DNA of 64,000 nt, from contig JAIXYN010000069.1 of the NCBI GenBank assembly GCA_027490195.1, positions 1 to 64,000 of the forward strand. The letters run 5' to 3'. This DNA is from Verrucomicrobiaceae bacterium (GTDB lineage: Bacteria; Verrucomicrobiota; Verrucomicrobiia; Verrucomicrobiales; Verrucomicrobiaceae). The translations under genes were made by a program, and so were the position numbers. Below, piece by piece: positions 1-64,000 of the stretch; within the stretch, counting starts at the first letter, position 1; each line of letters begins with the position of its first letter. A model generated the notes under the pieces. That model was not told the DNA's origin and ran no database searches. It saw only the letters and a list, made by a program, of their open reading frames with translations.

Positions 1-182
1 CGCATCATCACGGTGGTCGTCATCGTGGGAGGCATCAGACCTTCGCCACTGACCATGATGCCCGATTGAGCCAAGGCGGTGACATAAGCCCCCCAAGCGC
101 CCCAGTAAGCCTGAGCAGCAGGCGTGGTGTTGTCCTGGGGGATGGCGGTGGCTGGTTCATTGAAGAAGAGAACGTATTTCAT
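1..182 (-). CDS. YCII-related/DGPF-domain protein (partial, runs off window edge)
   Basis: Reverse strand reads MKYVLFFNEPATAIPQDNTTPAAQAYWGAWGAYVTALAQSGIMVSGEGLMPPT..., typical of the YCII-related family; start CAT at 180-182. Confidence 0.75.
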   Translation of the reverse strand, partial: MKYVLFFNEPATAIPQDNTTPAAQAYWGAWGAYVTALAQSGIMVSGEGLMPPTMTTTVMM

Positions 183-407
183 CGGTGGATTTCAGTTTGA
201 GTTTTACTTGTCAGGTGTGCGACAGAAGCGTCGTCACACCCAGTTGTCGGGCGTGGCGCATGGATTTCGACAAACGGGCCATTTTTTTTGAGAAAATGCA
301 ACTTCAGCGTGCTGCCGGTGCCGCCGCCTTGGCCTCAGCCAAGGCAGGGTTCTATTTGGAAAGATAAGAAGATGAGATGCCTTCGTTCAGCGCCAACCGT
401 CAGCGTC

Positions 408-680
408 TCACCTGCACACACGTTTTCGAATCACTCTTAAAACAATATCTAGATTCTCCTTGGGGGTATCGACAGCCTTGCTGATAGAGAACTGTCGGCC
501 CTCTAACGATCCGATCCTCAAATAAGGTTTGCCTTGAATTGGAAGAGCTGATGCAGCGTCCTTCAGTGGAAACGTCTCTATCACATAGTCACAACTTGTG
601 GTTTGGAGATCGTCATCCAAGAGGTTGTGCTCTAGCTTGGTGATCGCCTGGGTCAGATCGAAACAACCTGCGGATCCCAA
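408..680 (-). CDS. hypothetical protein (start uncertain)
   Basis: 90-aa ORF with ordinary amino acid composition; TTG start; frame stays open upstream without an obvious ATG. Confidence 0.4.
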   Translation of the reverse strand: MGSAGCFDLTQAITKLEHNLLDDDLQTTSCDYVIETFPLKDAASALPIQGKPYLRIGSLEGRQFSISKAVDTPKENLDIVLRVIRKRVCR

Positions 681-757
681 TCCAAGCTTTCCTTCGAATT
701 CAAAAGTGGCGACGCAAAAAATGACAGCACTGTTAGCGACAGTTTAAGGCTGCAAGC

Positions 758-1267
758 TTAATCCAACAAAGATTCACCAAGAGGCGGGGAAGAGGGGCTT
801 AGGGCGGCGAGGACCTGTTCGAGGTGGTCGGCGGGTTTTACTTTTTCTAGGATGGTGGTGAGGTGGCCGGTTTCGCTGATGATGAAGGTGGTGCGCTCGG
901 TGCCCATGTACTTTTTCCCGTAGAGGGTTTTTTCGACCCAGACGCCGTAGAGGTTGACGAGGGTGAGGTCGGGGTCGGCGATGAGGGGGAAGGGGAGGGT
1001 GTATTTATCGATGAACTTGGCGTGGCGCTTGATGGGATCAGTGCTGATGCCGAAGAGGTGGGCTCTTTTTGTGATCTGGGACCAGGAGTCGCGGAGGGCG
1101 CAGGCTTGGGTGGTGCAGCCGGGGGTGTCGTCTTTGGGGTAGAAGTAGAGGACGACTTTCTGGCCGCGAAGGTGGCTGAGGGTGAGGGTGCTTTCTGACT
1201 TGTAGCTGCCGCCGATGACGGGGGCGGTGAAGTCGGGGGCGAGGGTGTGGAGGGCGGGTTTGGGCAT
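758..1267 (-). CDS. bcp: peroxiredoxin, BCP/AhpC-TSA family
   Basis: APDFTAPVIGG...VVLYFYPKDDTPGCTTQACALRD peroxidatic Cys motif. Confidence 0.93.
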   Translation of the reverse strand: MPKPALHTLAPDFTAPVIGGSYKSESTLTLSHLRGQKVVLYFYPKDDTPGCTTQACALRDSWSQITKRAHLFGISTDPIKRHAKFIDKYTLPFPLIADPDLTLVNLYGVWVEKTLYGKKYMGTERTTFIISETGHLTTILEKVKPADHLEQVLAALSPSSPPLGESLLD

Positions 1268-1782
1268 GGGGGATGGGGAAGTTGGCGGTTGTTGGCGGTT
1301 GTTGGCGGTGGTTTTTATGATGTGCCGGTGGTGTGGGGAGTACGGGGGGCGGTGGTGAATGGATCGGATTTTTTCAAGGGCTGATGGGTGGCTCTTTTGA
1401 GGCTGATGGAGGCAGATCTGAAAAAGGGGAGGCGTAGGAGGGGGGCGCTATCCGTTCTTTGCCTCACGGGCTGCGAGGCACCTGAACTCAAGGTGGCTGG
1501 ATTGTGCGCCTGAGGGGAGCTGTCTGGAGTTTGATGGGGAGCCGTGTGCGCGATGTAAGTTTCCAGATTCTGGCTAAAGCTGGTACTGCAAAAACGTGCG
1601 CTGGGTGGTTGCAGGTTTTGTGGAGACGCGGGGCTTCCAGTGGCGTTTAGTGCGCGTCTGCTTCGTGAGCAGGTGTGGTCAGGATTGCTCTTGTAGCGCT
1701 CACCGCTGCAAGGATGTAGTGCTAAAGAGCGTATAAATATTGACTTAATGCTTAATCAAGGAAGATTGATATGCTTTAAATC

Positions 1783-2034
1783 GTGTTAAATTTTGTTTGT
1801 CAACTTATAGGCCTGGAGCCGTATGCGCCGAGGCCTGTGAGCATTGGCTTGTGCAGCCTTTGCGGCACGGATGTTTATTCAAACCATCTGAGCAACCCGT
1901 GTGCCGAGTGCACGTGTTGTTTCGTTGACACGAAAGAAGTGGATCCAAAGCTTATCGAGGAGTACGAAAATGGGCGGAACGCCTACGCGAAGGCACTGCT
2001 GGAGTTTGACAGTGCTGGAACTGGGAAAGATTGA
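1783..2034 (+). CDS. small Cys-rich hypothetical protein (putative zinc-ribbon)
   Basis: GTG start; CSLCGTDVYSNHLSNPCAECTCC cysteine spacing; lies in AT-richer flank. Confidence 0.5.
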   Translation: MLNFVCQLIGLEPYAPRPVSIGLCSLCGTDVYSNHLSNPCAECTCCFVDTKEVDPKLIEEYENGRNAYAKALLEFDSAGTGKD

Positions 2035-2180
2035 TCGTCATTCCGATTTCGCACGCCCTTGAGGGGCCTCATCGCCCCTGGGATGGGGCTGATGGATTCA
2101 AAAAAAGCCACGCTGCATGTGGGGATGCGGGGTGGGTGAAAAACGGGGGATGGGTGCTCGGCGGTGGGGCTGGCGGTTTC

Positions 2181-2756
2181 TTAGCTGAAGCCGAGGGCGT
2201 GGAGGAGGGTCTGGGCGAGGGAGTAGAAGAGCCAGGCGTAAACGATCCAGGCGATGGCGATGAAGCCGATGACCATGGCGATGAGGAGGAAGAGGCCGAA
2301 GTAGAAGTGGAAGGTGCTGCGCTGGACTTTGTCTTTGTGCCCGGCCTGCCAGGTGAGGAGGAGCTTCAAATTGCGGGAGTTGGATTTGAAGAAGATGGAG
2401 GCGATGGCGCCGGCGCCGGGGATGAGGCCGATGAGGAAATTGATGCCCATATTGAGTGCCATGCGCAGGAAGGCGGGGATGGGGATGCCGCTGCGGAGGG
2501 CATCGAGCAGGATGATGAATCCGGCTCCGGAGGCGACGGTGTCGCCGAGGGCGGGGATGAGGGCGAGGATGGGATCGAGACCGAAGCGGACGTTGGTGCC
2601 GGGGACGCGCATGAGCTCGTCGAGGTACTTGGTGAGGATGCGGGCGGCGGCGTTGTTGACGGGGTCTTTGCTGGAGGCGAGCTTGGCGGCGATGGGATTG
2701 ATCGCGTGCGGTGGGAGCACCTCGTCGACTTTGAGGTCAGGGGTGTGGAGCGGCAT
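2181..2756 (-). CDS. DUF4112 domain-containing membrane protein
   Basis: LTKYLDELMRVPGTNVRFGLDPILALIPALGDTVASGAGFIILLDALRSGIP matches the DUF4112 pattern. Confidence 0.85.
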   Translation of the reverse strand: MPLHTPDLKVDEVLPPHAINPIAAKLASSKDPVNNAAARILTKYLDELMRVPGTNVRFGLDPILALIPALGDTVASGAGFIILLDALRSGIPIPAFLRMALNMGINFLIGLIPGAGAIASIFFKSNSRNLKLLLTWQAGHKDKVQRSTFHFYFGLFLLIAMVIGFIAIAWIVYAWLFYSLAQTLLHALGFS

Positions 2757-3092
2757 GGGAGGGGATACGCTGAGGGAGGAGAGGGGGCAACCTTGAATGA
2801 CTGATGAGGAAGCCCGAATGAGGAGTGGGGAGTGGTGGAAGGGTTTAAAGTTTCAGGTTTTAGGTTTCAAGTTTGGGAGTCTTCGCGGAGTGGTGGCGGA
2901 TCTGGTTGATGCATGGACTGTGCCACGGGGATAGGTCTGATGGGACCTATGGGGCGGATGTGGATGAGCGGTGTTCGACTGTGCGGTGATGTTCGTGGGT
3001 AGAGGCGGCCTGCGGAAAGCGGTAGCTGCGTTCGTTCCTCACTGCGCGACCGCAGTCCAAATGGGGGCTGCTGCGAAGTGCAAGCTGAGGAC

Positions 3093-3149
3093 TAAAAAGC
3101 AGAACGGGCTTTCCTCCTTGCCTGGGTGGCGAAGGATGGGAAAGCCCGT
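3093..3149 (-). terminator. intrinsic terminator downstream of rho
   Basis: Inverted repeat ACGGGCTTTCC (3104-3114) / GGAAAGCCCGT (3139-3149) with further internal pairing; followed on the minus strand by TCTGCTTTTTAGT. Confidence 0.75.
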
Positions 3150-3179
3150 GCTGAGAATGAGGACTGCCGAACGGAGGTG

Positions 3180-5099
3180 CTAGGTCTTGCTGGGGAGATC
3201 GACGAGCATCTGGGCGTTGCTGGGGTAGCGCTCGAGGAGGGAGATGACGCGCTGGATGGCTTCGACGGGCTTGTGGCCGGCGAGGCCGCGGCGGAGCATG
3301 TGGATCTTGTCGAGCTGGAAGGTCTGCAGCAGGAGCTCTTCGCGGCGAGTGCCGGATTTGAAGATGTTGACGGCGGGGTAGACGTACTGCTCGGCGATCT
3401 TGCGGTCGAGGACGAGCTCCATGTTGCCGGTGCCTTTGAACTCCTGGAAGATGATGTCGTCCATGCGGGTGCCGGTTTCCACCAGGGCGGTGCCTAGGAT
3501 GGTGAGGGAGCCGGCAGTGCGGGTATTGCGCGCAGCGGCAAACAGACGACGGGGGATTTCGAGGGCGCCGACGCCGACGCCGCCGCTGCCTGATGCGGTT
3601 TTGGCGGCGGTGTTGTTGAAGGCGCGGGCCATGCGGGTGATGGAGTCCATGAGCATGAAGACGTGCTCGCCGCATTCGACGAGGCGCTTGGCGCGCTCGA
3701 TGGCGAAGGTGGAGATGCGGGTGTGGCTCTTCAGTTCCTGGTCGTTGTTGCTGGCGTAGATTTCGGCCTGCGGGAGGATGCGCTTGAACTCGGTGACTTC
3801 TTCGGGGCGCTCATCGACGAGGAGGATCATGAGATGGACGCCTGGATGATTGGCGATCATGGCCTCTGCAATGTGCTGAAGGATGGTGGTCTTGCCGGCA
3901 CGGGGGGCGGCGACGATGAGTCCGCGCTGGCCACGGCCGACGGGGGTCATCATGTCGATGACGCGTGTGGTGAGGCGTTCCTTGGTGGTCTCAAGCTGGT
4001 AGCGCTTGTTGGGATTGACGGCTTTGAGTTCCTCGAAGAGGGGGAGATCCCGCATGGCGAGGGGATTGCGGCCATTGACCTCGGTGACTTCGGTGATCTG
4101 GGGGCCACGTGCGCCTTTGCACTGGACGCCGACGACCTGCATGCCTTCGCGGAGGCCGTATTTGCGGACGAACTCGGGGGCGATGAAGGCATCCTGCGGA
4201 TGCTGGGCGAAGGACATCTCGCGGCGGCGGAGGAAGCCGTAGCCTTTGGGGGACATTTCGAGAATGCCATTGGCGGGCTCGGGCGGGCCGAGGGGTTTTT
4301 CGGGCTCGGGCTCGTAGTTGCGGCCACCTTGGGGGCCCTGCTGGGGGTTGCCGTTGTCGCGCTCGCGTTCACGGTTGCCGCCGTTGTCGCGGTCACGATT
4401 GCCACCGCCGTCGCGGTTGGCATTCGGGTTTGGGGTGTAGGGGGCACCGGAGCGGCGCTGGGCGTCGCGCTCGGCACGGCGCTGCTTCCAGCGTTCGAAC
4501 TTGGCTTTGCGGCGCTCCTTGGCGGTCATGGGGCGAGGCTGGCCGTTGTCGCCGATGACGGTGTAGCGTGGGAGGCCGTTGGGCTCGGTGCCGGAGCCGT
4601 TGTCTTCGGCGTCGTCGCCTTCAGAGTCTTCTGTGCCTGCAGGATTGGCGGCGGGCGCGGCAGGGGCGGCAGCTTCAGGTGCGGGGGCTGCGGCGGGTGC
4701 AGGGGCCTCGGACACAGGTGCGGGGGCTTCCTGGACGATGGCGGCGGGTGCTTCGACAGGAGCGGGCGTAGGTGCTGCGGGGATCTCAAGATTCAGCTCG
4801 GGCGCTTCTGCGGTGTCGGCTTTTTTCTTGGCGGTCTTGCGGGCGACTTTGGCTTTGGGCTTAGCGGCAGGAGGGGCTTCTTCGACGGGGGCGACTTCGA
4901 CCACGGGTGCGGGAGCAGGTGCGGCTTTGGCTTTTGCTTTGGCTGCTTTTTTCGCTGGAGGGGGGGCGGCTTCTTCGGCGGCGACTTCCACGACTGGAGC
5001 GGCTTTGGCTTTGGCGACTTTTTTGACGGCTGCTTTTTTGGCCGGGGCTTTGCGCTTGGTTTTAGGAGCTTCGAGCTCGGCGGTGGTTTCGTCAGGCAT
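3180..5099 (-). CDS. rho: transcription termination factor Rho with ~270-aa low-complexity N-terminal extension
   Basis: CSD RNA-binding segment GILEMSPKGYGFLRR; Walker A APRAGKTTI; LLVDERPEEVTEF; MDSITRMARAFN; core ends in LLERYPSNAQMLVDL. Confidence 0.97.
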   Translation of the reverse strand: MPDETTAELEAPKTKRKAPAKKAAVKKVAKAKAAPVVEVAAEEAAPPPAKKAAKAKAKAAPAPAPVVEVAPVEEAPPAAKPKAKVARKTAKKKADTAEAPELNLEIPAAPTPAPVEAPAAIVQEAPAPVSEAPAPAAAPAPEAAAPAAPAANPAGTEDSEGDDAEDNGSGTEPNGLPRYTVIGDNGQPRPMTAKERRKAKFERWKQRRAERDAQRRSGAPYTPNPNANRDGGGNRDRDNGGNRERERDNGNPQQGPQGGRNYEPEPEKPLGPPEPANGILEMSPKGYGFLRRREMSFAQHPQDAFIAPEFVRKYGLREGMQVVGVQCKGARGPQITEVTEVNGRNPLAMRDLPLFEELKAVNPNKRYQLETTKERLTTRVIDMMTPVGRGQRGLIVAAPRAGKTTILQHIAEAMIANHPGVHLMILLVDERPEEVTEFKRILPQAEIYASNNDQELKSHTRISTFAIERAKRLVECGEHVFMLMDSITRMARAFNNTAAKTASGSGGVGVGALEIPRRLFAAARNTRTAGSLTILGTALVETGTRMDDIIFQEFKGTGNMELVLDRKIAEQYVYPAVNIFKSGTRREELLLQTFQLDKIHMLRRGLAGHKPVEAIQRVISLLERYPSNAQMLVDLPSKT

Positions 5100-5119
5100 A
5101 TACAGGAAAGGGGCGGGGA

Positions 5120-5869
5120 TTAATCGAGCTGATCGGCAATGGCGTCGTCGATTTCAAAATTGGCGTGGACGTGGTGTGCATCGTCGTAGCCATCGAGGAT
5201 GTCGTAGAGGCGGATCAGGGATTTCGCGGTGTCCACGTCGCTGATGGTGACGGTGGTCTGCGGCTGATAGATGAGCTTTTGCGAAGTGGTGGTGAGGCCT
5301 TTTTCGCGGAGGACGCCATTGACCTGGAAGAGCTGATCGGTGGCGGTGTAAACGATCCAGTCATCGCCGTCTTCCTGGATGTCTTCGGCACCAGCGTCGA
5401 GGGCGATCTCCATGATCTGGTCTTCGGTGGCGGTGGCCTTGTCGAGGCGGATTTCGCCACGGCGTGCGAACATGTAGGCGACGCTGCCGGAGTCTGCGAA
5501 GGTGCCCTGGTTTTTGCCGAGAAGGACGCGGATGTCGTTGGCGCTGCGGTTGCGGTTGTCGGTGACGATTTCTATCATCATGGCGACGCCGCCGGGGGCG
5601 TAGGCTTCGTAGAGGATTTCTTCGATCTGAGCGCCGCCGAGTTCGCCGGTGCCTTTTTTGATGGCGCGGTCGATGTTGTCATTGGGCATGTTGGCGGCGC
5701 GTGCGGCGAGGACGGCGCTGCGCAGGCGTGCATTCATGTCAATGCTGCCGCCGCCGTGCTTGGCAGCGAGAGTGATTTCCTTCGACAACTTGCTGAAGGC
5801 ATTGCCGCGTTTGGCGTCCGTGATGGCTTTGCCACGCTTGATTTTGGACCATTTATTGTGGCCTGCCAT
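5120..5869 (-). CDS. YebC/PmpR family protein
   Basis: MAGHNKWSKIKRGKAITDAKRGNAFSKLSKEI... canonical N-terminus; ORF track extends upstream but MAGHNKW is the natural start. Confidence 0.95.
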   Translation of the reverse strand: MAGHNKWSKIKRGKAITDAKRGNAFSKLSKEITLAAKHGGGSIDMNARLRSAVLAARAANMPNDNIDRAIKKGTGELGGAQIEEILYEAYAPGGVAMMIEIVTDNRNRSANDIRVLLGKNQGTFADSGSVAYMFARRGEIRLDKATATEDQIMEIALDAGAEDIQEDGDDWIVYTATDQLFQVNGVLREKGLTTTSQKLIYQPQTTVTISDVDTAKSLIRLYDILDGYDDAHHVHANFEIDDAIADQLD

Positions 5870-6671
5870 GATGAAGAGCGATGTCTGTGTGAATGCAACG
5901 AACGGGTGCGGCCATGACAATGACGGCGGCCTTCCGTGCGGTGTGGTTTGGGGAAATGTAGGGGGGAGAGAAGCGGCATTGCCGCGGTGAGTCTCTGCAG
6001 GAATGACGGCTGCGCAGCGAGTGCGGAGTCGCGTTTCATCAGCGCAAAGGCCGGGGAAACTTCGGCAATCCTGCCGGGAACAACACCAAGTGTTCACCAA
6101 GTTGAGAGAACTTGGAACGGATGAAGTGTGCGGGATGCCGGGGCAGGATGCAAGGGTTTTTTTTTCGAGGGGGACAGGGGAGTGCAAAAGGGCAGAGAAC
6201 GAGCGGTGGCACGACATCGGCATTCGACGAGGCCGCAGCGTCAAGCAGCCTGCACATTCAATGAGCAGTGGCCCATGCACTGATTTTCGGTGGGCGTGAG
6301 GTTTGGCGGCATGCTGGGTTTGCTTTCAGGTGGCGATGGCCGGGACCCAGGGGCGCACTCACCAAGGCTCGGCGGCCCTTGGGCTGCATGACGTAGCTTC
6401 GTTGGGGCTGGTGTTTGGCGGAGTGGGGTGAGCGGAAGTTGGCGTTAGGTGACAATGAGAATCGACGCGGTGAGCGTTGAACGTTGAACGAAGAGATTTG
6501 GACTCTTTGCTTCTGGGTTTTTCGTTGGGGTGGGTGTTGGCGGAGTGGGAGAATCGAGGACGAACTCTGAAAGGGAGGTATTCTTCATCAAGGTTGTGAA
6601 GCGAGCCCCGAACGACGAGCCGGACTTTGAACATTGCTGCAGACGACAAGATTTGGGATTGAGGGGCGTAT

Positions 6672-8093
6672 GTGTGGGGCATGGGGTTGCTTTCCAGTCG
6701 CCGTGATTTGCTCAGTGCTTCGAGTGCTGGGTTTGGGATGCTGGCGCTGCGGGGATTGTTTGGGGCGAATGCGCAAGCGGGGGCGGCGGCGAGGATGAAT
6801 CCGCTGATGCCGGTGCAGACGCATTTTCCTGCAAGGGCGAAGCGGGTGATCTTTTTGTTTATGCAGGGCGGGCCATCTCAGGTGGACACGTTTGACTACA
6901 AGCCGGCGCTGTCGAAGCAGCAGGGGGTGCCGAATGCGAAGGGGAGCACGAATGTGTATTACCAGTCGCCGTGGGAGTTCAAGGCGCGGGGGCAGAGCGG
7001 GATGCTGATTTCGGATCTGCTGCCGAACATCGCGCGGCATGCGGATGACTTGTGTGTGATCAATTCGATGCACACGGACCACAATGCGCATCCGCAGGCG
7101 ATCCTGCAGATGAACACGGGGAGCTTTGCGTTTACGCGGCCGAGTGTGGGCTCGTGGTGTGTGTATGGGCTGGGCACGGAGAATCAAAACCTGCCGGGGT
7201 TTGTGACGATCAATCCGTCATTCTCGGGCGGCGGTCCGCTGAAGCATGGCTGTGCTTTTTTACCGGCGGTGTGCGGCGGGACGCCGATCGGTCAGGACAG
7301 TGGGAATGGATCGAGTCCGGGATTTCCGGCGACGCCGCTGAAGGACATTGAGCTGCCGTTCATGAAGAATGCGCGGCTGGATGTGAGGGCGCAACGGCGG
7401 CAACTGGATCTGGTGCAGTCGCTGAACCGGCAGAGGCTGGCGCAGGATGGGAGCAACGAAGCGCTGGAGGGATTGATCACGTCTGCGGAGCTGGCCTTCA
7501 ATATGCAGCGCGAGATGCCGGAGGTGATGAACCTGAACCGTGAGAGCCAGGCGACGCAGGAGATGTACGGGATTGGCGATGGGAAGATGACGGACCAGAT
7601 CGGGCGCGCGTGCCTGATGGCGCGGCGGTTTGCGGAGGCGGGTGTGAGGTTCATCCAGGTGAATCACGAGTTCTGGGATGATCACACGGACATTTTCAAG
7701 GGGCACCCGCAGCATGCGCTGGAGACGGATCAGCCGGTGGCGGCGCTGCTGACGGATCTGAAGCAGCGCGGGCTGCTGGAGGATACGCTGGTGCTGTGGG
7801 GCGGTGAGTTTGGAAGGCCGCCGCTGCTGAACAAGAACAACGGGCGGGATCATGATCACCTGGGCTTCACGATGTGGATGGCGGGTGGGGGATCGAAGCC
7901 GGGGATTCGCTATGGGAGCACGGATGAAACGGGCTTCAAAGCGGAGCAGGACAAGGTGCATCTGCATGATCTGCATGCGACGATGCTGCACCTGCTGGGG
8001 CTGAACCATGAGCGGCTGACGTATCGCTATGCAGGACGGGACTTTCGGCTGACGGACGTGTTTGGGGAGGTGAAGCGGGGCTTGCTGGCGTGA
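6672..8093 (+). CDS. DUF1501 domain-containing protein with Tat-like leader
   Basis: SRRDLLSASSAGFGMLALRGLF leader; RVIFLFMQGGPSQVDTFDYKP; VLWGGEFGRPP; GRDHDHLGFTMWMAGGG. Confidence 0.93.
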   Translation: MWGMGLLSSRRDLLSASSAGFGMLALRGLFGANAQAGAAARMNPLMPVQTHFPARAKRVIFLFMQGGPSQVDTFDYKPALSKQQGVPNAKGSTNVYYQSPWEFKARGQSGMLISDLLPNIARHADDLCVINSMHTDHNAHPQAILQMNTGSFAFTRPSVGSWCVYGLGTENQNLPGFVTINPSFSGGGPLKHGCAFLPAVCGGTPIGQDSGNGSSPGFPATPLKDIELPFMKNARLDVRAQRRQLDLVQSLNRQRLAQDGSNEALEGLITSAELAFNMQREMPEVMNLNRESQATQEMYGIGDGKMTDQIGRACLMARRFAEAGVRFIQVNHEFWDDHTDIFKGHPQHALETDQPVAALLTDLKQRGLLEDTLVLWGGEFGRPPLLNKNNGRDHDHLGFTMWMAGGGSKPGIRYGSTDETGFKAEQDKVHLHDLHATMLHLLGLNHERLTYRYAGRDFRLTDVFGEVKRGLLA

Positions 8094-8350
8094 AGGAGGA
8101 GCTCTGGGCGGGGGCAAGTGGTGGATGAGGTATGGGTGGATAATTTGTCAAAAATTTGCACACTGACCCCCTTTTGAGGGATTTCAATATTTCATCAGAG
8201 CTGTCATGCCCTCATTTTTTGGCAATCACGAAGCCCAAGAAAAAGTCGAAGATCACCCGGGGAAACCGAAAATGAAATGACCGCTCGCCCCCCGAAAACC
8301 CGGGGGAGGTGCAAGCAGGCTGCGCGGGCTGCGTTCTATACCTTAAGCCT

Positions 8351-10789
8351 ATGATCCGTTCCGTTTTCAGCCTCTCAGCCATCTTCGTCTCCAGCCTTGG
8401 CCTTGCCGTCCGCGCAGCCGAGCCGTTGGACGCCTTCCTGGAGAAGCACTGCATCAGCTGTCATGGCCCCAAAAAGGAGAAGGGTGACCTGCGGATCGAC
8501 CAGCTTTCGCGCGATTTTAAGCTGGGTACGGACACCCATCATTGGGCGGAGATGGTTGAACAGGTGAATTCGGGCGAGATGCCCCCGAAAAAAGAGAAGC
8601 AACCGACGCAGGAGGAGATCGCGGCGTTTGTCACGAGTCTCGATTCGCGGATCAAGGAGGGCCGTGCAGCGCGGATGGCGGCGCGGCCAGCGGTGTCGCA
8701 TTACCGGCTGAGCCGGAAGGAGTATCAAAACACGGTCTATGACCTGCTCGGCGTACGATACGATCCGGCTAAGCCGGGAGAGCTGAATGAAGACACTCTG
8801 TGGCATGGTTTTGAGCGCATGGGATCGGAGCTGTCGCTTTCGCCATCGCATGTGGATCGCTATTACCGTGCGGCAGAGCTCGTGCTCGATCGCGCCTTTC
8901 CCCTCGCCGCATCCGTGGAAGCTCGCAAAGTTATCAGGACTGCTGCCGATCTCCGCTACAGCGGAGGAAAGACCCAGCAGGAGGCCCTGGACCGGTTCGG
9001 CATCAAACGGCCTCTGCGCTACCTGCTCTTCCCCGGCACCGTTCAGAATGCTTTCTCGCCCGAGTGGCTGGGGAAACCCGGGCCACAACAGAGCGGGCTC
9101 TATCGCATGCGTTTGCAAGCCAGCGGCATCCGCCCGCTCGATGGTCAGCCGGCCCACCTGAGCATAGGCAAGGTGACGGGTGAGGAGACCGTCGCGGGCC
9201 TGATCGAGTTTGACATCACGGCCCCGGAGGACAAACCGCAGGTTTACGAGTTCGAGGTGTTCCTTGAGATGCCGACGGTGCTGCACTTCTGCGTGGTGGC
9301 CACTGATGTGGTGGACCGAAGGAGCGGCGCGGCCTTCCGCAATGCTCTTGGAAGCAGGGGAGGGTATATTTTTACGCATAGCAGCGAGACACTTCTCTTG
9401 AATCCGAACGCCCCGCAGATGTTCGATGACAAAGGGAACGGCATCTTCTCGACGGTGCTCCTCGATTGGATCGAATGGGAAGGGCCACTGGAGACGGAGG
9501 CAGAAAAGTCCCGGCGCAAAGGTCTGGTACCTCCTGATGACGCGACACCTGAAGTGGTAGCTGAGCATCTGCAACGCTTTGCTGAACGCGCCTGGCGGCG
9601 TCCGGTCAAGCAGGAGGAACTGGAGGATTATTTGAAATCCTACCGCACTGAACGCGAGGCGGGCGAAAAAATGGCCGAGGCCTATCGCGTGGCGATGCAG
9701 GGCGTGCTGACCTCCCGAAACTTCATTTACCTCGTCGAGGGCGAGCCAACGGCCCGCGAGCGTCTGACCGACTGGGAACTCGCCTCAAGGCTCTCCTATT
9801 TTTTGTGGAGTTCTATGCCGGATGACGCCCTCTTCACCGCAGCCAAAGGCGGCAGCTTGAACGGCGAAGGATTGAAGAAGGAGGTTGACCGGTTGTTGAC
9901 CGACAGCCGCATCAACCGCTTCATCGACGACTTCTCCAGGCAGTGGCTGCAGCTGCACCGCGTGGGCATGTTCCCACCAGACAAGAAGCTTTATCCCAAC
10001 TACGACCTCTGGCTTGAGACAAGCATGCGCGCTGAGCCTGTGGAGTTTTTCCGTGAGATGCTCGTCAAGAATTTGCCCATGGCTAGCTTCCTTGATTCCA
10101 ACTGGACCATGGCCAATGCGCGGCTCTGCGATTTCTACGGACTGCCGGAGCCCAAGGCAGACGGTTTCCAACGCGTCTCGCTCAAGCCCGAGGACCATCG
10201 CGGCGGTCTGCTCACCATGGGGGCGGCGCTCGGGCTGACTTCTGACGGTACGCGCCACCGTCCGGTGCACCGTGGTGTCTGGCTCAGCGAAGTGATTCTG
10301 GGCAAGACGCCCCCGCCGCCCCCGGCCAACGTGCCCGCCATCGAACCCAATCCGCCGAAAAGCGCCAAGGCAACCCTCCGTGACAAACTGGAGGCGCACC
10401 GCAATGACGCGAACTGTGCCGCCTGCCACGCGAAGATCGATCCGCTCGGTTTGGCCTGGGACAACTACGATGCCATTGGGCAATGGCGCATTCGTGAGAA
10501 GGTCCCGGAGGGAGTCGGTGAGGACCCTTTGATCAGTCCCGCCGGCCTGATGCCCGACGGCCGTCCCTTCAAGGATGCCAGCGATTTCAAGCGCCTCTTG
10601 ATCGATGACCACGATAAATTTGTGCGCGCCTTCATCGAACACCTTTGCACCTACGGCCTCCGCCGCGTGCTGACCGTTGATGACGAAGACGACATCAAGG
10701 TCATCGCGGCAGAGGCGAAGAAAAACCAATACGGGGTCAAGGATATCGTCCGTGCTGTGGCGATGTCTGAACTGATGAGGAAGCGCTAA
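8351..10789 (+). CDS. DUF1592 domain-containing protein with planctomycete-type cytochrome c motif
   Basis: Signal peptide from [18 protein letters not shown] heme motif; [35 protein letters not shown]; second [22 protein letters not shown] motif. Confidence 0.92.
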
Positions 10790-10816
10790 CAAGACCCCGC
10801 TAGGCATCGTCATTCC

Positions 10817-13426
10817 ATGAGCGTTCAATTTCGTCATCTCGCCTTCGCCTTCCTTCTGCTCAAAGGAACTTTGTTGCGCGCTGAACTCTCTGCAAACTCA
10901 GCCGTCAGCGCCGTGCTGCCGCTTTCCTTCATCGAAAAGCACTGCGCGGACTGCCATGACGAGACCACGAAGAAAGGCGATTTCAGGGTGGACTTGTTGG
11001 GCAAGAATCTCACGGACTCGGCGAGTCATAAGGCATGGAGTCGGGTGCTCGCGCGGGTGGAAAGCGGCGAGATGCCTCCCCCAAAAAAAGAGCGCCCCGC
11101 AGAGGAGGATATCCTCGCGGCGCTCGGAGCACTGAAGAGCGCCTTTCACAAAGATGCACTGGCCAATTACGGTGAAACCGGCCGCGTGCGTGTGCGCCGT
11201 CTCAACCGGCTCGAATACGAAAACACCGTGCGCGACCTGCTCGGCATCGACACGCCGCTGCGGGATCTTTTGCCGGAGGATGACCTGCGCGATGGTTTTA
11301 GCAATCAAACGGCAGCGCTGAGCATCTCGCCGGTCCACATTCAGCAATACATGGCAGCGGCGGATCGCGCGCTCGAAGCGGCTAGCGTCCGCCAGGCTAA
11401 GCCAGAGACCAAAATGCATCGTTTTGCCTTCAATCATGAGGCAGAGAAGCCTTGGTCCGCCTACGCTCACAACCGGTTGCAGTGCAACCTGCATGGCGAG
11501 GATCTGCACTTCTTCCTCGACACCCACATCGAGGTGCCCGTTGCCTTGCGCCAGTTCGAAGCGGTGACACGTGAAACACCAGGCACGTTTCGCATTCGCA
11601 TCACCACGGAAGCGCTCGACACCACAGGCGGCGAGGATCTCATTTACAGCGTGTGGCTCGCTTCGGGTGGCAAGCGACGCGAGTTGCTCGGCCACTTCGA
11701 CGCGAAGCATCGCCAACAGAGCGTGGTCGAGCTGACGCGTTCCTTCGACCGCGGGGAGACCCTCATCATTGCGCCCTATCGCATGGCCAAGGTGCGCATC
11801 GACGCCGGTTACAGCGTCTATGCGCCGGACAAGGTGGAGAAGATGCCCAAAGGCTGGCATTTCATCAACAATCCCAATCCACCTATTGCAACGGTGGGGC
11901 CTGCCATTGTGGTGAAGCCCTTGGAGATCACTGGTCCGCTGATCGAGAGCTGGCCGACACCAGGACACCGGCTGCTCTACGGCGACCAAGCGGAACTCGC
12001 CCCCACCGCTGAGGTCGCGAAAACGGCGCGGGTGCCGGATTCGATCCTCCGCCCCGTGCGGGCGTATCGGCAACTGAAGGATACCGTCACCGTCCGGCTA
12101 CCGGCGGAAAAATCGGAAGCGTCCATTCGCGAGGCGCTCACCCGATTCGTCGGCCGCGCGTTCCGCCGTCCTGCGACTGTCGAGGAGGTCGAGCTTTACC
12201 ACGCGATGACCCGCGACCGCCTCGCCAAGGGCGAATGTCTCGAAGTGGCGCTCAATGCCGCGCACCGTGCCGTGCTCTGCTCGCCGGAGTTTCTTTTCCT
12301 CGTCGAGCAGGGGCCGAGATTGAACAGCCACGAACTGGCCGCGCGCCTCTCCTATTTTCTGTGGCGAACTGCTCCCGACGACGGGCTGCGCAAGCTCGCG
12401 GAAAAGGGCGAGTTGACCAAACACGAAGTGCTGCGCAAACAAGCAGCCCGATTGATCGCCTCGCCGCGGTTCGATGCCTTCGTTACTGACTTTCTCGCTC
12501 AATGGCTCAACCTGCGCGAAATCGACGCCACCACGCCGGACCGCGATCTTTTTCCCGAGTATTTTGAAAGCATCGGAGACGGTCGGCAGGATGTGTTTCT
12601 GCATGACTCGCTGGTCGGGGAGACGCGCACCTATTTCCGCGATCTCGTGGAGCGTGATCTCGGCGCGGCGATGCTTGTTTCGGCACCATACGCCTATCTC
12701 AATCAACGTTTGGCTGAGCACTACGAACTGCCGCCAGTGAAAGGCGCTGCCCTGCGACGCATCACTTTGCCCGCTGACAGTGTGCGCGGTGGATTGCTCA
12801 CGCAGGCGAGCATTCTGAAGGTCACAGCCAATGGCGCGAATACTTCGCCCGTGCTGCGCGGCGTGTGGCTGCTAGAGAGGATCGTAGGCACGCCTGCTCC
12901 GCCTCCGCCGCCAAATGTCGGAGCCATCGAGCCCGACACGCGGGGTGCGACCACCGTCCGCGAGCAACTAGCCAAGCACCAGTCGGTGAAGACCTGCGCA
13001 GGTTGCCATCAGAAGATCGATCCACCTGGTTTCGTGCTCGAAGCCTTTGATCCCATAGGGCGCTATCGCGAGTACTACCGCACCACCGAGACGGGTGAGA
13101 AGCTCAAAGATCTGAAGGCCTTCTTCGGGGCCCACTACGGCCATGTCAAATACCTCAAGGGTGCCACGGTGGACACGCGAAGCCAGCTGCCTGGCGGGGT
13201 CGAAGTCGCCGACGTCCGCGCCTACAAGGCGGTGCTCGCCACACGACCCGAACTGCTCGCGCGCAACTTCGTCCGCAAACTCGCCACCTTTGCCACTGGC
13301 GTGCACACGGAGGCTGGCGATGAACTCGTCATCGATGACATATTGAAAAAAACCAAGGCGTCCGGCTTTGGACTGCGCACGCTGATTCACGAAGTCGTGC
13401 AGAGCGAACTTTTCACCCAGAAATAA
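10817..13426 (+). CDS. DUF1592 domain-containing protein with planctomycete-type cytochrome c motif (second copy)
   Basis: CADCH; RRLNRLEYENTVRDLLGID; ELAARLSYFLWRTAPDD; CAGCHQKIDPPGFVLEAFDPIGRYR. Confidence 0.92.
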   Translation: MSVQFRHLAFAFLLLKGTLLRAELSANSAVSAVLPLSFIEKHCADCHDETTKKGDFRVDLLGKNLTDSASHKAWSRVLARVESGEMPPPKKERPAEEDILAALGALKSAFHKDALANYGETGRVRVRRLNRLEYENTVRDLLGIDTPLRDLLPEDDLRDGFSNQTAALSISPVHIQQYMAAADRALEAASVRQAKPETKMHRFAFNHEAEKPWSAYAHNRLQCNLHGEDLHFFLDTHIEVPVALRQFEAVTRETPGTFRIRITTEALDTTGGEDLIYSVWLASGGKRRELLGHFDAKHRQQSVVELTRSFDRGETLIIAPYRMAKVRIDAGYSVYAPDKVEKMPKGWHFINNPNPPIATVGPAIVVKPLEITGPLIESWPTPGHRLLYGDQAELAPTAEVAKTARVPDSILRPVRAYRQLKDTVTVRLPAEKSEASIREALTRFVGRAFRRPATVEEVELYHAMTRDRLAKGECLEVALNAAHRAVLCSPEFLFLVEQGPRLNSHELAARLSYFLWRTAPDDGLRKLAEKGELTKHEVLRKQAARLIASPRFDAFVTDFLAQWLNLREIDATTPDRDLFPEYFESIGDGRQDVFLHDSLVGETRTYFRDLVERDLGAAMLVSAPYAYLNQRLAEHYELPPVKGAALRRITLPADSVRGGLLTQASILKVTANGANTSPVLRGVWLLERIVGTPAPPPPPNVGAIEPDTRGATTVREQLAKHQSVKTCAGCHQKIDPPGFVLEAFDPIGRYREYYRTTETGEKLKDLKAFFGAHYGHVKYLKGATVDTRSQLPGGVEVADVRAYKAVLATRPELLARNFVRKLATFATGVHTEAGDELVIDDILKKTKASGFGLRTLIHEVVQSELFTQK

Positions 13427-13433
13427 GCATTGT

Positions 13434-14747
13434 ATGAAACCGATCTCACGCCGCCTCTTCCTGCGAAACTCCGGCATCGCCCTTGGTTTACCGATGCTCG
13501 AGTCCATGCTGCCAGCGGGCCGTCTCGCGGCTGCTCCTGCCTCTGCGCCCCGCCGCATGGTGTGTATCGGCGTGCCCTTCGGCTTCGATCCCACGGCCTT
13601 CGTGCCCAGCACCACTGGCCGTGATTACACGCTGCCTGCGCACCTCACGCAGCTTGCGGCCTTTCGCGATGACTTCACGGTGATCAGTGGCCTGAGCCAT
13701 CCCAACACTGGCGGTGGTGGACACAAGGCGGAGGCTGTCATGCTCACTGGCGCGCCTTATCCCGATTACTCGTACAATTTGAAAAACACCATCTCGGTGG
13801 ATCAGGCCTTTGCTGCCAAGTTTCGCGGTGAGACCCGCTACGAGAGCTTCGCCTTGACCACGCAAGGCGGTTCGCTCTCCGTCACTGCCAATGGCGTTAC
13901 CATTCCCGCCATCGACCGGCCCTCGGCAGTCTTCAAGAAGCTCTTCCTCGCTGCCACTCCCGCCGAGATGGATGTCGAGATGCGCCGCATTGATGAAGGT
14001 CGCAGCATGCTCGATTTCGTGGGTGATCGCGCCAAGAGGCTCAATCGCCAGATCAGCAGTGCCGACCGCCAACGCGTCGAGGAATACTTTGAATCCGTCC
14101 GCGACGTGGAACGTCAGCTCCAGATGGCCCGTGAGTGGGTGAATCGCCCAAAGCCCAAGGCCATCGGCAGCGAACCCAAAGACATCGGCGACAACCAGCA
14201 GCAAAAGGCGAAGTTTCAGCTCATGATCGACATGATCCACCTCGCATTGGTTACCGACTCGACCCGCGCTGTGAGCCTCATGACCTTCGGCATGCATCAC
14301 GACCTCTCCCATCACGGCAAAGAGCCGAAAAAGCTCGCTGCGTGCCGCCAAGTCGAGGTGGAACTCATCCAGGCCTTTGGCGGCCTGCTTGGAAAGCTGA
14401 AGAGCGCCAAAGAAGGTGCCACCACTCTGCTCGACTCCACCATGGTCATGATGACCAGTAACCTGCGCGATGGAAACACCCACTGGACCTACAACCTGCC
14501 CGCCATACTCGCTGGCGGCGGCTTCCGCCACGGCCAGCACCTCGCCTTCAACCAACCCTATCTCGATGAAGTGAAGCTGGAACTCAACGCAACAGATGGG
14601 AAGAAGATCAATCCCGAGAAAAAGATCCCCCTCATGGGCAAGGACCAACAACCGCTCTGCAATCTCTACACTTCGATGCTGCGAAAAAGCGGCGTTGAAA
14701 TCGAGCGCTTCAGCACCGCTACGGGGCCGCTGGAGGGGCTTGCATAG
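13434..14747 (+). CDS. DUF1552 domain-containing protein, Tat-type leader
   Basis: [83 protein letters not shown]. Confidence 0.92.
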
Positions 14748-14809
14748 TGAACAAATGCTCCATCACTCCATCCCCCTGTACGACCACTAATCACGAACCA
14801 AGCACCTCT

Positions 14810-16183
14810 ATGAACATCCAAACCCAATCCTGGCTCATCAACCGCCGCCACGCCCTCAAGGCGTTTGGCTCCTTTATCTCGCTGCCGCTGCTGGAATGCA
14901 TGGTGCCGCTGCGTGGGGCGGAGAAGGTCACGGCGACGCCGAAGCGCAGTGCTTTTATCTATCTGGCGAACGGCGTGCATTCGCTGAACTACCAGATCAC
15001 CACGCCAGGGAAGGACTACAAGTTCTCCCGTTCGCTCATGCCGCTGGAGAAGCACCGCCAGGTCATCACGCCCATCAGCGGTCTGCATCATCCAGGAAGC
15101 CTGAGTCATCACCACAACTGCATCAGCGTTTGGCTGACCGGCGGCAAGCTTGGTCCTTCGGATCGCAACACGATCTCCGTGGACCAAAAGATGGCCGAGA
15201 TCACCGCGCAGCACACGCGCTACCCATCGCTGGAGGTCGCCATCACTCAGGAATCTCTCGCCTGGACTGCGGACGGGGTTCGGCTGCCCGCGTTGCGCCG
15301 CTGCAGCGAGATCTTCTCGTCCATGTTTGCGGAACCGAAAGGCGGCGTCGCAGCCCAGCACCGGGCCTTGCGCCGCAAGGGCAGCGTGCTGGATGACAAC
15401 CTCGCCGAAGTGCGGCGGCTGGAGAAAAAAATGGGCTCTGAGGACAAAGGGCGCATGGATCAATACCTTACCTCCGTCCGCGAAGCAGAGATCCGCACAC
15501 GGCGGGCCGATGCGTGGCTCGATACGCCGCTGCCCGTCATCTCCGAGGCTGATCGTCAAAAGACCAATCGAGACATCGCTGACACCAAGGCGGGTGATTA
15601 TTTCCGGACGGTCTATGACCTCATGGTGCTGGCGTTTCAGACGGATGTGACACGCGTGGCCACCTTCAGCTTGGGTGGCGAAGGCCAGGCCATTGCCATT
15701 CCTGAAATCGGCATCACGGAGTCGCGTCATCAACTCAGCCACCACGGCGGCGATCTGGGCTACATGGAAAAGCTCACCAACTACGACACCTTCGCCATCG
15801 AGCAGTTCAGCTACTTCCTCACCCGGCTTGCGGAGACCAAGGACCTCAATGGCAACACGTTGCTCGGCTCCACCATGGCACTCTTCGGCAGCGGCATGTC
15901 TTATGGCCATAGCCATGGCAACGCCAATCTCCCGCTGGTGCTCGCCGGCGGCTCGGATCTGGGGCTGAAGCACGGTCAGCACCTGGATTTCAACCAGTCG
16001 GCCGCAGGATTCCAAGGCTACGCGCTCGGCGCAGACGGGGCGCTGACTTCCGCCCACTACCAGCTCTGCAGCCGCCCCGCGAACACGGACGCCCACATGA
16101 GCAACCTGCTCCTCCTCATGGCCCAGCGCATGGGCGTGGAGATAGACACGTTTGCGGACAGCAACAAGGTGATCGCACTATGA
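14810..16183 (+). CDS. DUF1552 domain-containing protein (second copy), Tat-type leader
   Basis: [77 protein letters not shown]. Confidence 0.92.
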
Positions 16184-17442
16184 AAAGGTTCTTCGTTCTT
16201 GGTTCTTATTTGTGCATTCTTGGTTTTTGCGCTTCCGACGCAACTGCCGCAGACGAGCCCTTCCGTCCTGAGGCGGGGAAGTTTCCCCCTCTTGAAAAAG
16301 CGCATTCCTACCGGGGTGAACTCGTCTTTGTGGACCATGCGAACCGCCGGGGTAGCCTGCGTGTGGCAGGGGCGGGGACGTATTTCCGCAATGCCCCGCA
16401 CCCTTTCGCTATGCTACCTTATGGTATCGTTCGCTATCACGGAGCACCGGCGGATCTCCGGGACATTCCGCTCGGAACCGTGATGCACGTTCGTGCCTTT
16501 CTTCCCCCGGACCCCAAGGTCTCCGCAGTGCCGGTTTTGCCGTTTGATAACAAGGATAAGATTGCGGGCTACAGTGGCACCGGTGTGGCTCCGGCTGAGA
16601 ACCACGTTCTGCTGCTTGAGGATGAGCCCAGCCACTGCCTGCGCGAAGGATTGGTCTGGAAACTCAAGGAACTGGAGATCAAGAACAGCGAGGGGATGAT
16701 CATCGCCAGTTGCGTACCCAAGGCTGGCGCAGATGGCAAGGCCAGCGAGAAAAAGCTGACCTTCGACGCCGCCACCACCATCTGGCGCGGGCGTGAACGC
16801 CTTGGGATCGCCGACTTGATCGCGGAGGGCATCTGGCCCGCCAGCGGGAAGAAATCGCTCGAAGGCCAGGTCGTCCAACTCGGGATTACCTGGAAGCCCA
16901 CGCCCGATGGTGTGTTCACCCGCTTCCACATCTCGGACATTTGGTTGGACGAGACGGCCACGCAGCGCGCCGCTCAAATTCAAACCGAGGTTCACAAGGC
17001 CTTCATCCGCAGCCGCTGGATGCCAGCCTGGGTGGATGCCGTGGAGTATGGCAAGTTCGGTCGCGCCACCGTGACCGCGACTTTGTTTGGCGGAATGAAC
17101 GCCTCTCTCTACGCGGATTTCCAGAAAGGCGGCCAGGTCCTGATGAACGGGGCCGAGAATACCCTGAAGCATGCAGGCGGCGGCTATGGCCCCGCGCACA
17201 TGGCCTCCAAAGGCGCTGTCCTCGATGTGACGAAGGTTTCTGGAGAAGCTCCTCTGGGCAGCAGCGGTATTCAGATCCGCTTTGAGACGGACCTCGTCAT
17301 CGAAGGCATTCGTGCTGCGCGAGTCGTCCGCGTCCGTCCTGCGGGCTGGCCTCAGGTGCAAGTGCCCCGGGAGGAATACGTGGGCGATGGCTCTGGTGCT
17401 GAGGACCGTTTCCCGACTCCGGTCATCTTTCCCAAGTACTGA
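16180..17442 (+). CDS. exported protein of unknown function, paralog 1 (translationally coupled to DUF1552 gene)
   Basis: Signal peptide [28 protein letters not shown] overlap with preceding stop; highly similar to the next gene. Confidence 0.85.
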
Positions 17443-17515
17443 TCTCTTCACTCTCTTGGTTCTTTGTCGGCCCGAAATACGCCGAATCGGGAGCAAAGAC
17501 CCAAGAACATGGACC

Positions 17516-18775
17516 ATGAAACTCACTCTTCTCAGCGCCTTTTTGGGCGTGCTCACCATCACCGCACCTGCTGCAGACGAGCCGTTCCGGCCTGTGGCGG
17601 GGAAGTTTCCCTCTGTGGAAAAAGCGCACTCCTATCGGGGAGAACTGGTGTTTGTGGACCATGCGAACCGCCGGGGCAGCCTGCGCGTGCAAGGGGTGGG
17701 CACGTTTCGCCGGAATGATCCGCAGCCTTTCGCCATGCTGCCTTATGGCATCATTCGGTATCACGGGGAACCGGCGGATCTCCGGGACATCCCGCTCGGC
17801 ACCGTGATGCACGTCCGGGCCTTTCTTCCCCCGGACCCCAAGATCTCCGCCGTGCCGGTGCTGCCGGTCAACAACAAGGACAAAGACATGGACCACAATC
17901 GGGGCTCCGGTGTTGCCCCCGCCGAGAATCATGTTCTCCTGCTTGAAGACGAGCCTAGCCACTGCCTGCGCGAGGGCAAAGTCTGGAAACTGAAGGAAGT
18001 GGACCTCAAGAACAACGAGGGAATGATCATCGCCAGTCGCGAACCCAAAGCAGGCGGAGACGGCAAGGCCAGAGAGGAAAATCTGACCTTGGATGCAGCC
18101 ACTCGCATCTGGCGTGGTCGCGAATGCCTCACGCCCGAAGAACTCGTCGCCGAGGGCATCTGGCCGGCCAGCGGTAAGAAATTGCTCGGTGGTCAGGCCG
18201 TCCTGCTGGGGATTATGTGGAAGCCTACACCCGGCGGTGTGTTCACCCGCTTCCATATCTCGGACATCTGGCTGGACGACGCCGCCATGCAACGCGCCGC
18301 GCATAACCAAACCGAGGCGCACAAGGTTTTCATTCGCAACCGCTGGATGCCCGCATGGGTGGATGCCGTCGAGTATGGCAAGTTTGGTCGCGCCACAGTG
18401 ACCGTGACTCTGTTTGGCGGCATGGACCCCACACTCTACGCCGATTTCAAGAAGGGCATACAGGCTCTGATGAATGGAGCTGAAAACACGCTGAAGCATA
18501 CCGAAGGGGGCACTGCTGGACCCGCGCAAATGGCGGCCCGAGGCTCCATCCTCGAAGTCACGAAGATACCCGGAGACGTCCCTATGGGCAGCAGTGGCAT
18601 CCAGATCCGTTTTGACACGGATCTCATCACCGAAGGCATGCGACCCACCCGAATCGTCCGCATCCGTCCTGCGGACTGGCCTGACGTCCACATGCCGCGT
18701 GAGGAGTACCTCAACGGAGGGAGCGTTAGCCTTGAAGATCGCTTTCCGACGCCAGCCATCTTTCCGAAGTACTGA
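17516..18775 (+). CDS. exported protein of unknown function, paralog 2
   Basis: [58 protein letters not shown]; near co-linear with paralog 1 to the shared C-terminus DRFPTP(V/A)IFPKY. Confidence 0.87.
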
Positions 18776-18888
18776 TGCTTCTTGGTTCCTCGTTGTCCAG
18801 AGAGACGCCGAACTGCGTGCCCCTGGATCAATCTGGCAGCAGGTGCTGTGCTGGCGCATTTCAATGATTGATGCTAACTTGCCGCTTT

Positions 18889-21135
18889 ATGAACTTCCGC
18901 CTGCTTTGTCTCCTGCTGGCTACCCTCCTGGGGACCCCATCCACTCATGCTGCTGGTGATCCCGCGCAGCTGACGCTGGCCTCCATTTTCACCGACGAAG
19001 AGTACAAGGAGGAAAAACTGGAGGCCCTGCACTGGAGCACGAAGGGGGAGTATTATTTTTCTCTCGAACCGCTCGGCAAGGACAAGGATGGTAAAGAAAT
19101 TCCCGGCAAAGATCTTGTCCGGCATGAGGTTGCCACAGGCCTGCAGACGATCATCGCTTCAGCGAAAACTCTGACGGCTCCTGGCGAAAAGAAGCCGCTG
19201 AGCGTGGACAGCTTCGAGTTCTCCAAGGACGAGTCGCAGGTGCTGCTGTTTGCCAACACGCGCAAGGTCTGGCGCAAGAACACGCGTGGCGACTACTGGG
19301 TGCTGAATGTGGCGACCGGAGCTCTGCGTAAGCTAGGCGGAGATGCCGCGCCTGCGACGCTGATGTTTACCAGGTTTTCACCCGATGGCAGCCGCGTGGC
19401 TTATGTGCAGAAGAACAACCTGTACGTGCAAAATCTGGCGGACATGAAGATCACTGCGCTGACGGCGGATGGCTCCGCCACGCTCATCAATGGCACTTCC
19501 GACTGGGTGAACGAGGAAGAGTTGGATTTGCGCGATGGCTTTCGCTGGAGCCCCGATAGCGCGCGCTTGTTGTTCTGGCAGTTTAATACCCAGGACGTGA
19601 AGCGCTTCACCTTGGTCAATCATGCGGATGGGCGCTATCCGCGCATCACCTCGTTTCCTTATCCCAAGGCGGGTGAGAAAAACTCCGCCACGCGTCTCGG
19701 TTTGGTGTCTGTATCAGGAGGTGGTATCACATGGCTGACCGTGCCGGGAGATCCGCGTGAGCATTACCTGCCCCATGCCGAATGGACGCCGGATGGCAAG
19801 GCAGTGCTGCTGCAGCAGTTCAACCGCTTGCAAAACACACTGCATGTCATGCGCGCAGATCCTGCCACGGGGGCCACGCAGCTGGTGCTCACGGAGACCG
19901 ACAAAGCCTGGGTGGACAACAAGAACACCATTCGCTGGATCGGTGAGGATTTCCTCTGGCTCAGCGAGCGCAGCGGCTGGCGCCATGCCTATCGCGCCAC
20001 CTTGGGGGGTGAAGTGACTGCCATCACGCAGGGTGAGTTTGATGTCATTGACGTCAAACAGGTCGATGCCAAAGGCGGATGGCTTTACTATGATGCCTCT
20101 CCCACCAATGCCACGCAGAGGTATCTTTATCGCAGCAGTCTCAAGGGCGGCGAGCCACAGCGGCTTTCGCCCGCAGATCAGCCGGGTACGCACAACTACA
20201 ACATGACCGAGGATGCGCAGTGGGCGGTGCATACGTACTCGACCGCGATCTCGCCACCTGTGATTCAGTTGGTCTCTCTGCCTGATCACAAAACGATGCG
20301 TGTGCTCAAGTCGCAGGGCAAGCTGCTTGAAAAACTGGCCGCACTCAAGCTGCCGAAAGTCGAGTTCATGCGCGTGGACATTGGCGGTGGCGTCTCATGC
20401 GATGCTCTTTGCATCACCGCGCAGGATTTGGACAAGTCGCGCAAACACCCGCTGCTCATGCATGTCTATGGCGAGCCCGCAGGGCAGACCGTGCGCGATG
20501 CCTGGAGCGGGCAGCGTGGGCTCTGGCACTGGATGCTGGCGCAGCAGGGCTATGTGGTCGCCAGCGTGGACACACGCGGCACGCCGAGCCCGCGCGGACG
20601 TGACTGGCGCAAGAGCATCCATTTTCAGCTGGGTATCATGAACTCCAGGGAAGAGGCGGCAGCCACGAAGGCATTGCTGGAGCGCTTCACGTTTCTTGAT
20701 CCGAAGCGTGTGGGCATCTGGGGCTGGAGCGGCGGCGGCAGCAGCAGTTTGGACGCCATCTTCCGCTACCCCGATCTTTATCAAACTGCCATGGCCGTGG
20801 CCCCTGTGCCAGACCGCCAGCTCTATGACACCATCTATGAAGAGCGCTACATGGGGCTGCCCAAGACCAATGCGGAAGGTTATCGACTCGGCTCTCCCAT
20901 CACCCATGCAGCGGCTTTGAAGGGGAATCTGCTCATCGTTCACGGCACGGGCGATGACAACGTGCACTACCAGGGCACGGAGAAGCTCATCAACGAACTC
21001 GTCGCTAAAAACAAACACTTCAGCGTCATGCCCTATCCCAATCGTGACCACGCCATCAACACCGGCAAAGGCACTCAGCGTCATCTTTATGAGATGATGA
21101 CGAACTACCTGCATCAGCATCTCCCAGTGAACTGA
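18889..21135 (+). CDS. S9 family serine peptidase (DPP IV-like prolyl oligopeptidase)
   Basis: N-terminal propeller (DWVNEEELDLRDGFRWSPD) and C-terminal catalytic domain with GWSGGGSS, HGTGDDNVHYQ, NRDHAI. Confidence 0.93.
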   Translation: MNFRLLCLLLATLLGTPSTHAAGDPAQLTLASIFTDEEYKEEKLEALHWSTKGEYYFSLEPLGKDKDGKEIPGKDLVRHEVATGLQTIIASAKTLTAPGEKKPLSVDSFEFSKDESQVLLFANTRKVWRKNTRGDYWVLNVATGALRKLGGDAAPATLMFTRFSPDGSRVAYVQKNNLYVQNLADMKITALTADGSATLINGTSDWVNEEELDLRDGFRWSPDSARLLFWQFNTQDVKRFTLVNHADGRYPRITSFPYPKAGEKNSATRLGLVSVSGGGITWLTVPGDPREHYLPHAEWTPDGKAVLLQQFNRLQNTLHVMRADPATGATQLVLTETDKAWVDNKNTIRWIGEDFLWLSERSGWRHAYRATLGGEVTAITQGEFDVIDVKQVDAKGGWLYYDASPTNATQRYLYRSSLKGGEPQRLSPADQPGTHNYNMTEDAQWAVHTYSTAISPPVIQLVSLPDHKTMRVLKSQGKLLEKLAALKLPKVEFMRVDIGGGVSCDALCITAQDLDKSRKHPLLMHVYGEPAGQTVRDAWSGQRGLWHWMLAQQGYVVASVDTRGTPSPRGRDWRKSIHFQLGIMNSREEAAATKALLERFTFLDPKRVGIWGWSGGGSSSLDAIFRYPDLYQTAMAVAPVPDRQLYDTIYEERYMGLPKTNAEGYRLGSPITHAAALKGNLLIVHGTGDDNVHYQGTEKLINELVAKNKHFSVMPYPNRDHAINTGKGTQRHLYEMMTNYLHQHLPVN

Positions 21136-21216
21136 TTTTTCCGTTTCACGAGCAGGGCGCGCGCCTAGCAGAAGGAGGTTGAATGTTCAGCGCCAAGGAA
21201 GAAGATGGAAAGATGA

Positions 21217-22488
21217 ATGACACATAAACTAACCATGCCTGGCATTGCAGGAGACGCCATCAGACGGGCCTTCATGCTGGGGGTGTGCATCTCAGCCTGC
21301 GGAGTTGTCTTCTACCCCGGCCCGGCTGGTATCACTTTTGCAGGAGGGTTTTTCATCAATGGAGCTGTACTTGAGCCTGCGATGCAAGAGAAAGTGAAGG
21401 CAGCGCTGCTCAAGCTCAAGGAAGCTCCAGCGGACATAGCTGCAATCGAGGTGCTGCTGTCCGTCGAGCCCCAAGTGGTGAAGACTGTGGGGACCAACCA
21501 ACACTTTTCCGGCAATGATCCGCTGCGAAACGAAGCATTGCAATGGTGCCAGACTTTGCAGCCAGTGGAGGTGTTGGTCGCCTGCCTCGACAAGGGGTCT
21601 GACGCAGCCATTCACTGGGCGCTGCGGCAAATCGTCTGGCGCAGTAGCAACGGTGGGTTTGATGAAAAAAGTCAGGCGCGGCTGATGCCCGGCATCGAGA
21701 AGGCGCTGGTAAAATCAGCGCCTGCGACGCGTGCGCAAGCCGTCCGGACCCTGGTAAACTGCCTGCCGTCTGAACGAAGGCTTTCGTTTCTCAAAGGCTT
21801 GCTCAAGGATCAGCCAGACGAAGTGATTGCGGCAGTCATCGAGGGACTGGCACCCATTCACGAGATCATTCCGGAGATCGAGGTCATCGTTAGCAAGTGG
21901 TTGAAAACTGCGGAGGACCCTATGTTATTGAATGCCTGCTGCAGTTACTGGTGGCTGGCGAAGGGACGCCAATCCGAGGCTGCCGTGAATGCGGATGAGA
22001 TCGCGCCCTTTGAACGGCTTGCCGCGCATGCGGATGCCACGGTGCGGGGTTCTGTGACGCGTGCCCTTTCTGGTGAGACCATCGCAGACCAGCCGCGTGC
22101 GGTGGCAATCTTGCTGCGCCTCACGTCCGACAAGGATTCTTTGGTGCAATGGCACGCCGTGCGTTCCTTGCGCCATGCCAACACTCTGGAGGTGAATGCC
22201 CGGCTGCGTGAGATCTTTGCTGCGCCCCCGTCATTGGACCTCAGGGCAGCTGCGATTGAGGTATTGGGCGTGTTCGGGAAGGAAAATCTTCCACTCCTAG
22301 TGGAGGCGGCAAAAACTGACCCTGAGCCGGGGGTGAGACAGAATGCGGTCTATGCCCTGCGGATGATCGGAACGCCTGAGGCGGGTGCGGCCCTGGAGGT
22401 GGCGGTAAAGGATGCCGATGCGAATGTGCAGAGAGAAGCTCGTGAGCAGCTTGAGTGGTACCGAAAAGAGCACTCGAAGAAGCCGTGA
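21217..22488 (+). CDS. HEAT-repeat domain-containing protein
   Basis: Repeats such as DKDSLVQWHAVRSLRHANTLEVNARLREIF and DPEPGVRQNAVYALRMIGTPEAGAALEVAVKDADANVQREAREQL. Confidence 0.8.
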   Translation: MTHKLTMPGIAGDAIRRAFMLGVCISACGVVFYPGPAGITFAGGFFINGAVLEPAMQEKVKAALLKLKEAPADIAAIEVLLSVEPQVVKTVGTNQHFSGNDPLRNEALQWCQTLQPVEVLVACLDKGSDAAIHWALRQIVWRSSNGGFDEKSQARLMPGIEKALVKSAPATRAQAVRTLVNCLPSERRLSFLKGLLKDQPDEVIAAVIEGLAPIHEIIPEIEVIVSKWLKTAEDPMLLNACCSYWWLAKGRQSEAAVNADEIAPFERLAAHADATVRGSVTRALSGETIADQPRAVAILLRLTSDKDSLVQWHAVRSLRHANTLEVNARLREIFAAPPSLDLRAAAIEVLGVFGKENLPLLVEAAKTDPEPGVRQNAVYALRMIGTPEAGAALEVAVKDADANVQREAREQLEWYRKEHSKKP

Positions 22489-22506
22489 GAGGCACGGGTT
22501 ACGCCA

Positions 22507-23586
22507 TCACGTCAGCCCAGCCTCAGCCAGACGCTCTTTCAGATCACTGGCCAGCAGGGCTTGAAGGATGCCCTCGACGCGGCCTTCCATGAATTGATCG
22601 AGGTTGTAGAGCGTGAGTTCGATGCGGTGATCGGTGACGCGGTTCTGTGGGTAGTTGTAGGTGCGGATCTTTTCCTCGCGCCCGCCGCTGCCGACCAGGC
22701 TTTTGCGGTTGGCGGAATACTTGGCGGCTTCTTCTTGTTGCTTCTTTTCCAGCAAGCGAGAGCGCAGAATACTGAGGGCCTTTTCCTTGTTCTTGATCTG
22801 GCTGCGGCCGTCCTGACAGCGGACGATAGTGCCGGTGGGAATGTGCAGCACCTGCACGGCGGAGTCCGTGGTGTTCACGCCCTGACCGCCTGCGCCGGAG
22901 GAGCGGCAGACTTCGATGCGGACTTCTTCGGACTTGAGTTCGAAATCGACTTCCTCGGCCTCGGGCATCACGGCCACGGTGGCGGCAGAGGTATGGATGC
23001 GGCCCTGCGCTTCGGTGGCGGGAACGCGCTGCACGCGATGCACACCGCTTTCGTATTTCATGACGCGGTAGACGTCTTCACCGCTGATCTTGACGATGAC
23101 TTCCTTGAACCCGCCGACTTCGGAGGGACTGGTGTCCAGCGATTCAATCTTCCAGCCACGGCCTTCCGCAAAGCGCGAGTACATGCGCAGCAGATCGGCG
23201 GCAAAGAGCGAGGCTTCATCACCGCCGGTGCCGGCGCGGATTTCGAGAATGATGTCGCGGCCTTCCAGCGGATCCGGCGGCAGAATGGATTCCTGGATGG
23301 CCTTTTCGAGATCCACGAGGCGCTGCTCCAGCACGGGGATTTCCGCAGCGGCCATCTCGGCGAATTCCTTGTCCTCCTGCGACTTGGCCATGACACGGCT
23401 CTCAGCCAGTTCCACCTGGGTTTTCTCAAACGAGTCCCATGAGGTCAGCAGGTTTTGCAGGCTGCGGTGTTCGCGCAGCATGTCGCCCGCCTTCTTGGCA
23501 TCGTCGTAGAAATTGGGGCGGCCGATGATGTCTTCGAGATCGGCGAAGCGGGTGCGTTTACCGGCGATGACGCCTGAGTAGTCCAT
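22507..23586 (-). CDS. prfA: peptide chain release factor 1
   Basis: GGQ motif SSGAGGQGVNTTDSAV; RAGTGGDEASLFAADLLRMY; VHRVQRVPATEAQGRIHTSAATVAVMPE. Confidence 0.96.
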   Translation of the reverse strand: MDYSGVIAGKRTRFADLEDIIGRPNFYDDAKKAGDMLREHRSLQNLLTSWDSFEKTQVELAESRVMAKSQEDKEFAEMAAAEIPVLEQRLVDLEKAIQESILPPDPLEGRDIILEIRAGTGGDEASLFAADLLRMYSRFAEGRGWKIESLDTSPSEVGGFKEVIVKISGEDVYRVMKYESGVHRVQRVPATEAQGRIHTSAATVAVMPEAEEVDFELKSEEVRIEVCRSSGAGGQGVNTTDSAVQVLHIPTGTIVRCQDGRSQIKNKEKALSILRSRLLEKKQQEEAAKYSANRKSLVGSGGREEKIRTYNYPQNRVTDHRIELTLYNLDQFMEGRVEGILQALLASDLKERLAEAGLT

Positions 23587-23599
23587 GAGAAGAAGAGGG

Positions 23600-23635
23600 A
23601 ATGACGAATGACGAAATCAGAATGACGAATGCAGG
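23600..23635. repeat. heptanucleotide repeat (GAATGAC)n, degenerate
   Basis: gaatgac gaatgac gaaatca gaatgac gaatgca, period 7. Confidence 0.8.
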
Positions 23636-23735
23636 GCGGCCAAGGTGACGGGGTCTCTGACCCCGCGTCTGGATAAGCGAAGCGATAACAGGGGGGCTTT
23701 TGCCGACGGGCGCGGTGTTCGAGCTGCGCTGAGCA

Positions 23736-23774
23736 AAAGAAAACGGTGTCCAGCACGAGGCATGGACACCGTTT
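23736..23774 (-). terminator. intrinsic terminator of rpmE
   Basis: ACGGTGTCC (23743-23751) / GGACACCGT (23764-23772) inverted repeat followed by TTTTCTTTT on the minus strand. Confidence 0.8.
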
Positions 23775-23797
23775 GACTAAAAACAGGGGGCTGTGAG

Positions 23798-24064
23798 CTA
23801 CGCTTCGGCAGCAACTTCGGCGGCAGGAGCAGCGGCTTCGAGCTTCGGAGCGGTGCGGCGGGCGCGGACGGAACCGTAGCGCTGGGCGAACTTGTCTACA
23901 CGGCCGGCGGTGTCGATGAAGCGCTGTTCACCGGTGAAATACGGGTGGCAGGCGGAGCAGATGCCGATACGAAGGTTTGGCACGGTCGAGATCGTGTTGT
24001 ACACGGCACCGCAGGTGCAAGTGATCGTCGTCTCGGTGGTCTTGGGATGGATGTTTTCTTTCAT
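23798..24064 (-). CDS. rpmE: 50S ribosomal protein L31
   Basis: MKENIHPKT...CTCGAVYNTISTVPNLRIGICSACHPYFTGEQRFIDTAGRVDKFAQRYG. Confidence 0.96.
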   Translation of the reverse strand: MKENIHPKTTETTITCTCGAVYNTISTVPNLRIGICSACHPYFTGEQRFIDTAGRVDKFAQRYGSVRARRTAPKLEAAAPAAEVAAEA

Positions 24065-24280
24065 GGTGGTGGGGAACCACGTGGTCAGGCGAGGCGTGGA
24101 ATGCTGCTTTCACCGGGGCGTGGGGGAGAGCAGATTAGTGGATTTTGAGGGATGGTCAAGAGGGGAGTGGGATGGGAAATCATCCTCACTCATGCCGGTT
24201 CCTCAGAACGCCAGCCCTCCCTGCAGCTCGCTCGGGCAGCCGTGGCTTGCCCCAGCCTGTTTTTGTTCTATTCTTGAGGG

Positions 24281-24520
24281 ATGACAATCACCCTTCCAGA
24301 CGATCCTGCTCTCGCCTCCTTGGGGGAGGAAGAAATCCGCATGGATCTGGCTTGCGGAGCATATGCCGCCGGGCATCTCTCCCGCCAGCTGGCGGCCGAT
24401 GTCGCCGGTGTCAGTCGTTTCGATTTTGATCAGGCGCTCTATGCAAGGCGCATTCCCTCCTTCACTGAGGAAATGCTGGCACATGACTTGGAAACCCTCC
24501 GCGAGCTTGGCAGCAGGTGA
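24281..24520 (+). CDS. UPF0175 family protein (putative antitoxin)
   Basis: LASLGEEEIRMDLACGAYAAGHLSRQLAADVAGVSRFDFDQALYARRIP; overlaps PIN-like gene by 4 bp. Confidence 0.85.
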   Translation: MTITLPDDPALASLGEEEIRMDLACGAYAAGHLSRQLAADVAGVSRFDFDQALYARRIPSFTEEMLAHDLETLRELGSR

Positions 24521-25008
24521 TTGTCGTCGCGGACACCTCCGTGATACTTAATCTCTGCTTCTTGGAGCAGCAGGATTTGCTGCATACGCTATTCGGAACC
24601 GTCTATGCCCCTCTTCAAGTGGAGGCAGAATTTCAGCGGCTCGCGGCTTCTGACCGGCGTTTTCTGGGACTGGTGTACCCAGGTTTTATAAAGCGTGCCA
24701 ACCCGCAAAGTGTGCATCATTCTTGGGCGCATTCTCCGGTTCTTCATGCAGGGGAAATCGCAGCGCTCTCCTTGGCGCTGGAACTGGGCGCGGATTTGGT
24801 GCTCATGGACGAGGCTGAGGGGCGTGCCGTTGCCACCTCGCTGCAACTGACCACTATGGGGTTGCTTGGCATCTTGATCCAGGCCAGACAACGCGACTTC
24901 ATACCTGCCGTGGCCCCCTTGCTGGAGCGACTTCAGCAGGAAGCTCGTTTCTGGATCGCGCAACCACTGCGAGATGCCGTGCTGCGTGCTGCTGGCGAAA
25001 ACGTCTGA
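24517..25008 (+). CDS. DUF3368/PIN-domain protein (putative toxin)
   Basis: MIVVADTSVILNLCFL...VHHSWAHSPVLHAGEIAALSLALELGADLVLMDEAEGRAVA. Confidence 0.87.
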   Translation: MIVVADTSVILNLCFLEQQDLLHTLFGTVYAPLQVEAEFQRLAASDRRFLGLVYPGFIKRANPQSVHHSWAHSPVLHAGEIAALSLALELGADLVLMDEAEGRAVATSLQLTTMGLLGILIQARQRDFIPAVAPLLERLQQEARFWIAQPLRDAVLRAAGENV

Positions 25009-25081
25009 CACCCTTGAGCAGCCCTTCGAGTACTCAACCCGCTGATAACTCCGCCCCCGTGGCTGCGTTACCGCGCACACC

Positions 25082-26905
25082 ATGATCCACCGCCTTTGTT
25101 TTCTCTTTGCGTTCGTCGTTTGCTCCCAGCTCCATGCGGCTCCGCCGAATGTGGTGGTGATGCTGGCGGATGATTCGGGGTGGGGGGATTATTCGATTCA
25201 TGGCAATACGAACCTGAAAACGCCGAACATCGATTCGCTGGCAAAGTCGGGGGCGCGGTTTGACCGCTTTTTCGTCTGTGCGCTGTGTGCGCCCACGCGG
25301 GGCGAGTTTCTTACGGGGCGGTACCATTCACGCGGCGGTGTGAAGGGCGTTTCGACGGGGTTGGAGCGGCTGAACACGGACGAGAAGACCATCGCGGACA
25401 GTTTTCTGGCTGCGGGTTATTCCACGGGTGCGTTTGGGAAGTGGCACAATGGAAGCCAGTGGCCCTACCACCCGAATGCGCGCGGATTTCAAGAATATGT
25501 GGGCTACACGGCGGGCCACTGGGGCGAGTATTTTGACCCGCCGCTGGAGCACAATGGGAAGATGTTCCGCGCCAAGGGATTCATCGTCGATGTGCTGGTG
25601 GGGAAGGCGATGGAGTTTATCGAAACCAACCGCGAAAAGCCGTTTTTCTGCTACATCCCGCTGACGACCCCGCACTCGCCTTTCAGCGTGCCGGACGAGC
25701 ATTGGGACAAGTTCAAAGACTCCCCGGTGGCGATGCGGGGTATCGAGGGTGAGAAGGAGGATCTCGCCGTGAGCCGCACGGTGCTGGCCATGATGGACAA
25801 CATCGACCTGAATGTGGGGAAGGTACTGAAGAAACTCGATGATTTGAAACTGAGCGAGAACACCATCGTGGTCTATTTCAGCGACAACGGCCCCAACAGC
25901 CCCCGCTGGAACGGCGGCATGAAGGGGAAAAAGGGCGTCACGGATGAAGGCGGGGTGCGCTCGGCGCTGTTCATGCGCTGGCCGGAGAAGATCAAGCAAG
26001 GCAGCACTATCACGCCGATTGCCGGGGCGATCGACCTGCTGCCGACGCTGACTTCGCTGGCGGGTGTGAAATTGGTGAGTACGAAGCCGCTGGATGGCTT
26101 GGATTTATCCAACCTGCTGCTCGGCGGTGAGTGGAAGCGCGGGCCTCGCGAACTCATGAATTACAATGGCGGAAAGCTCAGCGTGCGTTCGCAGACGCAC
26201 CGACTCGATGCGAGCGGCGCGTTGTTTGACATGGTGGCCGACCCAAATCAGACGAAGGACATCACGGCTGCGCAGCCGCAGATCGCTGCCGAACTCGCCG
26301 CCAAGGCCACGGCCTGGCACCAGGAGGTGTTTGGTAAGCCGTATGTATCTGCTCCTGCCGGTGCCAAAGGCAAGGGGCAGGGTAAGGCCAAGGGGAAAAA
26401 TCCGGGTGCGGAACCCTTCGCGGATGACCGGCCTTACCCGGTGGGCTACACCGAGTTTCCGATCACCCTGCTGCCTGCGCGCGATGGCATCCCGCATGGC
26501 GAGGTGAAGCGTAGTTCCGGAGCGCCGAACTGTTCCTACTTCGTGAACTGGAAGACGAAGGATGATGCCATGACTTGGGACATCGACGTCCACACCGCAG
26601 GTGACTATGAGGTGAGCATTGATTACGTCTGCCCGGAGGCCGATGCGGGAGCGACAGTGGAACTGAATTTCGATGGGGCTAAAACGACGGGCAAGGTTAC
26701 TCCAGGCTGGTATCCGCGTCTGCTGGATGATCAGGACCGTGCCTCACGCAAAGGTGAGAGCTACATGCGCGATTTTCACAGCCTGCCGCTTGGCACGATC
26801 AAGCTGCCTGCCAAGCGTGGTCTGCTCACGTTGCGTGCCCTGGAAATCCCAGGGCAGACGGTCATGGAAGTGCGGCGTGTGACGCTGACACTCAAGACAA
26901 ACTGA
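25082..26905 (+). CDS. sulfatase (arylsulfatase family, exported)
   Basis: Signal peptide; PPNVVVMLADDSGWGDYS; CAPTR (C-x-P-x-R) formylglycine site; GAFGKWHNG; VYFSDNGPNS. Confidence 0.94.
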   Translation: MIHRLCFLFAFVVCSQLHAAPPNVVVMLADDSGWGDYSIHGNTNLKTPNIDSLAKSGARFDRFFVCALCAPTRGEFLTGRYHSRGGVKGVSTGLERLNTDEKTIADSFLAAGYSTGAFGKWHNGSQWPYHPNARGFQEYVGYTAGHWGEYFDPPLEHNGKMFRAKGFIVDVLVGKAMEFIETNREKPFFCYIPLTTPHSPFSVPDEHWDKFKDSPVAMRGIEGEKEDLAVSRTVLAMMDNIDLNVGKVLKKLDDLKLSENTIVVYFSDNGPNSPRWNGGMKGKKGVTDEGGVRSALFMRWPEKIKQGSTITPIAGAIDLLPTLTSLAGVKLVSTKPLDGLDLSNLLLGGEWKRGPRELMNYNGGKLSVRSQTHRLDASGALFDMVADPNQTKDITAAQPQIAAELAAKATAWHQEVFGKPYVSAPAGAKGKGQGKAKGKNPGAEPFADDRPYPVGYTEFPITLLPARDGIPHGEVKRSSGAPNCSYFVNWKTKDDAMTWDIDVHTAGDYEVSIDYVCPEADAGATVELNFDGAKTTGKVTPGWYPRLLDDQDRASRKGESYMRDFHSLPLGTIKLPAKRGLLTLRALEIPGQTVMEVRRVTLTLKTN

Positions 26906-26973
26906 TTCATGGCATGATTCCTGATGTTGAATTAATGGTCTAACCAAGGAGATTCCCCCAAACCAACCCCTTC

Positions 26974-27393
26974 ATGAAATTGTTCCGCGCCTTTTTTCTC
27001 GTTCTTGCCCCGTTGTTTCTGGCTGCCTGTGGCTCCATCTCCCCCGTGCCTTCAGGTACTTCAGGGATCGTGATCGGTCCGAATGAAATCCGCGAATGCG
27101 GCCAGGGGAAGGTGCAATTTCCAGCTGGGGTGTACACAGCTGAGGTCGTGTCTGAAAAAGGCACGTATTACCTGGCACCCGAACTCATCCGGACCAAGGG
27201 GGTGCTCATGGGGCGTGCCGAGCGGGGGGGCATTTTTGTTTCCAACGCACCCGGAAACCCGCAGGCAGCCTGGTTTGGCGAATTGAGTGACACCGTGGAA
27301 GAAAAGCCAAGCACGCTGTTTGCGGCTGTTGGCATCAAAGCTCCGAAATTGTGGCCCTACACTCCACGGATTCCCTTTCAGACGAAAAAGTGA
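26974..27393 (+). CDS. putative lipoprotein, unknown function
   Basis: MKLFRAFFLVLAPLFLAACGS lipobox; RBS aaggag upstream. Confidence 0.65.
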   Translation: MKLFRAFFLVLAPLFLAACGSISPVPSGTSGIVIGPNEIRECGQGKVQFPAGVYTAEVVSEKGTYYLAPELIRTKGVLMGRAERGGIFVSNAPGNPQAAWFGELSDTVEEKPSTLFAAVGIKAPKLWPYTPRIPFQTKK

Positions 27394-27452
27394 TTTCTGC
27401 GTTCTTTGACTGACATTCCCCCCACATGTGGAGGATTCAAAGGTAAGTACTT

Positions 27453-27466
27453 TGACTGATCGGTCA
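27453..27466. promoter_or_regulatory. TetR-type operator-like inverted repeat TGACTGATCGGTCA
   Basis: Imperfect palindrome upstream of a TTGCGT-N16-TATAAT promoter-like sequence (27474-27501). Confidence 0.4.
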
Positions 27467-27511
27467 GTTTTCGTTGCGTAAATCGCTATAAAAACTATAA
27501 TTTGAGGCGAT

Positions 27512-28939
27512 ATGAACAGCCGTCTCATCACTTGGTTAATCGCCTCTGCCGTCCTGCTGGCGGGGGGGATTGCCGCGATGAAGGAGGGCTGGCTGAATGG
27601 CTGGGAGATGCGGCTTGGCGAGTTGATGACAAGTCCCGGGGCTCAGTATAGCGCGGCCAAATTCCGCCTCGACTTGGTGGATCAGTTTAATTATTCGCGC
27701 ATGGCAGAGAAGACTCCGACCTTGCGGGTGGATCCTGAAATGGAGGCTTGGCTGGATAGAGAGTTTGCCAAAATCGACACGACTGACCTCAACAAAGTCA
27801 CCGAACTGGTGCAGGAAGGCATGCCACGCTACTACCGCGTCTCGGTCTGTGCCGCCAGCAGTCCGAGCCTGCGCGAACTGCTGCAGCGCTTTCATGAGTA
27901 TTCGCACCGTGCGCAGCCGGAGATGACGCATATGGCCATCGCACTGCGGCCACGCGCCAGTGGACTCATGCATGAGGCATTGCTGGTGCTGGGCCAGCGC
28001 CTGCGTGATTTCACGCCGGAAGCATTGACCCAATCCGGTGATGAGCCGTTTTTCAGCACCTGCGTCCACTGCAAACAGCCGCATTTCATGAAACTCTCAC
28101 GGGCTCAGCGCAGCATGGCGCTGGAGTGCCCGAAGTGTCACCGCAAGTATGCTGTGATCGCGGCGGACAGCGCGGGCCGGTTCCACTACGTGAACGAGTT
28201 TCTGACGGGCTACGCCCCCCCGGCGGTATTTGCGAAAAACCAGTCGCGTGTGCAGCAGCTTTTCACCCTGTGGTCCGCCGTCCACGCCAACTGCCGTTAC
28301 ACGAATGACCCCGGTGCCAAGGCGGGCAGCAGCTTTGCCAAGCCAGAGCAGACGGACGCCTGGCAGTTTGCGGACGAAACGCAGCGCCTGCAGCGTGGCG
28401 ACTGCGAAGATTCCTCCATCTTTCTGGCTGACTGGCTCATGTCGCGTGGGTTTCAAGTGCGGGTGGCTCTGGGACGCTACGGCGACCTCGGTGGGCATGC
28501 CTGGTGCGTGGTGAAGATCGAGGACAAAGAGTATCTCCTGGAATCGACGGAAAGCCGTCCTGATCCGAGTGATCCACCCCTCGCCAGCCGTGTGGGCAGC
28601 CGCTACGTGCCTGAAGTGTTGTTTGACCGCTTTGCCATCTATGTTCCCACCAGTGCCAACCGCTCTTGGAAGGGGGACTACTGGTCTGCCAACACCTGGA
28701 CGCGTGTCGAGCCACGTGCCGAACTGGGCGGCGATCCGATCCTGGCGCGGGCACCCATCGGAACAGCCGTTAAAATGGGGCCGCAGAATCTTTTGGAAGC
28801 TGCTACATCGACGGATACCAGCCGCCTTGCGCGCACGACGTTCGCCAGTCCGGCATCTCCCACACTTATCAATTTGGGTGATATTCCTGTGGGATCCAAA
28901 GACTGGCGGCAGTCCATGGTGCCACAGCGGGCGCCCTGA
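27512..28939 (+). CDS. membrane-anchored transglutaminase-like domain protein with internal CxxC zinc-ribbon-like motif
   Basis: N-terminal TM; CVHCKQ...CPKCHRKY; catalytic-like RGDCEDSSIFLADWLM and GHAWCVVKIEDKEYLLEST. Confidence 0.8.
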   Translation: MNSRLITWLIASAVLLAGGIAAMKEGWLNGWEMRLGELMTSPGAQYSAAKFRLDLVDQFNYSRMAEKTPTLRVDPEMEAWLDREFAKIDTTDLNKVTELVQEGMPRYYRVSVCAASSPSLRELLQRFHEYSHRAQPEMTHMAIALRPRASGLMHEALLVLGQRLRDFTPEALTQSGDEPFFSTCVHCKQPHFMKLSRAQRSMALECPKCHRKYAVIAADSAGRFHYVNEFLTGYAPPAVFAKNQSRVQQLFTLWSAVHANCRYTNDPGAKAGSSFAKPEQTDAWQFADETQRLQRGDCEDSSIFLADWLMSRGFQVRVALGRYGDLGGHAWCVVKIEDKEYLLESTESRPDPSDPPLASRVGSRYVPEVLFDRFAIYVPTSANRSWKGDYWSANTWTRVEPRAELGGDPILARAPIGTAVKMGPQNLLEAATSTDTSRLARTTFASPASPTLINLGDIPVGSKDWRQSMVPQRAP

Positions 28940-29010
28940 CCCAAACCCGAGCGTTCGGGGCATGATCACATGTTGACGCCCTGTCATGCAGCATCCAGCA
29001 TTATGGCCTT

Positions 29011-29481
29011 ATGCTCGCCAGCATTGCCATCCTTACGCTGTTCGGCATCCTGCTCATCATGCTGGAAACCTTCCTGCCGGGCTGGGTGGCTGGCATCCTA
29101 GGCGCGATCGCCATATTCACGGCCATCTGGCTTGCCTTGATGTCAGAGGAACTGGGCGGCTGGAGTTCCAACCAGCGGGTGGCGCTTGCGCTCGGCATCG
29201 TGGTGTTTGCGATGGCGGTGTTGATCGTCTGGCTGCGCTGGTTTGCGGTGAAATTTTTCCATCGGGCGCTGACCCTCACCACGAGCATTGAGACGCCGCC
29301 TGCTGTCGGAGCCGCGCCGGGCACCCAAGGTGTTGCGCTCACGGAACTGCGTCCCCTGGGGCGTGCTGAAATTGACGGCCAACGCTACGAGGTGCGCTGT
29401 CAGAACGGCCTCGCGGCAGCCGGGACACGTGTCGAAGTGATCGCGGCGGAGCCCGGCAATCTGCTCGTGCGCATCGTCTGA
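29011..29481 (+). CDS. NfeD family membrane protein
   Basis: N-terminal TM segments plus C-terminal OB-like [53 protein letters not shown]; precedes floA. Confidence 0.85.
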
Positions 29482-29519
29482 ATCGCTTTTCTTTTGCCCA
29501 ACCCACATACCACCCACTC

Positions 29520-30530
29520 ATGTACACACTCGAAATATTCGTCATCGGCGCTCTCATCATCGTCGCGCTTGTCCTGTTCCTGATGGTTGCGAAGTTTTTC
29601 AATCTCTGGCTGCGTGCGCGCATCGCCAATGCGCCAGTGAGCTTTCCCACACTGCTGGCCATGTGGCTGCGGGGAGTGCCCAATGCCTTGATCGTCGATA
29701 CGCGCATCACGGCTGCCAAGGCCGGCATTCCCATCGGCACGGATCAGTTGGAGGCGCACTTCCTCGCCGGTGGTGAGGTGACGCATGTGGTACTCTCTTT
29801 GATCGCCTCCGACAAGGCAGGTATCCCGCTCGATTTCCGCCGTGCTTGCGCCATTGATCTTGCCTGCAAAGGCACCAGCAAAACAGTGCTCGAAGCGGTG
29901 CGCACCAGCATCAATCCCAAGGTCATTGATTGCCCCCATCCCGACATGGGCCGCGGCGGCAAAATCGATGCCGTTGCCAAGGATGGCATCTCCCTGCGCG
30001 TCCGTGCGCGGGTGACGGTGCGTACGAACCTCGACCGCTTCGTCGGCGGTGCCACGGAGGAAACCGTCATCGCCCGTGTGGGTGAAGGCATCGTCACCTG
30101 CATTGGCTCCTCGGCATCCTACAAGGATGTGCTCGAAAACCCTGATGCCATCTCCAAGCTGGTCCTGCACAAAGGTGTGGACGCTGGCACCGCTTTTGAA
30201 ATCCTTTCCATCGACATTGCTGACATCGACGTCGGCGAAAACGTCGGGGCCAAGCTTCAGACCGAGCAGGCCGAGGCTGACAAGAAGATCGCGCAAGCCA
30301 TGGCCGAAATGCGCCGTGCCGCCGCCGTGGCGCTGGAGCAGGAAATGTCCGCCCGCACCCAGGAGATGCGCGCCCGAGTGGTGGAAGCCGAAGCGCAGGT
30401 GCCGCTCGCGATTGCAGAAGCCTTCCGCAACGGTCAGCTCGGTGTCATGGACTTTGCCAAATACAAAAACATGCTCGCTGACACCGAGATGCGCACCAAA
30501 ATTGCCGGAGATCCATCCGGCGCTAAATAA
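29520..30530 (+). CDS. floA: flotillin-like protein FloA
   Basis: [28 protein letters not shown]...[33 protein letters not shown]...[22 protein letters not shown]. Confidence 0.95.
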
Positions 30531-30551
30531 GCTCGCAGGAGTTTTTTGACC

Positions 30552-31154
30552 ATGCATCCACTATTGCTGAGCAGCGATTTCGATCCTTTACAGATGGCGA
30601 TCATCGTCATCGCGGTCTTGGCGGGCTTCGTGAAATGGCTATGGGAGAACTGGCAGCAGAAGACAGGTGCTGTACCACCGCCGCCACCTGACCCCGAGGA
30701 GCAGCGCCGCCGCGAAGCCGCCTGGCGCAAGCAGACTGGGCAGCCATCTGCCAAGCCACCACTCCCGCCTGTGGCGGTGCCATCAGCTTGGGACGAACTG
30801 CGCAAGGCATGGAAAGAGCTCCAGGAGACTGCCCAACAGGCCCCGGCCCCTGCGCGCCCACCGCCACCCCTGCCGAACCAGCGTCAGCAGCAGCCCCAAC
30901 GCCAGCGCCCTCAGCAACCCGCACGTTCTCCCGCACCGCTGGCAGCGCCGAAGGTGGCTGTGGTTCAGGCTCCAGCCGTGGCAAGCGCAGCTCCTGCTGC
31001 TGTCATTAGCAATGACTCGGCCCCTGCCGGGTCCATTCTGGCCAATATTCGCAACCTGCGCCAAGATCCCGCTCTCATGAGACAGGCAATTTTGATGCAA
31101 GAGATACTTGGTCCGCCAAAAGCCTTGCAATCCTCTCACGATTTCGCTATCTAA
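30552..31154 (+). CDS. hypothetical Pro/Gln-rich membrane-anchored protein in nfeD-floA gene set
   Basis: MHPLLLSSDFDPLQMAIIVIAVLAGFVKWLWENWQQK TM start; Pro-rich middle; conserved-looking C-terminus LRQDPALMRQAILMQEILGPPKALQ. Confidence 0.65.
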   Translation: MHPLLLSSDFDPLQMAIIVIAVLAGFVKWLWENWQQKTGAVPPPPPDPEEQRRREAAWRKQTGQPSAKPPLPPVAVPSAWDELRKAWKELQETAQQAPAPARPPPPLPNQRQQQPQRQRPQQPARSPAPLAAPKVAVVQAPAVASAAPAAVISNDSAPAGSILANIRNLRQDPALMRQAILMQEILGPPKALQSSHDFAI

Positions 31155-31173
31155 GAGAACTCTTCTTTGAGAC

Positions 31174-31260
31174 GCCGGCGTGGTGAAATTGGTAGACGCG
31201 CTAGACTCAAAATCTTGTATCCGTGAGGATGTGTCGGTTCGAGTCCGACCGCCGGTACCA
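31174..31260 (+). tRNA. tRNA-Leu (anticodon CAA)
   Basis: 87 nt, acceptor GCCGGCG/CGCCGGT, encoded CCA; anticodon loop CTCAAAA; long variable arm; GGTTCGAGTCC T-loop. Confidence 0.93.
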
Positions 31261-31306
31261 TCAAAGAAGTGAGCAGGAGTCAGGGACGAGCAGCGTTATC
31301 TAGCTC

Positions 31307-32209
31307 ATGAAATCACCCCGAGTCGCCTCCATCCTCATCTTCACCCTGGCATTGCTCGGGTGCGTCGCCTGGGCGGTGGAGCAGGGCAGGGAAGGCGGTC
31401 GTCCCACGCAGTTCGGCGTCAAGGATGGCAGCGTGCCCGAGGATCCGCGTGATACCCGTCGCGGCCAGGAGGAAGGCTACCCCACCTGGCCAGTGAGCAA
31501 AGACCTGCCCAACGACACCTTCACCTTCGCACGCGTCCGCTACAATTCCATGAGCCACGGCGGACGCGGCTGGGGCAGGGGAAATCGTAAATGGTCCACG
31601 GACTACCCGGATTCTGACATGAACATGTCCTACCGCCTGCAGCAACTCACCTCGCTGCAGGTGAATCCGAACGGGGCCATCGTGGACATCGATGCCGAGC
31701 AGTTCCGCCATTTCCCCTTCCTCTACATGATTGAGGTCGGCGACATCGACCTCACCGATGACGAAGCCAAGACCATGCGCGAGTACATGCTCAACGGCGG
31801 CTTCATCATGGTGGACGACTTCTGGGGCACGCGCGAGTGGGAAAACTTTGAAGTCGCCCTCAAGCAAATCTTCCCCGACCGCAAAATGGAAGAGATCCCG
31901 CTGGAGCACGAAATCTTCCACATGGTCTTCCCCATCAAGGTGAAGCCGCAGATCCCGCACATCCGCTTTGCCGAGTATGTCGTCAACCAGGGCATCACCT
32001 ATGAGTTCGACAAGGAAGGCTCCGAGCACGTCCACTATCGCGGCTATTTCGACGACAAACGCCGCCTCATGATGGTCATCTGCTGGAACACCGACACCGG
32101 CGAAGGCTGGGAGCAGGAAGGGAGTGATCCGTGGTACTTCCGCGAGTTTTCTGAGAAGTATGCGTACCCGCTGGGCATCAATATCATCTTCTATGCGCTA
32201 ACGCATTGA
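31307..32209 (+). CDS. DUF4159 domain-containing exported protein
   Basis: TFTFARVRYNSM...WSTDYPDSDMNMSYRLQQLTSLQVNPNGAIVDIDAEQFRHFPFLYMIEVGDIDLTDDEAKTMREYMLNGGFIMVDDFWG. Confidence 0.88.
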   Translation: MKSPRVASILIFTLALLGCVAWAVEQGREGGRPTQFGVKDGSVPEDPRDTRRGQEEGYPTWPVSKDLPNDTFTFARVRYNSMSHGGRGWGRGNRKWSTDYPDSDMNMSYRLQQLTSLQVNPNGAIVDIDAEQFRHFPFLYMIEVGDIDLTDDEAKTMREYMLNGGFIMVDDFWGTREWENFEVALKQIFPDRKMEEIPLEHEIFHMVFPIKVKPQIPHIRFAEYVVNQGITYEFDKEGSEHVHYRGYFDDKRRLMMVICWNTDTGEGWEQEGSDPWYFREFSEKYAYPLGINIIFYALTH

Positions 32210-32248
32210 AAGCATTTCGGAGTTTCTTGTGCCTCCGTGCGCTATCGG

Positions 32249-32869
32249 CTACTCGCATGCTGATTGAATGAAACTATAGGAAGATTCGAATTGCTTGGTC
32301 TCTGGATGATCAGGGCCCAAATGAGTCCGGCAGATATCCAATATTCGATTATGCAGTGGTTTTACAGCTTTGTAGCCGGTAGTCGTTAGAAGAACTCTGG
32401 CGAGGTTATTCAAATCATAAACCAATTCAGGATGATCTGGTCCAAGTGTGTCCTCACGGATTTTCACCACACGGCGGTATATTGCTTCAGCCTCATGCTC
32501 GCGTTCTGTTTCTTCCATCATACTTGCAAGGCTATCCAAGCTTTTGACCAAAAGTGGATGGTGCGGTCCATGGGCAGACTCATCGATTTTTAGCGCTTGG
32601 CGGAAAAGTTCTTCGGCCTCCTCGGTGCGACCAGGGAGGCATAGCAAATGATTGCTAAGGTATAGAACTTCGGCAAGTCCGTTCAGACATATGGCGATTT
32701 CAGGGGCGTCAGGAGCATGACTTTTTGAATATAGTTCAAGCGCCTGACGATATTGTTCTTCTGCTTCTTCAAAACTCCCGGCGGACAATGACTCTGAGGC
32801 AAGTTTAGACATATCTTCAGCCAAGCTGGAGTTGCTTGGCGGAAGATGATTTTCGTCACTGATAGCCAT
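32249..32869 (-). CDS. tetratricopeptide repeat protein (kinesin light chain-like repeats)
   Basis: SFEEAEEQYRQALELYSKSHAPDAPEIAICLNGLAEVLY...AEELFRQALKIDESAHGPHHPLL...AEAIYRRVVKIREDTLGPDHPELVYDLNNLARVL. Confidence 0.88.
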   Translation of the reverse strand: MAISDENHLPPSNSSLAEDMSKLASESLSAGSFEEAEEQYRQALELYSKSHAPDAPEIAICLNGLAEVLYLSNHLLCLPGRTEEAEELFRQALKIDESAHGPHHPLLVKSLDSLASMMEETEREHEAEAIYRRVVKIREDTLGPDHPELVYDLNNLARVLLTTTGYKAVKPLHNRILDICRTHLGPDHPETKQFESSYSFIQSACE

Positions 32870-32908
32870 AGTATCTAACCGGGCTTCTGAGGCTTTGCTG
32901 GCGGGCGG

Positions 32909-34750
32909 TTACGACGCGCCTTCGAGCTGGGCTTCGGTTTTCTTCTTCTCGCGCTGGCGCTGGCTGCTGTCGAGCGTGCGTTTGCGCAGGCGGATGCTCT
33001 TGGGGGTACACTCGGCGAGTTCATCGGGGGCGATGTACTCGATGGCGCGCTCAAGGCTGAAGCGGACTGGGGGTGAAAGCGCGATGGCCTTGGTGCCGCC
33101 GGCTTCACGGAAGTTCGTGAGGTTCTTGCTGCGCGTCGGGTTTACGGGCAGATCGTCTGCACGTGGGTTTTCACCAATGAGCATGCCGTCATAGACTTGC
33201 TCTCCCGGGCCGATGAAGAGCTTGCCGCGAATCTGAATGGTATCCAGAGCGTAGCTGGTGGCTTCGCCGCCTTCGGTGCTGACGAGTGTGCCCGTGGAGC
33301 GAGTCTGCATCGGTCCGGCATGCGGGGCGTACTCCTTGAAGAGGTGGCTGTGAATGCCATGACCACTGGAAAGGTTCATCAATTCAAACTCAAAGCCGAT
33401 GAGGCCACGAGTCGGCACCACGGCCTGCAGGGTGGTGCGTCCGGCGTGGGCGTTCATGTCCTCCAGCTTGCCTTTGCGCTCGTTGATGCACTTCATGATC
33501 GGGCCGAGGTATTCGTCCGGCACGTCAAGGAAGAGGGTTTCAAACGGCTCACACAGCACATCGTCGATGCGCTTCATGATCACCATCGGGCGTGAGACGA
33601 GCACTTCGAAGCCTTCACGGCGCATCTGTTCGACGAGCACGGCGATCTGCATGGCACCACGGGCGCTGACATCAAAGATACCAGCGGTGTCGGTGTCCTT
33701 GACGCTGATCGTCACGTTCATCTTCTGTTCGCGGTCTAGGCGGTCGCGGATCTTGCGGGAAGTCACGTGTTCGCCTTCGCGTCCGGCCAGCGGGCCGTCA
33801 TTCACCGCGAACTGCATGACGATGGTCGGAGGATCGATGGCCACGAAGGGCAGAGCAGGGGCGTCTGCGGCGCCTGCCACGGTCTGGCCGATGTCCACGT
33901 CTTCAAAGCCGGAGATACCGACGATGTCACCGGCGATGCCTTCCACGGAGTCGCTGGTGGTCAGCGTGGTGTATTGGAACACCTTGGTGACTTTGACCGG
34001 CTTGGCTTTCTCTTCCGGCGTCTTGCCGAGGAGGAAAACGCGGTCACCCAGTTTCACGCTGCCACGGGTGACTTTGCCGATGGCCACACGACCGACGAAG
34101 TTGTCCCAGTCGATGTTGGAGACGAGCATTTCAAAGCTGCCTTCGACTTCGGCTTTCGGGGCCGGGATGTGCTCCACGATTTTGCCCAGGAGGAAGGTCA
34201 TGTCATGCTGCTCACCGGTCGGGGAGTCCGTCACCCAGCCTGCACGGGCGCTGCCATAGAGGAAGGCGGCGTTGAACTGCTCTTCGGTGGCGTTGAGTTC
34301 GAGGAACAATTCGAGCACCTTGTCATGCACCTTCTGGGGTTCGATGTTCGGGCGGTCCATCTTGTTGATGAGCACGATGGGCTTGATGCCCTGCTCCAGC
34401 GCCTTCTTCAATACGAAGCGCGTCTGCGCCTGCGGGCCGTCATAGGCGTCCACCACGAGCATGACGCCGTCCACCATCTTCATCACGCGCTCCACTTCGC
34501 CGCCGAAGTCGGCATGGCCGGGAGTGTCAACGATGTTGATGATGTGGTCGTTCCAATGAACGGAAGTGTTCTTCGCCTTGATGGTGATGCCCTTTTCCTT
34601 TTCAAGATCCATGGAATCCATCGCGCGTTCGGCGATGGCTTGGTTTTCGCGGAAATTGCCACTGGAGCGCAGGAGGCCGTCAACGAGCGTGGTTTTGCCG
34701 TGATCGACGTGGGCAATGATGGCGATGTTGCGAATTTTATCAGGGGTCAT
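32909..34750 (-). CDS. typA: translational GTPase TypA/BipA
   Basis: [57 protein letters not shown]-terminal [30 protein letters not shown]. Confidence 0.96.
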
Positions 34751-34946
34751 GGGCAGTTTTGAGGGGAAGGGGGTCGCGAGAGTAGCAGCCTCCGCACCAT
34801 AGGCAACCGATTCGCTGCGCCTGTTTTGTCAGATTTGATAGTTTTGGGGGCGGCGAGGGGCGGTGCAGGCGTGCGTCAAGGAGTGGGCAAGTGCATCGAA
34901 TGGTTCCGTCTTGACTCGCCCCGCGCTTTCCGAATATGCTCGCTTT

Positions 34947-37658
34947 ATGTCCCGGGTGCCTTCGTTTCTGCCTTGCTGCGTGGCGTTGTTACTTGTGTCG
35001 CTGGGGGCCTCCGCGCCTGCTGCCAAGCCTGAGGCTGCGGACAAGTCCAATGCGGAGGAATTGAAAACACGCACCTTCCAAGTGCCGCGTGATTTTTTGA
35101 GGGTGAATGAATTTGCGGGGGAGTCGCCCTCACCGCGAAAGCACAAGCCGGGCGAGCCCGCGCCGCTGATCAAAACCGCGCAAGACCATCTCACGGAGGC
35201 TGGCATGACCTTTCCTCCTGGAGCCAGCGCCTCGTTGGCTCCCTTCTCCGGCACGCTCACGGTTGTCAATACGCAGGAGAATCTGGATTTTTGTGAGGCC
35301 TATTTTGAGAGCAGCAATACTCATTATCCACAGCACATGACCTTCATGCTGACCGTGCTGGAAGGCCCTGCAGAGATCATCCGGGCGGCGAATGCGGCGG
35401 CGGCCGGACAGCAGGATGTTGCCCCGGTTTTGGCGGGTTTGTTTCAGCAGGCGGCCAAGGCGGAGTCTCAGGTGCGCGTGGTGCAGGATGCCTACCTGGA
35501 GGCAAAGTCGGGCATGCGTGCCACGGCGCGTTCGGTGAAGGAGCACGTCTTTACGGTCGCCAGCATGGATGCCCAAAGCCACCTCTCAACCACTCAGGAG
35601 ATGCAGATGGCGGGCATGAATCTTGAGCTCGAACCTGTCATTGGCGCTGATGGGCAGCACATCCAATTCAACTGCCTGCTGGAGCTCAATCCCGCTGCGC
35701 CGAAAGAAAAGCAGGTGGCGTTTTCAGATCCTGCCACGGGAAATCCCGCCGAGGTGCCGCTCACCACCGTGCCGGCGCTGCGTTTTTCGGCAGACATCCA
35801 GATGCTCAGCGGCAGCACGCGGCTGCTGGCCATTTCCAAGCCCTATGGCAAAGCCGGTGCTGAGAGTGATGAAGTCTTGTGGGCGGCTTTTCTCACCTCC
35901 CGCATCTTAAGGGTGGACGGCGTGGCGCATGCCCGGCCAATCGTCGAAGCAGCGCCCTTGAAGGTGCCCGCCGGAATGAAGAAGCTCGCGCTGCCTGTGC
36001 CTCCCGGTCTGCTGGAAAACATGCGGCTGAATGCCCTACAGACGTTGCAGGAGTGCCTTGACATGAATGGCGTGGCACCGGCCGCCGGTGCGGATGCCGT
36101 GGTGCAGGGCGGTGTGCTGACCGTGGTGAACACGCCTGAAAACATCGAACGCATCGTCGCGCTGGTGGATCATCTCTCCTCCAAGCTGCCGAAGACCGTG
36201 GCGCTGACGCTGCACACAGTGCGCGGCTCGGGTGCTTATCTGCGCGGCCTCGCGGCGCATGCTGCGGCGCAGAAGGATCATGGCGGCCTGTGGGCGCAGG
36301 TGCAGGAAGCCTTGAACTCTGGCAGGCATGATCTCAGGCGTGTAGGAACTTGCCGCGCCGAAGGGAAACCTGGCGTGCGCACCAAGCTAGAGTCGGTGCA
36401 GGAGCATGTGTGCCTCTCCCAGTATGATAAAGACGAGAAGGGGCGCATGCGGCCACTGTTTGTCACCCGCAACGTGGGCTCGATTCTGGAGTTCGAAGCG
36501 ACGATCAACTGGGATGACGCCATCGACCTCGAGCTGTCCCACGAATTTCATCCGCTGCCGCCGCAGGCGGGGCGTGCCGTCATGCTGGATCCTGGTTCCA
36601 AACAAAAGCAGAACTTTCCCATCGAGGATCTGCACGTGCAGCAGACGGTGACCTCGATGCCTGTGGAAAACGGCGGCATTCAATGGTTCTCCCTGCTGCG
36701 TCCGCCCCAAGCTGAAGCCGGAGATGAGTTGATCGCCACCTTTCTGCAGTGCGATGTGGTGCCGCAAAGTTCCGTCAGAAAAGAGAGCGGGCCGTCACTG
36801 GCGCAGATGCTGGCGAGTGTGCCAAAGAATGATTCGAAGGAGCTGTACACACGCAGTTTTCGGGTTGCTCCGGATTTTCTTCATGGGGACGTGAACAAGA
36901 GTTCCAAAGAGGATGCTTCTACGCCTTCCAGCCGAAAAAGTGCGAGGGAAATCTTTGAGGAGTCGGGCATCACATTTCCACCGGGAGCTATGGCGCAAAC
37001 TGGCGGGCCAGTAAGTCAAATCACGGTCAGAAACACCACGGAGAACTTGGATAAGGTGGAGCAGTTTGTGAAATGGATGACTCGGGAAAATCGACCTGCC
37101 ACCGTAGCCATGACCTCCCACGTGCTGGAGGCAGCCGGGCCGCTGGTGCGGCAGCTCCTGGTGCAGATGGGAGGACGCGGCAATCATCGTGCCGAGCTGG
37201 ATCAGCTCCTCGCCGCTGTGCAGCATGGAAAAGCAAAACATCTCGGTCTCTCGCGCATCGAAACCCAGACCGGATCACGCGGAAGGGCGGAGCAGGGCGT
37301 GCAGCATCCGTTCCTGACGGACGTCCTGGCTTCTGACGTGCGCCTCGTCGGCTTCCGCACTGAATTGGACGTGACCAAGAGCGCCCCGCACGCAGCGCCC
37401 GGTTTGCAGATCACATCCGAATTTCATCCCGCTCCTCCTTTCGAACATCGTGAATACGTCATCGATGCAAAAGGCCGCCGCGTGGAGTTTCCGCTCACTG
37501 ATTTTAACGTCATAAAGCTGACCACCGAAACCGTTGTCCCTGATGGCAATGCACGGCTGCTGGCCGTGTGGAAACCGGTGGGCAAAATGGGAGAAGAAAA
37601 CGCGGACCTGCTGCAGGTGCTGTTCATTACCTGTGATGAGGTGATCACACGCGAATGA
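34947..37658 (+). CDS. secreted protein with three tandem secretin-like repeats, unknown function
   Basis: Signal peptide MSRVPSFLPCCVALLLVSLGASAPA; repeated TFPPGA...LTVVNTxENL and EFHPxPP...FP(I/L)xD modules. Confidence 0.8.
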   Translation: MSRVPSFLPCCVALLLVSLGASAPAAKPEAADKSNAEELKTRTFQVPRDFLRVNEFAGESPSPRKHKPGEPAPLIKTAQDHLTEAGMTFPPGASASLAPFSGTLTVVNTQENLDFCEAYFESSNTHYPQHMTFMLTVLEGPAEIIRAANAAAAGQQDVAPVLAGLFQQAAKAESQVRVVQDAYLEAKSGMRATARSVKEHVFTVASMDAQSHLSTTQEMQMAGMNLELEPVIGADGQHIQFNCLLELNPAAPKEKQVAFSDPATGNPAEVPLTTVPALRFSADIQMLSGSTRLLAISKPYGKAGAESDEVLWAAFLTSRILRVDGVAHARPIVEAAPLKVPAGMKKLALPVPPGLLENMRLNALQTLQECLDMNGVAPAAGADAVVQGGVLTVVNTPENIERIVALVDHLSSKLPKTVALTLHTVRGSGAYLRGLAAHAAAQKDHGGLWAQVQEALNSGRHDLRRVGTCRAEGKPGVRTKLESVQEHVCLSQYDKDEKGRMRPLFVTRNVGSILEFEATINWDDAIDLELSHEFHPLPPQAGRAVMLDPGSKQKQNFPIEDLHVQQTVTSMPVENGGIQWFSLLRPPQAEAGDELIATFLQCDVVPQSSVRKESGPSLAQMLASVPKNDSKELYTRSFRVAPDFLHGDVNKSSKEDASTPSSRKSAREIFEESGITFPPGAMAQTGGPVSQITVRNTTENLDKVEQFVKWMTRENRPATVAMTSHVLEAAGPLVRQLLVQMGGRGNHRAELDQLLAAVQHGKAKHLGLSRIETQTGSRGRAEQGVQHPFLTDVLASDVRLVGFRTELDVTKSAPHAAPGLQITSEFHPAPPFEHREYVIDAKGRRVEFPLTDFNVIKLTTETVVPDGNARLLAVWKPVGKMGEENADLLQVLFITCDEVITRE

Positions 37659-38918
37659 TCACTTCCCCAGACTCTTCCAAACCGCAGGCAGTCTTTCCCT
37701 CACCAGCTTTGCGCTGTTCACCGGAATCAGGGCAGGGGTGAGAGGCACGTTCTTCGTGTCCTCAAAATCGAGGTGGCCGGGACTGCGCGAGTACTTGTAG
37801 TCTTTGTCCAGGTTGCCATCGCCGGAGAGCTGGATGCCGACTTCTTCGACGCGAGGCACCGAGAGGTAGAACAGGCCTTGATCAAGGACGCAGACTTCGC
37901 CGGGTTTCAATCGCAGCTTGGAGGTGGCGAGTTCGCGGAAGAGCTCGCGGGCGGTGGCTTCGGCGGGATTCACAAAGGTGCGGTGCTCGGCGATGAGATC
38001 ACGAAAGGCAGCCTCCTGGCGCAGCGTGGCGAATGCGGTGTCGATCTCCTCCTTGGCGAGCGGGTAGTGCGTGCAGCCGAGGACGATGGTTTGCAGCGGC
38101 GCGGTGGGTTTCTCAGCGCGATAGGCCTCGGCCAAAGCGCGTGCTTCTTTCAGAGCATAAGCGGCGACAGAATCAGGAAAGGCGGCATCACCTTCAATGG
38201 CCCCGGCCAGTGTGGCGCTGCCCTGCTGAGCAATGACGGGAACGCTCTGGCCTGCGAGCCCAAGGGTGCTGGCGATGGTGCGCGGGTACACCTTGCTGGC
38301 GCAAGTGCCGACGGTGGCGAGGACGCCGATGCCGCCTGTGGTCTTGGATTCCAGGACACTCCGTGCTCCGGCCTCCACCACACCCACGACGATGACGGGG
38401 ATCTTCCATGCCTCGGCAGCCTGGCGGATGTCTTCCAGACCGTAGGCCGTGGCGGTGTTGCAGGCGATGACGATGGCCTTGACCGGCGGCTTCTTGAAAT
38501 GCGGTGCGATTCCGTCAGTAGGATAAGCGCGACGACCGAGCAGGAAGATGGCGTCTTTGACGATGAGTTCGCGCAGGTAGTCGGTGCGTTGAACGGCGGA
38601 GTAGTTGCCGTAGGGCATGTTGGCCTGATCGCCGAAGTAGATGAAGCGCTCCTGGGAAAAATCAGCCACGCCATCCGCACCGGGTTGCAGGGTGTCGTTG
38701 TGAAAGACGTCGAGCGTCAGCAGGGCTTCCAGCACGGTGAGTCCGCCGATGCCGGAATCAAATACGCCAATGGGCAAATGGCGGGTGGCTTCGGCATCGC
38801 CCCAGGCAGTGGCATCGAAACTAAAGGCGGCTTTGCCATCGGGATGCGCTTTTGCATGCTCGATGAGATCAGCGGCGTGAACTGCAAGGGGGAGCAGGAG
38901 CAGTGCGGTGAGCGTTTT
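37659..38918 (-). CDS. Asp/Glu racemase family protein (MurI-like) with predicted signal peptide
   Basis: MKTLTALLLLPLAVHAAD leader; IGVFDSGIGGLTVLEALL; FIYFGDQANMPYGNYS; VIACNTATAYGLEDI; VLGCTHYPLAKEEI. Confidence 0.88.
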   Translation of the reverse strand, partial: KTLTALLLLPLAVHAADLIEHAKAHPDGKAAFSFDATAWGDAEATRHLPIGVFDSGIGGLTVLEALLTLDVFHNDTLQPGADGVADFSQERFIYFGDQANMPYGNYSAVQRTDYLRELIVKDAIFLLGRRAYPTDGIAPHFKKPPVKAIVIACNTATAYGLEDIRQAAEAWKIPVIVVGVVEAGARSVLESKTTGGIGVLATVGTCASKVYPRTIASTLGLAGQSVPVIAQQGSATLAGAIEGDAAFPDSVAAYALKEARALAEAYRAEKPTAPLQTIVLGCTHYPLAKEEIDTAFATLRQEAAFRDLIAEHRTFVNPAEATARELFRELATSKLRLKPGEVCVLDQGLFYLSVPRVEEVGIQLSGDGNLDKDYKYSRSPGHLDFEDTKNVPLTPALIPVNSAKLVRERLPAVWKSLGK

Positions 38919-39021
38919 CATAGATGAAAAGTCATGGAGCGTCAGTGCTTGGTACTCTGGCAACTCATGCGTTGTTCTGGATTCTTTAGTCGAAATTCAG
39001 TGCAGGGCGTGGCGGGTGGTT

Positions 39022-40425
39022 TCAGGCGAAGAGCAGCTTGCCAAGTACGACGGCCATGCCCATGCCGACGATGTCTGCCGTGAGGCCGGCAGCTAGAGTG
39101 TGGCGGATGCGGCGGATACCGACGCTGCCGAAATAGACGGCTATCACATAGAAAGTGGTCTCGGTGGAGCCATACATGATGGCAGCGGTGAACTTGAGCT
39201 GCTCACTAAGCTCGGGACGCAGCAGGATGTCATTGAGCACACCTAGCGAACCGGAGCCGGTGAGCGGCCTCATCAGCGCCATGGGCAGCAGTTCGATCGG
39301 GAAGCCGATGAAGCTCAACAGGGGACGGAGAAAGTATTCGAGCAGCCGCAGCATGCCGGAGCTGTTGAACACGGCCAGCGCCGCCAGCATGGCCACGAGA
39401 AAGGGCATGATGCGCGTGGCGACGGCAAAGCCTTCTTTGGCCCCTTCCACAAACTCCTCATAGACCTTCACGCCTCGGGCCAACCCGACACCTAGCGTGA
39501 CGACGAGCACGATGGGAATAGCGAGGCCGGAGCCGCCATTCATGAGACGCTTCCAGGTGGGTTCGGCCTGGGCCTCGGCGCTCGCAACATTTGCTGTGGC
39601 AGGCGAGGGCGAGGCTTTCTGCTTTGCTTGCGCGACGACCTCGCTGAGGCCGGTGCTTTGCAAAAAGTCCGCGCGAACCGTGGCGGGCAAAAATTCCAGC
39701 GTTGCGCAGGCACCGAAGGCTACGAACAGGGCGATGAGCCAGAATTTGCGACGCGGCGTGATCGTTGGGGTGGCTGCACCACCGTCGTGTTCCGGCGTGG
39801 GCAGGACTTCCGTGAGGTCATCCGGCCGTAGGGCGAAGCACGGCAGCCTGCCATACAGCTTGGCCGCGACCACGGCAGTGACGACCGTGCAGGCAGTGGC
39901 CAGAATGGTGGGCACGATGATCTGGTGCGCGCCTTTCATGCCAGCGGCGTTGAGGTAGTTGATGGCCGTCATCGGCACGAGGGTGAAGGCCGCGGTGTTC
40001 ATGGCGAGAAAAGTCACCATGGCATTGCTGGCGGTCTGCTTGCTCGGATTCAGCTCCTGCAGATGCGTCATGGCCTTGAGCCCGAGCGGCGTGGCGCTGT
40101 TGCCGAGGCCGAGCATGTTGGCCGCGAGGTTCATGATCATGGCGCTCATGGCAGGATGATCGCCGGGCACGTCGGGAAAAAGCCGACGCATGATTGGGGA
40201 AAGCAGGCGTGCGGCCAGTTGCAGGAGTCCGGCTTTTTCCATCACACGCATCACCCCGAGCCAGAAAATCATCAGCCCGGCCAGCGGTAGGGCGATGTCC
40301 ATCACCGCTGCTTTGGATTTGGCCAGGATGGCGGCCACGATGCCGTTATCTCCCGAGACATTGCCGAGCAGCGCGGCGGCGCACAGGCCGGAGAGCAGGA
40401 GAAAAGACCAGATGTAGTTCAGCAT
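39022..40425 (-). CDS. nucleoside recognition (Gate) domain membrane protein, SpmA-SpmB-like fusion
   Basis: Two GATE-like halves: AVMDIALPLAGLMIFWLGVMRVMEKAGLL...LGLGNSATPLGLKAMTHLQELNP; and RIMPFLVAMLAALAVFNSSGML...GSLGVLNDILL...MYGSTETTFYVIAVYFGSVGIRRIRH. Confidence 0.9.
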   Translation of the reverse strand: MLNYIWSFLLLSGLCAAALLGNVSGDNGIVAAILAKSKAAVMDIALPLAGLMIFWLGVMRVMEKAGLLQLAARLLSPIMRRLFPDVPGDHPAMSAMIMNLAANMLGLGNSATPLGLKAMTHLQELNPSKQTASNAMVTFLAMNTAAFTLVPMTAINYLNAAGMKGAHQIIVPTILATACTVVTAVVAAKLYGRLPCFALRPDDLTEVLPTPEHDGGAATPTITPRRKFWLIALFVAFGACATLEFLPATVRADFLQSTGLSEVVAQAKQKASPSPATANVASAEAQAEPTWKRLMNGGSGLAIPIVLVVTLGVGLARGVKVYEEFVEGAKEGFAVATRIMPFLVAMLAALAVFNSSGMLRLLEYFLRPLLSFIGFPIELLPMALMRPLTGSGSLGVLNDILLRPELSEQLKFTAAIMYGSTETTFYVIAVYFGSVGIRRIRHTLAAGLTADIVGMGMAVVLGKLLFA

Positions 40426-40522
40426 GTGACGGAAATGATAACAACGCGGTAGCCAGAGGCGGGGACAATGCGTAAACTTTCCTGTTTCAGCCACAAGTGG
40501 CAACTGCCCTTTAACATCGCTC

Positions 40523-41461
40523 ATGCCCTGTCCTATCCAGCTAGCCAGCAAACTCAGCGGCCTCAGCCAGCATGTGATCCGAATCTGGGAGAGGCGCTAC
40601 AGCGCCCTCAGTCCCACCCGCACCGGCACAAATCGTCGCATGTATTGTGATGAGGCGGTCAAGCGGCTGAAGCTGTTGAAAATTCTCACGGAAAATGGTC
40701 ATCGCATCGGCGGAGTGGCGCGGCTTGGCACCGCAGAGCTGGAGGATCTGGCCAAAGACGTGCAGGTCATTCCCGCTGATCCGACGATGCCCGTTCCCGC
40801 TGACGATCTTGTGAAGCAGAGTCAACTGGAGGAACCGGAAAAGTACATCGATGCCGCCATCGCCGCCTCCAAGCGCTATGATAGCGAGGGCCTGCGCCGC
40901 GTGCTGCTCCAGGCACGGCTTCACCTCGGCCAGCGCGGCATGCTGCATCAGGTGATCTGCCCGCTGGTCGTTCAGCTCGGCAGCAAATGGCAGCAGGGGG
41001 GGCTGCGTCCGAGTCACGAGCACATTGCCACCGCTGTGATTCGCGAGCTGCTTCTCACGCCTGTGCCAGGCTGTCAGACTCCCAAGCATGCACCGGAACT
41101 TGTGGTGGCCACGCCTGCGGGGGAACTCCATGAGATGGGTGCGCTGATCGTCGCCGCCACCGCACGTGATATGGGGTGGTATGTGACGTATCTCGGCCCC
41201 AATCTGCCGGTCGAAGAAATTGCCGCATGCGCCATCGCCCGGCATGCCACAGCGGTGGCCCTGAGCGTGGTATATCCAGAGAACTGCCCGCGCATTGTGG
41301 AACAACTGCGGCGCATGCGCGAACTGCTGCCGCCCTCAATGCGTTGCATCGTCGGTGGGCGCGCGGCAGAGGGCTATCGGGCCGTCTTGCCAGATGAGGC
41401 CATTGAATGGGTCAAATGTCTCCACGGCCTGGACGAGGCCCTATGCAAGAATCTGCGGTGA
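40523..41461 (+). CDS. MerR-type transcriptional regulator with cobalamin-binding domain (CarH/LitR-like)
   Basis: HTH LASKLSGLSQHVIRIWERRYSALSPTRTGTNRRMYCDEAVKRLKLL; W-x9-EH (WQQGGLRPSHEH); ExHxxG (ELHEMG); C-terminal GG. Confidence 0.88.
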   Translation: MPCPIQLASKLSGLSQHVIRIWERRYSALSPTRTGTNRRMYCDEAVKRLKLLKILTENGHRIGGVARLGTAELEDLAKDVQVIPADPTMPVPADDLVKQSQLEEPEKYIDAAIAASKRYDSEGLRRVLLQARLHLGQRGMLHQVICPLVVQLGSKWQQGGLRPSHEHIATAVIRELLLTPVPGCQTPKHAPELVVATPAGELHEMGALIVAATARDMGWYVTYLGPNLPVEEIAACAIARHATAVALSVVYPENCPRIVEQLRRMRELLPPSMRCIVGGRAAEGYRAVLPDEAIEWVKCLHGLDEALCKNLR

Positions 41462-41503
41462 GCAGGTTGCACGCGGCGCGACTTCCTCTAGTCTGATTTC
41501 CTC

Positions 41504-42331
41504 ATGCTTCTTTACCGTACATCCACCGGCTGTTTCATTCAATCCTCGAACTCCTGGTACGCCGTGCCAGAAAGCAATTGGGATGCGCTGCTTGATCTCG
41601 TGGGTCTCTCCGCCTACCTCGCGCAGATTGCAGCAACGACACCCGCGGTGGACGCACCCGCTCCAGAAACAATTCTCGCACCCATCGTTTCCCAGGAAGT
41701 GTGGGCTGCAGGAGTCACCTACTTCCGCAGCCGCACGGCACGGATGGAGGAGAGTAAAGACGCGGGTGGCGGCAGCTTTTATGACCGCGTCTATGCAGCG
41801 GAGCGTCCCGAGATCTTCTTCAAGGCCACCCCCCAGCGCGTCGCGCACCCAGGGCAGGCGATGCATCTGCGCAGCGACTCCAAATGGATGGTGCCGGAGC
41901 CTGAGCTGACGCTCTGCATCAACAGCCGTGGTGAAATCATCGGCTACACCGTGGGCAACGACCTTTCCTGCCGTGATATCGAAGGCGAAAACCCGCTCTA
42001 CCTGCCTCAGGCGAAGTGCTTCAAGCTCTGCGCCGCACTCGGCCCGGCCATCCTGATTCAAAGCGAACCGCCTGCGTCCACGACTCGCATTCATTTGCAG
42101 ATCGACCGCGCCGGAACCGCCGCCTTCGAAGGCGAAACGACGGTGTCGCAGCTCAAGCGTACGCCTGCCGAACTCGCAGGCTTCCTCTTCCGCGACAACA
42201 CCTTTCCCACCGGCACCTTCCTCATGACCGGCACCGGCATCGTCCCCGGAGATGAATTCACCCTGCAAAGCGGCGACGTTATCAGAATCACCATCGACGG
42301 CATCGGAACGCTGGTGAATCCGATGGCGTGA
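41504..42331 (+). CDS. fumarylacetoacetate hydrolase family protein, resembles 2-keto-3-deoxy-pentonate dehydratase
   Basis: [19 protein letters not shown]...[49 protein letters not shown]...[21 protein letters not shown]. Confidence 0.85.
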
Positions 42332-42400
42332 GGTCACACTTTTGGAATGGCGGCAAGGCATTACCATTTCCATTGAGAACGTGCGTGAACTGATGTCGTC

Positions 42401-42637
42401 ATGGATTGTCGGGTGATCATCTCGCCACGCGTGCTGCTCGATTTGAAGGAGATCGTGCGTTACATTTCCATGGACAATCCAGAGGCCTCGCGTCGTTTTG
42501 GCGAAAAACTGGTCTGTGCCGCCGAGTCTCTTGCACAGATGCCTGAGCGGGTGCGCATCGTTCCAAAGCTGGATGACTGCATCACACGCTTCTGGCATGG
42601 CGCACGAACACTGGACGAAACCGTATTTCTCTTTTAG
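42401..42637 (+). pseudogene. RelE/ParE-family toxin-like ORF, apparently degenerate (internal region missing)
   Basis: VIISPRVLLDLKEIVRYISMDNPEASRRFGEKLVCAAESLAQMPERVRIVPKLDD then directly CITRFWHGARTLDE; expected central strands missing; no antitoxin ORF adjacent. Confidence 0.6.
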
Positions 42638-42650
42638 AGACTCCCCAACC

Positions 42651-44234
42651 ATGACACTCACTGGACATCACTACATCGCGGGCCGCGAGGCGGCTCCCCA
42701 CGGCCATCTGTTTCACGCCTTCAATCCCTCCACCAGCGCCCAGCTTGAGCCTGCGTTTGGAGACGCCACTCATGCCGAGGCTGATGAAGCCATGCAGGCG
42801 GCTGACGGTGCTTTCGACGCTCTTCGTTTCGCCACTCCTGAGACACGTGCGACTCTGCTCGATACGATTGCCGATGAAATCACCGCCTTGGGCGATGCGC
42901 TGCTGGAGCGTGCGCATGCCGAGTGCGCGCTGCCGATGGCGCGCCTGACCGGCGAGCGTGGGCGTGCGATTGGCCAGCTCAAGCTCTTCGCGGGACTGAT
43001 CCGTGAGGGCTCCTGGGCGAATGCCTGCGTGGACCATGCTCTGCCTGACCGCCAGCCGCTGCCGAAGCCGGATGTGCGCCGCGTGATGATGCCCATCGGC
43101 CCCGTCGTGGTGTTTGGCGCGAGCAATTTCCCGTTCGCCATCGGCGTCATCGGCACCGATTCCGTCTGCGCCCTGGCATCTGGCTGCCCAGTTGTCGTCA
43201 AAGGCCACCCTGCACATCCTGGCACCTGTGAGATGCTCGCACGTGCGGTCCTTAACGCCCTGCACAAGGTGGGCCTGCCAGCAGGTTGCTTCTCTCTCCT
43301 TCACGGCAAGGGCAATGACATTGGCACCACGCTGACCAAGCATCCTCTCACCCAGGCCGTCGCCTTCACAGGTTCCCTGCGCGGTGGTCGCGCGCTGATG
43401 GACGTGGCCGCCGCCCGTCCGCATCCGATTCCAGTCTATGCCGAAATGGGTTCGGTGAATCCGGTCTTTGTGCTGCCCGGTGCGCTCAAGGAGCGTGCCT
43501 CGAAAATCGCTGAAGGCTATGTGGGTTCCGTCACGATGGGCGTGGGCCAGTTCTGCACGAACCCTGCCGTCGTTCTCGGCCTGAAGGGTGACGATTTGAA
43601 CCAGTTCATCAGCAACGCTGCGGCCCTCGCGGGCAAAGTGGCCCCACAGACGATGCTGCATCGCGGCATCTGCGAAGCCTATGACGCCGGTACCGCCGTG
43701 TGGCAGACCGTGAATGGACTGAAGCTGGTGGGTGAATCAGAAACTCCCTCCAGCGAAACAGCCTCGCAGGCTGCCTGCCGCATCTTCACCACGACGATCG
43801 ACGTGCTGGAAGCCAACGAAGAGCTGCGCCGCGAGGTGTTTGGTCCGTGCTCCATCATCGCGCAATGCGCCACCCTGGAAGACATGCTGCGCTATGCCAA
43901 CAGCCTCGAAGGCCAGCTCACTGCCACTCTTCAGGGCACCGAGCAGGATCTGCGTGATTTCGCTCCGCTCATCCGTGTGCTGGAGCGCAAGGTGGGCCGC
44001 ATCATCTTCAACGGTTTCCCCACCGGCATCGAAGTCTGCCCCTCCATGCATCACGGCGGTCCGTATCCAGCCGCCAGCCACAGCTTCTTCACCAGTATCG
44101 GCACTGGCAGCATCTACCGCTTCGTGCGTCCCGTTTCCTACCAGGGCTTCCCGGATGAAGCACTGCCTGAGTTGCTGAAGGATGCCAACCCACGCGGTGC
44201 GATGCGCAATGTGGATGGTGTGATGACGCGATAA
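42651..44234 (+). CDS. aldehyde dehydrogenase (NADP+), alpha-ketoglutaric semialdehyde dehydrogenase-like
   Basis: PIGPVVVFGASNFPFAIGVIGTDSVCALASGCPVVVKGHPAHPGT; AVAFTGSLRGGRALMD; GQFCTNPAVV; EVFGPCSII. Confidence 0.92.
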   Translation: MTLTGHHYIAGREAAPHGHLFHAFNPSTSAQLEPAFGDATHAEADEAMQAADGAFDALRFATPETRATLLDTIADEITALGDALLERAHAECALPMARLTGERGRAIGQLKLFAGLIREGSWANACVDHALPDRQPLPKPDVRRVMMPIGPVVVFGASNFPFAIGVIGTDSVCALASGCPVVVKGHPAHPGTCEMLARAVLNALHKVGLPAGCFSLLHGKGNDIGTTLTKHPLTQAVAFTGSLRGGRALMDVAAARPHPIPVYAEMGSVNPVFVLPGALKERASKIAEGYVGSVTMGVGQFCTNPAVVLGLKGDDLNQFISNAAALAGKVAPQTMLHRGICEAYDAGTAVWQTVNGLKLVGESETPSSETASQAACRIFTTTIDVLEANEELRREVFGPCSIIAQCATLEDMLRYANSLEGQLTATLQGTEQDLRDFAPLIRVLERKVGRIIFNGFPTGIEVCPSMHHGGPYPAASHSFFTSIGTGSIYRFVRPVSYQGFPDEALPELLKDANPRGAMRNVDGVMTR

Positions 44235-44241
44235 GAAAGTA

Positions 44242-44542
44242 CTATCGAGCTTTAGCTCGTTCTGGATTTCCCAGGCGAGCTAATGAGCTGGAGTGGCTCA
44301 TATCGTCCTCCTACTCGAACTCGTCCTCGATTCTATTGGGTTAGATGGGTATTGAATTAACGAAGCGTCTCCAAGCCTCGCCATAGGAAGGTTTGGGCTC
44401 CTTCGATCGCTCGCCATGCCTGCGTGTACTGGATTGATCGAGTTCGAGTAGGAGGATGAGGACGACTCTGGTGAAGGTGCTGTCATGTCTTCTTGGACGC
44501 GACTTACCCTTCGACCTGACCGAGCTAAAGCTCTCGACTACG
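44242..44542. repeat. nested inverted repeats in intergenic region
   Basis: Arms CCTCCTACTCGAACTCG (left, ~44309) and CGAGTTCGAGTAGGAGG (right, ~44440); outer GAGCTTTAGCTCG (~44247) and CGAGCTAAAGCTC (~44521). Confidence 0.75.
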
Positions 44543-44548
44543 TTCTTT

Positions 44549-45985
44549 CTACCGCTCCTTCTTCGTATTCGACGGCGCGTTGAGGAACTTGCGCATGTCG
44601 TTGAAGATGCTGTTCGGACCCTCCTGCGACTGCGCATGAGTGCGGACACCTTCAAACCATTCTGCGGTGCTGGGCGAGTGCGCTTTAGCAACGGCAAGCA
44701 AAAGCTCAAGCGTGATCGGCACAGGCTGGCCGGTGTGAATGGCGGCGGAGAGGGCGAGCTCTGCGGCGCGATCAAAGACCCACTTCAAATCGGCACCGGA
44801 GAAGCCGTTGGTGGCTTCGATCAGTTCCGTGGTGTCGAATTCGGCAATGGGCTTGTCTTTGGCGAGCAGTTCGATGATCTGCGCACGTGCTGGTGCATCC
44901 GGAGGTGCGACGAAGATGGCCTGGTCAAAACGCCCGGGGCGGCGGAAGGCGGGATCGAGCGCCCAGGGCTGATTCGTGGCACCGATGACGAGGATGCGCT
45001 GGTTTTCGCTGCGGATGCCATCCATCTCATGCAGGAACTGGTTCACCAGATTGCGCATCTGGCTTTCACGGATCTGCCGGCGGTCCTGGGCCAGGGAGTC
45101 GATGTCATCAAAGACAAGCACGCAGGGGGCGTTGGCGCGCGCGGTCTCGAAGATCTGATGCAGGTTGCGCTCGGTGCTGCCGAAGTAGGGATCAAAGATC
45201 TCGTGCAGACCGACGGAAAGATAATTGCAGGGCACTTCACCCGCGACAGCACGGAGTATCAACGTCTTGCCACAGCCGGGTGGGCCGTAAATGAGGATGC
45301 CGCCGCCGGTTTTGCGTCCGTAGGCTTTGTAGAGATCAGGGAACTGCAGCGGGTAGGTGATCTTAAGGCGGATCTCCTCCTTCAGCTCTTCCATGCCGCC
45401 TACATCAGCAAAGGTGACATTGCCACGCTCGGGGTCGCCGGGGGCATAGAAGGTCTCAGGGCGCCAGTCATAGGGCGGGTCATCGAAGGGATCTTCGAAG
45501 AACTCATCCTGATCGGGGCCGCCAGCGATCTGCGGTTCCTGGTTAGGAGGTTCTGGAGCCGGGGCAGGGGCGGTTTTGCGGGCATCGCGCGCGGTGCGGC
45601 CAAGCTCACGCTCAAGGGCGGGATCGCTCATGGTGCCGTCGATCTGTGCGGCACGGTCAAAATGTTCGATGGCTTTGGGGCGGTCGCCTTCGCTCAGATA
45701 CACACGGCTCAGCAGCAGGTGGGCCTGAGCATTGGTGGGCTCCAGGAAAATGACGCGTTCGGCACGCACGGCGGCACCGGAGGTGTCTCCCTCCATGAAC
45801 AAAACCTTGGCGATGCCCAGCATGGCGTCAGTCTGGTCCGGGTCCTGTTCCAAAGCACGGGTGAAAACTTCACGGGCCTCGTCCAGATGCAGTTCTTCCA
45901 AGCACGCACGACCATAAAGCAGCAACAACGACAGGTTGTTCGGTGACTGGGTCAGGGCGTCACGGAGAGCGGAGGAGTTTGGCAT
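44549..45985 (-). CDS. AAA+ ATPase with N-terminal TPR region (CDC48/FtsH-like AAA core)
   Basis: TPR-like N-terminus; FADVGGMEELKEEI; Walker A GPPGCGKT; CVLVFDDIDSL; ATNQPWALDPAFRRPGRFD. Confidence 0.9.
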   Translation of the reverse strand: MPNSSALRDALTQSPNNLSLLLLYGRACLEELHLDEAREVFTRALEQDPDQTDAMLGIAKVLFMEGDTSGAAVRAERVIFLEPTNAQAHLLLSRVYLSEGDRPKAIEHFDRAAQIDGTMSDPALERELGRTARDARKTAPAPAPEPPNQEPQIAGGPDQDEFFEDPFDDPPYDWRPETFYAPGDPERGNVTFADVGGMEELKEEIRLKITYPLQFPDLYKAYGRKTGGGILIYGPPGCGKTLILRAVAGEVPCNYLSVGLHEIFDPYFGSTERNLHQIFETARANAPCVLVFDDIDSLAQDRRQIRESQMRNLVNQFLHEMDGIRSENQRILVIGATNQPWALDPAFRRPGRFDQAIFVAPPDAPARAQIIELLAKDKPIAEFDTTELIEATNGFSGADLKWVFDRAAELALSAAIHTGQPVPITLELLLAVAKAHSPSTAEWFEGVRTHAQSQEGPNSIFNDMRKFLNAPSNTKKER

Positions 45986-46170
45986 GATTTTAATGATAGA
46001 CCACCGCCAGGGTGGTCCTGCTGAGATTTAAGAGCGCACGAAGCGCGCCGCCAATGATTTCTTGAGACAAGTCGTTGCCTGCATCCTTGCTGCCACCCTT
46101 GGTTCTGAGCCATATGAGGGCGCTTGAATATTTCTTGTGACGAATCATCTCCAATGGGGTTCTGCCTTGG

Positions 46171-46818
46171 ATGAAGATGAAAGCATGTTTTCTGTTTTTG
46201 CTCGCACTGGGGGCCACCTTGGCAGGCGAGCCAGTAGCACTCACCGAAGACCCATTGCACTCGCCGAGCATTGTTCTCTGCCTTAGACCTTTACGGCTGG
46301 CAGAGCAGCCAGGACTCCCGGAAGCGGTTGAAAGCGTGAAACGCCTCAACTCCTTCTCTCAAACGCAGGAAGGCATGTCCAGGCGTGCCGTTGATGCGCT
46401 GATGTTTATATTCAAAGATCTCTTCCAAAAGGAGCACGAGCTTACCGCTGCGAAGATCTCACTGGCTCAGGCAGAGCGAAAGGCAGTGGCTAAGGAACAA
46501 CTGGCCGAGCGCACCGAGACCGTGGGCAGCCCGCTCTCCGGGCCGAATCCTCGTCTGGCGGTGATGTATCGCCAGGAGGCTGCAGACATCCGGAGCAAGG
46601 CGACCCGGCGGCATGAGGCAGCACTTCAAATGTTGAAAGAAAAAATCACCGCCTACAACGTGTCAGTGGGCTATTTCCAGTCCCAGGGCAGCACAGAAGT
46701 GGTGGTCGCGCTGGCGAGTTCGTTGTTCGCGGTCATTGATCGCCACCTGCCGGAGTTTGATTTCAAACCCACTGTCTCACGAGAATGGATTCAGAAGCAG
46801 AAGCGAATTGAGGCATAA
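46171..46818 (+). CDS. hypothetical exported protein
   Basis: MKMKACFLFLLALGATLAGEP leader; coil-rich middle. Confidence 0.6.
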   Translation: MKMKACFLFLLALGATLAGEPVALTEDPLHSPSIVLCLRPLRLAEQPGLPEAVESVKRLNSFSQTQEGMSRRAVDALMFIFKDLFQKEHELTAAKISLAQAERKAVAKEQLAERTETVGSPLSGPNPRLAVMYRQEAADIRSKATRRHEAALQMLKEKITAYNVSVGYFQSQGSTEVVVALASSLFAVIDRHLPEFDFKPTVSREWIQKQKRIEA

Positions 46819-46848
46819 AAAAGTGTTGGAGCCTTGCGACTCCAACAC
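46817..46848 (-). terminator. intrinsic terminator of the DEAD-box helicase gene
   Basis: GTGTTGGAG (46823-46831) / CTCCAACAC (46840-46848) stem with TTTTTT on the minus strand. Confidence 0.85.
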
Positions 46849-46887
46849 TCTGCAAACTTTAGATCTTGGAGTCAGGGCTCCAGGCTG

Positions 46888-49341
46888 CTACCACTTCTTT
46901 TTGAAGCCGCCGCCACCGCCACCGTAGGGGCGCTTGGGTGGACCGCCGAAGCCGCCGCCACCACCGCCGCCTGCATCTTCACGACGTGGGCCGTCATCAC
47001 CACCGCCACCGTAGCCGGGGCTTGGGCCTTCGCCTTCACGCTGCTGCCAGGGCTTGCTGCCAAAGCCGGGTTTCTTGAAACCACCACCACCAAAGCCGCC
47101 GCCACCACCGCTGCCGCCACCACCGCTGCCGAAGCCGGGCTTTTTAAAGCCGCCGCCGCCTTGATATCCTCCTCCTCCGCCACCACCGTAGCCTTTGAAG
47201 CCAGTGCCTGGGCCGCCGCCTTTGTTGAAGCCGCCGCCACCACCACCGCCGTAGCCGCCTTTGTTAAAGCCGCCACCGCCGCCGCCGAAGCCGGGTTTCT
47301 TGATGAAGCCGCCGCCACCGCCGAAGCGCTTGGGGCGAATGCCGCTGATGTCGTCCGGACGGTCCGCATGGTCCATGCGGACGTCACGGCCACGCAACTG
47401 CGCGCCTTTGACGCCTTCGAGCACGGCTTCCACGGAGTCTCCGGGGATTTCGACGAAGCTGCATTTCTCCAGCACGTCGATGGCACCAATGCTGCCGGGG
47501 GTCAGGTCTTGAATGGTGTTGTAAAGCATGCCGGCGATGTCCTGCGGACGCACCTGATCCATGCCGCCCACGTTGATGAAGAGGCGTACCATACCGGAGC
47601 GTGGGCCTTTCTGCACGTAGCTGCTCTGCTTGCGCGGCACGCGTTCTTCCTCGTGGTCGCTTTCGAATTCGTTGTCAAACTTGGCCGGGCGTGTCGCCGG
47701 AGCGGCCGCCTGATGATTCGTCGGGCCGGAGTCTTCCTCGTGGCCGGACTCTTCGCGCTGGGCGGGGGCCTCGGCTTGCGCTGCGGAGGTGTTTTGCACT
47801 GGGGCAGAACCTTCGGCAGGAACGTCTGCGCCTTCAGCGGCAGGCGCTGGGGCTTCAGCGGAGCCTTCGGTTACGGCGGCGGCTGGGGCAGGGGCAGGGG
47901 CAGGGGATGCCTGCAGGGCCTGAGCGGCGACGGACTGCGGAGTGGGTCTTGGTGTAGGCGCGGTGGCCTGAGCACGGGGCTTGAAGTCACGCTGTGGATA
48001 GTCGGGCTTCCGACCAGCGCGATCTTCCACGATCTGCTCGGTCTCGCGCACCTGGTCTTTCATGAGCAGGTCCATGAGCGCGCTGGCGATCTCCGTGGGG
48101 GAGAAGCCGATGTCCAGCAGGCGCTGAATGCTGTGCTCGTGATTGGCGTAGCTGGCTCCTTCCAGCACGGCTTTGACCTTGTCGAAGGTCTTGTCCACGC
48201 GGGTGGCTTCCAGTTCTTCCTGGGAGGGCACCTTGGCGCGCTCCACGCGGATGTTGATGAAGCGCTGAATGCGCTGCATCAGATAAATTTCACGTCCGGC
48301 CACGAGGCTGAAAGCCTTGCCGCTGCGTCCGGCACGGCCCGTGCGGCCGATGCGGTGCACGTAGTCTTCCGCGTCATAGGGAAGCTCCAGATTGACGATG
48401 AGATCGATGTCATTCACGTCCAGGCCACGAGCGGCCACATCCGTAGCCACGAGGACTTCGACGTTGCCGCTGCGGAAGTTGCGCATCACGCGCTCGCGCA
48501 TGGTCTGATTGATGTCCCCATGCAGGCGGTCGGCGGCGTAGCCACGGGCCACGAGGGCGTCGGTGGCGTCGTCCACGGCGCGCTTGGTGTTGGCGAAAAC
48601 GATGGTGAGGCGCGGGGCTTCGATGTCGATCACGCGGCAGAGAACTTCCAGCTTGGAGCGGCCCTGCACTTCGTAGTAGCGCTGCTCCACGGTGGCCACG
48701 GTCAGCGCCTTCTGCTGAATGGTGATCGTCGCGGCGTTGGTCGTGTAGTTCTCCACGAGGCGGCGGATGCGCGGCTCAAAGGTGGCGGAGAAGAAGATGG
48801 TCTGGCGCTCTTTCGGCACGGCGGCCATGAGGCGGTCGATGTCGTCGCTGAAGCCCATGTCGAGCATTTCATCGGCTTCATCAAAGACGAGCGTCTTGAG
48901 GTCGTCGAACTTGAGAAGCCCACGCTCCATGAAGTCAAGGATACGACCTGGAGTGCCGACGACGATCTGGGAGCCGCTCTGAAGGGCACGGATCTGGCGG
49001 TCATACGAAGCGCCGCCGTAAACTGGGGTGGCACGCACGCCTTCCTTGTAGGATGCCAGCTTGTGGATTTCCGCGCAGACCTGCATGGCCAGCTCGCGAG
49101 TGGGGCAGAGAATGAGGGCCTGCACACTGCGTTTGGAGCCATCGACGCCCTGCACCACGGGGATGCCGAAGGCCATGGTTTTGCCGGAACCGGTCTGGCT
49201 CTGACCCACGACATCACGTCCGGTAAGGGCCACAGGAATAGCTTCAGCCTGGATGGGGGAGGGTTGCTCGAAGCCGAGGGATTTAACGGCTTCAAGAAGC
49301 TCGGGCGAAATTCCCAATTCAGGGAAGGTATGGGTACTCAT
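46888..49341 (-). CDS. DEAD-box RNA helicase with long Gly-rich C-terminal tail
   Basis: GISPELLEAVKSLGFEQPSPIQAEAIPVAL; GQSQTGSGKT; VFDEADEMLDMGF; SAT; HRIGRTGRAGRSG; DbpA-like RBD (VRLFINVGGMDQVRPQDIAGMLYN); GGGGFKKPGFGGGG tail. Confidence 0.95.
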   Translation of the reverse strand: MSTHTFPELGISPELLEAVKSLGFEQPSPIQAEAIPVALTGRDVVGQSQTGSGKTMAFGIPVVQGVDGSKRSVQALILCPTRELAMQVCAEIHKLASYKEGVRATPVYGGASYDRQIRALQSGSQIVVGTPGRILDFMERGLLKFDDLKTLVFDEADEMLDMGFSDDIDRLMAAVPKERQTIFFSATFEPRIRRLVENYTTNAATITIQQKALTVATVEQRYYEVQGRSKLEVLCRVIDIEAPRLTIVFANTKRAVDDATDALVARGYAADRLHGDINQTMRERVMRNFRSGNVEVLVATDVAARGLDVNDIDLIVNLELPYDAEDYVHRIGRTGRAGRSGKAFSLVAGREIYLMQRIQRFINIRVERAKVPSQEELEATRVDKTFDKVKAVLEGASYANHEHSIQRLLDIGFSPTEIASALMDLLMKDQVRETEQIVEDRAGRKPDYPQRDFKPRAQATAPTPRPTPQSVAAQALQASPAPAPAPAAAVTEGSAEAPAPAAEGADVPAEGSAPVQNTSAAQAEAPAQREESGHEEDSGPTNHQAAAPATRPAKFDNEFESDHEEERVPRKQSSYVQKGPRSGMVRLFINVGGMDQVRPQDIAGMLYNTIQDLTPGSIGAIDVLEKCSFVEIPGDSVEAVLEGVKGAQLRGRDVRMDHADRPDDISGIRPKRFGGGGGFIKKPGFGGGGGGFNKGGYGGGGGGGFNKGGGPGTGFKGYGGGGGGGYQGGGGFKKPGFGSGGGGSGGGGGFGGGGFKKPGFGSKPWQQREGEGPSPGYGGGGDDGPRREDAGGGGGGGFGGPPKRPYGGGGGGFKKKW

Positions 49342-49468
49342 AAAACAGAAACGAAACGTATCCCTCAGAATTTGAGGGGTGTCATACTGCCACCAAAGGG
49401 GGATATAGCAAGGTGTTTGATCTTGAGGGGCTGGGGAGGAGGGCGCAGACCTTAACCGCCATGCTTCC

Positions 49469-50227
49469 TCAGAGGACCTCATGCTTTTTCAGAGGCTCCC
49501 ATTTGAGCGCTCCCTTCACCGTGCCGGATTTTGCCCCCATCTCGACGTGCGCCGTTCCGCTGTAATTTCCCCACACTTCCGACGATGATACGTCTTTCGA
49601 CACGACTTTCGGCACCAGATTGCCGCTGAACTCGACCTCGAGATGATCCTCATCGATCCACCGCTTCGGAGCGATGTAATAAAAGCGCCCCATCTTGAAC
49701 TCGTCACAGTAGCGCTCCTCAATGGCCTTTTCCAGCGCGTCCAGATCCAGCTTTACCTCCGCTGGCGGTTGTGAGGCCAGAGTAAACATGGCCACATCGC
49801 TTCCGCGTTTGTAAAGGCGCAGCAGGCATACCCGCGTGCCATGTGGCGACCACCGTATGCCCTCGACCACCTCCTTCAAAGTCTCTTCCCAGCGGTCCTT
49901 CTCCATATCCATCGGCTCGCTCGGCACCTCCAGCGGTTCCTCCAGCACCTCGAGGGGCCCGTCCGGCCGCCGCTGGAGGGAAGTCCCGCTCCTCGCCACC
50001 ACCACCCGCGCCTGCCCATCGGGTCCCGTAGCCACCGCCTGCGCCCACCCATCCGGCCCCGGGACTACTTGTGCGCTGGATGGATCGCCGGGGACCGTTG
50101 CAACGCTGGGCTCTTGCATGGGTGCGGGCTTCGTCGGCTCAGTCACTATCACGGGCGCGGGCTTCGTTGTACAGGCCGCCAGCAGGCAGCCCCAGAGCAT
50201 CAGTGTCCGTTTCATGGTCATCTTCAT
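49469..50227 (-). CDS. putative lipoprotein, unknown function
   Basis: MKMTMKRTLMLWGCLLAACTTKPAP lipobox. Confidence 0.65.
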   Translation of the reverse strand: MKMTMKRTLMLWGCLLAACTTKPAPVIVTEPTKPAPMQEPSVATVPGDPSSAQVVPGPDGWAQAVATGPDGQARVVVARSGTSLQRRPDGPLEVLEEPLEVPSEPMDMEKDRWEETLKEVVEGIRWSPHGTRVCLLRLYKRGSDVAMFTLASQPPAEVKLDLDALEKAIEERYCDEFKMGRFYYIAPKRWIDEDHLEVEFSGNLVPKVVSKDVSSSEVWGNYSGTAHVEMGAKSGTVKGALKWEPLKKHEVL

Positions 50228-50394
50228 AGACCTCCAACGAGGTGCAGACCACTGCTTAGAATCAACCGTTTTTCCAGCAGGGCACCGCAGAAAAAAGCCA
50301 CTCAAGACCATGGACGGCAGCAAAAGACCTCCTAGAATCGCGTTTTCCTCAGCCAACCAACCTGCGGGAGCAAACCAAGCCCCGTACCTCAACC

Positions 50395-52182
50395 ATGTCC
50401 ACAGCCTCAGCTCCTTCGTCGTCTTCTCACACGTCCCTGCGCAACGCCGTCATCCGCCTCGCGGGCAATTCTCAGGACGGCATCCAGTCCATCGGCGGCT
50501 TCCTGGCTCGCTTGGCTGGCCGCACGGCGCAGGAAGTGATGACCTACATGACCATCCCGTCCACGATCTCGGGCGGTCCTTCCATTTTCCAGGTGCATCT
50601 GGGCTCCGGCGAGGTGCTGCATGAGGGCGACGAGGCGGACGTGCTCGTGGCCTTTTACAAGCACAGCTACGAAAACCACATCGCCGCGCTGCGCGATGGC
50701 GGCATCTGCTTCTACGACACCGCAGACATGGGTCCGGAGGATATCAAACACGAGCGTAACATCACCCACATCGGCGTTCCCTTCACCTCCGCCACCGTGG
50801 AGGCCGTGGGCGGCTCCACCCGTGACCGCGGCAAGAACATGTTCGTCCTCGGCATGGTCTGCGCCGTCTTCAATCTCGACAAAGAAAAGCTCGTGGGGAT
50901 CGTTAGCCGCCAGTTTGGCCGCAAGGACGAAAGCGTGCTGCGCAATGCGCTGCTGGCCTTTGACGCCGGTTTTGCCTATCAGGTGGGCGACGTCGAAAAA
51001 TTTGCCTTTGTGCCCGGAGAGGCCCACGGTGCCCACCGCATCAGCGCAGACGGCAATCAGATGCTCACGCTCGGCCTCATCGCCGCCGGGGTGCGCTACG
51101 GCTCCGCTTATCCCATCACCCCATGGTCATCCATCATGGAAACGTTGCGCGTAGAACTGCCGAAGTATGGCGGTCTCTACGTGCAGGCGGAGGACGAACT
51201 CGCTGCCGTGTCCATGACCATCGGTGCCGCCTTTGCCGGACACCTTGCCATCACCGGCAGTGCTGGCCCGGGCCTCAGCTTGAAGATGGAGGCGCTGGGT
51301 TACGCCAGCATGGCGGAGATCCCGCTCATCGTTGTCAATGTGCAGCGCGGTGGTCCTTCCACTGGTCTGCCCACCAGCGTGGAGCAGTCCGACCTCATGC
51401 AGGCCATCTACGGCAGCCATGGCGACAGCCCGCGCATCGTGCTGGCACCGAAGGACGTGGAAGACTGCTTCTACATCGCGCTAGAGGCCTGCAAACTGGC
51501 CAAGAAATACTCCTGCCCTGTCATCATTCTGAGCGATCAGGCTCTGAGCAGCCGCATCGAGGCCTTTGAAGAGCCGGACCTCGACAAGCACTGGGTCGAA
51601 CCCGCACTCGACATCTCCACCCGGCCTGAAGGCTTCAAGCCTTACCCGCTCGATTCTATCACGCAGCACGCACCTCCGGGCTCCAAGATGGCTGGCGGCA
51701 AGTACCCCGTCTCCACCGGTCTGGAGCACGATGAAATGGGCCACCCCAGCGGTAGCCCCAAGATGCACACCTTGATGACCGCCAAGCGCCGCAACAAGCT
51801 GGTGCAGCTTTCCAAAGAGCTGCCGCTCCCTGAAATTCACGGCGACCAAACCGGCGACGTCCTCGTCATCGGCTGGGGCAGCACCTACGGCCCGATCAAG
51901 GAGAGCGTCGATCGCCTTCGCCTCGAAGGTCACAAGGCCGGTGCGCTGCATCTGCGCCACCTGCACCCGATGCCGGATGGTCTGGACGGACTCTTCAAGA
52001 AGTTTAAACACGTCGTCTGTGTGGAGATGAACGACTCCGGTCTCTATGGTTATGGCCAGCTCGCCACGCTGCTGCGCGCCAGCCTTGCTGACCCACGCAT
52101 CCAGTCCGTGTGCAAAACCGACGGCCTCGCCTTCCGCATCCGCGAGATCGTCACTGGCGTCGAAAAAATCATGGCCGCCTAG
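50395..52182 (+). CDS. 2-oxoacid:acceptor (ferredoxin) oxidoreductase subunit alpha (gamma-alpha fusion)
   Basis: N-terminal gamma domain GNSQDGIQSIGGFLARLAGRTAQEVMTYMTIPSTISGG; YPITPWSSIMETLR; ITGSAGPGLSLKMEALGYASMAEIPLIVVNVQRGGPSTGLPT. Confidence 0.93.
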   Translation: MSTASAPSSSSHTSLRNAVIRLAGNSQDGIQSIGGFLARLAGRTAQEVMTYMTIPSTISGGPSIFQVHLGSGEVLHEGDEADVLVAFYKHSYENHIAALRDGGICFYDTADMGPEDIKHERNITHIGVPFTSATVEAVGGSTRDRGKNMFVLGMVCAVFNLDKEKLVGIVSRQFGRKDESVLRNALLAFDAGFAYQVGDVEKFAFVPGEAHGAHRISADGNQMLTLGLIAAGVRYGSAYPITPWSSIMETLRVELPKYGGLYVQAEDELAAVSMTIGAAFAGHLAITGSAGPGLSLKMEALGYASMAEIPLIVVNVQRGGPSTGLPTSVEQSDLMQAIYGSHGDSPRIVLAPKDVEDCFYIALEACKLAKKYSCPVIILSDQALSSRIEAFEEPDLDKHWVEPALDISTRPEGFKPYPLDSITQHAPPGSKMAGGKYPVSTGLEHDEMGHPSGSPKMHTLMTAKRRNKLVQLSKELPLPEIHGDQTGDVLVIGWGSTYGPIKESVDRLRLEGHKAGALHLRHLHPMPDGLDGLFKKFKHVVCVEMNDSGLYGYGQLATLLRASLADPRIQSVCKTDGLAFRIREIVTGVEKIMAA

Positions 52183-52230
52183 TCCTGATCCGAACCGCAG
52201 CATTCCAACCTTTCTCTTTTTACAACCATC

Positions 52231-53139
52231 ATGTCCACCGACCTCGTCACTCCTGCAGCTCCTGCCACGGACAAGCTCACCAAAAAAGCCCTCACCGCCG
52301 ACCATCCCACGTGGTGCCCCGGCTGCGGTGACTTTGCTGTGCTGAACATCTTCTACCGCGTGCTGGAGAAGCTGCAGTATCCACATGAAAACATCGTCTG
52401 CGTGGCCGGCATCGGCTGCTCCAGCCGCTTTCCTTATTTCATGAACACGCACGGCATCCACTTCATCCATGGTCGTGCTGTGCCTCTTGCCACGGGTATC
52501 TCCCTCAGCCGCCCTGACTTGCACGTCTTCGTCTTCGGCGGTGACGGCGACGGCTTCTCCATCGGTGGCAACCACCTCAACCACGCCGCGCGCAAAAACA
52601 TCAAGCTCACCTACGTCATCATGGACAATTTCGTCTATGGCCTGACCAAGAAGCAGACCAGCCCGACGAGCCCCGTCGGCTTCAAGAGCAAGACCGACCC
52701 CACCGGCAGCATCGACCGCCCGATTAATCCCATGCGCCAGCTCCTCGCCAGCGGTGCCACCTTTATCGCCCGCACGCATGCCGCGCAGGTGAAGCACATG
52801 GAGGCCATGTTTGAGCGCGCCATCCTGCATGATGGATTCAGCGTCGTCGAATGTCTGAGCGAGTGCGTCATGTTTTACGCCGGTGCCTTTGATGACAGCT
52901 GGCCGAAAAAAGGCGGCACCTTCGATACCATCGACGAAACCCAGCACGACGTCACCGACGACCAGGCCGCCTTCAAGCTGGCCGAAAATCTCGCTCCCGG
53001 AAAATTCGGCGTGTACTATCAGGTCAATCGCCCCACCAAGAATGCCCTGGAGCAGAAGTGGATCGACGACACCCAATCGAAGCTTGTTGGCGTCTCTCAG
53101 AAAGACATTCTGAAGAAGCGTTTTGAGGCGATGAGGTAG
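52231..53139 (+). CDS. 2-oxoacid:acceptor (ferredoxin) oxidoreductase subunit beta
   Basis: HPTWCPGCGDFAVLNIFYRVL; GIGCSSRFPYFMNTHGIHFIHGRAVPLATG; GGDGDGFSIGGNHLNHAARKNI. Confidence 0.94.
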   Translation: MSTDLVTPAAPATDKLTKKALTADHPTWCPGCGDFAVLNIFYRVLEKLQYPHENIVCVAGIGCSSRFPYFMNTHGIHFIHGRAVPLATGISLSRPDLHVFVFGGDGDGFSIGGNHLNHAARKNIKLTYVIMDNFVYGLTKKQTSPTSPVGFKSKTDPTGSIDRPINPMRQLLASGATFIARTHAAQVKHMEAMFERAILHDGFSVVECLSECVMFYAGAFDDSWPKKGGTFDTIDETQHDVTDDQAAFKLAENLAPGKFGVYYQVNRPTKNALEQKWIDDTQSKLVGVSQKDILKKRFEAMR

Positions 53140-53151
53140 GATCGGTCCTGG

Positions 53152-53178
53152 GTGCGCGGGCCTCCGAGCCCGCAGCAC
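53152..53178. repeat. REP-like hairpin after korB-type gene
   Basis: GTGCGCGGGC ctccga GCCCGC-a-GCAC; no T-tract. Confidence 0.5.
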
Positions 53179-53328
53179 TCCGCCGCATCCAGCGTTCCGC
53201 TTTTCTCACAGCCACTGCTTTGCTGAAGGATCAATCTGATCCGTCAGTTCCGCTTTATATTGCCATCGATAAGCCATGCGCAGCCCCCTTGACGCCGCAC
53301 TCATCGTGCCCTTCTTGATCGCACCCCC

Positions 53329-54216
53329 ATGCGCATCCACACGCTCGATCTCCGCTTCCAAAACATCCCCGGCCTCATCACTTCCTATCTCATCGAAAGC
53401 GGCGGTGAATATGCGCTGATCGAAACCGGCCCGGGCTCCACTCTCGAAACGCTGCGTGCGGCGATCCGTGCCGTCGGTGTTGATGAATCCGCGATCAAGA
53501 AAGTCTTCGTCACCCACATTCACCTCGATCACGCCGGCGCGGCTGGATGGTTCGCGCAGCAAGGGGCCACGTTGTACTGCCACCCCAATGCCACACGGCA
53601 TTTGAGCGATCCCTCCAAGCTCATCGACAGCGCCCGCATGGTCTATGGCGACCTCATGGACAAGCTCTGGGGCGCAATGCTGCCTGCGCCTGCGGAACGC
53701 GTGGTCGCCTTGCAGGACAAGGAAAGAGTGCGCCTTGGCGAGATCGAGATCATCGCCTGGGACACACCGGGTCATGCACGTCATCACCATGCTTTTGTGA
53801 TCGGCGACATCTGCTTCACGGGCGACGTGGCAGGCATGCGGCTGGAAAACAGCCACTATCTGTCCGTCACCGCTGCGCCGCCGCAGTTTGATCCCGTGGC
53901 GTATGTGCAATCTCTGGACCGTCTCTTGGCTGCAAACTTCAAGACTCTCTACCTGACCCACTTTGGTGCGGTGAGTGATGTCGAGTGGCACCTAAACACC
54001 TATCGTCAGCGGGTTACCGAAGTGTACGAGCGCGTGGCCGCTGATTTTCAGGCTGGCGTCAGCGTGGAGGAGAACCGCCGCAACTATGCAGTCGCCGAGC
54101 ACGCGATTGCCATGCAGTCAGGCGTGAGTGAGGAACTCTGGCGCAAAGGCGAAGATGCCAACGTCACCTCCATGTGTGCCGATGGGGTGCGCTTGTACTG
54201 CGAGAAAGGTCGCTAA
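53329..54216 (+). CDS. MBL-fold metallo-hydrolase
   Basis: FVTHIHLDHAGAAG metal-binding motif; DTPGHARHHHAFVIGDICFTGDVAG. Confidence 0.93.
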   Translation: MRIHTLDLRFQNIPGLITSYLIESGGEYALIETGPGSTLETLRAAIRAVGVDESAIKKVFVTHIHLDHAGAAGWFAQQGATLYCHPNATRHLSDPSKLIDSARMVYGDLMDKLWGAMLPAPAERVVALQDKERVRLGEIEIIAWDTPGHARHHHAFVIGDICFTGDVAGMRLENSHYLSVTAAPPQFDPVAYVQSLDRLLAANFKTLYLTHFGAVSDVEWHLNTYRQRVTEVYERVAADFQAGVSVEENRRNYAVAEHAIAMQSGVSEELWRKGEDANVTSMCADGVRLYCEKGR

Positions 54217-54407
54217 AGAAGTCTCGAATCGAGTATCGCAGGTTTGGCCGTGCTTTTCAGCAGTATCGCCGACTGGTAAATCCCGACGAATGCCGAAAAA
54301 TGGCGGTTTTTTAAAACCGCGCCATTGGTTATGAAAAATTTCAAAAAACTACTTAACCAGTACGTAATATTGATGTAAATTAAGAAATTGCTACAACGGA
54401 CACACTT

Positions 54408-57400
54408 ATGAGCAACATCGCTTTTGAAAAAGACGCAAGTCAAGAAGCTAGGATACCCAAGATGTCAGGCATGCCCGTCGGGAGATTGGTGGAGCTTAAT
54501 GCCGCCGCTGCTGATGCCCAGGCAACCTGCGAGCGTTGGCACTCAGAACTGCAATCCGTACAGGAACAGCACCGGGCGCTGACGCATGAAGTGCGGCAGA
54601 TGTCGCGGCTGCATGAGCAGAAGACTTCAGAAGTGAACCGTCTCCTGAGTCTTGAGGCAACTCAGAACGAGCAACTGGGCAAGCTGAACGGACACCGGGA
54701 GCTGCTACAGAGCCGTCTTCAGGAGATCAACGCCCGCTATCTGCAAGATCAGGGCCGGTTGCAACAGACTCAGCAACAGCTGAGTGAATGGGAGAGTCAC
54801 AAGCAGTCGGTGGAGGCACAGGTGGCTGCAGCGTCCAGGCAGCTTGCAGGGCTGAAAGCAGAGTCGGCATTGCTGGAGGAGCGCAGCTCCGAACTCTCTG
54901 ACCTTCTGCAGAAGGCCATTGATGAGGTGACCCGCCAGCAGGAGCGCATTGTCGAGGCGCGCGGCTTGGTGGTCCGTCATGAGACGCGGCAGCAGGAGCT
55001 GACGATCAACATCGCGCGGATGGAGGTGAGTGCCCAGCAGACGGAGGCCAACCTCAAGCTCAAACAAGACCGTCTCAACTACTTGGAAGAAGCTGGCAGC
55101 AAGGCCACCGGTCATGTCGTGGATCTGACTTCGCGCTATCAGGTCTTGGAGCAGAATTTCACGCAACTCACCGCACAGTGCCGGGAAAGCGAGAACTCCC
55201 TCAACATCACCCGCAGAGCCATCGCCGAGGAACGGGCGCGCCTTCAAGAATCACGACAGGCCGTTCAGGAGACCAGCCAGCACCACGCGGATTTGCAGAA
55301 TGCAGTCAGAGATCTGGCGGGCCAGCGAGTGGAAGCGGCAGCGGCTCTCGGTGAACTCAAGTCTGAAGCCGTTCAGCACGAGCAGACCTTGATCGTGCTC
55401 CGTAAACAACGGGCGGAAAGGCAGGCCGAAATGGATGAACTTCGCGCCTGCGAGCAGACCATCGCGCAGGCTCTGCTGTCCCGCCGCAGTGAACTCTCGC
55501 GCATGGAAGAGAAGCTGGGTATCACCTTGAATGAGTGCTCCGAAGTCACCCGGCAACTGGCCGATCTTGGCCGTGAGGTGGCCCAGCTCGAGACGCAAGA
55601 AGCAACCTCAGCGCAGCAGATTGAGCAGTTGAACCAGGAGCTTGTTGATCTTGGCATCAAACGCCAGCAGGTGCAGGAACAGATTGCTGACTCGGAAAAT
55701 TCTCTGGCCGCGCTGGGCGAGCAGCACCGCGCGCTTGGCGCAGAGATCGTCATACTCGTCAACACCCGGCAGTCCACCGCAGACGCTTTGCAAGGCTGCC
55801 GCACTGAGCAGGCCGCTGCGGAAGAGCGGCTGAAGAACACCCAGGATGACTGCCTGGCCGCCGAAAAACGCCTGTCCTCCTTGAATCAGACCCTGCAAGA
55901 ACGTCAGGAGCAGGAAGCCATACTTGGCGATCACATTCACGTGCTGGAGCAGCAGTCCCACCAATTGGAGACGCAGACTCAGGAGCAGACCGGCAAGCTC
56001 GAAGCACTGCGCCAGGAACGCATTGGTGCCGAGATCTCGATGCAGCGGCTCAGCCAGCAGCATGAAGAGGCGGGCATCCGCTTGGAAAGTCGGCATGCGG
56101 AGATCGACACCACTGCGGCGCGGCTTCAGCAGGTGCTTCATGACTGCCAGCAAGCTGAAGAGCGACGGATGGCCTTGAGTCATGATGTGGAAAATCTACT
56201 CATGCGGCAGCAAAATCAGGAGATGATCCTGCGTGAAGTCGAAGCCCAGATCGCCCGGCGCGAACAGGAGCGGGAAGCCTCAGCCGCAGGAGCCCGCCAG
56301 TCCCACCAGGAGCATGAGGCAGCCGTAGCAGCTGTCGTGGCAGCCCGCAGAGAACAGGCCGAGCAACAGGCCGGTGTCATTGCGGCCACCGCCAAGCTGT
56401 CAGAACTTCAGTCTGCAGTTCAGGCGACGGAGCAAACCCTCACCACTACTTCTGCCAGCCTTGCCGGTCAGGAACAAAAGCTGGTGGAAACCCGCAGCGC
56501 ACTCGATGCCGCATCGCAGGAACTCCTGTTGGCTCATGAACTGAAGGTCACTCTGGAGGCGCTGACATCCCGGCAGGCAAGCGTGGCTGCCGCCGAGCAG
56601 CATCTGGGAATTTTGGGACGCCAGGTGGACGAAGCTTCCAAGCGTCGTGCCCAGCTCGACGCCACCCTGATCGACATCACCCAGCAGCTCGCCACCGCCA
56701 CCACAAGCTGTGACGCAGTGAACCAGCAGGAGACCGAAACCCGCCAGCGTCTGAAACAGATGGCTGCGCAGGAAAAAGAACTCCGCCAGGAAATCGCCAC
56801 ACTGACCACCTCCGCGCAACAGAAGCGGGTGATGTATGATGAATTCCGTTCTTTGTCGAAGGATGCGCGCGAGCTGCACGATCAGGAAAGTGCCGAACTC
56901 GCTGTGCAGATCAAAGATCTGCGGCAGCAGCTCGGCGGCTGGGAAACGCAGATCAGCACCCTGCTGGACTGGAAAGAGCGGATGGATCTATGCCTGAACC
57001 GGTTGCAGCAGGCCGATGCGGATTCATCGGAATCTCGCAACGCGAAGGAGGAAATTCAGATGGCACTCGGCGCTCTGCGTCAGATCATGGAGCGCCTTCA
57101 AGCCACCAAATCGGAATCTGCCGGCACGCCATCACGGCAGGCCGCTGCTGAAGGCACCGCCACATCCCGGACCGGCAATGCATCTTCCGCTGTGTCCTCC
57201 TCAGAGACGAAAACTGGCAGCGCTCTGCTCAGCGAGATCAGGCCAAACACCCGCCTAAGCCGCCTGCGTGAAGAGCTCCAGCGTGAAGAGAGTCGTCTGA
57301 ATTTTCTACGTCAAAACACGCGTTCCCTCGAACTCCGTGCCCGCACCCGCCCGACGATCCAGTCTGCTCAGGAAGGTCAGGAAGGCATGACTCAGTGGGA

Positions 57401-57533
57401 AGAGCGGATCAAGCGCGCTGCCGTTGATGAAACGAATCTCTTGGAAAAAATCGCTGCACTCAAAGCTCAGATAGCGGAACTCCGTGGCGAAGCCCAGACG
57501 ACGTCCCCAATGTCCATGGACACTATTGGTTGA
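54408..57533 (+). CDS. large coiled-coil protein, unknown function
   Basis: 1041 aa almost entirely heptad-rich Q/E/L/A; no signal peptide, TM or Walker motif seen. Confidence 0.85.
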   Translation: MSNIAFEKDASQEARIPKMSGMPVGRLVELNAAAADAQATCERWHSELQSVQEQHRALTHEVRQMSRLHEQKTSEVNRLLSLEATQNEQLGKLNGHRELLQSRLQEINARYLQDQGRLQQTQQQLSEWESHKQSVEAQVAAASRQLAGLKAESALLEERSSELSDLLQKAIDEVTRQQERIVEARGLVVRHETRQQELTINIARMEVSAQQTEANLKLKQDRLNYLEEAGSKATGHVVDLTSRYQVLEQNFTQLTAQCRESENSLNITRRAIAEERARLQESRQAVQETSQHHADLQNAVRDLAGQRVEAAAALGELKSEAVQHEQTLIVLRKQRAERQAEMDELRACEQTIAQALLSRRSELSRMEEKLGITLNECSEVTRQLADLGREVAQLETQEATSAQQIEQLNQELVDLGIKRQQVQEQIADSENSLAALGEQHRALGAEIVILVNTRQSTADALQGCRTEQAAAEERLKNTQDDCLAAEKRLSSLNQTLQERQEQEAILGDHIHVLEQQSHQLETQTQEQTGKLEALRQERIGAEISMQRLSQQHEEAGIRLESRHAEIDTTAARLQQVLHDCQQAEERRMALSHDVENLLMRQQNQEMILREVEAQIARREQEREASAAGARQSHQEHEAAVAAVVAARREQAEQQAGVIAATAKLSELQSAVQATEQTLTTTSASLAGQEQKLVETRSALDAASQELLLAHELKVTLEALTSRQASVAAAEQHLGILGRQVDEASKRRAQLDATLIDITQQLATATTSCDAVNQQETETRQRLKQMAAQEKELRQEIATLTTSAQQKRVMYDEFRSLSKDARELHDQESAELAVQIKDLRQQLGGWETQISTLLDWKERMDLCLNRLQQADADSSESRNAKEEIQMALGALRQIMERLQATKSESAGTPSRQAAAEGTATSRTGNASSAVSSSETKTGSALLSEIRPNTRLSRLREELQREESRLNFLRQNTRSLELRARTRPTIQSAQEGQEGMTQWEERIKRAAVDETNLLEKIAALKAQIAELRGEAQTTSPMSMDTIG

Positions 57534-57575
57534 ACAAGCCACACAAGGCTCCAGTGGTTCGATTTGCTTGTCAGC

Positions 57576-58430
57576 CTACCTAGGTCGTGGGCGGCGGCGC
57601 GGACTGACGATCCGGGCGTGTGCGCTGAGTTGCATTTTGCGCCCCACGACAAGCATGAGCATGACCACCACGGCACGAACCATCCACCAGCGCTCCGAAC
57701 TGGGGGCGGCGGGTGTATCTTTGGGGTCGCTGGGGTTGGCGGAATTGACCGCAGGGGTTCCTGCAGGTCCAGACGTGACGGGGGCAGTGGGCCGTTCAGG
57801 CATGTCTTCGCCGGCTGGGGCAGGGTGGCCGGCCTTCTGCTTCTTCTCCGCCTCCTGGATGAATGGATCGTCTGCGTAACCGGTGTCGTAGAGATACTCC
57901 GGCTCCTGCACGCTGAAGGTCACATCTTCAATCTTCCCGTCCTGCTCAAAGATGCCGTGGATCGTCTGCATCGGCCCGGTCTGCTCGAAGATCTCAAAGC
58001 CCAGCCAGAAGTCCTCCAGCACCTTGCCCTCGATGGTTTGCACGAAGGTCACATCCACATTCCGTGCCGCGTATTCGATCTCTGACATCGGCGGTGTCAG
58101 CGCAGCATCCGGCCACACCGGCTCAAAGCGCACGCCTGAGCCCAGCATGGCCTTCTGCCGGTTGATCTCCACATGGATGTGCTGGTTCAGGTAGGTGCTG
58201 ATGCGCGGCTGCGCAGCGGTCAGTTCCGCCATGCTGATTTTCTTATCGCCATCCGTGTCAACGCTGGTAAACCGCGTGAGCGTGAGGATGTTGAACGTCA
58301 GCCGGATTTCGAGCTGGTGAGGTTTGGGCCGCACGCGCATCTCACTTTGGTCTGCGGGGTGACCGTGAGCGGAATGAGTAATGACGAATGAAAGAATGGC
58401 GAATGCAGCCAGAATACGGAGGCTCTTCAT
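57576..58430 (-). CDS. exported EF-hand-like protein with C-terminal TM segment
   Basis: MKSLRILAAFAILSFVITHSAHG leader; SVDTDGDKKISMAEL EF-hand loop; C-terminal hydrophobic MVRAVVVMLMLVVGRKMQL. Confidence 0.75.
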   Translation of the reverse strand: MKSLRILAAFAILSFVITHSAHGHPADQSEMRVRPKPHQLEIRLTFNILTLTRFTSVDTDGDKKISMAELTAAQPRISTYLNQHIHVEINRQKAMLGSGVRFEPVWPDAALTPPMSEIEYAARNVDVTFVQTIEGKVLEDFWLGFEIFEQTGPMQTIHGIFEQDGKIEDVTFSVQEPEYLYDTGYADDPFIQEAEKKQKAGHPAPAGEDMPERPTAPVTSGPAGTPAVNSANPSDPKDTPAAPSSERWWMVRAVVVMLMLVVGRKMQLSAHARIVSPRRRPRPR

Positions 58431-58906
58431 GCCTGAGGATGTGAAAGGCGGCGGCATCGGATGATGCCATAGACGAGCACGGACAGGGCGAGGGCAACAA
58501 AAAGTACTTCGTCCGATATGTGCTTGTCGGGGCCGCCGCTCAGGATTTTGTAAGCCGACATCGCAGGCAATGAGAGGCCGAAGAGGACCGTTATGACGAA
58601 TGTGACGGCCCACCGAAACAACCGGCTGGTGGGTGCTTCGCTCGATGTAAGGCTGATGAGTGCAAAGCCGAGGCTGAAAGCCAGGATACCGGACAACATT
58701 GACCATGTCTCATCTGGGAAAAGGTATTCCACCCATAGCGTCAGACGAGGCTGCAGACTTTCAGGTTTTGAATACCAGACGTACTCGGAAATTTGAATCA
58801 GATTTCTTCCCGCGAAGTAGGCGATGAACAGAAACCAGCCAAACAAAACGCCGTCCACGACGGCCAGCAGCCGTCGCCTCCAGCGTCTGTCTGGTTCATT
58901 CGTCAT
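58427..58906 (-). CDS. hypothetical membrane protein
   Basis: Multiple hydrophobic segments (VVDGVLFGWFLFIAYFAG; MLSGILAFSLGFALISLT; AVTFVITVLFGLSLPAM); 4-bp overlap with downstream gene. Confidence 0.7.
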   Translation of the reverse strand: MTNEPDRRWRRRLLAVVDGVLFGWFLFIAYFAGRNLIQISEYVWYSKPESLQPRLTLWVEYLFPDETWSMLSGILAFSLGFALISLTSSEAPTSRLFRWAVTFVITVLFGLSLPAMSAYKILSGGPDKHISDEVLFVALALSVLVYGIIRCRRLSHPQA

Positions 58907-61900
58907 TCCAGCGTGATCCACATCGGCGAAACCCACACCAGTTCTCCATTAGTTTGCTCACCCCGGAAGTAGTAGTAACTGGTCTTGCCCTTCTCTGGCT
59001 TCGGATCAGTCCATGTAAGATTGATCTCTTTTTCCTTGGGTGCGTTCATGGGGATCTCGACGTTGTCTTTGATCAGAGTCACTTTTTCAAAGGGCATGGT
59101 GCCGATGAGTTTCAGCGTAATCGTGGGTGCGTCTTTGACGGCGAACTCGTCGCCCATCATGTGCTCCTTGCCATCGGCGGCTTTGCAGCGGCTGTCGGCA
59201 ATGATGTTGTCGGTGGCACCATAAGTGTGGCGTTGCTTCATGGCTTTGAGGATGCCCTCGCGGCTGTAATCTTCGGCCAAAATCATGGCGTAGCTGATGT
59301 GCGTGCTGCCGTGGTCGCTGCTGCTTTGGAAGCTGAATTTGTAGCCTTTGGCAAAGGCGTCAGACACCCAGCCGCCTGGTTCCCAGCCTCCGATGGCATC
59401 GTTCTCCGTGGGGCAGCGCGGGCAGCCGGGGTACTCGTAGTTCTGGCGTGCGCCTTGGTAGATCTCCACCATCGGCTCGAATTCGCCGCCCCAGTTGCGC
59501 CAGTCGGTGCCCATGGTGCCCACGCTGGTGTGGCTGGCGCAGACGCCGTTGAATTTCTTGAGGTATTTGTACAGCATGTTGGTGTCTGGGGCGGGCTCGT
59601 GTACGCGCGGATCGCTGATGGGCAGGCGTGGCAGGGTGCGCACGCCGCGCTGGGCGAAGACCACATTGCGGTGGCCTTCGGGATAGCTCACGCTGCGCTC
59701 ATAGCTGAACATGGGAGTGAAGCTCTTGGGTAGGAAAAAGGCATCCGTGGTCTTCTGTGTGAGCCACCAGGTGTACTCGCGCCCACCGCCATTGTCGTGG
59801 TCGCCATTGCCGATCCAGTCCATGGACGCGGCATCGATGGCATAGCGCCACATGTCCTCCAGCGGGCCGTCATTCGCGCCATCGCCGCTGATCTCGGTAT
59901 GGCGGTGAAATTCACCGCGCAGGATCTGCCGCTCCGTGCCACCGATGGTGGAGCGGTAACTGCGGATGGCTCTCAGTTCGGCGCGTTCTGCGGTGGTGCG
60001 TTTGCTTGGCGCAGGATTGTCCAGCACGGCGGTGCTGAGCGGTTGCAGTTCGCAGGGCTTCACGGCACCCTTGGCGTTCAAGCGGCTGAAAAAGACATCG
60101 TTGTCAAAGGGGTCCTTGCTCGCGTCCAGCCCGGCGTTGCCGCCTTTGCCGCCCGGAGTTTTGGCGCGGTTGAATTCGGTCACGCGATCTTGGCGATGAT
60201 CGCTGCTGTGCGCGACGAAAAGCGTCTTAGGTCCGGCGGCGAGTGCTGGGAGATTGTACAACAGGTTGTCGCTGTGCGGGATGGTGATGGGGCCGACCCA
60301 TTCCTTGCCATCCAGATAAGCCGCCACGCTGCCCCAGGTGCTGCCCAGCGGGCCACGGAAACTGTTGAGCCGCGTGCGAGCGATAAGCCAGATACGGCCC
60401 TCGACATCGCAGATGATGCGGCCGAGATTGTTGTAAGTCTGCGGGCCGCTGGCTTCAGCGTGGGAACCCGGTGCGCCTTTGCGCTCTGCGGGACGCTCGA
60501 AGGCGAGGCCATCGGGAGCTTCGGGACTCTTGGCTGGAGCGGGCGCGGTCACATCTGCACCACGACCTTTGCCTTTGCCCTTGCCCCGTGCTCGGGCTGC
60601 CACCGCTCCGGGCAGCGCATCCGCGATCTTGCCCTGCGGCTCCTGCAATGTCTTGCCGTCCCACACCACGATGCCGATCTCACGGCTGCGATACAAGCCG
60701 ATGCCGTCATTGCTATCGTAGGCACCCCAGTCCTTGCCCCAGGTTTCACCGCTCTTTTCAAACGCGACCCACACCGAGCCCTGATGATCGTAAGCCACGG
60801 AGGCTCGCGCTTCGTATTGCGCAGTGTTTGCCACTGGCATGGGTTTAAGTGGGCCGTTGCCATCCGCACCAAGCATGCACAGCCACACATCGTAGTCGCC
60901 CTTCTCATAGCTGTCCCAGGCCAGCGCAAACTGGCCGCTGCCATCGGCGCGAGGGTCAGCGCTGATCGCGGGATTCCAGCAGTTGCCGGTGCTGTTTGAA
61001 ACCGTCTGCGCAGGTGCCCAAGCACCTTCCTGCTGCGTGCGTGTGCGGATCTCAAACTTGCCGTCTTTCGCCGCCATCCACGCCACCATCACGGTGCCCT
61101 TGGTGGAAAGAGCGGCCACGGGACAAAGGTCGTTGCCGGGAGAGGTGGACAGGTTTTCCACCGGGCCGAGTTTTCCTTCTGCAAAGTGGCGCGACAAGAT
61201 TTCAAAATTGCCGTCCACACGCTCGCTCCATACGATCCAAGCGCCGCCTTTGCCATCCAGAGCGACGGCGGATTTGTAGATGTCACGTCCGTTTTCGGTG
61301 ACGGGGATGCGCTCATCCTCCCACTTATTGACTGTGCGCAGATGCAACCAGAGCTGATCGCCGCCTGAAGGAGTGGCAAGGAACGAGAAATCCTCCGGCT
61401 CCTTTTCAAGGCGCTTGGCACGCTCATCACGATCGAGGCCAGTTGTATAGCTCTGATAAACGAGGAAGCCGTGGCCATTGGGGCCCATGGCGAGGGCAGG
61501 GAAGTCATCGTCCGTGCGTTCCGGCGAAATGCGGCGCAGATTGAAGGCCGTTTGTTGAACCGCAATGCGTCCTTCCAGCAGATCCAGCGGTTCGCCGGGT
61601 GTCAAATCGGCCAGTTTGAAGGAAACCTTGCCCTGAGCGGTGGTGACTTCCACACTGCTTTCCGGGGAGATGTCCTTGAGCTTCACCCACACGCCATTTT
61701 CAAAAATGGGACCGAGTTGTTTCGCCATGGCGCCGATCTTCTTCGGATTGTTGCCACGCGCTTTGTTGGGACCTGCGCCCTGTGGGGTGCGGGTGCTGGC
61801 CTGCCAGGCGTTTTTACCCTTGAGCGTGTCCTTTTGCTCAAAGCGATAGCCGCTGACCTCCTGCACCTCTCCGGGTGTGACCGTGATGGAGCCGTCCCAG

Positions 61901-62004
61901 ACGGTGGATTCTTTGTCATTGAGACCGAGCTGGATCAGCAACTCGGTGTCTGCGGCAGCCGCGAAGCTGACAAGCAGGATGAAGGGGATGATGAGAAGAT
62001 TCAT
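58903..62004 (-). CDS. exported two-module protein: N-terminal propeller-like region plus C-terminal PHP/DUF3604-like domain
   Basis: Signal peptide MNLLIIPFILLVSFAAA; GEFHRHTEISGDGANDGPLEDMWRYAIDAASMDWIGNGDHDN; CASHTS; SSDHGSTHISYAMI. Confidence 0.85.
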   Translation of the reverse strand: MNLLIIPFILLVSFAAAADTELLIQLGLNDKESTVWDGSITVTPGEVQEVSGYRFEQKDTLKGKNAWQASTRTPQGAGPNKARGNNPKKIGAMAKQLGPIFENGVWVKLKDISPESSVEVTTAQGKVSFKLADLTPGEPLDLLEGRIAVQQTAFNLRRISPERTDDDFPALAMGPNGHGFLVYQSYTTGLDRDERAKRLEKEPEDFSFLATPSGGDQLWLHLRTVNKWEDERIPVTENGRDIYKSAVALDGKGGAWIVWSERVDGNFEILSRHFAEGKLGPVENLSTSPGNDLCPVAALSTKGTVMVAWMAAKDGKFEIRTRTQQEGAWAPAQTVSNSTGNCWNPAISADPRADGSGQFALAWDSYEKGDYDVWLCMLGADGNGPLKPMPVANTAQYEARASVAYDHQGSVWVAFEKSGETWGKDWGAYDSNDGIGLYRSREIGIVVWDGKTLQEPQGKIADALPGAVAARARGKGKGKGRGADVTAPAPAKSPEAPDGLAFERPAERKGAPGSHAEASGPQTYNNLGRIICDVEGRIWLIARTRLNSFRGPLGSTWGSVAAYLDGKEWVGPITIPHSDNLLYNLPALAAGPKTLFVAHSSDHRQDRVTEFNRAKTPGGKGGNAGLDASKDPFDNDVFFSRLNAKGAVKPCELQPLSTAVLDNPAPSKRTTAERAELRAIRSYRSTIGGTERQILRGEFHRHTEISGDGANDGPLEDMWRYAIDAASMDWIGNGDHDNGGGREYTWWLTQKTTDAFFLPKSFTPMFSYERSVSYPEGHRNVVFAQRGVRTLPRLPISDPRVHEPAPDTNMLYKYLKKFNGVCASHTSVGTMGTDWRNWGGEFEPMVEIYQGARQNYEYPGCPRCPTENDAIGGWEPGGWVSDAFAKGYKFSFQSSSDHGSTHISYAMILAEDYSREGILKAMKQRHTYGATDNIIADSRCKAADGKEHMMGDEFAVKDAPTITLKLIGTMPFEKVTLIKDNVEIPMNAPKEKEINLTWTDPKPEKGKTSYYYFRGEQTNGELVWVSPMWITLE

Positions 62005-62102
62005 GGTCTGGAAGCGGCGTAAAACGAAGGCGGCACGCCAATCTCGCGCAGAGTTTTGCAGAAGACTTTAAGGGCAGAGTTCAAGACGCTGCTCAGAGGC
62101 AA

Positions 62103-62549
62103 TCAGTCTGCCATCAGTCCGGGCTGCGAGTAAGCCGCCAAAAAAGCCTCTGGAGTCATGACTGGAAGACTGCTGCCTCCAAAATCAGAAATATTACGGG
62201 TGATAAAAACATCCGCTGCCCCCGCGATGGCCGCCGCCATTTGAAGTGAATCCTCGAAATCAGAGATTCCATGGCTTCTCCACATCATTGCTTCACGGTG
62301 ACCGACAGTTGGTACATCGACCATCTCTAACAACGTGTCCATCATCACGGCTGTATCTTCAGACGAGTGCTGTCTTTCGTGGTAGTAGGCCAGAATTGGG
62401 AGGGTATGCCATGCCACCATACCTTGATGCACCCCAGAATCACAGAGCATGATCACTTGCTCGCTCGCTGCCTTGCCGGGGCGCGGCAGGCCGGATGATT
62501 CCAAGACCAAGCTGTCCAGCAGCACATTGGCATCCAGCAGAAGTCTCAT
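62103..62549 (-). CDS. PIN-domain protein (putative VapC-type toxin)
   Basis: MRLLLDANVLLDSLV...FEDSLQMAAAIAGAADVFITRNISDF. Confidence 0.85.
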   Translation of the reverse strand: MRLLLDANVLLDSLVLESSGLPRPGKAASEQVIMLCDSGVHQGMVAWHTLPILAYYHERQHSSEDTAVMMDTLLEMVDVPTVGHREAMMWRSHGISDFEDSLQMAAAIAGAADVFITRNISDFGGSSLPVMTPEAFLAAYSQPGLMAD

Positions 62550-62800
62550 GACTTGCGCAGGTGCTTGTGATTGATGTGAGTCAGCCAGGCATCGTTCGGG
62601 TCGGTGATCCGACGCGCGGAGCCTCCCCATTTTTGAACAAATCCAGTGGGTTTTTTGGGCAGTGTTGCCGGCACCTGAGCAGGCATTGATGCAGCTACTT
62701 CGAAGGAAATAGCATCGCCCTCGACATGAAACTTCACCCAATGATCCCCGCTGGACAGTCCAAGAGTCCCAAGAGGTGTGGATGTTGTCAGCGTGTTCAT
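62546..62800 (-). CDS. putative antitoxin partner of PIN protein
   Basis: 84-aa ORF immediately upstream, 4-bp overlap with PIN gene. Confidence 0.65.
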   Translation of the reverse strand: MNTLTTSTPLGTLGLSSGDHWVKFHVEGDAISFEVAASMPAQVPATLPKKPTGFVQKWGGSARRITDPNDAWLTHINHKHLRKS

Positions 62801-63044
62801 TGGGCGAGGGTAACCGCCTGCACTCAAATCGTCAAGCTGTGGGGGCTCTGCATGCTTCCGAGGTTCATTAGGCGAAGTCCTAGTTCGCCATCAGCACTCG
62901 CAAAAAGCGTCCCTGCGAAGAGACTGATTCTCAAGAGGCTTTGGAAGCCTTTTTTGATTGTCCTTTGGCATGCGGTGCGCTTGATTTTTCCGGTTTTCCG
63001 TATTCTGGAAAATTCCGCACCTCTTATCTCATACACCACACCCC

Positions 63045-63395
63045 ATGAAGAAAATCGCACTCACCCTCCTGCTTGTCGTCGCCAGTCTTGGCTCTGCCTC
63101 TGCCGATGCAGTCATCAAGGATGTCATGAAGAAAGATTTCAAGCCCGAGGACGCCATCGCCAAAAAAGTGGGCAAAGGCGAAGCCACCGACGCTGAGCTG
63201 GACACTCTGATCAAAGATGTGGCGGCGATCAGCGCGGCCACGCCATCGAAGGGGGACAAGGGCGTCTGGGCCGAGAAGACCAAAGCCATGTCCGCAGCGC
63301 TGGCCAAGGTGAAAGCCAAGGACGCCAGTGGCATGAGCGAGTGGAAGAAGGCCGTCAATTGCAAGGCCTGCCACGACGTGTTCAAGGGTAAGTAA
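63045..63395 (+). CDS. small exported c-type cytochrome-like protein
   Basis: MKKIALTLLLVVASLGSASA leader; single C-terminal CKACH heme motif. Confidence 0.8.
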   Translation: MKKIALTLLLVVASLGSASADAVIKDVMKKDFKPEDAIAKKVGKGEATDAELDTLIKDVAAISAATPSKGDKGVWAEKTKAMSAALAKVKAKDASGMSEWKKAVNCKACHDVFKGK

Positions 63396-63417
63396 GCTTT
63401 GGCACATCTGATTTTTC

Positions 63418-63455
63418 GGGGGCTCCGCTCGCAAGAGCGGAGCCTTCTTTATTTC
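63418..63455 (+). terminator. intrinsic terminator
   Basis: GGCTCCGCTC gcaa GAGCGGAGCC followed by TTCTTTATTTC. Confidence 0.9.
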
Positions 63456-63498
63456 TGCTTCTTGCGTGTCTGGGAGGATGCTCCAATATCCGCCAACC

Positions 63499-64000
63499 AT
63501 GTCCACCACCTACCACATCATTCCCACTGAAGCCCACAACGCACTCGTCCGCGCCGCCTACCAGCATCGTGGCTATACCCAGGTGGAAGCCAACGACGGC
63601 GCGCGGTTTTGTGAGATGGCCTCAGCGCACGGCATTCGCACTCACAACGTCATCAAGGCGCTGCATCTTGACCACCTTTTCGGCAGCGGCACAGGTGGCT
63701 GCAAACCGGGCGCGGAGATCGAAGTGATCAAAAAGCCCTTCGCGGCCAGCGAAGCCTGGGACGGCAAATTGAAACTCGGCCAGAGCGTGGCCTTCAGTGC
63801 CATGGAGCGCTGCATTGAGATGGCCGACAAATACGGCATCGGCCAGGTCAGTGTGGACAATGCCTTCCACTACCTCTGGGGTGGTGGCTACGTGATGGAC
63901 GCCGCCAAGAAAGGCTACATCGCCTACACGAACTGCACATCTACCCTCGGTGAAGTCGTCCCCTTTGGCGGCAAGTTCCCCGTGCTGGGCACCAATCCGC
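63499..64000 (+). CDS. Ldh family oxidoreductase (malate/L-lactate dehydrogenase, Ldh_2 type), partial
   Basis: NDGARFCEMASAHGIRTHNVIKALHLDHL...CTSTLGEVVPFGGKFPVLGTNP; runs off window. Confidence 0.8.
   Translation, partial: MSTTYHIIPTEAHNALVRAAYQHRGYTQVEANDGARFCEMASAHGIRTHNVIKALHLDHLFGSGTGGCKPGAEIEVIKKPFAASEAWDGKLKLGQSVAFSAMERCIEMADKYGIGQVSVDNAFHYLWGGGYVMDAAKKGYIAYTNCTSTLGEVVPFGGKFPVLGTNP

Follow-up and report, generated by a model that had tools for sequence, protein, structure and literature searches.

Six genes at the locus

The window (the whole 64,000-nucleotide stretch of DNA that was analysed) contains six co-directional genes from 8351 to 18775, all on the plus strand and separated in order by 27, 7, 59, -4 (an ATGA overlap) and 73 bp. 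We use C for DUF1592-type di-heme proteins, H for DUF1552 proteins and G for an unnamed family; other L and G numbers are our handles for loci and genomes.

8351..10789, +, C1, core operon gene 1: predicted exported di-heme DUF1592-type protein, 812 aa (Pfam); homologues with 72–93% identity head the core operon; G-type clade
10817..13426, +, C2, inserted G-less pair: DUF1592-type protein, 869 aa (Pfam); 32% identical to C1; clusters with the C proteins of G-less pairs; genome G067 has a 94% match at the equivalent site
13434..14747, +, H2, inserted G-less pair: DUF1552 protein with RR leader, 437 aa (Pfam); outside the G-adjacent clade; 4 of the 68 family genomes have a close homologue
14807..16183, +, H1, core operon gene 2: DUF1552 protein with RR leader, 458 aa (Pfam); homologues with 79–97% identity lie directly 5' of G; in the G-adjacent clade
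16180..17442, +, G5, core operon gene 3: exported protein of the unnamed family, 420 aa; no match in Pfam, NCBIfam or PADLOC; family present in two phyla; 4 bp overlap with H1
17516..18775, +, G6, core operon gene 4: anciently diverged second G paralog, 419 aa; 75% identical to G5; nearer to the G proteins of other species than to G5
17454..17506, +, predicted hairpin in the G5–G6 gap: RNA fold -24.3 kcal/mol, z -2.2; arms carry TTGGTTC-type repeats, with matches at 17456 and 17491

The initial annotation had described this gene order with its small gaps, two CxxCH motifs per DUF1592 protein (CISCH and CAACH in C1, CADCH and CAGCH in C2), RR leaders on both DUF1552 proteins, and two final exported proteins of no recognised family, and all of this was recovered, the last two proteins having Sec-type leaders. 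Both C1 and C2 carry the complete domain set PSCyt1-PSD3-PSD5-PSD4-PSCyt3-PSD2 in this order (best E 9e-42 and 3e-37); PSCyt1 is N-terminal, and the scores lie above every curated Pfam cut-off for PSD3, PSD5, PSD4, PSCyt3 and PSD2. DUF1552 (HXXSHH, PF07586) is matched by H1 at 276.6 bits (E 4e-82) and by H2 at 236.9 bits (E 5e-70), against a cut-off of 30. A DUF1501 gene on the same strand (6672-8093), about 250 bp upstream of 8351, is separate from the operon, and its product has a sub-threshold Sulfatase match (E 0.046). The downstream neighbour, from 18889, is a DPP-IV-like peptidase gene. Promoter and terminator scans gave no signal beyond chance. The source bacterium is Prosthecobacter-like, its nearest public relative (L015) being labelled Prosthecobacter sp., with RF1 98% and rho 92–94% identical.

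Genes of the C and H types are common in this genome, which has 34 PSCyt3 and 33 DUF1552 matches; hence the G family, and not the C/H pair, is the unusual feature of the locus. In Verrucomicrobia metagenome-assembled genomes (MAGs), PSCyt2 plus PSCyt3 genes are described as usually adjoining two unknown gene families whose function is not known (PMC5615132). C1/H1 and C2/H2 share the domain set and the neighbour relation of the 'planctomycete-specific' PSCyt3 cytochrome genes, as far as the relevant passages of that paper describe them. A third, G family is not described in those passages, whereas here G is tied to one clade of the pair. Nor was a description of the G family found in the literature passages on these genes, which come from main texts, mostly of non-subscription journals. 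PSCyt3 and DUF1552 genes, with some thirty copies each in this genome, have no known function.

G as the companion of one C/H clade

With G5 as query, a collection of 84,980 genomes yielded 200 related stretches. The best 80 went into the neighbourhood survey that had been set beforehand as the refutation test. G homologues do adjoin DUF1552/DUF1592 genes elsewhere. All of the best 80 of 200 loci are from Verrucomicrobiota and Planctomycetota, save one record labelled Klebsiella. The C-H-G order recurs among them with one to four G copies each, H directly precedes G in most, and H-G stop/start overlaps are repeated; the H gene is absent only from loci whose sequence stretch starts at the G genes. 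This recurrence in the best 80 of 200 loci indicates that the arrangement is more than chance. In these loci, identity to the window is 72–93% for C1 and 79–97% for H1, and it is 62–86% for G (78-row alignment). The Klebsiella record (L064, CALQJI020000032.1, titled as a Klebsiella pneumoniae MAG) has the operon, and its DUF1552 protein groups with those of Verrucomicrobiota; it is probably a mislabelled bin.

The association extends to more distant G homologues of the same family that were read in context: DUF1552 lies close by in 15 of 15 loci and a PSCyt3 gene lies upstream in 14, the exception being L142, which has no PSCyt3 ORF in the available stretch. Other genes separate H from G in L134 and in L138 to L142. 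In a tree of 49 DUF1552 proteins, labelled by gene position and not by sequence (L142 and one L144 row, with a larger gap, were labelled by hand), a branch with support 100/99, recovered in 100% of bootstraps, separates all 29 G-adjacent proteins from the 20 G-less ones, among which H2 falls. The C tree matches this split; the closest C of L138 is an inserted copy, and its true C partner lies further upstream (L179). Among the 33 DUF1552 proteins of its own genome, H1 is nearest to the one at C63:106237-107565 (50% identical, next 37%), which likewise has a G neighbour; these two, nearest to each other, are the two with G beside them. That G is a dedicated third component of one C/H clade is well supported, and the proposal that the 16180/17516 family is a dedicated DUF1592/DUF1552 companion is borne out by the 80 loci, the 15 distant loci and the division of the DUF1552 tree by G.

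The chance adjacency of six genes that do not act jointly is very improbable. DUF1592/DUF1552 genes are common in this genome and C2-H2 is of a separate, G-less type, as such a reading would expect, but the C-H-G order is conserved in two phyla, G is confined to one C/H clade and H-G stop/start overlaps recur, so that for C1-H1-G the survey speaks strongly against it.

The G family itself comprises old types that have been kept distinct, as in multi-copy loci the best match lies in another locus for 107 of 107 G copies; a recent tandem duplication of G5 and G6 (75% identity) is ruled out by the same result. Profiles of three G segments (d1, 38-135; d2, 140-262; d3, 276-395) show reordering in distant members, with d1-d3-d1-d2 in L139, L140 and L142 (and in L141, except that the second d1 is unscored) and d1-d2-d3-d1-d2 in L138. 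The three segments have no significant mutual alignment, which gives no support to an internal repeat of a single domain type. Searches of G5 and G6 against Pfam, NCBIfam and PADLOC gave no match, Pfam matches among 78 G members were at chance level only, and a sequence search against the PDB found nothing. The G5 model (pLDDT 72, pTM 0.70) is mostly beta and looks as if it contains OB-like barrels, judging by eye from the strand order of the model, although the fold search against the PDB gave no credible match, to OB folds or otherwise. MHC-like fold matches were discarded (TM about 0.1), as was an anti-phage defence role (no PADLOC match), and G5 had no plasmid match that would point to plasmid carriage.

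A G-less pair nested in the core operon

The initial annotation had taken the two DUF1592/DUF1552 sets to be a doubled pair. This does not hold: C1/H1 is the conserved core, and C2/H2 is a rarely shared G-less pair. The 32% identity and the separate clades rule out a recent duplication. C(8351)-H(14807)-G(16180)-G(17516) forms the old core, and C2-H2 (10817-14747) belongs to the G-less branch and is nested between C and H. Adjacency of C1 and H1 is the usual state, with a C-H gap of 10–172 bp in 41 of 66 complete loci.

Of the 68 genomes in the window's family, only 4 have a close H2 homologue. Genome G067 has the same arrangement as the window, with C2 94% and H2 98% identical, but C1 only 81% and H1 88%. 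Genome G068, apparently the genome of L041, has a 97% match, and L042 also has C2-H2 (85%). A different G-less pair is nested at the same C-H site in L085 and in G072 (L138/L179); in G076 and G077 such a pair directly precedes C1 on its upstream side. C2-H2 thus has a separate history, yet the joining of G-type and G-less systems occurred more than once.

Conserved residues and structure of C and H

All 43 canonical C proteins retain Met77 and the two CxxCH motifs. Across all C proteins the second CxxCH, H683, R480, D491, R514, W532, E562, Y596, R641 and W644 are kept in 56 of 56; several G-less C ORFs are N-terminally trimmed, and hence no loss of the N-terminal heme is claimed for them. The conserved CxxCH motifs predict that the C proteins are di-heme. 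In H, D126, H308, H312 and H370 are invariant in 49 of 49, which would suggest a candidate metal site.

Sequence searches found no solved homologue of C or H in the PDB. Like DUF1552, DUF1501 (PF07394) is an exported partner of planctomycete cytochromes, and the C-terminal part of H resembles it over 73 columns of a profile match (E 2.5e-6, probability 88.7). The two are nevertheless separate Pfam families, and only 1 of 49 DUF1552 proteins gives a marginal DUF1501 match (E 0.39). The conserved His/Asp set of H is also a likeness to the sulfatase/alkaline-phosphatase superfamily, although a direct sequence match of DUF1552 was absent in the PDB and among Pfam superfamily profiles. The C1 model (pLDDT 81, pTM 0.76) has no global match in the PDB, but its beta-sandwich between PSD3 and PSD5 repeatedly gave weak fold matches to CBM6, CBM35 and CBM4 (E 0.04–0.15), with no match to Pfam CBM models.

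A 3-keto-disaccharide hydrolase gene lies near one distant relative, and carbohydrate genes are scattered near distant relatives. Downstream of the canonical operon, the most frequent neighbours are proteins with leucine-rich repeats (LRR) rather than carbohydrate genes. LRR_14 matches were seen in 11 of 34 same-strand genes just downstream (for example, L021, L031, L044 and L072), and in L139 an LRR gene (6148-7149) sits between DUF1552 and G, with similar ORFs in L140 and L141. An LRR protein is a possible optional fourth component.

Spread across two phyla

Within the window's family, 57 of 68 genomes carry the G family. It was also found in at least 7 of 289 sampled Verrucomicrobiota and in at least 20 of 244 sampled Planctomycetota, both minimum figures since scoring was limited to six or seven candidates from each genome. 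Across 42 cross-phylum pairs, identity is 43–51% for RF1, compared with 72–80% for C, 82–88% for H and 74–81% for G; rho is 43–50% identical to that of Planctomycetes. In the H1 tree most Verrucomicrobiota fall within Planctomycetota, with many weak inner forks and unreliable MAG labels. Horizontal transfer between the phyla would be the likeliest explanation for both the high core identity and the patchy distribution.

The alternative, in which strong functional constraint and vertical descent keep the identity high across phyla, is less likely, although it accounts for one feature of the data. Identities plateau while RF1 varies, and L029 and L033 have 99% identical RF1 but only 81% identical C, as if a fast-varying minority of sites had saturated on a fixed core. 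The patchy distribution of the G family and the nesting of most Verrucomicrobiota within Planctomycetota in the H1 tree speak against this account.

Proposed function

From the invariant residues of C and H, the likeness of H to DUF1501 and the CBM-like fold matches we infer an oxidoreductase in C, a metalloenzyme in H and a binding or scaffold role for G. Tentatively, and with rather less than even confidence, we propose that C1-H1-G5-G6 is a four-gene operon for an extracytoplasmic oxidoreductase whose substrate would be a carbohydrate or substituted glycan. In this proposal the parts of the C/H/G set would act together as follows. The site of action is probably periplasmic. C1 would be a Sec-exported di-heme protein. 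Catalysis would probably take place in its C-terminal heme domain (CAACH, H683 and the other invariant residues named above), while its N-terminal cytochrome-c-like domain (CISCH, Met77) would hand electrons to the respiratory chain. H1 would be a Tat-exported, probably metal-dependent enzyme that acts on the same substrate as C1 or on its product, a distant relative of DUF1501 and perhaps of the alkaline-phosphatase/sulfatase superfamily. G5 and G6 may serve as accessory subunits with non-redundant roles, binding to C1/H1 or presenting the substrate. Carbohydrate is the likeliest substrate, a guess based on the weak CBM fold matches, the CBM domains that some PSCyt proteins bear according to passages of PMC5615132, and the 3-keto-disaccharide hydrolase gene near one distant relative. 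C2-H2 would be a second, G-less system of a similar general kind, captured between C1 and H1. The multi-component complex and the polymeric substrate suggested in the initial annotation are conjectural, the hints to a substrate being the weak CBM-like match of the C1 model and the scattered carbohydrate genes.

We also considered an electron-transfer or surface complex in place of a catabolic enzyme, in which C would be a conduit and H and G structural or scaffold parts. The modular G proteins without enzyme-like matches, the high cross-phylum identity and the frequent LRR neighbours (a domain type often used for binding) are in line with it, but there are just two hemes per C protein, the invariant Arg, Asp, Glu, Trp and Tyr residues around the second heme domain appear catalytic and H has an invariant His/Asp set, which together make such a complex unlikely. 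Somewhat less likely still is an enzyme role in detoxification or stress, such as one involving peroxide or metals, instead of glycan catabolism. The di-heme architecture fits a peroxidase-like role, yet the NCBIfam match of C1 to di-heme cytochrome c peroxidase is weak (E 0.035), at 13 bits against a cut-off of 150, and stress genes do not recur next to the operon. A passage of PMC2754498 names a secreted DUF1552 gene of Rhodopirellula baltica as one of those responding to stress, but that gene may lie outside the G-adjacent clade.

Returning to the oxidoreductase, we see an evenly balanced case for a broader claim, namely that one DUF1592/DUF1552 clade and the modular G, often as two or more distinct paralogs, form an undescribed three-component class of extracytoplasmic heme enzymes that spread horizontally between Planctomycetota and Verrucomicrobiota and can take up a second pair within the operon. 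G marks one clade among the roughly 30 PSCyt3/DUF1552 copies of this genome and gives it a small, fixed set of partners. An unannotated family thereby gains a testable role beside DUF1552 and PSCyt3, which have resisted annotation. The C/H/G set is present in genomes of cultured strains (Verrucomicrobium sp., Stieleria and Limnoglobus roseus), which makes an experimental project feasible.

Insertions and repeats at operon junctions

The C-H junction appears to be a hotspot for insertions. An extra ORF lies in the C-H gap in 23 of 66 complete loci, including L081, L090, L082, L029, L077, L026, L072, L067, L061 and L078, and L021, L084, L039, L060, L027 and L088. Of the small inserts, four were checked and encode PF05635, the four-helix 23S rRNA intervening-sequence protein, and a further six are similar to the insert of L027, which is PF13366 (PDDEXK_3). 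Complementary repeats are found at both ends of the inserts, and the 317 bp C-H gap of L015 holds an apparent decayed insert copy. In the window's own genome a PF13366 gene (L133:2313-3140, on C63) lies between PSCyt3 and DUF1552 of a G-less pair, indicating that the insertion habit extends beyond the G-type operon.

Across the window's own genome as a whole, the junction-repeat motif does not stand out, with 5 matches compared with 10 for a reversed control. Within 1.3 Mb of loci, GGTTCTT/AAGAACC-type repeats cluster at operon junctions, where 90 of 106 matches fall in approximately 5% of the DNA, with none at the operon start. Repeat-bearing junctions include those of L081, L090, L029, L082 and others, and in the window (16185-16212, 17456-17504 and 18775-18795) all seven loose matches lie at these three junctions, against an expected 1.15.
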